From: Planctomycetaceae bacterium | Lineage (GTDB): Bacteria; Planctomycetota; Planctomycetia; Planctomycetales; Planctomycetaceae | Length of the DNA stretch: 49,026 nt | Assembly (NCBI GenBank): GCA_014762625.1 | Contig: JABURQ010000204.1 | Span: forward strand, 1 to 49,026 | Direction: 5' to 3' | Shown: piece by piece, positions 1 to 49,026 of the stretch | Numbering within the stretch: position 1 is the first letter of the stretch | Layout: every line of letters starts with the position of its first letter | Made by a program: the position numbers and the translations under genes | The notes under the pieces: model-generated | The model's database searches: none | Told to the model about the DNA's origin: nothing | The model's input: the letters and a program-made list of their open reading frames with translations, nothing else

Positions 1-5
1 CCCTG

Positions 6-1037
6 TTGAAACTGCGCCGCGGCAGTCGGGAAAAATCCACACGGAAATATTTCGTCAATGCGGGCATGTCGCTCTGGCTGCTCTGTCTCTTGATGACGGC
101 TCTCGAATTCGGTTTCGCCGTCGGCTACGATCGGACCGATTCATTCAATATGTCGAACGTGTCGAAAAAATGGTTTCGCAAGTACGCCGAGCCAGATGAG
201 AAGATCCTCCGCTTCAGAGCAAACGAGGGAATCGTCTATCGCGACGACGAGGCGTTCCCCGAATCCATCCCCGACGACACCCGCCATATCTGCTTTCTGG
301 GTGACAGCTTCACTTACGGCCACGGCATCAATCGTGTCAGCGATCGCTTCAGCAATCAGGTGCGACAGCAACTCAACCGTGACAGCGAACAACCATACGT
401 CGTCTCGAATGTCGGCAAGCCGGGCACCGACCTCTTTTACGCCGAGGCGATCCTGGAGAATCTGTTCGAGGAGGAGATCCGCGTGGATACGGCGGTTTAT
501 ACGCTCTGCCTGAATGACATCGAATCGTTCCATCCCGACTTTCAGACTTATTACTCGGGCGACTGGATGAAAGGCTCGGATTTCTTCCTCTTCCGCGATA
601 CCTATTTTTTCAACCTGTTGTATTTTCGAATCCAACAGGCCCAGCGGCCGCAAGTGAAAAACTATTACGACTTCGTCCGCGAGTACTACGCAGGCGAACC
701 GTGGGAGCGAATGAAAGAGAAGCTCTCCGACATCAACCGCCTGTGTGAAGAACACGACTGCGAATTCCGCGTCGTGATATTTCCCTTCCTGCATAATCTG
801 GGAGATGACAATCCATTCTCCGAGGTTCACGAACAGATCGTTGCGTTTTGCGAGGAGCAGGGGATCCCGGTCATCGATCTCTTATCGATTCTAGAACCGC
901 ATACGCAGGAAGGTCTGGTGGTCAGTCGCTTCGACGCACATCCTAATGAACGAGCCAACGAACTGGCGGCGAAAGCGATCCGCAAGTGGCTGTTAGAGAA
1001 CAAAGCAGACCACAATCAATCCGACGAAGACAACTAA
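6..1037 (+). CDS. SGNH/GDSL-fold hydrolase, membrane-anchored
   Basis: The protein has one N-terminal hydrophobic helix (about residues 22-40) after a basic stretch, so it is probably anchored with the catalytic domain outside. The domain shows the SGNH blocks: GDSFTYGHG with nucleophile Ser101, a Gly in NVGKPGTD, an Asn in LCLND, and the block V pair DAHPN with Asp310 and His312. Members of this superfamily hydrolyse or transfer acyl esters, and AlgX/AlgJ-like forms O-acetylate exopolysaccharide together with an MBOAT partner; no partner is visible here, so the substrate is unknown. The listed start is a TTG at the window edge and the frame stays open to base 1, so the true start may lie outside. 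ATG at 66 would shorten the basic N-terminus but keep the helix. Confidence 0.8.
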   Translation: MKLRRGSREKSTRKYFVNAGMSLWLLCLLMTALEFGFAVGYDRTDSFNMSNVSKKWFRKYAEPDEKILRFRANEGIVYRDDEAFPESIPDDTRHICFLGDSFTYGHGINRVSDRFSNQVRQQLNRDSEQPYVVSNVGKPGTDLFYAEAILENLFEEEIRVDTAVYTLCLNDIESFHPDFQTYYSGDWMKGSDFFLFRDTYFFNLLYFRIQQAQRPQVKNYYDFVREYYAGEPWERMKEKLSDINRLCEEHDCEFRVVIFPFLHNLGDDNPFSEVHEQIVAFCEEQGIPVIDLLSILEPHTQEGLVVSRFDAHPNERANELAAKAIRKWLLENKADHNQSDEDN

Positions 1038-1043
1038 GTAAGC

Positions 1044-2054
1044 TCAATCTTCATCACTCAGGTGTTTCATCATTTCTGTCGCCTCGGGGGACTGTTGGGC
1101 TACCGCAATCATCAGTTCTTCGAGGTGATCAGGGTCGAGCCGCGCGATTCGCATCAGGAGATCGGGGAGTTCGCGACCTTCGGGAATACTGGCGAGAAAC
1201 CGTCGCCACATTTCGCTACCCGCTTGCAGCATCCAGGTTTCATATTCAAGCTGATCCGCTTCGGAAGTGACCAGATGATAAAGCTCGTCATCGAGGTGAT
1301 TCAGTCCATGAAGGCAGATCAGTTCGACGGTCCCTTTGGTCAATTCGTGTAACACCAGACACCAGTTCCACGCTTTGGCAACGACTTGAAATCGACCGTA
1401 TCGTCGTTCGACTCCGCCGTAACCGATCGCTCCCTGCCGGGTCATACGCCCGAGTTGTGTGCGGGGTTCCTGCAGATTTCCGAAAGCGACCGCCATTGTC
1501 AGACTCCCCTCCAGGCGATCGACGTCGATCCCCCACATCTGAGAGTTGGCCTCCTCAGCAATTCGTGTCAGTCGTTCACGACGACTACGCTCGAGAAAAT
1601 AGGTCCTCAAAAAGTAATACATCAACTGCACGTAGTGGATGACCGGAATCGCAATCACCCATTTACTCCATGCTCGTTTGATGAGAAATCGTTTGGAGCC
1701 TTTCCAGAGTTCGCATCCGTATTCAGAGAACAAACGATGTTGGTGGAACGGATTCTTCGGTGAATCGACGTTCTTCCAGAATCTCGACGGTCGCCCGTAA
1801 AGCGGCACCATATCACCAATAAAATAATTGAGCGCCAGAGCGACACTGAAACGATCGTAGACTTTAGTGATCCCTTTGCGCTCCGCTTCCAATTCCCGAC
1901 TGACGATGTGATGTCCGGTCAGAAACGAATGCATGGCGGCCCCCTGGATCAACAAATTCAGAGTCATCCGCTTGTTGGTCTCGCGCAGAATTTCGTCCTC
2001 GCGTGAGGGCTCCTCCTCCGTACTTTCGGCTGGCGAATAATCCGAAGAGACCAC
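1044..2054 (-). CDS. Conserved hypothetical protein, mostly helical
   Basis: I do not recognise the family. The 336-residue product starts at a GTG with a good ribosome-binding site (GGGAG, 6 nt before it), which decides the start. It has an acidic N-terminus, a long middle region rich in Trp, Tyr and Arg, and one aromatic-rich hydrophobic stretch (about residues 128-152) that could be a membrane or membrane-surface helix. There is no signal peptide. A GAIGYGGVERRYG stretch near residue 210 and a Leu/Glu-rich C-terminus ending in LSDED are visible. It converges on the SGNH gene with 6 bp between stop codons. Nothing in the context suggests a role. Confidence 0.75.
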   Translation of the reverse strand: MVSSDYSPAESTEEEPSREDEILRETNKRMTLNLLIQGAAMHSFLTGHHIVSRELEAERKGITKVYDRFSVALALNYFIGDMVPLYGRPSRFWKNVDSPKNPFHQHRLFSEYGCELWKGSKRFLIKRAWSKWVIAIPVIHYVQLMYYFLRTYFLERSRRERLTRIAEEANSQMWGIDVDRLEGSLTMAVAFGNLQEPRTQLGRMTRQGAIGYGGVERRYGRFQVVAKAWNWCLVLHELTKGTVELICLHGLNHLDDELYHLVTSEADQLEYETWMLQAGSEMWRRFLASIPEGRELPDLLMRIARLDPDHLEELMIAVAQQSPEATEMMKHLSDED

Positions 2055-2127
2055 GATGAACTCCCTGATAGGCTGTTGAAACTGCTTTCGCCGACGAGAA
2101 CGAGACAGAATTTGACAGATTGAGGAG

Positions 2128-2418
2128 TCAAATTGCAGGCATAGCCAATGCTACGCCGAAATTTGACAACGAAGATTCTGATGAATTCTGACCGTTCGCA
2201 GGCCGAATGAGTTTTTCAAGGGTCTGATTAGCCTTCGGCTGCGGTTCGGGACGATCTTCCGGCCAATCAGGCTCAAAGGGCGATGGTGCCGGATGACGTT
2301 CCGGCGGAGGGCTCGTTTCCGGAATTGGTTCCGTTTCCGGATCCACGACGGGAGCATCCGGGGCCGTGGAACCGGACACTGGTGTCTTCGACTCTGTATG
2401 AGAACTGTGGATTTCCAT
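2128..2418 (-). CDS. Small Pro/Glu-rich hypothetical protein
   Basis: This 96-residue frame begins MEIHSSHTES and is dominated by Pro, Glu and Ser in the middle (for example PETEPIPETSPPPERHP), so it is probably disordered, with a less biased C-terminus ending in ALAMPAI. The start at 2418 is chosen because AAGGA lies 10 nt upstream of it; the same frame is open further upstream to 2493 but without such a site. No signal peptide or known domain is seen. Low-complexity composition means a spurious frame cannot be excluded. Confidence 0.45.
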   Translation of the reverse strand: MEIHSSHTESKTPVSGSTAPDAPVVDPETEPIPETSPPPERHPAPSPFEPDWPEDRPEPQPKANQTLEKLIRPANGQNSSESSLSNFGVALAMPAI

Positions 2419-2624
2419 CAACAATCTGTCCTTATTTGATAAAAGAAGGGGTTTCATTTTTGCGCGCTCCGAGTGTGTTATCAAGATCCTCAATAGATAC
2501 TGGAGAGAGATTCAATCATGTTAAAATCTGAATCAGGTTCAGAGAAAAGTGACAAAGATTGGCCATGAAGAGTTCGAATGATAGGATGTGACGACCAATC
2601 ACAGCCTGTAAACACTAACAACCG

Positions 2625-3749
2625 ATGACTGACACTCTTGACGATCGATTCGACTTTCCCGCGCTGCGGCGACGTTTGAAGTCGTGGTACCGGAAAAACG
2701 GTCGGGAGTTACCGTGGCGGAATCTCGACGATCCCTATCGCGTCTGGATCAGCGAGATCATGCTGCAACAGACCACCGTCACCACCGTCATCCCGTATTA
2801 CGAACGCTTCTTCCAACGTTTCCCGAATGTGCGGGCGCTGGCGGCAGCCGATCAACAGGAGGTCCTCGCTCTCTGGGAGGGGCTCGGATATTACAGCCGC
2901 GCTCGAAATCTCCATAAAGCGGCAGGCCTCATTGTGGAGGAACACGCGGGAGAGTTTCCTACCTCGGCGCATGAATTGCAGAAATTGCCCGGTATCGGTC
3001 GCTACACAGCCGGCGCCATTGCCTCGTTTGCGATGGGACAATCGGCTCCCATTGTCGAAGCCAACACGTTACGACTCTACGCCCGCCTGCTGGGAATGCG
3101 AGGCGATCCGCGTTCGACCGCCGGTCAGCGGGAACTCTGGGAATTCGCCGAGGCGGTCCTTCCGAAAAGAAACGCGGGAGACGTCAACCAGGCGCTGATG
3201 GATCTCGGCTCTCTGGTCTGTACGCCGACGGAACCGGACTGTCCGCACTGTCCGCTCCTCAACGATTGCCGTGCTGCAGAGTTGAAACTCCAACACGAAA
3301 TTCCCAAAGCGAAACAGAAAACGAAGATCACCGCGCTCCAGGATATCTGTGTCGCCGTCATGGACGGGCGGAAAGTTCTCCTGCGTCAACGACAACCGGA
3401 CGAACGGTGGGCGGGATTGTGGGACTTTCCCCGATGGACGACTGAAAACCCATTGCCGACGATGTCCAAAAACCTGTTGCCCCCTCCGTCGCTGGAACAG
3501 TCGATTCTGGCAGAGCTTCATGAACGGACCGGATACCGGGTCAATCAGGGACCGTTGGCCGAAGTGATCAAACACTCGGTCACCCGGTATCGCATTGAAC
3601 TCTTCTGCTTTACGGCGGAGAAAATTTCGGGACGTAAGACAAAAGGGGAGCCGTTGGTTTGGGTTTCATTGGACGATCTCGACGATCGACCGCTCTCGAA
3701 GACCGGACGTCAGTTCGCTCGCACGTTGCAAGCAGGGAGTTTGTTTTGA
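2625..3749 (+). CDS. mutY: A/G-specific adenine DNA glycosylase
   Basis: MutY removes adenine mispaired with 8-oxoguanine or guanine in base-excision repair. The 374-residue protein has the expected order: an N-terminal helical domain with catalytic Glu44 in WISEIMLQQT, the helix-hairpin-helix LPGIGRYTAGAI (121-132), the [4Fe-4S] loop C199-X6-C206-X2-C209-X5-C215, and a NUDIX-like C-terminal domain that reads the 8-oxoG (about 235-370). One point is odd: the catalytic Asp normally found in the (V/L)DGNV motif is replaced by Glu145 in IVEANTLRLYAR, while the neighbouring Asn and Arg are kept. The start ATG at 2625 gives the usual N-terminus. It stands alone on its strand; the divergent small gene begins about 200 bp away. 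Confidence 0.95.
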   Translation: MTDTLDDRFDFPALRRRLKSWYRKNGRELPWRNLDDPYRVWISEIMLQQTTVTTVIPYYERFFQRFPNVRALAAADQQEVLALWEGLGYYSRARNLHKAAGLIVEEHAGEFPTSAHELQKLPGIGRYTAGAIASFAMGQSAPIVEANTLRLYARLLGMRGDPRSTAGQRELWEFAEAVLPKRNAGDVNQALMDLGSLVCTPTEPDCPHCPLLNDCRAAELKLQHEIPKAKQKTKITALQDICVAVMDGRKVLLRQRQPDERWAGLWDFPRWTTENPLPTMSKNLLPPPSLEQSILAELHERTGYRVNQGPLAEVIKHSVTRYRIELFCFTAEKISGRKTKGEPLVWVSLDDLDDRPLSKTGRQFARTLQAGSLF

Positions 3750-3894
3750 TCGCAGACGGCGGGTTCGGAGAAATTTTCGCCGTGAAAGAACAAGTCAGAC
3801 GTGCTAATATTGAACTTTCATCAATAATCTTTCATGGCTGTATTCCGTCCGCGCCCGGCGAAGTCACGCTCCGCAATTCCTTCGGATCCGATCG

Positions 3895-5268
3895 ATGGCA
3901 TCAGGACTCGACACCACATTCCAGATCAACCGACGCTCCTTAATTCAGGCGGGAAGTCTCGGCGGCCTCGGTTTAACACTTCCGAGTCTGCTGGCGGCGG
4001 AAGAAACAGCGCCCAACGATAAATCTTGCATCTTCATTGTGATGAGCGGCGGGTTGAGTCACATCGATACGCTCGATCCGAAACCTCTCGCACCGCGGGA
4101 AACGCGCGGCCCCTACGATCAAATCGCCACCGCTTTGCCCGGAGTTCAATTCACCGAAATGATGCCGAGACTGGCGACGATCGCCGATCGTTTCAGTCTC
4201 GTCCGTTCGCTCAGCCATCGAGACACTGTCCATGTGACGGCCGCACATACGATGCTGACCGGACAACCGAACGGCACTACCGCCGATGATTCGCCGTTTA
4301 TCGGTTCGTTGATTTCCCGCTTCCAACCCTCCACGGTCAACATGCCGTCGTATGTCTGGTTGCATAATATGAAAACGGGAACGAACAAAGTCCCCCGCTA
4401 CAATAACGGTCTGCACAAAATCGGATACGAACACGCACCGCTCCGGATCGGGCACGAACTCGATAACCCCTCAACCCCCGACTTTCGCGTCGAGCATTTC
4501 AATCCGCCGGAAGGAGTCGAAGGAAAACGCCTGCAGCAACGTTTCGAGTTGCTGCGTTCTCTGGAAGGAGAACAGCGTCCCGCGAAATGGACCGACTTGC
4601 ACGAACGAGCCCGCGATCTGGTGACCGGTTCTCACGCACGAACCGCCTTCGATCTCTCCCAGGAACCAGATTCGGTCCGCGATCGCTACGGGCGCAATCC
4701 CCTCGGTCAATATCTTCTGATGGCCCGACGACTGATCGAAGCGGGCGTGAGGCTGGTCACAGTCACCGCCTGGCCGGGACTGGCACCGGGAGAAACCGAA
4801 CCGACCGTCACTCAGGTCTGGGACATGCACGACAGCTACTTTAGCGGCAACGACAACATGTACGGCAACGGTCCGTACGGGATGCGCTGGTCGGCACCGC
4901 GACTCGATCAGGCGTTAACGGCATTGATCACCGACCTCGACGAACGCGGATTACTCGAAGACACGTTTATCCCGGTCATCGGCGAATTCGGACGGAGTCC
5001 GAAGTTCGAAGGGGAAGGCCGCGGTCGCGGACACTGGCCGAACGCCTACACCGGTTTGTTTGCCGGCGGTGGTGTGAAACGCGGTTTTGTGTACGGTGCC
5101 TCCGACAATATCGGCGGGGAAGTTGCCTCGGGGCGTCCCGTTTCGCATGCAGATATCGGAGCGACCATTTTCCAGACCCTCGGCATCCCACTCGAACAAC
5201 GTTACGGAGCGGACGGATTTTCGTTCCGCGTCAGCAACGGTTCCCCGCTTAACGATTTATTTGCCTGA
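3895..5268 (+). CDS. DUF1501 domain protein, Tat-type export signal
   Basis: DUF1501 proteins are abundant in planctomycetes and have a sulfatase/alkaline-phosphatase-like fold; their biochemical role is not established. The N-terminus NRRSLIQAG followed by a hydrophobic Gly/Leu stretch ending in LLAAEE is a twin-arginine-type signal. The family hallmark is visible as SGGLSHIDTLDPKP (about 52-65), then HVTAAHTMLTG, RYGRNPLGQYLLMARRLIEAGVRL, the WDMH segment and the C-terminal GEFGRSP...GRGHWP stretch with probable metal ligands. The length of 457 is usual. The stop is 43 bp from the beta-helix gene on the same strand, so the two are probably co-transcribed. Paralogue of the gene at 39300. Confidence 0.9.
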   Translation: MASGLDTTFQINRRSLIQAGSLGGLGLTLPSLLAAEETAPNDKSCIFIVMSGGLSHIDTLDPKPLAPRETRGPYDQIATALPGVQFTEMMPRLATIADRFSLVRSLSHRDTVHVTAAHTMLTGQPNGTTADDSPFIGSLISRFQPSTVNMPSYVWLHNMKTGTNKVPRYNNGLHKIGYEHAPLRIGHELDNPSTPDFRVEHFNPPEGVEGKRLQQRFELLRSLEGEQRPAKWTDLHERARDLVTGSHARTAFDLSQEPDSVRDRYGRNPLGQYLLMARRLIEAGVRLVTVTAWPGLAPGETEPTVTQVWDMHDSYFSGNDNMYGNGPYGMRWSAPRLDQALTALITDLDERGLLEDTFIPVIGEFGRSPKFEGEGRGRGHWPNAYTGLFAGGGVKRGFVYGASDNIGGEVASGRPVSHADIGATIFQTLGIPLEQRYGADGFSFRVSNGSPLNDLFA

Positions 5269-5311
5269 TGTGTTAACAGCAACCACTCGATTGACTTACG
5301 AAAGTGCTTTC

Positions 5312-6526
5312 ATGAAAACTTATTTTGCTTCGATGTTCGCCCTCACGGGACTTTTTGCGGTCATGGGATTCAACGTCGCTCAACCGACAAAAGTCACTCT
5401 CACCGGCGCTCGTCCCGAGATTCACGCCATCAATTACGCCTCCCTCCAGGAAGCCATCGACGCGGTTCCTGAAGACGGGGGCATCGTGCGAATTCCGCCC
5501 GGGATTTTTGAACTCTCTGAGCCGCTGGTGATTTCCGGGGAGGATATCACTCTCGAAGGGTCCGGCGCAGCGACGCATCTGATCAATATGAATACCGAAG
5601 GGAAACCGGCGATTCTGCTGTCGCACCCCGATGTGAAAAACCCCCTCACGGACAAGCACAACCTTTGGCGGATTCGGCTCGCCCATTTTCGCGTAACCGG
5701 GAATGAAAAGAGCGGTCACGGCATCGAAGCCCGTCGCATCAACGAAATTCACATTGACAGTGTGACGATCAGCGAAAATGGAGGCGACGGGATTCTTCTC
5801 GACCACTGTTACGAAGACCCGCGGATCTCGGATTGCCTGATCACCTACAACAAACAGGTCGGCCTCAACCTGCTCGGTTGCCACGATATCATCGTTTCAG
5901 CCAACCAGTTCGAAGAAAATAACGACGCCCTCCATTGCATCGATGGATACAATCTCGCAATGTCGGGCAATAACCTCGACGACCACTTGCGTCATGGTGT
6001 CGTGATCGAAAACACCTACGGGAGCTTCGTGTCGGCCAACATGATTGAAGAGTGTCAGGGAAGTGCCGTCATCATGGATCGCGATTGTTACGGTAATACC
6101 GTCAGTGCGAACGTGATTGCCCACAACGGAGGAGGCGTCGATCTTCGCGATGCACACGGCTGTGCCATTTCCGCCAATACTTTCACGCTGATGAAATCGG
6201 ATGCCGTCCGCATCGGTCCCGCGAGCGGTCGCATCACCGTCTCCGCCAACCACTTTTCAAACAGCTATCTGGGTGACGGAAAAGTCAAGCGGGCTGCCAA
6301 CGATTTGCTCGCTTCCGGACTGATTCTGGAAGGGACCCATCATATCGGAATTTCCGGGAACGGCTTTTCAGGATTACACACTCCCGCCATCGAAGTTCGC
6401 GGAGAGCCCTCAACTCAGATTCTGATCGACGGCAATGTGCTGACCGATGTCGAAAGCCAGCACGAGAACTTACCCGAGCCGGTACTCGGAGAAATGATTC
6501 ATACGCCGGTCTCCTCAGACGAGTGA
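5312..6526 (+). CDS. Exported right-handed beta-helix (pectate-lyase-fold) protein
   Basis: The 404-residue product starts MKTYFASMFALTGLF, a signal peptide with probable cleavage near NVAQP. An initial LQEAIDAVPEDGGIVRIPPG motif is typical of the first turn of pectate-lyase-like folds. After it come many short Asn/Gly-rich repeats with the ladder pattern of parallel beta-helices (ISDCLITYNKQVGLNLLGC, VSANQFEENNDAL, VSANMIEECQGSAVIM, ISANTFTLMKSDAVRI, ISGNGFSGLH), close to NosD/right-handed beta-helix (DUF1565-like) repeats. Such proteins bind or cut polysaccharides, but no catalytic set can be assigned. The frame is open further upstream, overlapping the DUF1501 gene, but the signal peptide fixes this start. 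It lies 43 bp after the DUF1501 stop. Confidence 0.85.
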   Translation: MKTYFASMFALTGLFAVMGFNVAQPTKVTLTGARPEIHAINYASLQEAIDAVPEDGGIVRIPPGIFELSEPLVISGEDITLEGSGAATHLINMNTEGKPAILLSHPDVKNPLTDKHNLWRIRLAHFRVTGNEKSGHGIEARRINEIHIDSVTISENGGDGILLDHCYEDPRISDCLITYNKQVGLNLLGCHDIIVSANQFEENNDALHCIDGYNLAMSGNNLDDHLRHGVVIENTYGSFVSANMIEECQGSAVIMDRDCYGNTVSANVIAHNGGGVDLRDAHGCAISANTFTLMKSDAVRIGPASGRITVSANHFSNSYLGDGKVKRAANDLLASGLILEGTHHIGISGNGFSGLHTPAIEVRGEPSTQILIDGNVLTDVESQHENLPEPVLGEMIHTPVSSDE

Positions 6527-6608
6527 GGTTCATCGTAGATATAAAGACGTCATAAACCGGATATTTTGCGCCACTTCTCCCGTGAATCGCGCAACCCGTC
6601 CCCTTCGT

Positions 6609-6637
6609 TTGACTCTCTTCTTCCACCATGTCAAAAT
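6609..6637 (+). promoter_or_regulatory. Candidate sigma70-type promoter for argB
   Basis: TTGACT (6609-6614) and CAAAAT (6632-6637) are separated by 17 bp and lie 30 bp before the argB start, which would give a leader of about 25 nt. The -10 element matches the consensus at only four of six positions. Confidence 0.35.
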
Positions 6638-6667
6638 GGCCCGCTTCCCCGGAAAGAAGAGAGTTTC

Positions 6668-7558
6668 ATGCAATCCGAAGCGATAAAGAAAGCCGACGTC
6701 CTCATCGAAGCCCTGAACTGGATTCAGCGGTTCCGGGGAAAATACGTCGTGATCAAATTCGGAGGCTCGGCTCTCGAAGAGACGGAGGCCGTCAAAGCGT
6801 TTCTGACCGACGTGATTTTCATGTCGAGCGTCGGGATGAAACCGATTCTGATACACGGCGGAGGGAAGGCGATCAGTAAAGCGATGGCCGAGGCCGGGAT
6901 CGAGCCGCGATTCGTGCAGGGGCGTCGCTACACCGATGAACGAACAATCGACATCGTCGCCAACGTGCTTGCCGGAGAGATCTGCCAGTCTCTGGTCGAT
7001 GAAATTAACAGCCGCAAAGGACGTGCAATCGCCCTCAACTATCAGACGCAAAATTGTCTGATGGGACGAAAACTGGAACTGAAAGACGAAAACGGCGAAC
7101 CGGTGGACCTCGGTCGTGTCGGAGAAGTTTTCGATATCAATCGGGAGTTACTGAAACGAACGTGCGATGACGGCGTGATTCCCGTTCTGCCGTCGGTGGC
7201 CGTCGATCGCGGAGGACAACTCCTCAACGTAAATGCGGATACCGCGGCAGCAGCCGTTGCGGGATTTCTGGGAGCCGAGAAGCTGATGTTTCTCAGCGAT
7301 GTGCCCGGAATTTGCCGGGACAAAGATGATATTAACACTCTGATTCGTCACGTCGATGGAATCGCGTGTCGGAAACTGATCGATGAAGGAGTCGTTGCGG
7401 CGGGTATGGTTCCCAAAGTGGAGGCGGCACTGGAAGCTTTGGCGGCCGGTGTCGGGAAAGTCCACATTGTCGATGGCCGAACCCCGCACAGTATTTTGTT
7501 GGAAATTTATTCGGATACCGGTATAGGAACGGAACTGGTCCTTCACGACCGGAAATAA
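6668..7558 (+). CDS. argB: Acetylglutamate kinase
   Basis: ArgB phosphorylates N-acetylglutamate, the second step of arginine synthesis. The 296-residue protein shows the amino-acid-kinase fold signatures: [11 protein letters not shown] (phosphate-binding Lys and Gly-Gly), LIHGGGKAI, the substrate-binding [12 protein letters not shown], and [20 protein letters not shown] near the nucleotide site, then [23 protein letters not shown] and [16 protein letters not shown] at the end. The RRYTDERT and GMVPK elements and the N-terminal extension resemble the arginine-inhibited hexameric ArgB class, so feedback inhibition is plausible but inferred. The start at 6668 follows a purine-rich GGAAAGAAGAGAG. 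First gene of the arginine block. Confidence 0.96.
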
Positions 7559-7621
7559 CTTAGCAGCCCGTTAAAAAACTCAATTTTACTGCGAATCGAT
7601 TTTTGAGCTGAATCACATCGT

Positions 7622-7665
7622 CACAAATTCTCGATGAATCATGGGATTCCGCGAGTTTGTGTTTT
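7622..7665 (+). terminator. Weak hairpin with T-run between argB and argD
   Basis: CACAAA-tt-CTCG (7622-7633) can pair with CGAG-TTTGTG (7652-7661), ten pairs with a two-base bulge, followed at once by TTTT (7662-7665). It lies between the argB stop and the argD ribosome-binding site. The stem is AU-rich and the loop is 18 nt, so it would be a weak terminator or attenuator. Confidence 0.3.
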
Positions 7666-7698
7666 CAATCTGTCTGACGTTTGCAGAAAGGCAAATCC

Positions 7699-8901
7699 AT
7701 GACAACGACTCTCACCAGCCAGGAAACCATCGAACTGTTCGACCAGTACGTGATTCCCAACTATCGCCGCTATCCGGTGACGCTGGTTCGGGGAGAGGGG
7801 TCTTACGTCTGGAGTGCGGAAGGACAGAAATATCTCGACCTGTTTCCCGGCTGGGGGTGTAACATTCTCGGCTACTGCCCACCGAAGGTGGTCGAAGCGG
7901 TTCAAAAACAGGTCGCCGAACTGATTCACGTTCCGAATACGTGGTACATCGAATCCCAGGGAAAATTCGCCGAAGCGCTCTGCACGAGAGGCTTCGGGAA
8001 AGCGTTCTTCTGTAACAGCGGAGCGGAAGCAATCGAAGGGGCAATCAAACTCGCCCGACTGCACACTCCGGAAGGCCGTCACAAAATCATCACGTTCGAA
8101 AACAGCTTTCACGGTCGAACCTACGCCGCCGTGACAGCAACGGCTCAGCCCAAGTATCACGAAGGAATCGGTCCGATGGTGGCCGGATTCCGCTACGCTC
8201 CCCACAATGACTTGGACGCGGTCGCTTCGATGATCGATGACGAGACCGCCGCCATCCTGATCGAACCGGTTCAGGGAGAGGGAGGCGTCAATATTCCGGA
8301 GGAAGGATTCCTGGAAGGGCTCCGGGAACTGTGCGATGAAAACGATCTGCTCCTGATCTTCGACGAAGTTCAAACCGGTATGGGACGACTCGGCACCTGG
8401 TTCGGATACCAGACCTGGAACGTCAAACCCGACATCATGACGCTCGCCAAGGGACTTGCCGGAGGCGTCGCTGTCGGAGCCATCATCGCCACGGATGAAG
8501 TGGCTCCCAGTTTGCGACCCGGCATGCACGCCAGCACATTTGGAGGCAACCCGATCGCGATGTCGGCGGGACTGGCCACCGTCGCCACCATTGAAGAAGA
8601 GGGCTTACTCGACAACGTCTCCGCCCGATCCGAACAATTCCGCCAGTTCTTTACCGACTTGCAGGCCGATCTTTCCATCATCCGCGAAGTTCGCGTGCAG
8701 GGGATGATGGTCGGCATCGATTTGACGATCCCCGCGACTCCCGCCGTCGGCAAGTGCATGGAACGCGGCCTGCTGATGAACGCGACTCACGAAACCGTCG
8801 TCCGTTTACTGCCGGCCCTGAACGTCACTCCCGAACAAGTCGACGAAGGTTGCAACATCCTGAAAGACGTTCTTCAGGAGATGGCGGAGGATGCGGAATA
8901 A
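7699..8901 (+). CDS. argD: Acetylornithine aminotransferase
   Basis: ArgD is a PLP-dependent class III aminotransferase that converts N-acetylglutamate semialdehyde to N-acetylornithine with glutamate as donor. The 400-residue product has [19 protein letters not shown] (cofactor phosphate site), ENSFHGRT, the conserved [14 protein letters not shown] with the ring-nitrogen Asp, the Schiff-base Lys251 in TLAKGLAGG, and HASTFGGNP. The start at 7699 is fixed by AAAGG seven bases upstream. Length and motifs are normal. It is 140 bp after argB on the same strand with a weak hairpin between them. In other bacteria ArgD can also serve lysine synthesis; that cannot be judged here. Confidence 0.95.
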
Positions 8902-8903
8902 AT

Positions 8904-8934
8904 AAGTGTTAAGTTTGAAGTGTTAAGTTTTAAG
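8904..8934 (+). repeat. Left repeat of the S23 unit (tandem 13-mer)
   Basis: AAGTGTTAAGTTT occurs at 8904-8916 and again at 8918-8930, and the second copy runs on into TAAG (to 8934). The first 11 bases of each copy are an exact inverted match to ACTTAACACTT at 9325-9335, and GTTTTAAG (8927-8934) is an exact inverted match to CTTAAAAC at 9333-9340. The repeat begins three bases after the argD stop codon. Confidence 0.75.
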
Positions 8935-8992
8935 AACTCATGGCAAACGGTTCTCCTAAATTCCATCATCAGAAAAAAGACGAGGACTTGCC

Positions 8993-9337
8993 ATGTACCA
9001 ATCATTCGAAGATCTGGAGGTTTGGAAACGCAGTTGCCAATTGGCTGTACGGATTTATGAAGTGATGAGAGAGTGCCGCGATTTTGGTCTTAAAGATCAA
9101 ATGCAGCGAGCAGCCGTATCGATTGCTTCAAATATTGCCGAAGGTTCAGAAAGATCACCCAAAGATTTTGCTCGATTCCTGTCCATAGCCAGAGGATCGA
9201 CAGCCGAGTTAAAGACACAAGCTTACATCGCATCCAAAATCGACATCCTCGATATCGATCGAATGCGGGAGATTACCTTGGAGTGTCAAGAAATCTCAAA
9301 GATGTTATTTGGATTGAAACAATCACTTAACACTTAA
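8993..9337 (+). CDS. Four-helix bundle protein (S23 / 23S rRNA-IVP family)
   Basis: The 114-residue product matches the four-helix-bundle family once named after ORFs in 23S rRNA intervening sequences: an N-terminal FEDLEVWKRSCQLAVRIYEV helix, GLKDQMQRAAVSIASNIAEG with the family-typical SNIAEG motif, a helix containing FARFLSIARGSTAELKTQ, and a final amphipathic helix. Relatives include the Avd protein of diversity-generating retroelements, but no reverse transcriptase or variable repeat is seen here. Its role is unknown. The start has GAGGA six bases upstream. It interrupts the argD-argF order, and its last codons and stop lie inside the right-hand inverted repeat, as if gene and repeats had moved as a unit. 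The flanks are much richer in AT than the arg genes. Confidence 0.88.
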   Translation: MYQSFEDLEVWKRSCQLAVRIYEVMRECRDFGLKDQMQRAAVSIASNIAEGSERSPKDFARFLSIARGSTAELKTQAYIASKIDILDIDRMREITLECQEISKMLFGLKQSLNT

Positions 9338-9340
9338 AAC
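9325..9340 (+). repeat. Right inverted repeat of the S23 unit
   Basis: ACTTAACACTT (9325-9335) is the exact reverse complement of the left 11-mers at 8904 and 8918, and CTTAAAAC (9333-9340) is the reverse complement of 8927-8934. The repeat encodes the end of the S23 reading frame, including its TAA. Confidence 0.75.
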
Positions 9341-9363
9341 CTAAAACTCATTAACTGACCTAC

Positions 9364-9415
9364 GACGAACGATAGGCCCGGTACTCGGGAAGTATCGTTC
9401 GTCCTTTGTTTTATT
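9364..9415 (+). terminator. Strong hairpin with T-rich tail upstream of argF
   Basis: GACGAACGATA (9364-9374) and TATCGTTCGTC (9393-9403) form a perfect 11-bp stem. Inside it, CCCG (9377-9380) and CGGG (9386-9389) add a GC-rich upper stem. The tail CTTTGTTTTATT (9404-9415) follows directly. This has the form of an intrinsic terminator. It ends two bases before the argF ribosome-binding region (AGGAGAGG at 9417-9424), so it would either end read-through from argD/S23 or act as an attenuator for argF. No alternative antiterminator is obvious. Confidence 0.65.
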
Positions 9416-9433
9416 CAGGAGAGGCGTCTTCCC

Positions 9434-10351
9434 ATGACACACCTCATTTCGTTACAGGATTTGAACCGAAAACAGGTCGAAAGCATTCTCGAAATGTCGG
9501 CGATCCTGAAACAGAAATATCGTGACAACGATCGTCCGCAACCGCTGGCCGGATACTTCCTGACGCAAATCTTCGACAAGCCGTCATTACGCACCCGCAC
9601 CAGTTTTGAAGCGGCCATGGTCAATCTTGGGGGAAGCGGCCTGTTCATGACGTCCGAGGAAGCGGGACTCAACGGTCGCGAATCACTGGAAGACGTGGCC
9701 CGCGTGCTCAGCGGGTATACCGACGTGATCACGATCCGTACGTTTTCGCATCAATTCATCGTCGATTTCGCGAAATACTCCAGCGTCCCCGTCATCAACG
9801 CTCTCTCCGATGAACTCCATCCGTGTCAGGCACTCGCCGATATCCTCACCATCCGGGAAGCCTTCGGCAAAGATCCCCAGGATCGACGACTGGTTTACAT
9901 CGGCGACGGCAATAATGTTGCCGCCTCTCTCTGCAACATTACAGCCATCCTCGGCATCCCGATGACGGTCTGCACGCCGGATAACTATCGACTGAGCGAA
10001 CAATTCCTCGCTAGTTACCAGGCCGCCTATCCTGACGCCGATCTGGTTCAGACAGCCGATGTGTCCGAGGCTGTGAACGATGCCTGCGTTCTGTACACAG
10101 ACGTCTGGGCCAGTATGGGACAGGAGAAGGAAGCCGAACAACGCAAACAGATCTTCGCTCCCTACCAGATCAACGAAGAAGTTCTGGCCGCCGCTCCGAA
10201 CGACTGCAAGTTCCTGCACTGCCTGCCGGCGAAACGCGGACTGGAAGTGACCGACGGCGTGATGGAGTCGCCGCAAAGCATGGTGTTCCAGCAAGCCGAA
10301 AACCGCATGCATATCGCACGTGGCTTGTTCCATTGGTTATTGGTGAAGTAA
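9434..10351 (+). CDS. argF: Ornithine carbamoyltransferase
   Basis: ArgF joins carbamoyl phosphate to ornithine to give citrulline. The 305-residue protein has the carbamoyl-phosphate motif as SLRTRTSFE, the HPCQALAD motif, the YIGDGNNVAASL nucleotide-fold-like segment, DVWASMGQE (ornithine-binding SMG loop) and HCLPAKRG with the active-site Cys. The last motif is HCLPAHRG in many relatives; here Lys replaces the second His. A strong AGGAGAGG lies 10 nt before the ATG. It follows the hairpin described at 9364-9415 and probably has its own regulation. rph follows 48 bp later on the same strand. Confidence 0.96.
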   Translation: MTHLISLQDLNRKQVESILEMSAILKQKYRDNDRPQPLAGYFLTQIFDKPSLRTRTSFEAAMVNLGGSGLFMTSEEAGLNGRESLEDVARVLSGYTDVITIRTFSHQFIVDFAKYSSVPVINALSDELHPCQALADILTIREAFGKDPQDRRLVYIGDGNNVAASLCNITAILGIPMTVCTPDNYRLSEQFLASYQAAYPDADLVQTADVSEAVNDACVLYTDVWASMGQEKEAEQRKQIFAPYQINEEVLAAAPNDCKFLHCLPAKRGLEVTDGVMESPQSMVFQQAENRMHIARGLFHWLLVK

Positions 10352-10399
10352 GATCACAACCATCTCCCATTCAAAGTTTTCAGCACGAAAAATAAATTC

Positions 10400-11155
10400 A
10401 TGCGACACGACGACCGACAGCCCAACGAACTCCGCCCCATTTCCATCGAACGCGACTTCACCGGTTCGGCTTCCGGAAGCGTGCTGATCAAAGCGGGACG
10501 AACGACCGTCCTCTGCACCGCGTCATTGGAAGAATCGGTTCCGCCGTGGAAAAAATTCGGTCTTCCCGAAGGGGAGGAACCGACCGGTTGGGTGACCGGT
10601 GAATACAGCATGCTGCCGGGAAGTACCTCTCCCCGAAAACGTCGGGAACGGAGCAAAGTTGATGGACGGACGACCGAAATTCAGCGATTGATCGGTCGCA
10701 GCCTCCGCGCCGTCGTCGATTTCAAGGCACTCGGCCCGCGCACGATTACCATCGACTGCGACGTCCTTGAAGCGGATGGCGGGACTCGAACCCTGAGCAT
10801 CACCGGCGGATTTATCGCGTTGTGTGATGCGGTCGCCCGTAACGAACATCTGGAACCCTCTGCCGTCATTACCGATGCACTTGCGGCCGTCAGTATCGGC
10901 ATGATCGACGACGAAGTGCTGCTCGATCTCGATTATTCAGAAGATAGCCGAGCGGACGTCGATATGAACGTGGTGATGGTCGGAAACGGGGAATTTGTCG
11001 AAGTGCAGGGGACCGCGGAAGGAAGAACCTTCAGCCGCGACCTCCTGAACCGCCAACTGGAAGTGGCGGAAGCCGGAATTCGAAAATTGATGTTTTTACA
11101 ATCGGAAGCGCTCGGCGATCATTGGCCTCTGGACAAAAAACCGGAAAACGCCTAA
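10400..11155 (+). CDS. rph: Ribonuclease PH
   Basis: RNase PH is a phosphate-dependent 3'-5' exoribonuclease that trims tRNA 3' ends. The 251-residue product has [20 protein letters not shown], the [14 protein letters not shown] loop, [23 protein letters not shown] with the RNA/phosphate-binding basic residues, [20 protein letters not shown] with the catalytic acidic residues, and a C-terminal [21 protein letters not shown] segment. It is slightly longer than the E. coli enzyme because of a short C-terminal extension ([10 protein letters not shown]). No clear ribosome-binding site precedes the ATG. The 48-bp gap from argF suggests co-transcription. Confidence 0.95.
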
Positions 11156-11260
11156 AGTTCGCGGCAGTTTCGACCGAGAGTCAGGGATTGAATCTCACGT
11201 CGCGACATAAAGCCATTCTCAGCAATCACTTAATGATTTCGCCATCAGAAGGAGTCTGTC

Positions 11261-12340
11261 GTGCGAAAATTCCACCTCACATCGTGCCTGGTTCTGTTCG
11301 TGTTGTTCACGGCTCTGTTCGTCTCCCCTTCGCTGGTGGACGCCGGCAGGATCGAAGCCGTCAAAGGGAAGGAATACACCATCACCAAGGCCCACGGTCC
11401 CTGGATGATTATGGTCGCTTCTTTCTCCGACGTCCGTAACAAAGAGTATCAGAAAGAAGGCTTTACGGCTCGCGAAGCGGCTGTCGAACTGGTCTATGAA
11501 CTGCGGAAATCCGGGATTCCAGCCTATGTGTTTGAGCAGGATGCACGGGTCGAAAAAATTGAAACCAGCAATCGTTTGCAGAGACGGGAAAGACGTGTGT
11601 ACGCCGCCCAAAGAAACATGTTTTCCGTTCTGGCGGGGAACTATTCGAGCATCGATGATTCCACCGGTCAGCAGACCTTGAAACATTTGAAGACACAATT
11701 CAAAGCCGACTTTCTGCTGCAGAACGGCGCACGCTTCAAGCCGACACCGGGACAACCGAGCCCTCTCAGCGGCGCGTTCATGACGATCAACCCGCTGCTT
11801 TCTCCCGAGGAAGTGAAAGCTGCCACGGTCGATCCGCTACTCGTTCGCCTGAATACCCAACACGATTATTCGCTCTTTGAGAATCCGAATCAGTACACGC
11901 TGGTGATCGCCACTTTCACCGGGGGCGGGACCAAACTGATGCTGGGCAATGATGAAGAAAAAGAGAAATCGTTGCTGGATCAGATCAAACCCTCCAGCTC
12001 TCTCGACGATGCCGCACAAAATGCCCTCGAGTTGGCCGACGCCATGCGAAATGCGTCGAAGGTTGGTTACGCGGAAGACTACGAAGTCTTCGTCTGGCAC
12101 GACAAAAAGAAATCAGTCGTCACGATCGGCGGATTCGACTCGATGGACGATCCCCGAATCCGAACGCTGATGCAGAAATTTACTGCCAAACAAAAAGCGA
12201 TGCCCAAAAATCCGAGTCAGAAAGTTCTGGTCGCCGAATTCTTCACGGTTCCCAAAACTCAGGATTACACGCAAGCGCGAAAACAGTGGCTCTTCGATCC
12301 GGCTCCCCGCATTATGAAAGTCCCTCGATACACCAAGTGA
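11261..12340 (+). CDS. Exported protein with SPOR-like segments
   Basis: The GTG start has AGAAGGAG six bases upstream. Residues 1-30 (basic VRKFHLTS, then a Leu/Val/Phe core, then VDAGR) form a signal peptide. The remainder is soluble, rich in Lys and Gln. Three segments look like beta strands followed by a helix: GPWMIMVASF with ELRKSGIPAYVFEQDAR, then YTLVIATFTGG, and FVWHDKKKSVVTIGGFDSMDD. The first resembles SPOR-type peptidoglycan-binding repeats (a beta strand for measuring/binding, then a helix of about 15 residues), but I cannot assign the family firmly. Role unknown. Its stop lies 8 bp from the convergent beta-CASP gene. Confidence 0.7.
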   Translation: MRKFHLTSCLVLFVLFTALFVSPSLVDAGRIEAVKGKEYTITKAHGPWMIMVASFSDVRNKEYQKEGFTAREAAVELVYELRKSGIPAYVFEQDARVEKIETSNRLQRRERRVYAAQRNMFSVLAGNYSSIDDSTGQQTLKHLKTQFKADFLLQNGARFKPTPGQPSPLSGAFMTINPLLSPEEVKAATVDPLLVRLNTQHDYSLFENPNQYTLVIATFTGGGTKLMLGNDEEKEKSLLDQIKPSSSLDDAAQNALELADAMRNASKVGYAEDYEVFVWHDKKKSVVTIGGFDSMDDPRIRTLMQKFTAKQKAMPKNPSQKVLVAEFFTVPKTQDYTQARKQWLFDPAPRIMKVPRYTK

Positions 12341-12348
12341 GATCGAGA

Positions 12349-13749
12349 TCAGACGTCAAATGAATCAAAACGCTGCGGGATGATCGGCTTGCTGTCGCAG
12401 TAATTGTCGATCAAATCCGCCAGTGATTTCGCAGGGTCTTCTTCTCCATGAACCAGAAAGACCTGACCGGCCCCTCCTACTTCGCATAGCTTACGAAACC
12501 ACCACTCGAAATCGTGGGCGTCTGCGTGGGCGGAGAGCCCGTTGAGAACCTCGACGCGAGCTTTTAGTTTGTAATCCCGGTCGAAGATCCGTACGCGCGG
12601 CTGACGTTCGACGATTCGACGGCCGAGCGTATTCTGTGCCTGATAGCCGATAATGACGATGGCGCTGTTTTCATCCTCGACAGCATGTTTCAGATGATGC
12701 CGAATGCGGCCATTCTCACACATCCCCGAAGAGGCGATTACCACAAACGATCCTTTCCGGCGATTGAGGGCAATACTCTCCTCCTGGGACCGGGTGTAGT
12801 GCAGGTTCTCGAATCCGAAAATGTCGCCGTCTTCATCATCGCGTAAAGCTTCCGTGACTTCTTCATCCATCTCCGTCTGATAGTAGCGGAAGACGTTCGT
12901 CAATTTTGTGGACAGCGGCGAATCAACAAACACAGGAATTTTCGGCAACTCGCCTGAGTTATAGAGATCGTTCAGGAAATAGACAACCTGCTGTGTCCGT
13001 CCCAGACTGAACGCGGGAATAATCACCTTACCGTTCTTCGCAGCGGTTTCCTGAATGATTTTTCGAAGCGCTGCTTTCAAATCGCCAGGCGGAACATGAA
13101 CGCGGTTGCCATAAGTCGATTCGGAGATAACTACATCCGCGCGGTCGATCGTTTCAGGATCGTGCAACAACGGCAACGATCGACGCCCCAGATCGCCGGT
13201 GAAGACGAGGCGACGGATCTCTCCTTTTTCGGTAACGTTCATTTCAGTGATGGCCGAACCGAGGATATGGCCGGCACGACGAAATCGAAGCGAGAAGTCC
13301 GGAGAAAGTTCGTGCCAGTCCCCATAGCTGAGTGGCTCGAATTGTTTCCGCATTTTTTTGACATCCTCAACCGAATACAGCGGATGAACGGGAGGATGGT
13401 CGCCTTTGAGCCGTTTACTGAGATAGCGGGCATCCTCTTCCTGAATTTTGGCGGAATCCTCGAGCATGATTTCGGCGATGTCGGCGGTTGCCTCTGTGCA
13501 AAAGATCGGACCTCGATAACCGGCCCGGTACAGTCCCGGAAGATTACCGCAATGATCGATATGCGCGTGTGAAAGAACCACTCCGTCCAATTTTTTGGGT
13601 TGGCAGTGAAATTCCTCATTCTTCTTGCGGGATTCCGCGCGATGCCCCTGAAAAAAACCGCAATCGAGCAATAAGCGAAGAGTGTCCGTCTCCACCAGAT
13701 GCTGGCTGCCGGTCACCTCTCCGGCAGCGCCAAGAAATGTCAATTTCAT
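12349..13749 (-). CDS. Beta-CASP metallo-beta-lactamase-fold ribonuclease
   Basis: The protein begins MKLTFLGAAGEVTGSQHLVE and carries the metal-binding motif SHAHIDHCG (His61, His63, Asp65, His66), a TGDLGR motif with the bridging Asp, the beta-CASP domain (ESTYGNR onward), and a C-terminal RNA-specificity (RMMBL) region containing LNGLSAHADAHDFEWW and VFLVHGEEDPAKSLAD. This is the architecture of bacterial YSH1/CPSF-73-like exonucleases, which process RNA in the cytoplasm using zinc. Length 466 is typical. It diverges from the MscS gene across 187 bp and converges with the SPOR-like gene, so it is likely a single transcription unit. Confidence 0.92.
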   Translation of the reverse strand: MKLTFLGAAGEVTGSQHLVETDTLRLLLDCGFFQGHRAESRKKNEEFHCQPKKLDGVVLSHAHIDHCGNLPGLYRAGYRGPIFCTEATADIAEIMLEDSAKIQEEDARYLSKRLKGDHPPVHPLYSVEDVKKMRKQFEPLSYGDWHELSPDFSLRFRRAGHILGSAITEMNVTEKGEIRRLVFTGDLGRRSLPLLHDPETIDRADVVISESTYGNRVHVPPGDLKAALRKIIQETAAKNGKVIIPAFSLGRTQQVVYFLNDLYNSGELPKIPVFVDSPLSTKLTNVFRYYQTEMDEEVTEALRDDEDGDIFGFENLHYTRSQEESIALNRRKGSFVVIASSGMCENGRIRHHLKHAVEDENSAIVIIGYQAQNTLGRRIVERQPRVRIFDRDYKLKARVEVLNGLSAHADAHDFEWWFRKLCEVGGAGQVFLVHGEEDPAKSLADLIDNYCDSKPIIPQRFDSFDV

Positions 13750-13891
13750 GAGGATTCCATTCTCACAGAGTCAATGCATCCGCATCGTAGCCGATCGGCC
13801 TTCCCAAATACCAGCAGGCTTTGCGACGAAGAAATCTTGCCCCCTGTTCAACTCCGCGGAAATGTTTATAGTATAGCATCGCCTGCGCTTC

Positions 13892-13908
13892 GCCGGAGTA
13901 ACTCCGGC
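13892..13908 (+). promoter_or_regulatory. 17-bp palindrome upstream of the MscS-type gene
   Basis: GCCGGAGT and ACTCCGGC are exact inverted repeats around one A. The site lies 13 bp before the ribosome-binding GGAGG (13921-13925), so it could form a leader hairpin (six GC-rich pairs with a GTAAC loop) or serve as an operator. Confidence 0.35.
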
Positions 13909-13936
13909 ATCCGGAAACAAGGAGGATTTCCCGCCG

Positions 13937-16900
13937 ATGAGTTGTCATCAACGTTTGCCATGGATTCTTTTCTGCACCATTTTTCTCAGTGTGACGTGTC
14001 TCGTTTCGTCCACTGCTTCTGCGCAGACCGAAAATCGCCCCCCCGGAAATCTGGTGTTTCAGAATGGAAAAAAACCCGCCGGCACCGACGCTCCCAAACC
14101 GTCGAATGACACCACTTCTGAAAAACCTAAAACCACCGAAGGCAACGGATTAAGCCTGAATACCGTCCAGGAGCAACTCGATGCCGCTCAAAAAGCCGAT
14201 CTTCCGGAAGACCAGAAAAAGAAACTGACAGATGCTTACAATAACGCCGTTTCGCTTTTGCAAGAAGCTCAAAGTTATCAGTCAAAACAGCAGGAACTGA
14301 CATTCGATCCACAAGAGATCGAACAGAAAGTCTCTGCGCTGAAGGAAACTCTGGCAGAAGACACATCGAAACTCGAAGATTTCCTGAAGCCTTACCAGTT
14401 CGCTGCCAATTCATCTCTCGAATCGATCGATACCAAATTGGCGGCTGCCAAGCAGAAGTTGGCAGAGCTTCAGCAGCAACTGATCGAAAAAGAAAATGAA
14501 CTGAAAGCCATAGATACGCGGATTGCGTTTCGAGAGGATCGGATCCCAAAGAACCCCACAGAATTAACGATGGTGGATCAACGCCTGGAAGAAGTGAAAA
14601 AACTTCTTCAGGAACCCGCTCCCGCTGACACACCGGCTCCAATTGCCAACGCCCAGAAAACAGCTCTGCAGGCTGAACAACAAAAACTTCTGGAACAACG
14701 AAAATATCTGAGCCAGGAAATTCCGTATTACACAGCCACTAAAGAGCAACGGACTCTGGAGAAACAGGTTCTGCAAAAAGAGGTCAATCTGTTGCAGCGA
14801 AAAGTAGAGATGCTGCAAAAACAGATCGTAGAGTTGGAGAAAAAGAAGGCCGCGGCTCAAGTCGACGAACTTCAAGTCCTGATTGACCAGACCTCTGAAC
14901 CACTGAAACCGCTCGCCGAGGAAATCGCGGAGAAAATTCGCGCTCGTAACAAAGAAGGCGGGCCGCTCGATGAAACCTCGGCATTCCGTAACCAGCTCGA
15001 AGAATCCCGGGAAACACTTCAGTTCCTACAGAAAGAACAAAAAGATACCCAGGACCGTCTGAACGAAGATTCGCGCGTCGAAACGCTGGCACCCATTCTC
15101 GACTATCAACGCAGCATTATTCCTTCGATTTATAAATATGAAGAAGCGGAAATTCAGCATCATCGTAAGGCGATCGAGTATCGCAGTCAGAAACTTAAAT
15201 ACGAATCTGAAGAGGAGGATCTGGTCGATCCCGAAGACGAGGTCAAGGAACTGCTGGGGAATCTGACGCTCACCGAACAGGAGCGGAAGAGCCTGGAAGC
15301 GGAAGCCAGGAACCTGTTGAACAAAAAAAAGGAAGCCCTCGCCACCCTCAAAACAGATTACGAAAATCTCCTCTCTGTGTTGACGGAGCTCAGCAAGACA
15401 GAAGGGGATTTGGTGATCCTGATCCAGAATTATCAGAAATATCTGGACGAGCAGTCGTTATGGGTTCCGGTGGCGGAAGTCCTCCAACTGCGCGATTTGA
15501 AAAATGCCACCAACGGCTTGGGACCTTTGCTCAATCCGGCTAACTGGAGTTTGCTGGGCGATATTCTGGGCGAACAAATTCTGAAGAACCCCGCCTGGAC
15601 AACCACCATCGTTGTCGCGTTGGTTTTATTTATTCTGCTGCAATCACGCCTTAAAAAACGGCTTATGTATCTGTCCAATCAATTTTCAGAGAGCTTTCTG
15701 GCTCCTTTCAAGCTGACGCGAGAAGCGTTTCTGATCACCTTGATTTTACCGATCTGGGTGCCGAGTTTAATCTGGCTGGTTGGCAATCGCCTGTTACGTG
15801 TCATCCCGCCTCCCGATCTCCCCGATGTCAATCCGGCCTTCGTTCCGGGTTTCGGCAGAGCTTTGATTGCCTTGGCGTTTGTGTTGTCTGTGCTGCGCCT
15901 CACCCGTTATCTGGTGCGACCGAACGGACTTGGTGAAGTCCACTTTCGCTGGCCGAAACAACAATTGCTTCGAGTCCGTCTGAATCTCCACTGGTATACC
16001 CTTTGTGTGGTTCCGCTGGTCTTTATCATCACCATGATTTATCGCGTGGGGACAAACGAAGACCGACGTTCTCTCGGACGTCTCTTGATGCTGGCACTCA
16101 TGCTGGCAACTTCCTGGTTTCTCTATCGAATCTTATCTCCCTCCAAATCCACAGACGAACGCACCTCGAAAGTGGAACTGAGTTGGTGGAAAACGATTCT
16201 GACTTACGGCCCGAGCTGCGTTCCGCTCTTCTTTGCGCTGCTGTCGATTTCCGGTTACACCTTCACCGCCAACGTCCTGATGGGACAACTGATTCTCTCG
16301 GCCGGCGTCTTACTTGTGCTCATTATGATCAAGGAGCTCGGATATCGCTGGGTCTACATTGCCCGCGGAAAACTGGCACTCGAACAGGCGAAACAAAGAC
16401 AGGAGGCCCGCGAAAAAGAGGAAGCCAGCAAGGCGGATGGGGAAGCATCCGAAAATCCTTCCATGTTCGATCCCAAGTCGGCAGGCGTCGATTTGTCTTC
16501 CATTAACGCGCAAACCCGTCAGCTACTCAGCACAACATTCAGGCTGGCGGTGTTCATTTCAATGTGGCTGATCTGGAGTGATGTGACCCCCCAGATTGAG
16601 TTTCTGAATTGGACCGTGATTGGCCAAACCGAACTGGTGCAAGGCTTGGCGGGCGAGGGAGAGCAGGCTGCTGAGCCTGTTTATCAGGCCTCCGAAGCGG
16701 CCGTAACCGTTGGAGACTTGATTCTGGTGATTTTGGCGATTGTGATGACTGTGATTGCTTCAAAAAACCTTCCCGGCTTATTGGAAATCTCCATCCTCCA
16801 GAATCTGCCTCTCGATACGGGAATCAGATACGCCATCGGTACCATCGCCCGATATATTGTGATGGCCATCGGGATTACCATCGGTTGCGGGATGCTGGGA

Positions 16901-17551
16901 ATTGGCTTAACTCAGGTTTCAATCCTGTTGGGGGGCCTGGCGGTCGGCCTGGGATTCGGATTGCAGGAAATGTTCGCCAATTTTGTTTCGGGAATTATTC
17001 TGCTGTTCGAACAACCTTTACGAGTGGGTGACATCGTCACTATTGGTGACGTCACGGGATCGGTCTCGAGAATTCGGATCCGCGCCACCACCATCACCGA
17101 CTGGGATCGCAAAGAATTTATCGTCCCCAATAAAGAGTTTATCGTGGGACAGTTCAATAACTGGACCCTCACCGATACGATCAACCGCGTCGTGATCCTC
17201 GTCGGAGTGGCGTACGGAGCCGATACCACTAAAGCACGCGAACTGTTGTTGAAGGTCTGCGCCGACCATCCGGAAGTCATGGATGAGCCGGCTCCCTCGG
17301 CGGTCTTCGATGCCTTCGGCGATAGCGCTCTGAATTTGACGTTGCGATGTTATCTACCGCGACTCGACAATCGCTTGCAGACGATCCACGATCTGCATAC
17401 CGCCATCGATCGCGAATTCAAACAGGCGGGGCTGGAAATTGCCTTTCCCCAGATGGATCTCCACCTTCGCAGTATCGATCAGATCAACAATCCCCTACCA
17501 CTCGCTCAGAAGTCGCTTGGTGACCAACGGTCCTCCGGCGAAACCGTGTGA
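13937..17551 (+). CDS. Large MscS-family mechanosensitive channel with periplasmic coiled coil
   Basis: The 1204-residue product has a signal peptide (about 1-30, ending ASAQ), then about 480 residues of Glu/Lys/Gln-rich heptads that should form long periplasmic coiled coils. About ten membrane helices follow from residue 555. The pore helix and beta domain of MscS come near 970-1090: a Gly/Ala-rich helix with GGLAVGLGFGLQEM, then FANFVSGIILLFEQPLRVGD, the Ile/Val-rich IVTIGDVTGSV and IVPNKEFIVGQFNNW. The layout matches the MscK/KefA and YjeP/MscM class, which releases osmolytes on membrane tension. GGAGG lies 11 nt before the ATG. A charged cytoplasmic loop occurs at about 815-850. Its stop is 3 bp from the convergent gene at 17555. 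Confidence 0.92.
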   Translation: MSCHQRLPWILFCTIFLSVTCLVSSTASAQTENRPPGNLVFQNGKKPAGTDAPKPSNDTTSEKPKTTEGNGLSLNTVQEQLDAAQKADLPEDQKKKLTDAYNNAVSLLQEAQSYQSKQQELTFDPQEIEQKVSALKETLAEDTSKLEDFLKPYQFAANSSLESIDTKLAAAKQKLAELQQQLIEKENELKAIDTRIAFREDRIPKNPTELTMVDQRLEEVKKLLQEPAPADTPAPIANAQKTALQAEQQKLLEQRKYLSQEIPYYTATKEQRTLEKQVLQKEVNLLQRKVEMLQKQIVELEKKKAAAQVDELQVLIDQTSEPLKPLAEEIAEKIRARNKEGGPLDETSAFRNQLEESRETLQFLQKEQKDTQDRLNEDSRVETLAPILDYQRSIIPSIYKYEEAEIQHHRKAIEYRSQKLKYESEEEDLVDPEDEVKELLGNLTLTEQERKSLEAEARNLLNKKKEALATLKTDYENLLSVLTELSKTEGDLVILIQNYQKYLDEQSLWVPVAEVLQLRDLKNATNGLGPLLNPANWSLLGDILGEQILKNPAWTTTIVVALVLFILLQSRLKKRLMYLSNQFSESFLAPFKLTREAFLITLILPIWVPSLIWLVGNRLLRVIPPPDLPDVNPAFVPGFGRALIALAFVLSVLRLTRYLVRPNGLGEVHFRWPKQQLLRVRLNLHWYTLCVVPLVFIITMIYRVGTNEDRRSLGRLLMLALMLATSWFLYRILSPSKSTDERTSKVELSWWKTILTYGPSCVPLFFALLSISGYTFTANVLMGQLILSAGVLLVLIMIKELGYRWVYIARGKLALEQAKQRQEAREKEEASKADGEASENPSMFDPKSAGVDLSSINAQTRQLLSTTFRLAVFISMWLIWSDVTPQIEFLNWTVIGQTELVQGLAGEGEQAAEPVYQASEAAVTVGDLILVILAIVMTVIASKNLPGLLEISILQNLPLDTGIRYAIGTIARYIVMAIGITIGCGMLGIGLTQVSILLGGLAVGLGFGLQEMFANFVSGIILLFEQPLRVGDIVTIGDVTGSVSRIRIRATTITDWDRKEFIVPNKEFIVGQFNNWTLTDTINRVVILVGVAYGADTTKARELLLKVCADHPEVMDEPAPSAVFDAFGDSALNLTLRCYLPRLDNRLQTIHDLHTAIDREFKQAGLEIAFPQMDLHLRSIDQINNPLPLAQKSLGDQRSSGETV

Positions 17552-17554
17552 CCC

Positions 17555-18151
17555 TTACTTGCGACCGAAGAGCCAGAACGTTTTTTTTCGGCAGTATTTC
17601 GGATCGTCTTCGCAATCTTCTCTGACGGGAGCGTGCATGTCACGATAGCGAGAAGCGTAAAACGGACCGTATTGAGTTGAGGTCGGGACGACTGTAGCAG
17701 GAGCGTAATCCAGACGATAGGCGGAACGATGCTGCGGGGCACCGTTACCCATCGGATTAAAACTCAAGGGAGCTTTCCAGACGGACGTCCCCAGGTAGCC
17801 GTTGGGTCGATACCAGATTCCCGACATCGCCGAACGATTATCGCGGTGCGGATATCCCGCTGCCGGTGATCCATTGTGGCCATAGTGCGGATGCTCCCCA
17901 AGTTCCGAATCGCGAAAGTAAGGCGTCGAAAGCCCCGCTTGCGGTCCGTGATTGAGCCGGGGCATCCCCATCCATCGCGGCGTGACCACCCGAGCTGGTT
18001 CATCGACCCATCCTCCGACATCATTGGAGTCCGGAGTCTGAACTACATAATCACCGGAGGATGTGGGAGATTGAGCGTCTAAAATGCGAGAAGGAACGCC
18101 AACCGCCAGGAACAGTAAACCGATAATGCCGGTAACAGAAACGACGCGCAT
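17555..18151 (-). CDS. Small exported hypothetical protein
   Basis: The start at 18151 (MRVVSVTGIIG) is chosen because GGAG lies six bases upstream; the frame is open four codons further. Residues 1-27 form a signal peptide ending near ILDAQS. The mature part is rich in Gly, Pro, Tyr, His and Arg without an obvious repeat, and it ends in a Cys-containing basic tail, CEDDPKYCRKKTFWLFGRK. Composition suggests a disordered or surface-associated protein. I do not recognise the family and nothing in the neighbourhood points to a function. Confidence 0.7.
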   Translation of the reverse strand: MRVVSVTGIIGLLFLAVGVPSRILDAQSPTSSGDYVVQTPDSNDVGGWVDEPARVVTPRWMGMPRLNHGPQAGLSTPYFRDSELGEHPHYGHNGSPAAGYPHRDNRSAMSGIWYRPNGYLGTSVWKAPLSFNPMGNGAPQHRSAYRLDYAPATVVPTSTQYGPFYASRYRDMHAPVREDCEDDPKYCRKKTFWLFGRK

Positions 18152-18321
18152 GAGTGACTCCATTCAAATAATTGCCCGTGTCAATTTCATCGACCGGCAA
18201 AAGCTCCTGAGTGCATAATCCTCCTATGCCGCGGTATAATCCCTACAGATGTTACGACGCGTGGTGAGTGAAGACTGGGCTTCGAACATTAGGGAGTCTT
18301 GAGAACATTGCCGTCTCAGGC

Positions 18322-19407
18322 TCAGTTCGATTGTCCCACTTTTTTGCGGGCTCCGCGATACGTCACTTCCCGTCCCTGGATAAAGTTCGCGGTAAAGGCG
18401 GGTAACTCTCCTTCGTGACCGATCACGACGAGCGTGTCCCCCGTTTGCAGGGTGTGACGCTTCAGTTCTTCACTGGATAACGTTCCGGAAGCGGCTTTAA
18501 CGGCTACCACAATCAACGCACCCTGCGATTGTTTCTCCAACTGCGAGACCGTTTGTCCGATCAACGGGGACTGATCCTCGAGTTTCAGATCGGTCAAATT
18601 CAGACCGACATGCGAAAGATGATGACTTAACGACGATCGTTCCAGATCTTCGTCCAGCAATTCGGTCGCGGAGGGCTGGGTGATGAGATGAGAAATGCGT
18701 AACGCGCCGATATCCGCAGGAAGTACGACCCGATTGGCTCCCGCCTGCAACAACTTCGATTCCGTCGACATCATCTCGCCTCGCGCGATGATTTCCAATT
18801 CCCGATTGAGAGTTCGAGCCGTCAACGTAATGAAGACATTCAACGCATCGTCGGGTAGCACCGTGGTCAGCACGCGGGCCCGATCGATTCCGGCTGCTTT
18901 CAGTACCTGTTCCTCGGTAGCATTCCCTTGGACGACGAGATAACCCTCCTCTTGAGCCATCGCGATCCGATGCTCATCAAGATCGACGATCACAAACTTC
19001 TGTCTGGACTTGGAAAGATTCTGGGCGAGCGGTTGTCCAATACGACCATAGCCGCAAATGATTGTGTGCCCTTCGAGTTGCTCGATCTCCCGGTTCTGCT
19101 TGCGTTCCCCCAGTGCCTTTTGAATTTCGCCTTCTGTCACCATTTGAATAAATCCTCCCACGGCAAAGATCGCCGATGATGTTCCGCCCACAATGACGAA
19201 GATCGTGAACACTTTGAGTTCGGGTGAGTCAAGCGGTTGGACTTCACCGTAGCCGACACCAAAGATCGTGATGACGACCATATAGATCGCATCCAGTACG
19301 TTCCAACCCGGTGTCATCGCGTACCCGGTGACGGCAATCAGACAGGTGATTGCAAAGAACGACACTCCGATAGCGATGCGACGAAACGAGCTAGTGGAAG
19401 CGCGCAT
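18322..19407 (-). CDS. Two-helix potassium channel with TrkA-N (RCK) domain
   Basis: Two N-terminal membrane helices frame a pore with the selectivity filter TIFGVGYGE (47-55), close to the TVGYGD consensus. A cytoplasmic RCK part follows: the Rossmann motif IICGYGRIGQPLAQNL (116-131), then DLDEHRIAMAQEEGYLVVQGNATEE and a TrkA-C domain with GQTVSQLEKQSQGALIV and LQTGDTLVVIGHEGEL. This is the MthK/Kch type of ligand-gated K+ channel, gated by nucleotides or Ca2+ in known members. The start at 19407 is preferred over one 20 codons upstream because the first helix begins soon after it and a purine-rich AAAGAG is suitably placed. Not obviously in an operon. Confidence 0.9.
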   Translation of the reverse strand: MRASTSSFRRIAIGVSFFAITCLIAVTGYAMTPGWNVLDAIYMVVITIFGVGYGEVQPLDSPELKVFTIFVIVGGTSSAIFAVGGFIQMVTEGEIQKALGERKQNREIEQLEGHTIICGYGRIGQPLAQNLSKSRQKFVIVDLDEHRIAMAQEEGYLVVQGNATEEQVLKAAGIDRARVLTTVLPDDALNVFITLTARTLNRELEIIARGEMMSTESKLLQAGANRVVLPADIGALRISHLITQPSATELLDEDLERSSLSHHLSHVGLNLTDLKLEDQSPLIGQTVSQLEKQSQGALIVVAVKAASGTLSSEELKRHTLQTGDTLVVIGHEGELPAFTANFIQGREVTYRGARKKVGQSN

Positions 19408-19638
19408 GAACGACTCTTTCGAGAGTTGACAACATCTGCTCGATATCAAGACAGACTGACCCGTCACTATCTTGGGCAGATCTCATGCCAAGCAGTCAAC
19501 ACTCAATACGGTTGCGTTAAAGACTTTGATTGTAAGCCGATACGACAACAGCGTACTGAGGAGTAAGCCGACAGCCTCTGCCAGCTTTGGATCCATACTG
19601 CCGGGATCCCGGGCATTCTTCCGAGCGATCAAATGCTG

Positions 19639-20583
19639 TTATGGACTGGCTTGAGACAGTGAATAACTGTTCGAGGAGCGTTTAAACAGCCGGGCCGGTC
19701 GAAAGAAACGTCCGATTGCACGGATTTCGTCATAATTGGCGAAGCTCAACCATCCCGTGATCATAAGCCAATGAAACATCATCAGGTTCATCGTCAGGTC
19801 AGTTCCAATATGAAACAGCACCAACGCAATCAAAGTGGACCGGCGGGTCTCTTTGAACCAGATGAGAATGGGAGCCGCAATCTCGAAAGCTATGACAAAC
19901 CAAGTGGCCAGTTTCAAGAACGCCAGATTTTCCGTGAAAAACTCAGGAAGCTGTAGCCGCGTCACATCGTAAAGTCGAAAGACGTAATACATCGCGGTGC
20001 CGTCAGCCCAGGCTTCTCCTTTCATTTTCTCCAATCCGCACACAAAAAACATGAAACAGATCTGAACCTGAAAAAGCCGTAGCGGCCAGACCGGGAGCGG
20101 TTTGGCTCCGGGCTGACCCGGAACACCCGCCTCTCGAATTTCATTCGCAGTCGGTGCGAAAATCAGATAAAAGGCGAAAATTCGAAACATCGTATCTTCA
20201 CCATCAAAGATGATGTTGTTCGTGTTTTGCAGCCCCGATAACAGAACAAACACCAACGCCGCCGAGATCCGCGGAAACACGCCTAGAGTCAGAGACCCCA
20301 AACCCGCAAACAGCGTGAGAAAGTAGAGATTAACCCCGACTTCATCTCTCGGCAGAAAGGTCGTCAGTTTCCAGCTGACGTTCGAGAAGTACGGGTAGAT
20401 TTCATCAGGGATCAGTCCTCCGGCTCCGAAAAACAAATGCCTATCCGGCCAGAGGAACAAAAGATTGATCGCCAGGAAGACTCCGAACAACGGACGTACC
20501 ACATTTAAGATTCGCAAGTCGCCCGGAGCCATCAGGAAGCGATCAATTGCCGTAGAGCATGATTTCAGACTCGGTGAATTCAT
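19639..20583 (-). CDS. HTTM (vitamin-K carboxylase-like) membrane protein
   Basis: The 314-residue protein has about seven membrane helices. A first helix begins LNVVRPLFGVFLAINLLFLW, then a loop with FFGAGGLIPDE, a NTNNIIFDGEDTMFRIFAFY segment, then FQVQICFMFFVCGLEKMKGEAWADGTAMYYV. This pattern, including a Gly-Leu-Glu-Lys stretch before a W-DGTA motif, is typical of HTTM-domain proteins, which are related to the transmembrane part of vitamin-K-dependent gamma-carboxylase. The activity of bacterial HTTM proteins is mostly unknown. Its start lies inside the end of the upstream gene (41-bp overlap), which argues for translational coupling with that partner. Confidence 0.85.
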   Translation of the reverse strand: MNSPSLKSCSTAIDRFLMAPGDLRILNVVRPLFGVFLAINLLFLWPDRHLFFGAGGLIPDEIYPYFSNVSWKLTTFLPRDEVGVNLYFLTLFAGLGSLTLGVFPRISAALVFVLLSGLQNTNNIIFDGEDTMFRIFAFYLIFAPTANEIREAGVPGQPGAKPLPVWPLRLFQVQICFMFFVCGLEKMKGEAWADGTAMYYVFRLYDVTRLQLPEFFTENLAFLKLATWFVIAFEIAAPILIWFKETRRSTLIALVLFHIGTDLTMNLMMFHWLMITGWLSFANYDEIRAIGRFFRPARLFKRSSNSYSLSQASP

Positions 20584-21115
20584 GGGGATACCAGGAATAA
20601 AAATGATCGGGATTATGAAATTCGGGGACGCTATACGCTTTTCGCCATGCTTCGTTGGGAGGAGGGAGAGTCTCTCCCTGATAGATCAATTGAGCCCAAT
20701 GGGGAGTCTTTCCTTCGCGTTTCGCCATCTCTCGAACCAGATGTTCGGAGAGCGGTTCCCAGAGCGCCGGTCCCTGATCGCCCGTGACGTTGTCAATGTA
20801 TTCATTCCAACGAAAATGGACCATACGCTCCCAGAAAGTCGCGTTATTCCAATCGAGAGTACTCCACCGACTTTCTGTTCCATCGTCCCAGGTGACGACA
20901 CATTCAATACGCATATTCCAATGATCGATGTCTGGAGCAAAGAGTTGCCAGCGACCCTGCCATAAATTGACTCGATTGAGAACCGGATCGACCGCCTCAT
21001 TCATTTTTTCGTGCAGCACACTGTTGTGTGGGTAGGTGTCAATCAGCGTCATCCCCCAATACACCAGAATTCCGGTGAGCACGAGGAGCCGCGAATGATA
21101 GAGCGAATTGATCAT
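20543..21115 (-). CDS. HTTM-partner membrane-anchored protein
   Basis: The product (190 residues from this ATG) has one N-terminal membrane helix (YHSRLLVLTGILVYWGMTLI) and a soluble part with many Trp and aromatic residues, including NLWQGRWQLFAPDIDHWN, CVVTWDDGTESRWSTLDW and SWYPHEF. Genes of this type commonly sit beside HTTM genes, and the FAPD-type motif recurs in such partners. No enzymatic domain is recognised. A GTG 24 bp further upstream is a possible alternative start but has no ribosome-binding site. The 41-bp overlap with the HTTM gene suggests that the two proteins work as a unit in the membrane. Confidence 0.75.
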   Translation of the reverse strand: MINSLYHSRLLVLTGILVYWGMTLIDTYPHNSVLHEKMNEAVDPVLNRVNLWQGRWQLFAPDIDHWNMRIECVVTWDDGTESRWSTLDWNNATFWERMVHFRWNEYIDNVTGDQGPALWEPLSEHLVREMAKREGKTPHWAQLIYQGETLPPPNEAWRKAYSVPEFHNPDHFYSWYPHEFTESEIMLYGN

Positions 21116-21459
21116 GGGTCGAAGTCCGTTTCGAGCCACGAGGGCGGGGAAGGAAGATCAGTATCAAAACGATGTCTGACGGGGTGATTGATAGTCGATT
21201 CACAAAAATTGGGCAACAGAAATCCGTCAAAATCAGCCGAGAACCTTCAGCTCGATCACATCGTGGGCGACAACGTAACCTGCTGAAATATCCGTGCTTA
21301 CGGGAATTCACAAAAAGGAGTTCAAAACGACATCGAAGAAAAGTTTGAGTTGAGAGGCGGCTGCGCACACGACATACTTGGAACAGCAGGAATCGCAAGG
21401 GGCGCAATGAAGCGACCCAACGAACCTGCGTTCGATTCATCTTCAATTGATAGACTTCC
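21116..21459. other. 344-bp divergent intergenic region
   Basis: This lies between the HTTM pair (leftward) and the molybdopterin oxidoreductase gene (rightward) and must hold promoters for both. I found no convincing -35/-10 pair, no hairpin with a T-run and no clear short ORF. An AAAAAGGAG at about 21314 is followed 7 bases later by no start codon, so it is probably not a ribosome-binding site. Confidence 0.6.
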
Positions 21460-23634
21460 ATGAAAAAAGTTTCTTCCGGCGGTGGCTGGCCTGCCATCAA
21501 ATACACCTTTTCCAAAGCCCGCGAAGCGGGGGGCCTCCGCAAACTCTGGAAGGCGATGCGCTCCAAAAACACCTGTAAGACCTGTGCTCTCGGGATGGGA
21601 GGCCAGAAAGGAGGAATGGTCAATGAAAGCGGTCACTTTCCGGAGGTCTGCAAGAAATCGTTGCAGGCGATGGTCGCCGACATGCAGGGCGCGATCAGCG
21701 ACGAATTCTTCTCCACCTACTCGATTGAGCAACTGCGACAATTTACCCCCCGCGAACTGGAACACGCTGGACGACTCACGAAACCGATGCTCGCCGTCCG
21801 AGGCGAGAATTATTATCGACCGATCTCGTGGGAAGAGGCGTTCGAGAAAGTCGTCGACAAGCTGAAAGCTCTCTCCGCGGAGGAAACCTTCTGGTATTTT
21901 TCCGGACGCAGTTCCAACGAAGCCGGTTTCCTCTTACAGATGTTTGCCCGTCTCTACGGCACCAATAACGTCAACAATTGCAGCTATTATTGCCATCAAG
22001 CGAGCGGCGTCGGCCTGAATTCCGTCCTCGGAACGGGAACGGCGACCATCGTTCTCGACGACGTTGAACACGCGGACTTGGTATTCGTCATCGGAGGAAA
22101 CCCGGCCAGCAATCACCCCCGCTTGATGACGACGCTGAAAAATGTCCGCCGCAAGGGAGGAGAGGTGATCGTCATCAATCCGGTCATTGAAACCGGGATG
22201 GTCAGCTTCAAAGTCCCCAGCGATCCGTGGAGTCTCCTGTTTGGAACGAAAATCGCCACCGAGTATATCCAACCTCACATCGGCGGCGACCTGGCTCTGG
22301 TAACGGGAATTGCCAAGCGTGTTCTTGAACTCGGCCACGCGGACGAAGCGTTTCTCAACGAACACACACACGGCTGGCCGGAATTGAAATCGCGGCTGGA
22401 AACTCTCAACTGGGACGAGATCATCCAAAAGTCGGGAGTCCAGAAAGCTGACATCGATCGCATCGCCGACAAATACTGCGCGGCCAACAATGTCATTTTC
22501 TCGTGGACGATGGGAATCACCCACCACCATCACGGCGTCGAGAACGTTGAAGCGATCGCCAACCTGGCACTGATGCGAAAAATGGTGGGACGTCCCAACG
22601 CGGGGATGATGCCCATACGCGGGCACTCCAACGTCCAGGGAATCGGATCGGTCGGAGTTACTCCCAAACTCAAGGATGCGATCTTCGAACGGCTGCAAAC
22701 GCACTTCGGCGTCGAACTGCCGACCACCGAGGGACTCGATACGATGGGCTGTATGGAGGAAGCGCATGCGGAACGACTGAAACTCGGCTTCAGCCTGGGT
22801 GGGAATCTCTATGGCTCCAACCCGGCCGCCAATTACGCAGCAGAAGCACTCCAGAAACTCGATCTGCTCGTTTATCTAAACACCACGCTCAATACCGGCC
22901 ACGCCTGGGGAACAGCGAAAGAAACGCTCATTCTACCTGTTCTGGCCCGCGATGAAGAGCCGCAACCGACCACACAGGAATCGATGTTCAACTACGTTCG
23001 TTTGTCGGATGGAGGGCCAGCCCGACACGTTGGCCCGAAGAGTGAAGTCGAAGTCATTTCTCATATCGCCAAGAGAGTCTTGCCTGAGAGTCCCGTCGAT
23101 TGGGTCGGTATGGAGAACACCAGCCGCATTCGGGAAGCGATTGCCGAGATTGTCCCCGGCTTTGAAAAGATCAAACAGATCAGCGATACGAAAGAAGAAT
23201 TCCAAATCGGCGGGCGCACGTTTCACGAACCGAAGTTTGCCACCGCCGACGGGAAAGCCAACCTCCGCGTGCATGAATTACCGATCCCCCACGCACGGGA
23301 GAACTGCGTTCGTCTGATGACAGTCCGTAGCGAAGGCCAGTTCAATACGGTCGTATATGAAGAATACGACCTCTATCGCGGCATCGACGCCCGAGACGTC
23401 GTGCTATTGCATCCCGACGATGTGGACTCGCTGGGACTGCAAGATCGGCAACGCGTCACCGTCCACAGCGACGAAGGAAATCTGCCGAATATCGAGATTC
23501 GGGCCTGGGACAAAATTCGGGCCGGGAATGCGCTGATGTATTATCCGGAAGCGAACTGCCTTGTCCCGAAATCGACCGATCCTCGCTCGAAAACACCCTG
23601 TTTCAAATCGGTGCTGATCTGGTTCGAAGCCTGA
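21460..23634 (+). CDS. FdhF/YdeP-family molybdopterin oxidoreductase
   Basis: This 724-residue protein follows the formate-dehydrogenase-alpha-like fold in the YdeP subgroup. It has an N-terminal CKTCALGMGGQKGG (Cys39, Cys42), PISWEEAFEKVVDKL, FSGRSSNEAGFLLQMFAR, then NNCSYYCHQASGVGLNSVLG, in which Cys178 sits where formate dehydrogenases carry selenocysteine or cysteine. VFVIGGNPASNHPR and GHSNVQGIGSVG contact the bis-MGD cofactor, and the C-terminal domain has GQFNTVVYEEYDLYRG and ARDVVLLHPDDV. There is no twin-arginine signal, so it should be cytoplasmic. E. coli YdeP is linked to acid resistance, but the substrate of this family is not settled. No fdhD or cofactor genes are nearby; the next gene converges 8 bp away. 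Confidence 0.88.
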   Translation: MKKVSSGGGWPAIKYTFSKAREAGGLRKLWKAMRSKNTCKTCALGMGGQKGGMVNESGHFPEVCKKSLQAMVADMQGAISDEFFSTYSIEQLRQFTPRELEHAGRLTKPMLAVRGENYYRPISWEEAFEKVVDKLKALSAEETFWYFSGRSSNEAGFLLQMFARLYGTNNVNNCSYYCHQASGVGLNSVLGTGTATIVLDDVEHADLVFVIGGNPASNHPRLMTTLKNVRRKGGEVIVINPVIETGMVSFKVPSDPWSLLFGTKIATEYIQPHIGGDLALVTGIAKRVLELGHADEAFLNEHTHGWPELKSRLETLNWDEIIQKSGVQKADIDRIADKYCAANNVIFSWTMGITHHHHGVENVEAIANLALMRKMVGRPNAGMMPIRGHSNVQGIGSVGVTPKLKDAIFERLQTHFGVELPTTEGLDTMGCMEEAHAERLKLGFSLGGNLYGSNPAANYAAEALQKLDLLVYLNTTLNTGHAWGTAKETLILPVLARDEEPQPTTQESMFNYVRLSDGGPARHVGPKSEVEVISHIAKRVLPESPVDWVGMENTSRIREAIAEIVPGFEKIKQISDTKEEFQIGGRTFHEPKFATADGKANLRVHELPIPHARENCVRLMTVRSEGQFNTVVYEEYDLYRGIDARDVVLLHPDDVDSLGLQDRQRVTVHSDEGNLPNIEIRAWDKIRAGNALMYYPEANCLVPKSTDPRSKTPCFKSVLIWFEA

Positions 23635-23642
23635 GCCTCAAC

Positions 23643-24122
23643 TCACTCACTGGCTTCCGCCGCGGGCGGGGCGACCTTCGGAATGGCCACTTTGGCAAAT
23701 CCCGAGATGCCGACGATAATCGCGGCGAGCGTGAGCATGATCCCGAGCCACTTCTTCGAATTCTGACGCATCGGTTCAAATTTTTCCGAGCGTCCGGTAA
23801 GCGCCGAGGCGAGAAAAAACACCACAAACGCGAGGATCATCTTGGTCCCGATCAGTCCATGATAGAGCCCTTGTCCCTTATGATCGGGAATCGCTTTCAC
23901 GTAGTTATACAAGCCGCTGATTAAAATCAAACCGATTCCAATCCCCACAATCTTTCTCCAGCGGGCAAACACTTTCTCTTTGAGAGCCTGATGCTGATCG
24001 TCGGGAAGTTCGGAAGCCGCCGGTATCAGCGCAAGTCGCATAAAGGCGGCACCACCGATCAGCACAATAACCGTCCCTATATGGGCCCAGCGAGAGACGA
24101 CATCTACGGGATTGAAATCCAT
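23643..24122 (-). CDS. Four-helix integral membrane protein (CopD-like)
   Basis: The 159-residue product has four predicted membrane helices: near WAHIGTVIVLIGGAAFMRLALI, GIGIGLILISGLYNYV, LIGTKMILAFVVFFLASAL and LGIMLTLAAIIVGISGFAKV. It ends in an Ala/Pro tail (PPAAEASE). The first helix with a His and the overall pattern recall CopD-like or related small membrane proteins, but I cannot name a firm family. AGGA lies 9 nt before the ATG. It is 55 bp downstream of glgC on the same strand, so it may share that transcript. Confidence 0.7.
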   Translation of the reverse strand: MDFNPVDVVSRWAHIGTVIVLIGGAAFMRLALIPAASELPDDQHQALKEKVFARWRKIVGIGIGLILISGLYNYVKAIPDHKGQGLYHGLIGTKMILAFVVFFLASALTGRSEKFEPMRQNSKKWLGIMLTLAAIIVGISGFAKVAIPKVAPPAAEASE

Positions 24123-24177
24123 GAACGGGATCCTGAAAAAGGTGAATCGTGACCGAGTCGAGGTTTAGTCTGTCTAT

Positions 24178-25482
24178 TTATAGTGTCCAGCCGTCGTTCA
24201 GCAAGGCTCCACGTTCGACGACCACAATCCCGTCTCGCAGATGAACCACGCCGCGATCGTCGGTTTCGGGCTGATCGTCCCCCGAAACCAACTTTACATT
24301 TTTTCCCACGCGGCAATTTTTATCGATGATGGCGTTCTCGATGTGCGAACCGTCCCCAATTCCGACGGGAATATCGCCGCGAGCATGCATCGCTTCCAAC
24401 TCCGCAGGCGATTCGTGGAAATCGGCCCCCATCACAATGGAGTTTTTGATCGTCACGTTATCTCCGATACGACAGCGCAAACCGATCACGCTATTCTCAA
24501 TCACGGTTCCCTTACCGATGATGCAACCATCCGCCAACAGCGATCGATTAACCGTCGTCTCGTTCAGTTTCGCCGGTGCCAGAAAGCGCGCCCGGGTGTA
24601 GATCGGTTCTTTTTCAATCACAAACTCAAACGGCGGGTTCTCTCCCGCCAGATCGAGATTCGCCTGATAAAATGACTTGATGGTTCCGATATCTTCCCAG
24701 TAGCCGTCGAACATATGCACTTGCACGTGGGTCGAATCGATGCAATCGGGGAAGACTTCCTTCCCGAAGTCTTCGTGATCGCTGGTTTTGAGAAGTTCGA
24801 GCAGTTTGTCGCGATTGAAGAGGTAAATTCCCATACTGGCGAGACAGTCTCGTCCCTTGCTTTCGATTCCCTGGGAATCGAAAAACTCCGGAGGCATGCG
24901 GACGGTATCCATCTCTTCGTCGGTCTGCGGCTTTTCCTTGAAGCCGAGGACTCGGCCCGTGTCGTCAAGTTGCATGATGCCGAACGCTTTGGCGGCCTCG
25001 CGATCGACGGGAAGCCCGGCGATGGTCACTTCCGCTCCCGATTCCACATGTGTCTGGAGCATTTTCTGGTAATCCATCCGATAAAGCTGGTCGCCGGAGA
25101 GAATCAGAACGTACTCGATGCCGTGCTGTTCGAGGTAACGAATGTTCTTGCGAACGGCGTCCGCGGTCCCCTGATACCAGTCGGCTCCTTCGAGTGTTTG
25201 CTGGGCGGCGAGAATTTCGACGAACCCGCCGCTGAAATGATCGAACGAATAAGTTTGACGAATGTGGCGATGGAGGCTGACGGAGTTGAACTGCGTGAGC
25301 AGATAAACGGAATTGATCCGACTGTTGAGACAATTCGAGATCGGAATGTCGATCAAGCGATATTTCCCGGCCAGCGGAACTGCCGGTTTGGAGCGAAACT
25401 GCGTCAATGGAAAGAGTCGGGTTCCCTTGCCGCCACCGAGAATCACACTCACAACGCGTCGCATATCAAGCGGTTTGGCCAT
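24178..25482 (-). CDS. glgC: Glucose-1-phosphate adenylyltransferase
   Basis: GlgC makes ADP-glucose for glycogen. The 434-residue protein starts MAKPLDMRRVVSVILGGGKG; GGAG with a 6-nt spacer fixes this ATG instead of one six codons upstream. The nucleotidyltransferase signature LGGGKGTRLFPLTQFRSKP, then AVPLAGKYRLIDIPISNCLN, ILSGDQLYRMDYQ and the C-terminal left-handed beta-helix with hexapeptide repeats (VIENSVIGLRCRIGDNVTI) are all present. The AGKYRLIDIPISNCLN stretch resembles cyanobacterial and plant enzymes more than E. coli GlgC, which reads GGKFRIIDFALSNCIN; this may mean a different allosteric effector. No glycogen synthase gene is nearby; a GH15-like gene lies about 8 kb away. Confidence 0.95.
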   Translation of the reverse strand: MAKPLDMRRVVSVILGGGKGTRLFPLTQFRSKPAVPLAGKYRLIDIPISNCLNSRINSVYLLTQFNSVSLHRHIRQTYSFDHFSGGFVEILAAQQTLEGADWYQGTADAVRKNIRYLEQHGIEYVLILSGDQLYRMDYQKMLQTHVESGAEVTIAGLPVDREAAKAFGIMQLDDTGRVLGFKEKPQTDEEMDTVRMPPEFFDSQGIESKGRDCLASMGIYLFNRDKLLELLKTSDHEDFGKEVFPDCIDSTHVQVHMFDGYWEDIGTIKSFYQANLDLAGENPPFEFVIEKEPIYTRARFLAPAKLNETTVNRSLLADGCIIGKGTVIENSVIGLRCRIGDNVTIKNSIVMGADFHESPAELEAMHARGDIPVGIGDGSHIENAIIDKNCRVGKNVKLVSGDDQPETDDRGVVHLRDGIVVVERGALLNDGWTL

Positions 25483-25602
25483 TATAGTCTCCAGCTCCAT
25501 CAGTGGTGATGAATCATCATTGAATCAGACGTAACCTGCATCACAGGGTAATGGAGACTCGGTTTGATCGCAATGAGCTGATCGAGAGAGACTTTCGCGT
25601 TA

Positions 25603-26385
25603 CTAATCCAGCAGTTCGTTCGCGAGCAAAGCGAATCCTCGCAGGGACAAATTAGGCGTGAGCGTAAAGTCCTGCAATTCCTCAGAGAGCAATTCCGCTC
25701 CGCCTCCGGTCAAGAACCTGGCAACGTTCGATCGTCCCGCGAGAATGCGTTCGGTCAGTTCGCGGATCGCTCCCAACTGCCCCCAGTAGAGTCCGCTTCG
25801 AATGGCCTCGCGGGTTTCTTTGCCAACGGGGTTCCTGGATTCTTCCTGTAATTCTTCCAGAGGGACCTCGGGTAATAGCTGGGTATAGCGATGGAGAGAT
25901 TCGGCGGACAGGCGTAACCCCGGCAAAATCGCGCCCCCCTGAAAGACGCCGTTTTCGTCGATCAAGTCGACCGTCGTCGCGGTCCCGGAATCAACCACCA
26001 GGGCCGCTTCTCCCGGCTCGCGAAGCTGATTGGCGGCCATCGCATTCAGGAGACGATCGATCCCCACCTGATGAGGCGATTTGACATCCATCGAAATCGA
26101 TAACAGACCCCGATCTCGCAACGGAACCGGAACCCCAATCGTCTTCAGAGACCAGTCGAGCATCAACGTTTCCACGCCCCCCGGCGAGGAGCCGGTGACA
26201 ATCGCGGGAACCGGCTCATCAATTTCCTTCGTCCATTGCAGGAGTACGTTGGTTTCCAGAGGATGGCGAACGTCCTGCGTGTGGCAGGCGGAATAGTTCG
26301 GTAGCGGAGAATCGTCCGCCCGGTCGAACAGACCGGCTTTCAGACGGCTGTTTCCCACATCAAAAACAATTAGCGGCGACTCCAA
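25603..26385 (-). CDS. coaX: Type III pantothenate kinase
   Basis: CoaX phosphorylates pantothenate, the first committed step of coenzyme A synthesis. The 260-residue product has the ASKHA-fold phosphate-1 motif FDVGNSRLKAG, the GIDRLLNAMAA motif with the catalytic Asp, and VVDSGTATTVDLI (phosphate-2), followed by FQGGAILPGL and a C-terminal FLTGGGAEL. Known members need a monovalent cation and are not feedback inhibited by CoA. The ATG is six bases after the pntB stop on the same strand, so it is the fourth gene of the pnt operon. Confidence 0.93.
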   Translation of the reverse strand: MESPLIVFDVGNSRLKAGLFDRADDSPLPNYSACHTQDVRHPLETNVLLQWTKEIDEPVPAIVTGSSPGGVETLMLDWSLKTIGVPVPLRDRGLLSISMDVKSPHQVGIDRLLNAMAANQLREPGEAALVVDSGTATTVDLIDENGVFQGGAILPGLRLSAESLHRYTQLLPEVPLEELQEESRNPVGKETREAIRSGLYWGQLGAIRELTERILAGRSNVARFLTGGGAELLSEELQDFTLTPNLSLRGFALLANELLD

Positions 26386-26391
26386 GCTGAA

Positions 26392-27777
26392 TCACCCCTC
26401 TCGCAATGCGTTCAGAATATCGACCATCGCTTCACGACCGTCCGCGAACAACATCAAGGTGTTGTCGGCGGCGAACAACGGATTCGGAACGCCGGCAAAA
26501 CCGGGGCTCAACGACCGCTTGACCACCACCACAGTCCGTGCTTTGTGGACTTCGAGAATCGGCATCCCGGAGATCGGGCTGTTCGGATCGTTTTGCGCGT
26601 CGGGGTTCACGACATCGTTCGCTCCCAAAACGATCACCACATCGGTCTGCTCGAACGTCGGATTGATGACGTCCATCTCTTTTAACTGCTCGTACGGAAT
26701 ATCGGCCTCCGCCAGCAACACGTTCATGTGCCCCGGCATCCGCCCCGCCACGGGATGGATACCGAACTCAATATTGATGTCGTGCTCGGTGAGATAGTCG
26801 CTGAGATCGCTGACGGCGTGTTGCGCCTGGGCGACCGCCATCCCGTAACCCGGAACGATCACCACCCGCGACGCGACTTCCAGCATCATGGCCACTTCGT
26901 CCGCCGACGTCGATTTCACGTTCGCGTAAACTTCGTCGGCATCGGCACCACCTCCACCGGAAGGTTGCAGTTTCCCGAACAGCACATTGGTGAGCGAACG
27001 ATTCATCGCCACGCACATGATCTGCGTCAGGATCAATCCCGACGCCCCGACCAGCGAGCCGGCGACAATCAGCAGATTGTTTTCCAGTACGAAACCGGTC
27101 GCCGCCGCAGCGAGACCCGAGTATGAATTCAATAACGCAATCACCACCGGCATATCGGCACCGCCGATGCTGATCACGAGAAACACGCCCAATCCCAAAG
27201 AGACCGCCACCATTAACCAGTAATATAAAATCGCGTGAGCCGGTTGTTGATAGATTAGAAAGGCGAACAGCAAACCCGCCAGCAACAGCCCCAGGTTGAG
27301 CAATTGCTGACCGCCGAAGCGGATATCTTTGATAAACTTGAGCCCTTGCAGTTTGGCGAACGCGATAATCGAACCCGTGAAGGTAACCGCCCCGATCAGT
27401 CCCGAGACGGCCGTGGCAATTAACACTGAGGAATCGGGCGACTGGTCGGAGACAATCATCAGATAAGCTCCCGCCACAAAAACGGAAGCGAGTCCTCCGA
27501 AACCATTAAACAACGCCACGAGTTGCGGCATCGCCGTCATTTCGATCGTAAAAGCGAGGTAACAACCCGCGGCAGCGCCGATCACCATACCGATGACGAT
27601 CAGCGTCCAGTCGAACTGTTCCGTCGCCATCAATGTGACGACCACCGCCAGCAGCATCGCCAGCGAGCCGAGTTTGTTACCGCGCACCGCTGTTCGAGGG
27701 TGCGTCAATCCTTTCAATCCGAAGATGAACAGGACGATCACGACCAGATAACAGAGGTCAATCCAGGTGGCGCTCAC
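26392..27777 (-). CDS. pntB: NAD(P) transhydrogenase subunit beta
   Basis: PntB forms most of the proton channel and the NADP(H)-binding domain III of the proton-translocating transhydrogenase, which makes NADPH from NADH using proton motive force. The 461-residue product has about nine membrane helices and then domain III with VIVPGYGMAVAQAQHAVSDL, EFGIHPVAGRMPGHMNVLLAEA, VVIVLGANDVVNPDA and VVVKRSLSPGFAGVPNPLF, all characteristic NADP-site motifs. The GTG start is supported by AGGAAGGG about 8 nt upstream. It begins 4 bp after the stop of pntAB. Confidence 0.96.
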   Translation of the reverse strand: MSATWIDLCYLVVIVLFIFGLKGLTHPRTAVRGNKLGSLAMLLAVVVTLMATEQFDWTLIVIGMVIGAAAGCYLAFTIEMTAMPQLVALFNGFGGLASVFVAGAYLMIVSDQSPDSSVLIATAVSGLIGAVTFTGSIIAFAKLQGLKFIKDIRFGGQQLLNLGLLLAGLLFAFLIYQQPAHAILYYWLMVAVSLGLGVFLVISIGGADMPVVIALLNSYSGLAAAATGFVLENNLLIVAGSLVGASGLILTQIMCVAMNRSLTNVLFGKLQPSGGGGADADEVYANVKSTSADEVAMMLEVASRVVIVPGYGMAVAQAQHAVSDLSDYLTEHDINIEFGIHPVAGRMPGHMNVLLAEADIPYEQLKEMDVINPTFEQTDVVIVLGANDVVNPDAQNDPNSPISGMPILEVHKARTVVVVKRSLSPGFAGVPNPLFAADNTLMLFADGREAMVDILNALREG

Positions 27778-27781
27778 GGAA

Positions 27782-28147
27782 TTAACCCTTCCTCTTGAAC
27801 ATGTCGAGCATGCGATGTGTCACCAGAAATCCGCCGACCACATTCATCGTCGCGAGGATAATCGCCAGCGTTCCGAAAATCCGAACCAGAAACGGTTCGT
27901 TCGCGAGCGCCGTCAACAATGCACCCACAAGAGTAATCCCCGAGATCGCGTTCGATCCGGACATCAGCGGCGTATGTAATGTGGGAGGAATTTTGGTGAT
28001 GATTTCGAAGCCGATAAAAACCGCCAGCACGAACACCGTCAGCAGTAAAATCAGGTGATTGCCGCCGCTGGTCGACATCGCCTCCTTGACGACTTCTTCC
28101 GCCGTCTGGGCGCCTTCGGCGAGAATCAGGAATTGAGACAGATTCAC
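27782..28147 (-). CDS. pntAB: NAD(P) transhydrogenase subunit alpha, membrane part
   Basis: In many bacteria the alpha subunit is split; this 121-residue piece carries the alpha membrane helices (domain II). It contains GNHLILLLTVFVLAVFIGFEII, then TPLMSGSNAISGITLVGAL, a highly conserved stretch, and ILATMNVVGGFLVTHRML. It starts at a GTG that overlaps the pntAA stop as GTGA, so the two are translationally coupled. It associates with PntB in the membrane and with the soluble PntAA. Confidence 0.95.
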   Translation of the reverse strand: MNLSQFLILAEGAQTAEEVVKEAMSTSGGNHLILLLTVFVLAVFIGFEIITKIPPTLHTPLMSGSNAISGITLVGALLTALANEPFLVRIFGTLAIILATMNVVGGFLVTHRMLDMFKRKG

Positions 28148-29448
28148 GATTGAGCCTCCTCATCGCTGGATGTTTCGGAGCTTTCCTCTGCAGGCGTGTC
28201 TGATGCGGCTTGTTCCGCAGACGCTTCGGCTTCCGGAGCAGAAGCCTCTTCCTCCGGTTCGGGAGGAGTGAGCGATTCCAGTCCGAGCGCCTCGCGGATG
28301 CGGTCATTAACGACGTCGCCGTTTTGGGTCAGCAAGGTATCGCGGATGATTTCATCCGATAGATCCGGATCGTTGAGACCGGTTTTCTGAAGATGCAGTA
28401 AGAATGTCTGTACGTTTTTCGAATACATTTCACTAGCGTGATAGGGGACCTGAGCCGGCAGGTTGACGGGACCGATAATCTTAACGCCGTTGACATCCAC
28501 CGTTTCGCCCGGCTTCGTCAATTCGCAGTTCCCGCCTCGTTCAGCAGCCAGATCGATCAGCACGGACCCCGGCTTCAGTGCCGTCACCATATCTTCGGTC
28601 ACCAGAATCGGTGCCTTGCGTCCGGGGATGGCGGCGGTGGTAATCACGACGTCGCTCTCGGCGATCACTTTCTTCATCGCTTCGCGTTGTTTCCGGAGGA
28701 ACTCTTCCCCCATCTCCTTCGCGTAGCCCCCTTTTCCTTCCGCCTGTTCCGTTTCGAGGTCGAGCTCGACAAACTTTCCGCCCACCGATTCAACCTGTTC
28801 CTTCACCACGGGGCGAACGTCGTAAGCGTAAACAACCGCCCCCAGACGTTTGGCGGTCGCAATCGCCTGCAAACCGGCAACTCCCGCCCCCATCACGAAC
28901 ACGCGTGCCGGCATCAACCTTCCCGCAGCCGTCATCATCATCGGAAACATGCGGGGAAGCTCGTTCGCCGCCAGCAACACCAGCTTGTATCCCGCGACCG
29001 TTGCCATCGACGACAGGACATCCATACTTTGAGCGCGCGTGATCCGGGGAAGCAGTTCGAGCGAATACGCATCGACCTTTTTTTCAGCCAGTCTGGTGAT
29101 TTCTTCGGGATGGCTGAGCGGATCGAGATGACCGATCAGCACCTGATCCGGTTTGAGGCGGTCCAGATCGTTCTCGTCGGCGTTGAGGTTCGCCCCCCCG
29201 GCGCGAACGACGGCAATCACATCCGCCTTCGCATAAATTTCATCGCGGGAGGCGACGATTGTCGCCCCTGCGCTGGTATATTCTTCGTCGGTGAATCCCG
29301 CCGCAAAGCCGGCCCCCTGTTGCACGTGCAGTTGGAACCCTGCTTTCGCCAGCGGTTTCACGGCTGCCGGGACGAGCGCGACCCGCGTTTCTCCCGGGAA
29401 TGTTTCAGACGGGACGCCAATTGTCAGTTGTGTTTCATCCGCAGACAT
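28144..29448 (-). CDS. pntAA: NAD(P) transhydrogenase subunit alpha, soluble NAD(H) domain
   Basis: This is domain I of the transhydrogenase and binds NAD(H) in the cytoplasm. The protein begins with IGVPSETFPGETRVALVPAA and has a Rossmann region with RVFVMGAGVAGLQAIATAKRLGA, the VVITTAAIPGRKAP mobile loop and DLAAERGGNCE. It ends in an unusual low-complexity acidic tail rich in Glu, Ala and Ser (about residues 393-434) after the IREALGLE region, longer than the short linker expected before the membrane part. It is first in the operon pntAA-pntAB-pntB-coaX. No strong ribosome-binding site precedes the ATG. Confidence 0.95.
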   Translation of the reverse strand: MSADETQLTIGVPSETFPGETRVALVPAAVKPLAKAGFQLHVQQGAGFAAGFTDEEYTSAGATIVASRDEIYAKADVIAVVRAGGANLNADENDLDRLKPDQVLIGHLDPLSHPEEITRLAEKKVDAYSLELLPRITRAQSMDVLSSMATVAGYKLVLLAANELPRMFPMMMTAAGRLMPARVFVMGAGVAGLQAIATAKRLGAVVYAYDVRPVVKEQVESVGGKFVELDLETEQAEGKGGYAKEMGEEFLRKQREAMKKVIAESDVVITTAAIPGRKAPILVTEDMVTALKPGSVLIDLAAERGGNCELTKPGETVDVNGVKIIGPVNLPAQVPYHASEMYSKNVQTFLLHLQKTGLNDPDLSDEIIRDTLLTQNGDVVNDRIREALGLESLTPPEPEEEASAPEAEASAEQAASDTPAEESSETSSDEEAQS

Positions 29449-29577
29449 CTATAAGACCGATCTGTCACACACGGAACTGAATAATTTATCTGGCACTATA
29501 TATAACGGATCGTGTGCTGCTTCTCCAGCGACTGCCGGGTAAGCCTGAGGTAAGTCTCTCACGTGCGGCCCACTCGA

Positions 29578-30984
29578 TCAGGGAAACTTCAGTTCCTGTT
29601 CCCGCGTCTGCACGTCCCACTGGTGCTTGTAGATCTGGTTCTTCCGCCAGCGATCTCCTTCCACCCATTTGGGAGGAGACAGCTCTTTCTCCCAGAGACT
29701 CAAAGTCGACATCAGCTCAGACACGATTTCGGGACGATCGGCCAGACGGTTCGTTCGCTCCCCCGGATCGTCGTCCAGATTTACTAACGCGACCGGTTCA
29801 CCCTCGATGCGGATCAGTTTCCAGGGCCCCTTCCGAACTGCCGCCGCAACACCCCGACGCCAAAACAACAACTCGTGCGGCGATCCCGCTTTCTCGTTGC
29901 GAAGGTACGGCAGCAGGTTCACGCCATCGAGGTTCCTCGGGTAAGTCGAAGGGCGGGCCTCAATGGCGGCGAGAGCTGTCGGCAGAAGATCGAGCGCACT
30001 GACCGGTCGATCGTACGTCGCTCCGGCGGGCAGATGACCGGGCCAGCGCATCAAGAGCGGAACCCGAATGCCTCCCTCCCACTTCGATCCTTTTCGACCA
30101 CGATAGGGACCGTTGTCCGACGAGTTATTGGTGGCACCGCCGTTATCGTTCACCAGCATCACCAGCGTGTTCCGTTCGATTCCCTGTTCCTTCAGTTCGG
30201 CCAGTATCCGTCCGACTGCATCATCGAGCGTTTTCGTCATCGCCGCGTAAGACCGGCGTGCTTTTGATTCGATGTCGCTGAACTGCTGCAGGTCGGCCTC
30301 TTTCGCATGCATGGGCGTATGGACGGCGTTAAACGACAGATAAATCATCCACGGATACGGAAACGTCTCGTTGATGAACTCCGTCGTCGCGTCGGTGAGG
30401 TCGTCGGTTAAATAAGTGATCGAGGACTCCGGCACGGTGAACTCATTCAGATGCATCACCCAGCCCGGATTGATGTTTTTCTTCTCGACGGAGAAATAAC
30501 TGCGACTCCCGCCCAGAAAACCGTAAAACTCATCGAAGCCCTGCTTGCGGGGATGAAATTGCGGAGCCAGACCCATATGCCACTTCCCGACGGCGAAGGT
30601 CCGATAACCTTCCTTCCGGAACGCTTCTCCGATCGTGATCTCGTCGGGAGCGAGTCCCATATCGTCTTTGGTGAATCCCGGTTGCGGTTGAGAAGGACCG
30701 TTGAATTCGTGTCCGAACCGCTGTTGATATCGGCCCGTCAGAATCCCGGCCCGCGAAGGACAACAGACCGACGCCGAAACGTACGCCTGTGTGAATTTCA
30801 CACCATCCCGAGCGAGAGAATCGATGTGCGGTGTGGGAATCTCTTTGCCGCCGTAGCATCCGAAGTCGGCGTAGCCGGCATCATCGGTGACGATCAGCAG
30901 TACATTGGTCCGGAAGTCCTGAGCGGCAGCGAAGCCAAAGGTAGTGCCCAGCAAAATCGCACAAGAGATGAAGGCTCGGATCAT
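29578..30984 (-). CDS. Exported sulfatase, Cys-type
   Basis: The product hydrolyses sulfate esters, probably of algal polysaccharides as in other planctomycetes, but the exact substrate cannot be read from sequence. The start at 30984 (MIRAFISCAILLG) gives a clean signal peptide ending FAAAQ and avoids overlap with the upstream gene. Metal ligands Asp34-Asp35 in LLIVTDDAGYAD and the sulfatase signature C-C-P-S-R (74-78) are present, so Cys74 should be converted to formylglycine. GKWHMG, LVNDNGG, RGRKGSKWEGGIRVPLLMRWPGH and a C-terminal substrate-side domain follow. Length 468 is typical. It lies 7 bp after the 374-residue exported gene, so they are co-transcribed. No formylglycine-generating enzyme gene is in the window. 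Confidence 0.93.
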   Translation of the reverse strand: MIRAFISCAILLGTTFGFAAAQDFRTNVLLIVTDDAGYADFGCYGGKEIPTPHIDSLARDGVKFTQAYVSASVCCPSRAGILTGRYQQRFGHEFNGPSQPQPGFTKDDMGLAPDEITIGEAFRKEGYRTFAVGKWHMGLAPQFHPRKQGFDEFYGFLGGSRSYFSVEKKNINPGWVMHLNEFTVPESSITYLTDDLTDATTEFINETFPYPWMIYLSFNAVHTPMHAKEADLQQFSDIESKARRSYAAMTKTLDDAVGRILAELKEQGIERNTLVMLVNDNGGATNNSSDNGPYRGRKGSKWEGGIRVPLLMRWPGHLPAGATYDRPVSALDLLPTALAAIEARPSTYPRNLDGVNLLPYLRNEKAGSPHELLFWRRGVAAAVRKGPWKLIRIEGEPVALVNLDDDPGERTNRLADRPEIVSELMSTLSLWEKELSPPKWVEGDRWRKNQIYKHQWDVQTREQELKFP

Positions 30985-30991
30985 CGCAGGT

Positions 30992-32098
30992 CTATTTTCG
31001 TTCCAGGGCGTTGAGGACCGCATCGCGCGGCTTCACCAGACAAAACCCTCGCCCCGCTTCATCGACGCGCAGATCGTGAGTCATCTTGTGTTGGCTCAAA
31101 GCCGCTTTGAGAATCAGACTCCAGTTTCGTTTGCGGGGAGGGTGGTCGATTTTGGTCTCTTCCAACTCAATTCCCACCTTGCGGATGTTGTAGGTATCGA
31201 AGACGACCGAAGTCTCCGTCTGCACGGAAATCGCCTGAGCCACGTCGAGCAACGGCGCCTGGACCAGATTGACTTCCGTGATCTTCAGAAACTTACCGAA
31301 CACAAAGTCAGGGGACTGTTGCAATTCCCAACCCAGCGGCCAGAGATTTTTCCCTTTCTCGATCGGATCGATGGCAAGCTCGATTGAGCCTTGCGGAGTC
31401 CGCGACGGCCAGAATCCGTATCCGAAATGTCGTAACACAATCGCTAATGCCGAGCCCTGCGACATGCCCTGCGTCCGTTGCCATTCGGGAAACGTGAGTT
31501 CCTGCTGCTCTTTCTTCCGCGATTCGGTCGCTTCCAACGTCCATCGATAAGGGTATTCTTCCGGAGCCGGGATCGCGGCCAGGCATTCGTCGAGCGTCTT
31601 CCCGGAAAGATCGACTTCTACTGGTTTGGAGAGCGATTTAAAGATGGCTTCAAATTGAGTTTGTGACAATCCCCAGACCGGTTTCTCCTCGGGAGAGCCT
31701 TGTGCGCCGAATGATTTCAATTCCCGCAGCCACTCGACGAGTTGTTTGACCTGATTCTGATTAAAGGAACGTTTGGGAAAAATCAGTTCGCCGCGGCGGT
31801 TCAATCCCCCCACCAGTTTCACCACCCGCGTACGCCCCGACATTTTCTCGCTCACTTCGGGATCCTGCTGAAATTGAATCGAGCGCACTTGAACCGAGTA
31901 GCCGTGCTTGGCGAGTTCCCGACTCCAATACTGGCTTTTCTGAATTGCGGCGCGGTCCGCGATAATTTTGAAATCGATGATCGTCGTCCGTGGGACGACT
32001 TTGCCGTCCTGGACCAGCTTTTCTGTCTGCGCGTGCAGTAAACTTCCTGACGCAATCGCCAGGAATAGGGTGAACATCATCAATCGAAGCCGGAACAT
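30992..32098 (-). CDS. Exported hypothetical protein with secretin/TonB short-domain-like C-terminus
   Basis: GGAGG lies five bases before this ATG, the second of two adjacent ATGs, which gives MFRLRLMMFTLFLAIASG as a signal peptide. The middle part has VEVDLSGKTLDECLAAIP and a Trp-rich region around FGYGFWPSRTPQG. The last 110 residues contain VNLVQAPLLDVAQAISVQT, VVFDTYNI and WSLILKAALSQHKM; this beta-alpha-beta pattern (short-lived strand, helix, tolerated peptide in a small domain) recalls the N-terminal short domains of secretins and TonB receptors that planctomycetes place in other exported proteins. The family is not firmly named. It precedes the sulfatase by 7 bp. Confidence 0.75.
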   Translation of the reverse strand: MFRLRLMMFTLFLAIASGSLLHAQTEKLVQDGKVVPRTTIIDFKIIADRAAIQKSQYWSRELAKHGYSVQVRSIQFQQDPEVSEKMSGRTRVVKLVGGLNRRGELIFPKRSFNQNQVKQLVEWLRELKSFGAQGSPEEKPVWGLSQTQFEAIFKSLSKPVEVDLSGKTLDECLAAIPAPEEYPYRWTLEATESRKKEQQELTFPEWQRTQGMSQGSALAIVLRHFGYGFWPSRTPQGSIELAIDPIEKGKNLWPLGWELQQSPDFVFGKFLKITEVNLVQAPLLDVAQAISVQTETSVVFDTYNIRKVGIELEETKIDHPPRKRNWSLILKAALSQHKMTHDLRVDEAGRGFCLVKPRDAVLNALERK

Positions 32099-32196
32099 CA
32101 TTTCCTCCGTTAGCAATCTAGAGTCTCTTCAGGTTAGCAGATTTCCGAGAACGCCGCATCGTCCATTCCCCGAGCGGGAATTTCACGTTTTGTGCT

Positions 32197-32225
32197 TTGA
32201 AACCGACTTGCCGTGGATATATTAA
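32197..32225 (+). promoter_or_regulatory. Candidate promoter for the thioredoxin/PDZ gene
   Basis: TTGAAA (32197-32202) and TATTAA (32220-32225) are separated by exactly 17 bp and lie 48 bp before the ATG at 32274. This is the best sigma70-like match in the window. Confidence 0.45.
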
Positions 32226-32273
32226 GAGGATGCGACTGTTCGTTTCCGTCTCTTTCAGCGCGAGGAACTTCTG

Positions 32274-33575
32274 ATGAAACGCTCTATTCTCTTAGCGATG
32301 CTTTTTTCCCTCTTTGTTGGGCCGATGGTTCAGGCCCAGGAAGAGTTACGCGAACGACTGAACGACGAGAACGGGGTTCGTACCGATGTCTGGGTTTACA
32401 ACGACATCGCCGCCGCCCGCGAACAGGCGCGTAAAGAGAACAAGCCGGTCTTCGTGACGTTCCGCTGCGTCCCGTGCAAGGCGTGTGAAGCGTTTGATGC
32501 CGACGTCGCCAAAGGGAGTGACGAGATCCGGAAAATTGCTAAAGAGAAATTCATTTCCGTTCGCCAGGTCGAGATGAAAGGGGTCGATCTGTCGCTGTTT
32601 CAATTCGATCACGATTTGAACTGGGCGGCGATGTTCATCAACGCCGACGGCACAATTTACGCTCGCTACGGAACCCAATCGTCGGAAGGCCCCGATGCGT
32701 ATAACTCGATCAAAGGCTTACTGGCGACGATGGAACGAGTCCTCGAACTGCACGAGAATTATCCCGCGAATAAATCACTCCTCGAAGGAAAACGCGGCAA
32801 TCGGAAAATCCAATCCGCCTTCAATCTCCCCGGCCTGCAAAACCCAGCCAAATATCGCGGCGAAACAACCCGCAAAAACTGCATCCACTGTCACAACATC
32901 CACGACGCCGAAAACATGCACGCCCAGAAAAACGGTGACCTCGATCATGACCTGTTGTGGCGATTCCCGCTTCCGGATCAAACGGGTCTGATGATCGATC
33001 GCCAGGACGGCGTCACCGTCTCCAAAGTGAAATCAGGCTCTCCCGCCGACGAAGCCGGTTTCCAGGCGGGTGAAAAAATTCTGAGGATGAACGGGCAGGC
33101 GATCACCTCCATCGCCGACATGCAATGGGTGCTCCATCACCTCCCCAACGAGGACACGACCGTTGAGGTGGAAGGAAGCCGCTCGGGTATCAAAACCGTT
33201 TCTCTTGATAAGGGTTGGAAAGAATACGATGTTTCCTGGCGGGGTTCGATGTGGTCGGTCTCTCCCAAGCTGCGCGTCTGGATGCCGATTCTCGCCTCGG
33301 CTCAACGAAAGAAACTGGGAATTGACGACGAGAACACCGCCCTGGAGGTCAAATGGATCAATCAGGGTTCGGAAGGAGGCAAGGGAGCCTACAATTCAGG
33401 ACTTCGGCTGAACGACATCGTGATCGCCATGGAAGGGAAGCCCCTGAAAGATGGTATGGACCCGAAACAATTCAATACCTACATCAAACTGAACTACAAG
33501 GTCGGCGACACTCTCCCCATCACCGTCATTCGCAATGGGAAGAAAATGGATCTCGACATCAAGCTGGTGGAGTGA
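32274..33575 (+). CDS. Exported thioredoxin-like / CxxCH / double-PDZ protein
   Basis: The 433-residue product starts with a signal peptide (about 1-22, ending QAQ). Residues 35-165 form a thioredoxin-like domain with KPVFVTFRCVPCKACEAFD, giving Cys65, Cys68 and Cys71 (CxxC plus one more). Then comes NCIHCHNIH with C203-X2-C206-H207, a c-type haem-attachment motif, which in an exported protein could really bind haem. Two PDZ domains follow: one from about 238 with VSKVKSGSPADEAGFQAGEKIL, and one from about 345 with WINQGSEGG...NSGLRLNDIVIAMEG. AGGA is 8 nt before the ATG. Planctomycetes have related thioredoxin-PDZ proteins of unknown role; redox sensing or metal/haem handling is an inference. 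Its last 17 bp overlap the convergent Fur-like gene. Confidence 0.85.
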   Translation: MKRSILLAMLFSLFVGPMVQAQEELRERLNDENGVRTDVWVYNDIAAAREQARKENKPVFVTFRCVPCKACEAFDADVAKGSDEIRKIAKEKFISVRQVEMKGVDLSLFQFDHDLNWAAMFINADGTIYARYGTQSSEGPDAYNSIKGLLATMERVLELHENYPANKSLLEGKRGNRKIQSAFNLPGLQNPAKYRGETTRKNCIHCHNIHDAENMHAQKNGDLDHDLLWRFPLPDQTGLMIDRQDGVTVSKVKSGSPADEAGFQAGEKILRMNGQAITSIADMQWVLHHLPNEDTTVEVEGSRSGIKTVSLDKGWKEYDVSWRGSMWSVSPKLRVWMPILASAQRKKLGIDDENTALEVKWINQGSEGGKGAYNSGLRLNDIVIAMEGKPLKDGMDPKQFNTYIKLNYKVGDTLPITVIRNGKKMDLDIKLVE

Positions 33576-33825
33576 AGTCGTTGTCGGGGTCTTCAGTAAA
33601 TTGAACAAGCTTTGATTCTTCGAGGAGCTGCATGATCCGCACAACGGACGAGCGTGACAAACGATTTTGTTCTGCTTGAGTCCAAAGCCGTTCGCGGAAT
33701 TCTTTTTTGTTGATGGGTTCTGTGGATGCGAACGCGGCTTCTGCAACAAACTGACGTTCCCGCGTCATGCGTTTACCGCGACTGATCATGTACCGTTCGA
33801 ATTGTGCCATTCGAAAATCGTCCAT
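33559..33825 (-). CDS. Fur-family N-terminal winged-helix protein, truncated form
   Basis: The 88-residue product resembles the DNA-binding domain of Fur/Zur regulators: FERYMISRGKRMTRERQFVAEAAFAS matches the first helices (R-G-x-R-x-T-x-x-R spacing), and RLSRSSVVRIMQLLEESKLVQF matches the recognition helix and wing start. The dimerisation and metal-binding C-domain (HHHxH, CxxC) is absent, so it cannot sense metal in the usual way. It may be a stand-alone DNA-binding protein. The start is uncertain; an ATG five codons downstream would also work. It follows the GH15-like gene by 36 bp on the same strand and overlaps the convergent PDZ gene by 17 bp. Confidence 0.7.
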   Translation of the reverse strand: MDDFRMAQFERYMISRGKRMTRERQFVAEAAFASTEPINKKEFRERLWTQAEQNRLSRSSVVRIMQLLEESKLVQFTEDPDNDFTPPA

Positions 33826-33861
33826 GAAGACCAGCTTACGGCATGAGAATGGGCAGGGCTA

Positions 33862-35178
33862 TCAGGAAATCGATTTCTCTAGCGAAAGTCGCATCTGGTG
33901 CAGAGCCCAGCGGAGGTTGGCCTGCGTCCAGAGCAGGGGGTTGACGTCGTTCGGAATCCATTCTCCCTGTGAAAGATAGTACGATTCGGGACAACGAAAC
34001 TCGGGCCAGTCTCTCCCCGGTCCGGTTATCTGTGCGACCGATCGCGCGAGATGAAAGCTTTGAGCCTTCAGGTTTTTCTCGTCCCCGGTTTCGAGATACC
34101 GCTGGCCGAAGATGACGGAGAGCACGGGATCGAAAATGCACCACTGCGCCTCCTGTCCTGCTCCCAGCAACGCATCCCGCTTGCCGATGTCGTCGCTGAA
34201 ATCTGCCGTACGAGACTCCTCATCGAACTTCAGTGTGTAGTCGGCGCACCAGTAAGAGTCACCCCGATAACGACAGATCCCGATCTCTCCCGACAGTTCC
34301 TCCATCACCCCTTGGACGATCTTCGTCGCTTGTCCCTCCGTCGGCGACACCAATCCCAGCGGCGCGATCAGGAACAGCAATGCCGCGTCGTGCTCGCGTG
34401 CTTCTTTCGGATCGTCCGATTTGCATTCCCAGGGTAGCGTTTTCGAGAGGACCTGCATGCCGTGCGAAATCAACTCATCGCATTCGTGCAGCAGGGCCTC
34501 CCGCTCATCACCCGTCAAACCGGGGAGTTCCTGCGGCACTCTGAGTAGCGTTTCCCACGCCTGCAATCCGCGGACGACCGTCCCGACGCTACTCATCTCG
34601 ACCTTCTTAAGTTCCTCCCAGTGGCCGCTGTCTTTGTCTTGCCAGTAGCGGATGGCGTGGAAATATTTCGGAAATCGCGTGAGTAACTGGTACTCCTCGG
34701 GATGCAGCGTGAGATCGTGTTCCGTCGCCATCAGACAGGTCAGCCAGAGATAATAACCGAGCGCGTCGTTCTGGCCGTGCGCCCATTTCTCCTCGCACTC
34801 GGCGAGCGTCGCTCCGTCGAATCGAATGTGCGGTCGATTCATGTGAATCGAAGGGTCGAGCTCGCCGGCGACGATCTTGTCCATTTTTGCTTGCTGGGTG
34901 AGGAAAAATTTCGTCAGCCCGCGGATCACCTTTGCGGCGGTCTCGATCTCTCCCACTGCGAGAAAACCGTGCGCCAGATGAATGTTATCCCGTACCCAGA
35001 CATTGTGATATCCGGTGTAAGCGTCGGCGACAGCAGCGGGAAAGAGTCCCGTTTCCAAAGGCTCGAAATCGAGTGTCCCGCGCGCAGTCAATAACTTTTC
35101 GAGCCGGTCGAGCGATTCCAGCGTCCAGGGTTCTTCCAGATACGGCTTCAAATCCGGGTGATGAATCACCAACGTCAT
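33862..35178 (-). CDS. GH15 / phosphorylase-kinase-alpha-like protein
   Basis: The 438-residue cytoplasmic protein follows the (alpha/alpha)6 barrel of glycoside hydrolase family 15 and its phosphorylase-b-kinase regulatory-subunit relatives. Visible landmarks are TGYHNVWVRDNIHLAHGFLA, HIRFDGATLAECEEKWAHGQNDALGYYLW in order, SGHWEELKKVEMSSVGTVVRGLQAW, EAQWCIFDPVLSVIFGQRYL and CPESYYLSQGEW. The PhK-like pattern suggests a glucan-binding or glucan-cleaving role near glycogen, but I cannot confirm the catalytic Glu pair. GGAGG seven bases upstream fixes the start. The Fur-like gene follows by 36 bp, so they may share a transcript. Confidence 0.82.
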   Translation of the reverse strand: MTLVIHHPDLKPYLEEPWTLESLDRLEKLLTARGTLDFEPLETGLFPAAVADAYTGYHNVWVRDNIHLAHGFLAVGEIETAAKVIRGLTKFFLTQQAKMDKIVAGELDPSIHMNRPHIRFDGATLAECEEKWAHGQNDALGYYLWLTCLMATEHDLTLHPEEYQLLTRFPKYFHAIRYWQDKDSGHWEELKKVEMSSVGTVVRGLQAWETLLRVPQELPGLTGDEREALLHECDELISHGMQVLSKTLPWECKSDDPKEAREHDAALLFLIAPLGLVSPTEGQATKIVQGVMEELSGEIGICRYRGDSYWCADYTLKFDEESRTADFSDDIGKRDALLGAGQEAQWCIFDPVLSVIFGQRYLETGDEKNLKAQSFHLARSVAQITGPGRDWPEFRCPESYYLSQGEWIPNDVNPLLWTQANLRWALHQMRLSLEKSIS

Positions 35179-35355
35179 ACGGCTCCCTCCAATTACATCT
35201 TCCGAGAATACTTCGCGCGCTGAACTTACTGGAAATTCATTGTGACAAACTGGAGGGGAAATTTCGATTCAAGGGATTCCCTCAATTCTGCCGATTTTAA
35301 GGGTAGTGGATGACCCGAACTTCCGGCTGCGCGACCAAAACGTGAGGAGAGAACT

Positions 35356-35976
35356 ATGCCGAACCTGTCAAAAGTAATTGTGCTGACTGTCGTGGCTGCC
35401 GCCATGGCGTCTTCTTCGGCAGAAGCTCAGTGGGTTGGACCTCGCGGTCCCTTCGATCACTGTTCCACTCCACAACCAGTCGCGGCTCCCATGAGAAGTG
35501 CGGGCCTCAATCCTGCTTGCCTACCCGCGCATTGCACCTGTGCGGAGACGGCCATGGTCCCGCGGCAACAAGTCACTTACCGCAACGTTTCGGAAACTCG
35601 TTATCGACCCGAAACGGTCACTCGCATGGTCCCGGTCACCGTTTACAAACAGGAACAGCAGACACGGATGGTTCCCTATACCGTCACTCGCCGGGTGCCC
35701 CAAGTTCGCACGGTTTACCAGCCGCAAACCACACTGCGTACCTATCCTGCTTACGGATATACGGCTCCGCAAACAGCGGTCGCCCCGATCAGTTCCCAGC
35801 CAGCGGTTCCGCAAACCGCATCAAAGTTACCGCCGCATCCGGACGCTCTCAGCTTGAAGGAACTCGACACTCCCAAAGCGACTTACGACGATACGCCGGT
35901 GTCGTCGAGCACTCGCGCAGCAAGCCGACGCCACATCGGACGCTCCGCCGCCTCGGTCTTTCGTAAGTTTCAGTGA
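35356..35976 (+). CDS. Exported YTV-repeat protein
   Basis: The 206-residue product has a signal peptide (about 1-24, ending AEA) and a Cys-containing N-terminal part (HCSTPQ, CLPAHCTCAE). It then carries a run of short repeats such as YRPETVTRMVPVTVYKQE and MVPYTVTRRVPQ, which are the YTV repeat first described in planctomycetes and found in proteins of their cell wall or surface. The C-terminal part is Ser/Pro/Thr-rich with a basic end. A structural role at the cell surface is likely from the family but not shown. A good GGAG site precedes the ATG. It is convergent with argC. Confidence 0.85.
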   Translation: MPNLSKVIVLTVVAAAMASSSAEAQWVGPRGPFDHCSTPQPVAAPMRSAGLNPACLPAHCTCAETAMVPRQQVTYRNVSETRYRPETVTRMVPVTVYKQEQQTRMVPYTVTRRVPQVRTVYQPQTTLRTYPAYGYTAPQTAVAPISSQPAVPQTASKLPPHPDALSLKELDTPKATYDDTPVSSSTRAASRRHIGRSAASVFRKFQ

Positions 35977-36055
35977 TCCGCTTTAGAGCCTGTCTTCAAA
36001 TTCCATTTTGGCTACGAATGGCGAGCCAGTCACCCGCTTTTCGTTGGTCTGCATC

Positions 36056-36076
36056 GTCGAATCTGGGGGATTCGAC
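36056..36076. terminator. Hairpin between convergent YTV and argC genes
   Basis: GTCGAATC (36056-36063) and GATTCGAC (36069-36076) form a perfect 8-bp stem with the 5-nt loop TGGGG. It lies in the 171-bp gap between two convergent stops, where a bidirectional terminator would be expected, but no T-run follows on either strand. Confidence 0.35.
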
Positions 36077-36147
36077 TGCTTCGACCGCCTCAATCGGGAA
36101 CAGTTCGCTCATTCTCGCCTCGAAAAGCGAATTAAGAAGACACGCTC

Positions 36148-37161
36148 TCAGACCAGCAGCGCGGTCGTCTCGTCGAAACCGGCCAGCAGGTTGAAATTCT
36201 GTACGGCGACTCCCGAAGCACCTTTGATGAGATTGTCGAGCGCCGCCAGCACGATCAGCTGATCCCGATTAAAGCGAACCGTGATATCGATGTAATTCGT
36301 CTGCGCGACATCTTTTGTACGCGGCAGATGCTCGACAATTCGCACGAACGGGCAGTCGGCGTAAAATTCCCGATACAGATCGAGTAACGCTTCCTGGCTC
36401 GTGGATTCTTTCAGCTGCGGATAGATCGTACAGAGAATCCCGCGATCCATTGGAATGAGATGCGGCGTGAAGGTCACTTGGACGGCTTCTTCCCCCACAT
36501 CGGTCAGAACCTGTTCGATTTCCGGTTGATGGCGGTGGGTTCCAACGCCGTAAGCAGAAAGACTTTCATTACACTCGGAAAACAGGGTTCCCAGTTTGGG
36601 ACTCCGTCCCGCACCCGAAACGCCGCTTTTGGCATCAATGAGGATCCCCGTCGGTTCAATGAGCGACTGTTTGACCAGCGGGGCGAGCGCCAGAATCGAC
36701 GTACTCGTGTAACAGCCGGGATTGGCGACGAGATCCTTCCCCGGAATTCGATCGCGGTACAGTTCGGGAAGTCCGTAAACCGTATCGCCCAGTCGGGTTG
36801 GATCGGTATGCACGTGACCGTACCACTTTTCGTAGACGGCGGGATCGTTCAGACGATAGTCGGCGGAGAGATCGACGACTTTCGTTCCTGCTGCGAGCAG
36901 ATCGGGAATCGCCGTCATGCTGGCGACGTGCGGTAATGCGCAGAAGACGTAATCGCACCGTTGGCCGACTTCCTCGGCGGTCAGGTTCTCGCAGGCCAGA
37001 TCGAGACGACCGTAAAGCGACGGATGAATCTCGTGGATGGGAGGATTCCCGTCCTGGCGCGTGGTGGCGGCGACGATTTCCACCTCCGGATTGCGTAGCA
37101 GAATGCGAATCAGTTCGTAGGCGGTGTATCCGGTAGCACCGAGAATTCCAACTTTGGGCAT
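36148..37161 (-). CDS. argC: N-acetyl-gamma-glutamyl-phosphate reductase
   Basis: ArgC reduces N-acetylglutamyl phosphate with NADPH, the step between ArgB and ArgD. The 337-residue protein has the Rossmann start [19 protein letters not shown], the LSADYRL motif, the active-site Cys150 in [21 protein letters not shown], and the substrate His region around [11 protein letters not shown], followed by [12 protein letters not shown]. Length is normal. It stands apart, about 26 kb from the argB-argD-argF block, and has no clear ribosome-binding site. The next gene upstream on this strand encodes the DUF4129 protein. Confidence 0.95.
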
Positions 37162-37243
37162 AACGGGAAGCTTGTTTGAGGGTCGGAACGGTCAGGGGAA
37201 GTCTGGCTGTCAAACAGAGACACGAATGACGGCTCCAAGTTCG

Positions 37244-39073
37244 CTATCCCACCGGTTGCGATTCGCGGCGACTCATTCCGGTCCACAACGGTTCCAGCGG
37301 GGCAATATCGAACGATAACGGAGGCCGTGAGGAGTACAAGATACGGGAATGAGCGGCCGTTAGGAACCGAACCGCTTCCGCCATTTCGGGAAACCGCGCG
37401 CTGACCTGCTGACCGATTTCCTGCGGGGTGATGTCTTCGCCCGCGTCGATCCCCTGTTCCCGGGCGTAAGCCCGGAACGCTTCCTCCGAATAGAGGACCA
37501 ACGCGTCCGGCGACAGACGCTGTGCGAGTCCCGTCGTGAAAGGATTGTCGTAATCGGCAAATGTCTTTTCAGGCACGCCGGTTGTTGTCTGAGGGAGTTC
37601 CTCTTCCGGCTTTTCTTTTTTCTTTTTCGGTTTTCCGCCGAACAGATTCGCCCAGAAGTTCACGATCGAATCCCAGAACTCGCGCGCTCCCGCCGCCAGA
37701 TCCGCACGATTCTTCCAGATCGCCCACACAATGAAACCGCCGAACAGGCCGTAAATGATCCACTTCAATGTGGAGCCGATCTGCGGCATCTTCCAGCGCG
37801 AGCGTTGGGAAGAGGAGGTCTCGGAATCGGAGTCCGAAGCGTCCCTGTTCTTGTTGGCTTGCCGTCGATCGGCACCCCGTTCGGAGTTCTGGGCTTGTTG
37901 TTTGTCGGAATCTTTCTCCGATTCCTTGTCGGCAGTCTGTCCCTGTTGTTTGTCGTTCTCGTCGGATTGCTCGCCGCTTTTCGATTTCCCTTTCTGATCG
38001 GACTGTCCCGATTTCTTGCCGTCCCCTTCCGCGTCCGTCGGCTCCCCCTCTTCCGACATTTTATCTCCCGGATCCTCCGAGTTCTCATCCACTTTCCCGG
38101 TGCGACGCCCCTCTCCCCGTCCCGCGTCGTTGCTGCTCATCGCGTAGTCGGAAGCCGACTGATCTTCCGAAAAGCGATCGAGTAACGCGGTCACCGAAGT
38201 CCCGGCATGGGGCCGGGGAATCAGCAAACAAATCCCCAGCACCATCAGCATGATCACAATCCCCGAACTGACCCAGGCCGCTGTGATGCTCGTCGGCATT
38301 TTGATCCGCCGCTGACGGAGATAGCGTCGCAGTCCGAGAAAGCTGGTGGTCAGGAAGAGCCCCAATGCGGACGCCACATAAATCCAGAGAAACACAAATC
38401 CTTCCCGAATCGAATCGTCTTCCGCAGGAAGAAACGCTTGTCCCACTCCGAACAACGGCAACGCCGCCAGGGAGAAATAAACCACCCACACGCCGGGAGC
38501 GCGCTGCTTCTCCGAGGGAGGCTTCGATTCAGATTCCGACGGTTCATCCGGTTTCGAGGAGGCTTCGATGAGACCGAGCTCTTCGCGACGAAGTCGCCGT
38601 CGCCGCTGCTTGGCGGTCTCTACCGGTTCGTCCTCCTCGTCCTCTTCACTGCCGGAATCATCCATGCCCGACTGCTGCAACAATCCCGCCGAACTAACTT
38701 TCACAGAGTCGTCGATCACGGTGCAATCCCACGTCAATTTATTGACGCACCACCAGACAACCCCCATCAGCACAATCATGCCGATCAGATATTCTTCCAG
38801 AAACCGGAAGGCAAACGCGGTACACGCCAGTGCCAACGCCCCGGCATACATCGAGGCGTGAGCTTTTCCGAATTCAATACCGATGCGAGAAATTAACACC
38901 GTCGCGAATACAAACCACCCCAGCATCCAGCGCACACGCCCCTGATATTGTCCGTCGTAACTGATCTCCTGCAGAAAGAAAACCAGACTCCCCACCAGCA
39001 GCATAATCAGTACCGGACTGACGGCGATGGCGAGATAGTCGGCGGTCGATTGTTGGAGTCGTTTCCGGGCCAT
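37244..39073 (-). CDS. Multi-helix membrane protein with DUF4129 C-terminus
   Basis: From MARKRLQQSTADYLAIAV the 609-residue protein has two pairs of membrane helices, an acidic/basic cytoplasmic loop (DDSGSEEDEEDEPVE, then RRRRLRREELG), three more helices, a long charged low-complexity stretch of about 110 residues rich in Ser, Lys, Asp, Glu and Gln, one helix (LKWIIYGLFGGFIVWAIW) and a C-terminal DUF4129 domain (DALVLYSEEAFRAYAREQGI, RFPEMAEAVRFLTAAHSRILY). DUF4129 proteins usually sit in gene sets with transglutaminase, MoxR and DUF58 genes; none of those is in this window. The frame is open 55 codons further upstream, but that extension is not hydrophobic and is less likely. Confidence 0.8.
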   Translation of the reverse strand: MARKRLQQSTADYLAIAVSPVLIMLLVGSLVFFLQEISYDGQYQGRVRWMLGWFVFATVLISRIGIEFGKAHASMYAGALALACTAFAFRFLEEYLIGMIVLMGVVWWCVNKLTWDCTVIDDSVKVSSAGLLQQSGMDDSGSEEDEEDEPVETAKQRRRRLRREELGLIEASSKPDEPSESESKPPSEKQRAPGVWVVYFSLAALPLFGVGQAFLPAEDDSIREGFVFLWIYVASALGLFLTTSFLGLRRYLRQRRIKMPTSITAAWVSSGIVIMLMVLGICLLIPRPHAGTSVTALLDRFSEDQSASDYAMSSNDAGRGEGRRTGKVDENSEDPGDKMSEEGEPTDAEGDGKKSGQSDQKGKSKSGEQSDENDKQQGQTADKESEKDSDKQQAQNSERGADRRQANKNRDASDSDSETSSSQRSRWKMPQIGSTLKWIIYGLFGGFIVWAIWKNRADLAAGAREFWDSIVNFWANLFGGKPKKKKEKPEEELPQTTTGVPEKTFADYDNPFTTGLAQRLSPDALVLYSEEAFRAYAREQGIDAGEDITPQEIGQQVSARFPEMAEAVRFLTAAHSRILYSSRPPLSFDIAPLEPLWTGMSRRESQPVG

Positions 39074-39210
39074 AGAAACCACGATTTCCTGAGAAAAGGG
39101 CTGCTCCCATTCTAACGGCTCATCGCTCCGAAAGTGGCGAAAAATGGACGCGAGCGGTCTCGTTACTGGTGAACGAGCCGGAAGCGCGCCGATGTGAAGG
39201 GAGAATCCCG

Positions 39211-39239
39211 TTGACTTGTCAGCAGACATGCACCACAAT
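39211..39239 (+). promoter_or_regulatory. Candidate promoter for the second DUF1501 gene
   Basis: TTGACT (39211-39216) and CACAAT (39234-39239) are spaced 17 bp apart and lie about 60 bp before the ATG at 39300. The -35 fits well and the -10 matches at four of six positions. Confidence 0.35.
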
Positions 39240-39299
39240 TGATGTGTTCGCCACGGGCGAATCTCCCCCCTGAATTTCCTACCTCAAATTCGGATTTCC

Positions 39300-40718
39300 A
39301 TGTCGTTTCCGAACCCACAGACATCCTTTAACAGTAACGCTTGCGCGGAATTTCGGTCCGTTGCGCAGCCTTCACGTCGCTCTGTTTTACAGGCGGGTTT
39401 AATCGGCGGACTCAGCCTGCCGACTCTGATGTCTTCTCCACTTTCTGCGGAAAGCGGAGCCTCACTCCCCGGATTCGGGAAAGCCAAACGCTGCATCTTT
39501 CTGTTTATGTGGGGCGGGCCGAGTCATATCGATACGCTCGATCCCAAACCGAACGCCCCCGCCGAAGTGCGCGGCGAATTCGCCCCCATCGACACCAACG
39601 TTCCCGGCATTCAGTTGAGCGAACATTTTCAAATGACCGCCCGGCAGTGTGACAAGCTGGCCGTCATTCGATCGCTGACCCATTCCGATCCGTCGCATCT
39701 CGCCAGCGGACATTGCACCTTAACGGGTCACATCGCTCCCGTCCCCAATAGCGACGCCGAACCTCCCAGCGACCGCGACACACCTCACATCGGTTCGGTC
39801 GTCTCCCGGCTGAACGGCCAGACGTCGGCAATGCCGAATTTCGTCACGCTCCCCTGGAAAGCGTATCACCCCGCCGCTCCCGGCGGACAGGCTCCCGGTC
39901 AAACGGGCGGCTGGCTGGGACGACAATACGATCCGCTCTTGATCACCGGCAATCCCGCCGACCCGAACTGGAAAGTCCCCGCTCTCAACTTGATCGACGG
40001 GGTCGATACCCAGCGGCTCAATCATCGCCGCGGCTTACTGGAAAGCATCGATCGCCAACGGATCGCTCTCGACGACTACGCCGATGTTCGCAGCGTCAGC
40101 CGACAACAGGAACGCGCCTTCGGATTGTTGACCTCTCCCGAAGTACGTCAAGCCTTCGACCTGGTTCAGGAACCTGACGACGTTCGCGAACGCTACGGTC
40201 AGAACACCCACGGTCAATGTGTCTTACTGGCGCGTCGATTGATCGAATCGGGCGTCTCTCTGGTTTCCGTCAACTGGCACAACGATGGGCAGAACTTCTG
40301 GGACACGCACGGCAACAACTTCCCCCGCCTGAAGAACGATCTGATTCCACCCGCCGACCGTGCCTTGGCGACTTTGCTGGCAGATCTCGAAGAGCGCGGC
40401 CTGCTCGACGAAACGCTCGTCTGCTGGGTGGGAGAATTCGGACGGACTCCGCAAATCGGCAACGGCGGACGACAACATTACCCGCAATGTTACAGCGGTC
40501 TCTTGGCCGGTGGAGGAATCGCGGGCGGACAAATCTACGGGGCCTCCGACAAGCAGGGAACCCAACCCGCTTCCAATCCGGTCTCACCGCAAGACTACGC
40601 CGCCACCGTCTACCACAGCCTCGGCGTTCCTCACGATCTGACACTGAAAGATTCGACGAATCGCCCGCATCGAGTCTACGGCGGTCTTCCCGTCACGGAC
40701 ATCTTCCGCGCTTCTTAA
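39300..40718 (+). CDS. DUF1501 domain protein (second copy)
   Basis: This 472-residue paralogue of the gene at 3895 has an N-terminal export signal with twin Arg (SRRSVLQAGLIGGLSLP) beginning near residue 25 after a longer polar leader. Family motifs are MWGGPSHIDTLDPKP, SHLASGHCTLTGH, RYGQNTHGQCVLLARRLIESGV, a WDTHGNNF segment and WVGEFGRTPQIGNGGRQHYP, the last with probable metal ligands. Like other DUF1501 proteins it should be periplasmic or surface bound; activity is unproven. The gene faces away from the DUF4129 gene across a 226-bp divergent region and is followed 156 bp later by the DUF1559 gene on the same strand. Confidence 0.9.
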   Translation: MSFPNPQTSFNSNACAEFRSVAQPSRRSVLQAGLIGGLSLPTLMSSPLSAESGASLPGFGKAKRCIFLFMWGGPSHIDTLDPKPNAPAEVRGEFAPIDTNVPGIQLSEHFQMTARQCDKLAVIRSLTHSDPSHLASGHCTLTGHIAPVPNSDAEPPSDRDTPHIGSVVSRLNGQTSAMPNFVTLPWKAYHPAAPGGQAPGQTGGWLGRQYDPLLITGNPADPNWKVPALNLIDGVDTQRLNHRRGLLESIDRQRIALDDYADVRSVSRQQERAFGLLTSPEVRQAFDLVQEPDDVRERYGQNTHGQCVLLARRLIESGVSLVSVNWHNDGQNFWDTHGNNFPRLKNDLIPPADRALATLLADLEERGLLDETLVCWVGEFGRTPQIGNGGRQHYPQCYSGLLAGGGIAGGQIYGASDKQGTQPASNPVSPQDYAATVYHSLGVPHDLTLKDSTNRPHRVYGGLPVTDIFRAS

Positions 40719-40874
40719 CGCGGTCTTCACAGAACCTTCATCAGGCCACACAAACTGAATGAATTCTTTGTGAAGGTATTCCTCAGAGCCTGATCTTCGT
40801 CTTGGCGATCACTTACTATCAAGCCACCAGATTTGGTTTGTTGTGAGAGTCCAGTTTTCCACGGAGAGTCCAGG

Positions 40875-42149
40875 ATGCATTCCCGATCCCAGCGCCCCAT
40901 CGTCCCGTCCCGACACGCCGGATTCACAATCATCGAGTTGCTGGTGACGATGGTCATCATTGCGATTCTCGTCGCGTTACTCGTTCCCGCGGTGTTGTCG
41001 ATTCGCGAATCGGCCCGCACGACCGAATGTCAGAACAATCTGAAACAGATGGGGATTGCCTTCCAGGCGTTCTCAGACAGCGACCCCAAACAGCGTTTCT
41101 GTACCGGTGCAGCCGATTTCTTACGGGACGGCTGCCCCGATACCATTGGCTGGTTGGCGAATCTCGACAAAGTCGGAGCGCTCGCCCCCGAGGGAATGCT
41201 CTGCCCCTCCAATCCCGCCCGCGGATCGCAACTTCTCAATCAGATGCTCTCGAATGATACAAACGCTGCCGCCGCGACGGCGAGTCCCAACGATATCGCC
41301 AACGGCTTTTGCGATGCCTTCGACCCCGCCGGCAGTAACTATCTCGCCACAGGAGCGGGACGCGCCGATTATGTGAAAGCGCAAGTTCTCGAAGGCTTCA
41401 ATACGAACTACACGCCGAGCTGGTTTCTGGTTCGTGGCCAGATCGGTCCCAAAGCGATTGGAAGCGTGAGCGGCCAGAACGTGAAAGGAATCAACAACGG
41501 CCCCTTCCTGGATCGCGATCTGACTCAAGGCGGTTTGCGGCAAAACAATCTCACCATCCTGACCGGAAACGACCCACCCTCGAATCATATCCCTCTGATG
41601 GGAGACGGACAGTCTGGAAACGAAACCCTCTCGGTAGATCTGAACGACGAACTGCGGACCGGAATGCCGCTCGTCGAACTGTTCACACGCGGACCCGCCG
41701 TCTACGATCCTTCCGGTCCGGCCATCAAACTGATTGCAGGTTCCGCGGCGAACGTCCTTTCTCTGGAAGCGATTCAACCGACACGCTACCCCCAACCCGA
41801 TGAAGTGGTCGGACACGGAGGGGTCGGCAACAACGAGACAACCTACCAAACCAACAGCGGCGACTGGACGGCCACTCTGGGAGGTGCCGGCGTTCAGAAA
41901 CTCTGTTTGCAGGACACGCGCGGCTGGGCTCCCGTCCATCGAGGATCGTGCAATCTGCTGATGGCGGACGGTTCCGTGAAGTCCGTCAAAGATCTCAACG
42001 GCGACGGATTTCTCAATCCCGGATTTCCGGTCGAACCGGGAGACAACCCCGCTGCCGCGAATATCGGCTATCTCGACGGAGAAGTCGAAATGTCGAGCAT
42101 GGAGGTCTTTTCCGGAACTTACCTCCACTTCAAGCATTCGGACAACTGA
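40875..42149 (+). CDS. DUF1559 pseudopilin-like protein
   Basis: DUF1559 proteins are greatly expanded in planctomycetes. The product (424 residues from this ATG) has a type IV prepilin leader: basic [16 protein letters not shown], then cleavage before Phe17, Glu at mature position 5 and a hydrophobic helix ([19 protein letters not shown]). The [19 protein letters not shown] stretch and the C-terminal H-X9-DG motif ([12 protein letters not shown]) are family marks. Such proteins may be part of pilus-like fibres or type II secretion pseudopili. GGAG eight bases upstream decides the start over an upstream ATG in frame at 40833. Its stop is directly next to the rdgB stop (convergent, no gap). 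Confidence 0.93.
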
Positions 42150-42761
42150 TTACGGCTTCAGGAAAGCCACCAGTTTCGGAGTCACTCGCTCGAACGCCCG
42201 CGCCCGATGGCTCAGATGCTGTTTCACGACCGGTGGTAATTCGCCGAACGTCTTGTGCAATTCCACAATCGTGAAATAAGGATCGTAACCGAAGCCGTTC
42301 TCGCCGTGTGGTTCGGTCGCGATTTGTCCCCGGCAGGTCGCTTCTTCCGTCAACTGGACCGTTCCTTCCGGATCGGAAACCGCCAGCGAACAGACATACT
42401 GCGCCCCCCGTTTCTCCGTCGGCACATCCTCCAGTTCTTCGATCAGCTTCGCGTTATTCTTTTCATCGGTCGCCTCGGGACCGCTGTAACGCGCCGAATA
42501 GATTCCCGGACGACCATCGAGCGCATCCACCATCAAGCCGCTATCCTCTCCCAGCGTCCAGCAATTCAGATGGCGGGCGATTTGCGTCGCTTTGAGGGCG
42601 GCGTTTTCCGCGAACGTCTCCCCCGTCTCTTCAACCTCGGGAACATTTTCATAGTCGGCGAGGCTCAGAACTTCTACACCGTGCGGTTCCAGGAGGCCAC
42701 GAATTTCGCGCAACTTTCCCGCGTTGCGGGTGGCGATCACGAGAGACGGCTTGGCAGACAT
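42150..42761 (-). CDS. rdgB: XTP/dITP diphosphatase (Ham1/RdgB family)
   Basis: RdgB removes deaminated purine nucleotides such as dITP and XTP from the precursor pool. The 203-residue protein begins SLVIATRNAGKLREI, the triphosphate-binding motif, followed by EETGETFAENAALKA, LGEDSGLMVDALDGRPGIYSARY, and the C-terminal GYDPYFTI and LSHRARAFE motifs, all standard. It begins six bases after the glnS stop, so glnS-rdgB form an operon. With mutY elsewhere in the window it belongs to defence against base damage. Confidence 0.95.
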   Translation of the reverse strand: MSAKPSLVIATRNAGKLREIRGLLEPHGVEVLSLADYENVPEVEETGETFAENAALKATQIARHLNCWTLGEDSGLMVDALDGRPGIYSARYSGPEATDEKNNAKLIEELEDVPTEKRGAQYVCSLAVSDPEGTVQLTEEATCRGQIATEPHGENGFGYDPYFTIVELHKTFGELPPVVKQHLSHRARAFERVTPKLVAFLKP

Positions 42762-42767
42762 CGAAAC

Positions 42768-44492
<1,725 letters not shown>

Positions 44493-44691
44493 ATTTACTG
44501 ACGTCTGTCTGAAATTGAGATTGATCGTGAGTGACGGGAGCCTGCCCTCTCTCAGACAATCCTCCCGTGGAAGACGTTCATCCTCTCCAAACAGGGGGAT
44601 TCCGTCAACGGTGAGAGACCGGACTCGGTGCCAATCCACATGACTCGGCAGAGAACCTCAGGGAAATTCGTCAATTCATCACGGGGGCGGC

Positions 44692-45918
44692 TCACTCAGC
44701 GATCTGAATTTCCGCGACGCAGGTCATGCCGAGTTTCAGTTTCGAATCAGGTTTCGGCAGACTGACAAGCACTTCATATTGCTTGAGATCATAATTGGGC
44801 CAGGTGCCGGGCAGAGGGGAATCCGCAATGGAGAGTACCTTGCCGGCGAAGCGATCTTCGGGGAGCGCATCGAAAATCAAAGTGGCCGATTGGCCGGTCT
44901 TGACTTGAGAGATGCGCGTCTCATGAACTTTGACGCGAACCTGCAAAGAATCGAGATCAGGCATGGTGAATAGAACCTGTCTCTCTCGAACTGAGGAACC
45001 GACTTCCAAACCACTTTCCGTGGTACGTCTTGCTGCCTGCACAAGATAGAGCACAATGCCATCACGCGGAGCTACAACACGGCAGCGCTCGCGGGCCTGT
45101 TTCAGAGTCTCTAATTCCTGTCGGACCGTTTTTGCAATCGTTTCGCGAACATTGAGTTCTGAGCCAGCTTGACCGACGCGGGCCTGCTGTTCGAGTTTTT
45201 CAATTTCGAGACGGTGTTGGGACAGTTCGAGTTTCGTCTGGAGATCCTGAGTTCGACGAGGGACTTCCCGAGTTTTGAGATGCTCGATGGTGGCGGATGC
45301 AGCGTCCAGTTCAGCTTGAGAATCGAGAAGCCTCAATCGATTTTCCAATTGCTCACCTCCGGTCAGATTGGCCCCCTTTAAGGCGGCTTCCATCAGAGCG
45401 GTTTTCTGCTTCGTCAACTCAACTTGGCGAGAGAGTTTTTTCAGCTCCAGTCCCAGGTCATTCTCACCGCGGTTTGCGCTCTGAATTGCAAGTTCCGTCT
45501 GTTGAACGGAATCAGTCGCCTGCTCGATTCGGAACTCTTGTTCCAGTTTCGCTTTTTTCAATAAATTTTCGGCTTCTGCGAGAGCCGCTTCGGCCCGGAT
45601 TTTTTCGATCGACTTCAGCTCGATCTGTTCGTCCAGGGCCGAGGTATCGAGTTGAGCCAGCAGGTCTCCCTTTTTCACGGTCTGGCCGTCTTCAATCAGC
45701 CAGAGAATGGTCGATGTTCCGGGAGCCTCGTTAGCGATTTCCACAGCGTTCGCACTTTCCAACACTCCCGCTTCACGAACAGTGTTCTCGATTCGGGAAT
45801 CAAACTGAACCGCCTGACCCAATGGCTGAGCCGCCGTTTCTGATTCCCAGACTTGCCAACAAAGAACACCTCCTGTGAAGAACAACATAATGATGCTGAT
45901 ACGTAATGTTTTTTTCAT
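44692..45918 (-). CDS. HlyD/MacA-like periplasmic adaptor protein
   Basis: The 408-residue protein has an N-terminal membrane helix (LRISIIMLFFTGGVLCWQV), then a biotinyl-lipoyl-like half (GVLESANAVEIANEAPGTS, VKKGDLLAQLDTSALDEQI), a long alpha-helical hairpin of about 190 residues rich in Glu, Gln and Leu, and the second lipoyl half VVAPRDGIVLYL with a beta-barrel region and a final TCVAEIQIAE. This is the membrane-fusion/adaptor layout of MacA-type ABC exporters and RND pumps. The start at 45918 has GGAG seven bases upstream and begins just before the helix. It follows the MacB-domain gene by 71 bp. No ATPase, permease or outer-membrane factor is next to it. Confidence 0.85.
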   Translation of the reverse strand: MKKTLRISIIMLFFTGGVLCWQVWESETAAQPLGQAVQFDSRIENTVREAGVLESANAVEIANEAPGTSTILWLIEDGQTVKKGDLLAQLDTSALDEQIELKSIEKIRAEAALAEAENLLKKAKLEQEFRIEQATDSVQQTELAIQSANRGENDLGLELKKLSRQVELTKQKTALMEAALKGANLTGGEQLENRLRLLDSQAELDAASATIEHLKTREVPRRTQDLQTKLELSQHRLEIEKLEQQARVGQAGSELNVRETIAKTVRQELETLKQARERCRVVAPRDGIVLYLVQAARRTTESGLEVGSSVRERQVLFTMPDLDSLQVRVKVHETRISQVKTGQSATLIFDALPEDRFAGKVLSIADSPLPGTWPNYDLKQYEVLVSLPKPDSKLKLGMTCVAEIQIAE

Positions 45919-45927
45919 GGCGAGGCT

Positions 45928-45961
45928 CCACTGAGTCACTGTTAACCAATGTGTCATTGTT
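45928..45961 (-). repeat. Imperfect 16-bp tandem repeat before the adaptor gene
   Basis: On the minus strand AACAATGACACATTGG (45961-45946) is followed after TT by AACAGTGACTCAGTGG (45943-45928). The two agree at 13 of 16 positions with an 18-bp period. The first copy holds a palindrome, CAATG-aca-CATTG. It fills most of the gap upstream of the adaptor ribosome-binding site. Confidence 0.5.
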
Positions 45962-45989
45962 GACAAACTCCCGTCGCGACAGGAATCAG

Positions 45990-46730
45990 TTATTTCACGG
46001 GGTGTATTTCGTAGTCATCTCGCTCGTGGCTTGCGTTTAATAACAATCGAATCACGCGCAGAGTCCGTTCAGGGCGAACGCCGTCCTCCAGGATCACTTC
46101 GACTCGACTGATTTCGTAGGAAGTCGCCTCAAACGCCCCGGCTCTGTGAAGGATTTGATCGTCTCCAAAGCGAGATTTCATAGTGGTGATCGGAATCCAG
46201 ACAGATTGACCGAACTCCCGACCGGTGTCTTTCACAACTCCCACGATCAGAAAATAATCCTGTCCAATTTTGAGATTACGTCCGATCGCCTCTGAGATTC
46301 TCTTGCCGAAGAGATCCCGAGCGACACCTTCACCAATCACGGCAATGTTCTGATGAGTGACGATATCTTTCTTTTTCAAAAATCGCCCTTCGAAATTCTG
46401 GGGAGAAATCTTCCGAGAAAATTCCTGAGTGGTTCCGTGGATTTCGGCCTCGGAATTTCGGTCCGCATAACGGACTTGCGTCTGGAACGACCGGACTGGG
46501 ATGACCGCCGCAACGCCCGGAAGCAGTCTTTCAAAACTGTTGACGTCTTCGCGCGTCACGCCGTATCGATTGATGAACGAGGACTGCGAAGAATTCAGCT
46601 TCACACTCTCAATCACAATCCGTTGCGGGGCTTCCTGAGCGGTACAATGCGGAGAATCAACGAACAACGCGATTGCGAAAATGGAACCAGACAGGATCAG
46701 GAGAGAACGATTTATCACCGGCAATCTCAC
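45990..46730 (-). CDS. Stand-alone MacB-type periplasmic core domain, exported
   Basis: The 246-residue product has a signal peptide (about 1-31, ending TAQEA) and then a domain like the periplasmic core of MacB/FtsX-class ABC permeases: VTREDVNSFERLLPGVAAVIPVR, QVRYADRNSEAEIHGTTQEF, RFLKKKDIVTHQNIAVIGEGVARDLFG and IGRNLKIGQDYFLIVGVVKD, the usual order (extruding loop, G-x-x-F-family strand pairs, VIG-V-DLFG, VGVVKD). There are no FtsX transmembrane helices before or after and no ATPase gene near, so this is a soluble, orphan version. GTG start, weak ribosome-binding site. It lies directly upstream of the adaptor, suggesting a pair in the periplasm. Function unproven. Confidence 0.75.
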   Translation of the reverse strand: MRLPVINRSLLILSGSIFAIALFVDSPHCTAQEAPQRIVIESVKLNSSQSSFINRYGVTREDVNSFERLLPGVAAVIPVRSFQTQVRYADRNSEAEIHGTTQEFSRKISPQNFEGRFLKKKDIVTHQNIAVIGEGVARDLFGKRISEAIGRNLKIGQDYFLIVGVVKDTGREFGQSVWIPITTMKSRFGDDQILHRAGAFEATSYEISRVEVILEDGVRPERTLRVIRLLLNASHERDDYEIHPVK

Positions 46731-46748
46731 TTACTTAGTTCGAAGAGG

Positions 46749-46763
46749 CGTCTTATAAAGACG
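46749..46763. promoter_or_regulatory. Small perfect hairpin upstream of the MacB-domain gene
   Basis: CGTCTT-ATA-AAGACG forms six pairs with a 3-nt loop. It is located between the stop of the 46-codon ORF and the start of the MacB-domain gene on the minus strand, a position suited to an attenuator or operator. No T-run follows on the minus strand, so it is not a standard terminator. Confidence 0.3.
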
Positions 46764-46825
46764 ACGCGATCATTATCGTGAGTCTACGCGAAATCTCACA
46801 CCATCTCCAATTTTCTTTGAAATCC

Positions 46826-46966
46826 TCAAATACGCCGATCGATCAATGCAAAAGATCCTTTGAGCCAATCGACTAACGAAATTGAATTCTGTTTGGAGGC
46901 GCGCATCACAATGCATTCTTCGACGACGTCTCGATCTTGGAGAAACCACAATTGGATGAGCGACAT
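46826..46966 (-). CDS. Small ORF, 46 codons
   Basis: MSLIQLWFLQDRDVVEE starts this 46-residue frame, which ends in FALIDRRI. It is supported by AAAGGA nine bases before the ATG, a better site than that of the larger gene downstream. It has two Trp and two Cys-free hydrophobic patches, one Cys (residue 18) and no clear signal peptide. I recognise no family. It lies 95 bp upstream of the MacB-domain gene on the same strand, with a hairpin in between, so it could be a small partner protein or a leader peptide. Short length makes a chance ORF possible. Confidence 0.4.
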   Translation of the reverse strand: MSLIQLWFLQDRDVVEECIVMRASKQNSISLVDWLKGSFALIDRRI

Positions 46967-47050
46967 GGTAAATTATCCTTTGTTTATAGTTGACGGGCGG
47001 ATAGTATAAAGAGTCCTGGATTCACCACATGCCTGGATGAGGATGAAGAA

Positions 47051-48394
47051 ATGCGACTTATCAAATTCGCAGTGATGGCGTCGATCGCGGTACTTTACTT
47101 CGATTCCTGTGAGGCCGCTCAGAAACTTCCTGTTCCCTCCGAACAGGAGCAATCGACCGCTCAAAAAACGATCGACTCCACTTACAGGAACGCATTTCGC
47201 GCGTCGAGAACCTCGCCGCAAAAAAATGCCCTTGCAACTCAACTGATGAATGAAGCGGCTTCTTCACAATCCCCCGCAAATCGGTTTGCTTTGTATATGA
47301 CTGCAAAAGACCTCTATGTCGATGCAGACCAGCACCACAACGCCATCAAGGTTTTGAAGAAAGCCGAGACCGATTTCTCGTTTGATGGGACCGAGCAAAT
47401 CAAAGAAGTTTTGATTGATGCCGGTCGAGCGCGAGTCGATGCCTTTGGTCGTTATCTGATTTCCTACGACTATCGGGAGGCGGTATTAAATTCGCTTCAA
47501 GATGGCGATCTCAAACTGGCGGAAACGCTCGCTGAGCATGCTGAAGATTCCGCTCGCAACTCCCGAAACAAAGAACTTTTAGACGCCGCAAAGCAACTGG
47601 TCAACGGAGTGGAAAATTTCGCTGAACAACAGGAGAAATTAGATGCTCTTCGTGACACGCTTAAATCCAACCCAGGCGATCCAGCGGCGAACCTGGAAGT
47701 TGGTAAATACGTCTGTCTCATAGAACAGAACTGGCAAGAAGGTTTGAAACTCCTGCAAAAATCAGGAAATCTGCAGTGGTCATTAATCGCCGGTACAGAA
47801 CTCGCGGAGAGTCCCAATGCCTTGAAAGCAGGTGATGTGTGGTGGGAAGTTGCGGAAACACTTCCCGAAATCTATCAAATGCTGGCTCAACGCCGAGCTG
47901 CCTACTGGTACGATCAAACTTTGGAGACGTTGACCGGAATCGAACAAACAAAAGTCGAACAAAGACTCGCGTCACTCAATCCTCAGGTGAAGGTGACGGG
48001 AATGGCAGCCCGACCGAACCAATTCCAAACGAGACTGGCGAACGATCGGCATAAAGGTTCTGCCGCCTCAGCGGTTAACACAGAGAACAACATCTACTTT
48101 CTTGAACTACGCAAGGCTCAAAAACTGAATGCACTGAGGCTCCGGTTTAATGCAGAGATGTCTGGAGAAGGTAGAAGCCACGGCAATATCTCCCTCAGTC
48201 TCGATGGCGAGACCTGGTTCAAAGTTGGGGATTGGTCAACGGAAAGCTGCCAACGCGCGGCAAATTTTGCAAACTGGAACGAGATTGTCCTCCAGGCAAG
48301 CGATCTTCTGACCATCGAACGCATGGCCGTCAAATTTGATTACACCGGCGGTTCACACGGGTTATACATCTACGAGGTCGATCTGGTTCAATAA
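47051..48394 (+). CDS. Exported TPR-like protein with discoidin-like C-terminal domain
   Basis: The 447-residue product has a short signal peptide (1-22, ending CEAA). Residues 30-310 are helical with TPR-like features: FALYMTAKDLYVDADQHHNA, SLQDGDLKLAETLAEHAED, NPGDPAANLEVGKYVCLIEQNWQEGL in two overlapping parts, and GDVWWEVAETLP followed by QRRAAYWYDQTLETLTG. This region is common in exported and kinase-linked planctomycete proteins and has no assigned function. Residues 345-447 (FLELRKAQKLNALRLRFNAE, SLDGETWFKVGDWS, FDYTGGSHGLYIYEVDL) look like a carbohydrate-binding jelly roll of the F5/8-type (discoidin) class. GAGG lies eight bases before the ATG. It stands alone beside the repeat-rich tract. 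Confidence 0.8.
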   Translation: MRLIKFAVMASIAVLYFDSCEAAQKLPVPSEQEQSTAQKTIDSTYRNAFRASRTSPQKNALATQLMNEAASSQSPANRFALYMTAKDLYVDADQHHNAIKVLKKAETDFSFDGTEQIKEVLIDAGRARVDAFGRYLISYDYREAVLNSLQDGDLKLAETLAEHAEDSARNSRNKELLDAAKQLVNGVENFAEQQEKLDALRDTLKSNPGDPAANLEVGKYVCLIEQNWQEGLKLLQKSGNLQWSLIAGTELAESPNALKAGDVWWEVAETLPEIYQMLAQRRAAYWYDQTLETLTGIEQTKVEQRLASLNPQVKVTGMAARPNQFQTRLANDRHKGSAASAVNTENNIYFLELRKAQKLNALRLRFNAEMSGEGRSHGNISLSLDGETWFKVGDWSTESCQRAANFANWNEIVLQASDLLTIERMAVKFDYTGGSHGLYIYEVDLVQ

Positions 48395-48460
48395 TGAATG
48401 TTGAGATAAAATTCCTTGGCGTGAGCCCACTTCTTCTTGCCACTCGTGTCGTCGGGAATC

Positions 48461-48492
48461 CATCAGCGAAATCCGCGTCATCCGCGGTCTCA
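48461..48492. repeat. CATCCGCG-type interspersed sequence
   Basis: CATCAGCGAAATCCGCGTC followed by ATCCGCGGTCTCAC is, read on the minus strand, a GCGGATGACGCGGATTTCGCTGATG string. Near copies of this kind of string are widespread between genes in planctomycetes and other phyla. A related partial copy (TGCGGTCATCCGTTGGATCG) occurs near 48650-48670. Confidence 0.45.
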
Positions 48493-48496
48493 CAAT

Positions 48497-48526
48497 TTTT
48501 GGATTTTTTGATTCCTGATTTTGGAA
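48497..48526 (+). repeat. TTTTGGATTTTTTGATT direct repeat, copy 1
   Basis: The 30-base stretch TTTTGGATTTTTTGATT-CCTGATTTTGGAA recurs at 48792-48820 with one length change and one or two substitutions. Confidence 0.6.
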
Positions 48527-48556
48527 CGGTGCTTGGCCTCTTGTGCTCACGCCACC

Positions 48557-48604
48557 CGTTTCATCCGTGTTCCTTGACCTCTTTGCGTTTCTCTGCGTCT
48601 CATT
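48557..48604. repeat. TTTGCGTTTCTCTGCGTC-type interspersed sequence
   Basis: The segment includes TTTCATCCGTGTTCC and CTCTTTGCGTTTCTCTGCGT; on the minus strand it reads ACGCAGAGAAACGCAAAGAG. I recognise this word pattern as a common intergenic sequence of many bacterial phyla. Its origin is not known to me. Confidence 0.45.
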
Positions 48605-48707
48605 GACTTTGCGTCAAACACAATGGTCCGCCAAGTGAGCCCTTCAGATCTGCGGTCATCCGTTGGATCGGCGTCATCGGCGTTCCAATTGTTCTACCCC
48701 TCTCAAT

Positions 48708-48730
48708 CACTGGCGAACAAGTCGCCAGTG
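48708..48730. repeat. REP-like perfect hairpin
   Basis: CACTGGCGA (48708-48716) and TCGCCAGTG (48722-48730) form a 9-bp GC-rich stem with the loop ACAAG. Similar CACTGGC...GCCAGTG palindromes are recurrent in planctomycete intergenic DNA. No T-run follows, so a terminator role is unlikely. Confidence 0.6.
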
Positions 48731-48791
48731 CCACCCAAGTTTGGTCTTGTTCTCGGACTCGTACCAAAGTTAGCGTTCGGGGGTTATTCGA

Positions 48792-48820
48792 TTTTGGATT
48801 TTTGATTTCCGATTTTGGAA
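48792..48820 (+). repeat. TTTTGGATTTTTTGATT direct repeat, copy 2
   Basis: The 29-base stretch TTTTGGATTTTTGATTTCC-GATTTTGGAA repeats the element at 48497-48526, 295 bp away. Confidence 0.6.
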
Positions 48821-48861
48821 TCCGGAATTCCAGATCGCGATCTTTGACAATTTGAATTTTA

Positions 48862-48926
48862 TTAGTTGTTCTTGGTCAGTAGTTAGTTGCCAAGAAGAAA
48901 CTAGAAACTGGCAATCAGCAACTAGA
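48862..48926. repeat. Patch of reiterated TAGTTG / CAACTAG words
   Basis: TTAGTTG (48862), GTTAGTTGCCA (48882-48892), AACTAG (48899), AACTGGCAA (48906-48914) and CAACTAG (48919-48925) form interleaved direct and inverted short repeats. The style is like the AAGTGTTAAGT words around the S23 gene at 8904-9340. Confidence 0.45.
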
Positions 48927-49026
48927 GAAAGACAAGGAGGTCACATCACTGATATCTGTCTCCTGAATCCTGTTTCCCGACTCCTCGCGTCCCAAACAGT
49001 CGTTGTAGGTCGGGTTAGCCGAGCGC

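Follow-up and report, generated by a model that had tools for sequence, protein, structure and literature searches.

A MacB-type periplasmic core without membrane helices, encoded as a conserved pair with a MacA-like adaptor in planctomycetes

The core–adaptor locus and its two proteins

The stretch of DNA analysed here (the window), 49,026 bases long, corresponds to the entire contig C73 of Planctomycetaceae bacterium GCA_014762625.1. Two genes on its minus strand lie in the order core then adaptor, the second directly downstream of the first. The upstream gene (45990..46730, GTG start) encodes a 246-residue MacB-type periplasmic core protein devoid of transmembrane helices, as assigned by Pfam, an AlphaFold model and PDB matches. 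The downstream gene (44692..45966, a 424-aa open reading frame with a TTG start) encodes, according to Pfam and AlphaFold, a periplasmic adaptor of the membrane-fusion type without a membrane-proximal domain; its likely ATG start lies at 45918, where its homology with the other pair adaptors also begins. The core stop codon and the adaptor reading frame are separated by 23 nt, which leaves no room for TM2–TM4 between them. A divergent 447-aa gene with no significant family match lies 5' of the pair; a glutamyl/glutaminyl-tRNA synthetase gene and a Ham1-family gene lie on its 3' side. Scanning for sigma-70 promoters and terminators gave results near chance level. The pair is absent from two genomes of the same genus (G051 and G052), which carry other genes at its site; the genes beside the tRNA synthetase are kept in order in both, one of them missing in G051.

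The core protein matched Pfam MacB_PCD with 83.8 bits (cut-off 27) over profile positions 49-200 of 207, and NCBIfam ADOP and MacB at scores below their cut-offs. AlphaFold2 models of both proteins were built from alignments of the window proteins with those of the other loci. The core model (42 alignment rows; pLDDT 89, pTM 0.80) aligned with nine entries of the MacB periplasmic region over 169–196 residues at Z 16.5–20.5, the top match being MacB 3ftj (Z 20.5, 195 residues aligned, 4.4 Å), with MacB 5gko (Z 20.1, 196 residues, 3.1 Å) and 5nik_J (Z 18.3, 190 residues, 2.6 Å) among the others. Foldseek agreed that the fold is closest to MacB. A structure search might have placed the protein in another fold, an outcome that the original prediction had named as fatal to it; both searches gave MacB instead. 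As modelled, the protein of 246 residues comprises the whole MacB periplasmic core, with both its Porter and its Sabre subdomain. Following the secondary structure of the model and the Porter/Sabre layout described in PMC5985334, the N-terminal half of Porter spans approximately residues 36-72 (46515..46625, minus strand) and Sabre, defined by the model and the alignment, approximately residues 73-207 (46110..46514, minus strand); the C-terminal half of Porter, placed by the model and by comparison of tails, takes up approximately residues 208-246 (45993..46109, minus strand). A crude hydropathy scan detected a single hydrophobic stretch in the window core, at its N-terminus, and no FtsX helices. 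Together with the 23-nt gap, this bears out the prediction that no FtsX helices flank the core. The hydrophobic stretch, which coincides with low pLDDT over residues 1-30, is probably a cleavable signal peptide of about residues 1-31 (46638..46730, minus strand), with cleavage after ...CTA and before QE.

The adaptor matched Pfam HlyD_D23 (50 bits) and HlyD_3 (47 bits); RND_mfp, MacA and EmrA were among its NCBIfam matches, all below cut-offs. Its sequence aligns throughout with planctomycete MacA-like adaptors. Pfam, the AlphaFold2 model (28 alignment rows; pLDDT 88, pTM 0.64) and the fold match agree on the lipoyl, α-hairpin and β-barrel domains expected of a MacA-type adaptor. The first lipoyl half, supported by Pfam, alignment and model, covers residues ~62-108 (45643..45783, minus strand), and the model places a long α-helical hairpin at residues ~109-294 (45085..45642, minus strand), with arms of ~90 residues that by helix geometry would form a tube of roughly 13 nm. 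The β-barrel occupies residues ~331-424 (44695..44976, minus strand; tail comparison, alignment and model), and there the protein ends. Among solved folds the highest score was for EmrA 4tko (Z 19.6, 323 residues aligned, 5.5 Å). MacA 5nik_D scored Z 15.8 and chain G of 9qgy, a MacAB-TolC-YbjP entry, Z 17.6; this chain is presumably MacA, and in both cases the alignment was confined to chain residues 32-302. The prediction of a MacB-core-only protein directly upstream of a HlyD/MacA-like adaptor is confirmed by coordinates, Pfam and fold. The likeness to MacA holds for the lipoyl, hairpin and barrel domains and stops short of a complete MacA, since the membrane-proximal domain is missing and EmrA is the top fold.

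Parts missing relative to canonical MacAB relatives

We compared the pair proteins with canonical permeases and adaptors from planctomycetes. The window core ends where permeases continue into their remaining helices, and the same holds for the helix-free (orphan) cores found in other genomes: the tail after the core measures 0–18 aa in 17 of 17 orphans versus 140–168 aa in 26 of 26 permeases, a count in which one orphan is cut by a contig end and a second core of G937 is left out. The orphans also differ within the domain. A core loop that measures 21 aa in every one of 25 canonical relatives, 24 of which have a GGS-type motif in it, is 6–17 aa long at the same position in the orphan cores and carries that motif in none of the 17; in the window core the shortened loop falls within Sabre. 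The crude hydropathy scan picked up a second hydrophobic stretch, inside the domain, in the core of G372. Pfam detected no domains in the extensions that the G162 and G431 cores carry at their N-termini.

The adaptors show a matching truncation. Only 0–9 aa follow the barrel in the pair adaptors (15/15), versus 89–322 aa in canonical ones (29/29), whose tails begin with the membrane-proximal domain in the alignment and, in the window's own genome, give a weak EF-hand match. Judged by sequence, the membrane-proximal domain is missing from every one of the 15 pair adaptors. A hairpin-tip motif resembling MxRKGYxT is present in every one of the 13 canonical adaptors in the alignment and missing from 14 of 15 pair adaptors, the window's included; the exception, the G418 adaptor, has the similar VAKQGFES. 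Other definitions of the motif, some of whose matches fall outside the tip, separated canonical from pair adaptors at 26/29 versus 0/15 and 25/29 versus 1/15. The test was made against planctomycete relatives rather than E. coli, as the RLS pattern is absent from canonical planctomycete tips too: in its strict E. coli form it occurs near the tip in 0/13 canonical and 2/15 pair adaptors, in the latter perhaps by chance. Many N-termini of the pair proteins resemble cleavable signal peptides by eye and in a simple A-x-A search. Simple inspection of the 15 pair adaptors revealed no clear membrane anchor, and the N-terminal hydrophobic segment of the G085 and G162 adaptors could be one.

Distribution, phylogeny and selection of the pair

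A survey of the window's family found a relative of the core in 163 of 170 genomes, mostly in frames of ~450 aa. The best matches after the window itself were helix-free cores in three genomes (G162, G085 and G088), and in all of them the next gene downstream encodes an adaptor. Profile searches added five such cores from a class sample of 397 genomes and eight from the 241 genomes of the family of G418, giving 17 cores in 17 genomes. Candidates were taken from the best profile matches according to the length of their frames and inspected, a selection that weakly scoring orphans, or those with long extensions, could escape; profile score alone does not part orphans from canonical cores (211 bits for G831, 218 for the best canonical core). 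By sample, the pair occurs in 4/170 genomes of the window's family, 8/397 of the class sample (which overlaps the family set), 11/241 of the family of G418, 3/196 in a further search and 2/392 of a phylum sample, both genomes of the phylum sample being already known. The phylum sample yielded no short frames outside the class at E 1e-50; it also contained frames of 423–695 aa. Five short-frame candidates (L107-L111) were rejected as canonical permeases cut by contig ends, L109 by its position only. G937 has a second, more distant core, and a contig scan with the A1 query returned seven matching loci in other groups.

The search of planctomycete genomes for the two-gene pair, proposed with the original prediction, found an adaptor directly downstream of the core on the same strand in 15 of the 15 loci (among 17) not cut by a contig end, which is more than chance would give. 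The other two loci, in G264 and G874, end at a contig edge. An adaptor lies at the start of another contig of G264 (C51, 388 bits), and the adaptor profile found none in G874 (88% complete). Measured between mechanical ORF ends at the 15 loci, core and adaptor overlap by 4 nt in seven, overlap by 41 nt in one and stand 7–90 nt apart in seven. The core precedes the adaptor in every intact pair locus, whereas 27 of 28 canonical loci have the adaptor ahead of the permease; the one left over, L175, is truncated at the start of its contig. A profile made from eight pair adaptors scored 305–539 bits on 16 pair adaptors, eight of them in the profile; no other adaptor in the 17 genomes exceeded 256 bits.

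In a tree of 17 orphan and 25 canonical cores, the orphans fell on one side of a branch supported at 100/99, the window's own core being flagged as a long branch. The 15 pair adaptors likewise lay on one side of a 100/100 branch in a tree that used 13 of the 29 canonical adaptors. Core and adaptor distances correlated across the 15 pairs (Mantel r 0.85, 0 of 9999 permutations as high), a co-divergence that can arise from linkage or shared inheritance alone. Between close relatives, dN/dS was 0.085–0.346 in six comparisons made with two methods, dS being at or above 1 in some; these codon comparisons indicate that orphan cores and adaptors are under purifying selection.

These results bear on whether the locus is simply a decayed or mis-assembled MacAB operon, its core a truncated permease that lost helices and ATPase recently or through an assembly error. 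Clear homology to MacAB parts would fit such an origin, as would the patchy presence of the pair, which is found in few genomes of the window's family and in neither genus-mate. We consider it very improbable: 17 genomes group on one branch under purifying selection, their gene order is reversed relative to canonical operons, three pairs sit in single-contig genomes (G088, G418 and G923), and the window genes leave no space between them for lost parts. A frameshift or assembly truncation was rejected on the same lack of space and on the recurrence of the pattern in 17 genomes.

Surroundings of the pair and readings of its function

A phmmer search (E 1e-8) with one ATPase query, taken from a canonical operon of the window's own genome, found no ABC ATPase in any of the 17 pair loci, of which 4–15 kb were fetched and, for the window, the entire 49 kb. 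The prediction that no ATPase stands beside the pair thus held for the 49-kb contig, which has no MacB-class ATPase match, and nowhere among the 17 loci did the core turn out to be a truncated MacB with its ATPase alongside. Apart from the core itself, the window contains no second PCD gene. In four genomes with long contigs (G162, G088, G418 and G923), further flanks of 18–19 kb were free of additional PCD genes and contained two ABC ATPases, at distances of ~12 and ~16 kb. Eight of 28 canonical loci also have no ATPase in the fetched stretch despite a PCD permease (L107, L173, L175, L176, L178, L183, L185 and L186, some near contig ends), so a missing neighbour ATPase alone is weak evidence; the strong evidence is that the helices are missing. 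No outer-membrane-channel gene was detected in the pair loci (E 1e-3) with the genes 5' of ten canonical adaptors as queries, among which only that of L038 was Pfam-confirmed as OEP. A split MacB, with a core-less permease elsewhere in the genome, was also considered. The window's genome has 12 FtsX matches in 10 open frames; eight of these frames also hold MacB_PCD above the cut-off and one (C32) below it, while the tenth, on C112, is 1192 aa long and contains two FtsX matches. PCD in nine of the ten frames, one below cut-off, partly excludes this arrangement.

An all-versus-all comparison of neighbouring genes produced one single-linkage cluster across 5 of the 17 loci, one scanned member of which is a sulfatase; the remaining shared neighbours were common to two loci each, and ten neighbours scanned with Pfam had no theme in common. 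In G318 and G372, both of a single genus, the pair adjoins a protein that by its appearance resembles an RND pump, together with a second adaptor, which matches Pfam HlyD_D23 in G318. These neighbours might suggest that the adaptor, with the core as accessory, works for an RND, MFS or ABC transporter whose gene lies elsewhere, in the manner of EmrA and DevB. Such a role would suit the high fold score of EmrA, which has no membrane-proximal domain (PMC4158417), and the tip-like stretch kept by the G418 adaptor. PMC8277102 states that adaptors of transporters without periplasmic domains have no membrane-proximal domain, with DevB a possible exception, and that DevB appears to be without one as well. 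The pair adaptor resembles EmrA/DevB-type adaptors in its domain content, its long coiled coil and its lack of the membrane-proximal domain. However, the partner of EmrA is an MFS pump and that of DevB an ABC pump, whereas the pair adaptor is partnered by a free MacB core. The RND-like neighbours have an adaptor of their own and are limited to those two genomes, and the comparison of neighbours found no transporter family common to pair loci beyond this one genus. The parts missing from the adaptors, namely the membrane-proximal domain (15/15), the tip motif (14/15) and a clear anchor, are those that contact a MacB-type transporter, the outer-membrane channel and the inner membrane, and the idea of an adaptor for a distant pump, one of two offered by the original prediction, is weakened for this reason. 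We regard it as improbable; the other, a pump-free envelope system, fits better.

Porter, on the stalk side, has relaxed more than Sabre, judging by the rise in per-column entropy (p 0.002–0.019 by rank test, for eight boundary choices); counts of highly conserved columns (Porter 8 versus 20, Sabre 31 versus 37) differed in a way that was not significant (Fisher p 0.17). The barrel is equally conserved in pair and canonical adaptors, with a mean entropy of 1.50 versus 1.51. Barrel and Sabre, the parts at the MacAB interface, are the better conserved ones, which would suit a pair that acts in trans on resident MacAB-type pumps, the adaptor joining or blocking MacA rings and the core competing with the MacB domain so as to tune or inhibit export. 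This is the main rival reading. Consistent with it, each of the 17 genomes carries three or more further MacB_PCD genes and one or more further adaptors of this family, but core relatives are so nearly universal in the window's family that their presence says little. Moreover, no pair sits beside a canonical operon in the 17 loci or within ~18–20 kb on either side in the four genomes with extended flanks, and the window core is only 26–31% identical to the 25 aligned canonical cores. We judge such a trans-acting modulator to be possible, if rather unlikely.

With motor, helices and membrane-proximal domain gone, the tip motif mostly gone, and barrel and Sabre kept, the pair is best read as an unpowered, probably fully soluble periplasmic core–adaptor complex derived from a planctomycete MacAB-type exporter, to which we give about an even chance of being correct. 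On this reading the exporter would have lost its ATPase, its FtsX helices, the membrane-proximal domain of its adaptor and, probably, the anchor that tied the adaptor to the membrane; the canonical hairpin-tip motif would have gone in nearly all members, while the Sabre/Porter core and the lipoyl, β-barrel and long hairpin domains of the adaptor were kept. MacA has been crystallised as hexamers, and the pair adaptor may still oligomerise. The free core would then dock on the ring of β-barrels as in MacAB, and the pair could act as a periplasmic holder or strut, closed or capped, to which some envelope molecule binds without being pumped. The more specific picture of a transporter-free machine, in which free cores close the barrel end of an adaptor ring with its coiled-coil tube to make an energy-independent cage, strut or carrier, is put forward tentatively, as something short of an even bet. 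If true, pump parts would have been re-used as a new kind of envelope complex.

The contacts in MacAB-TolC bear directly on this docking. The original prediction had the MacB core touching the adaptor hairpin, which does not agree with the structure described in PMC5985334: there the barrel and membrane-proximal domains of MacA touch the periplasmic domain of MacB and the hairpin does not. As Sabre is touched in MacAB by the membrane-proximal domains, missing here, binding between core and adaptor could, by analogy, be lost in the pair. According to PMC8277102, the membrane-proximal domains are essential for activation of the MacB ATPase, so that the joint absence of domain and ATPase is coherent. 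The pair has neither the domain thought to switch the ATPase on nor the ATPase, and yet is under purifying selection. Mechanotransmission from the ATPase through the membrane helices is the presumed mode of action of MacB cores. The pair would thus be a natural experiment in which a MacB core and an adaptor function without a motor, separating the structural from the energetic roles of these parts and extending the tripartite-pump family by an unpowered class. Direct binding tests are feasible, since both proteins seem to be secreted and are perhaps soluble.

Searching titles and abstracts of open-access papers, we found no report of a free MacB core paired with an adaptor; the parts are known, and their transporter-less assembly is new as far as searched. 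The pair shares with MacAB-TolC, a type VII ABC exporter, the MacB fold of the core, with Porter and Sabre, and the MacA lipoyl, hairpin and barrel domains of the adaptor. Unlike that system, it lacks a nucleotide-binding domain, FtsX helices, a membrane-proximal domain and a clear adaptor anchor; its loci yielded no channel gene among those sought, and its gene order is reversed. A further parallel comes from two type VII ABC systems, LolCDE-LolA and YbbAP-TesA, whose periplasmic domain engages a soluble periplasmic protein (PMC12646458). The fold of the pair core also matches LolE (5udf, Z 15.6) and YbbP (9ge7, Z 13.1); in LolCDE and YbbAP, however, the core sits in a membrane transporter, whereas the pair core is a free and probably secreted protein.

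Surroundings of the pair

The contig end that carries the TM-less MacB-type core and its adaptor (window 44640-49026) was compared with loci L191 and L192 of the two genus-mates. In these loci, the place that the pair takes in the window, upstream of the tRNA synthetase, is occupied by other genes encoding proteins of 502 and 1013 residues; this contig end is therefore a site where genes were rearranged, inserted or lost. The pair is adjoined in the window by a divergent forward-strand gene (47051-48394), whose 447-residue product has a secreted-looking N-terminus and gives only weak family matches, for example to a galactose-binding domain (E 0.096). The pair in genomes G318 and G372 adjoins an RND-pump-like protein and a second adaptor, all encoded on the same strand (L104, 1-4187, and L106, 1-3931).

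A further TM-less core and N-terminal extensions

Genome G937 encodes a second TM-less MacB-type core (L163, 1848-2606, reverse strand; Pfam score 75.4 bits), positioned downstream of the adaptor. Its cysteine-rich N-terminus might be a lipoprotein signal. At its N-terminus, the G162 core (L033, 8005-9318, reverse strand) carries some 200 additional residues (1-200) for which Pfam gives no match, and an extension is also present on the G431 core.

Canonical permeases and adaptors

At six loci (L173, L176, L178, L183, L185 and L186), and likewise at L107 and L175, which lie nearer contig ends, the stretch retrieved holds a canonical-looking planctomycete MacB permease and no ATPase. Most of these permeases have an adaptor upstream, and their ATPase is presumably encoded at another site. 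One planctomycete MacA-like adaptor of 745 residues (L038, 4099-6336, forward strand) extends past the membrane-proximal domain, and this extension has a weak, below-cut-off EF-hand match. Several more canonical adaptors show similar D-x-D-x-D-G repeats.
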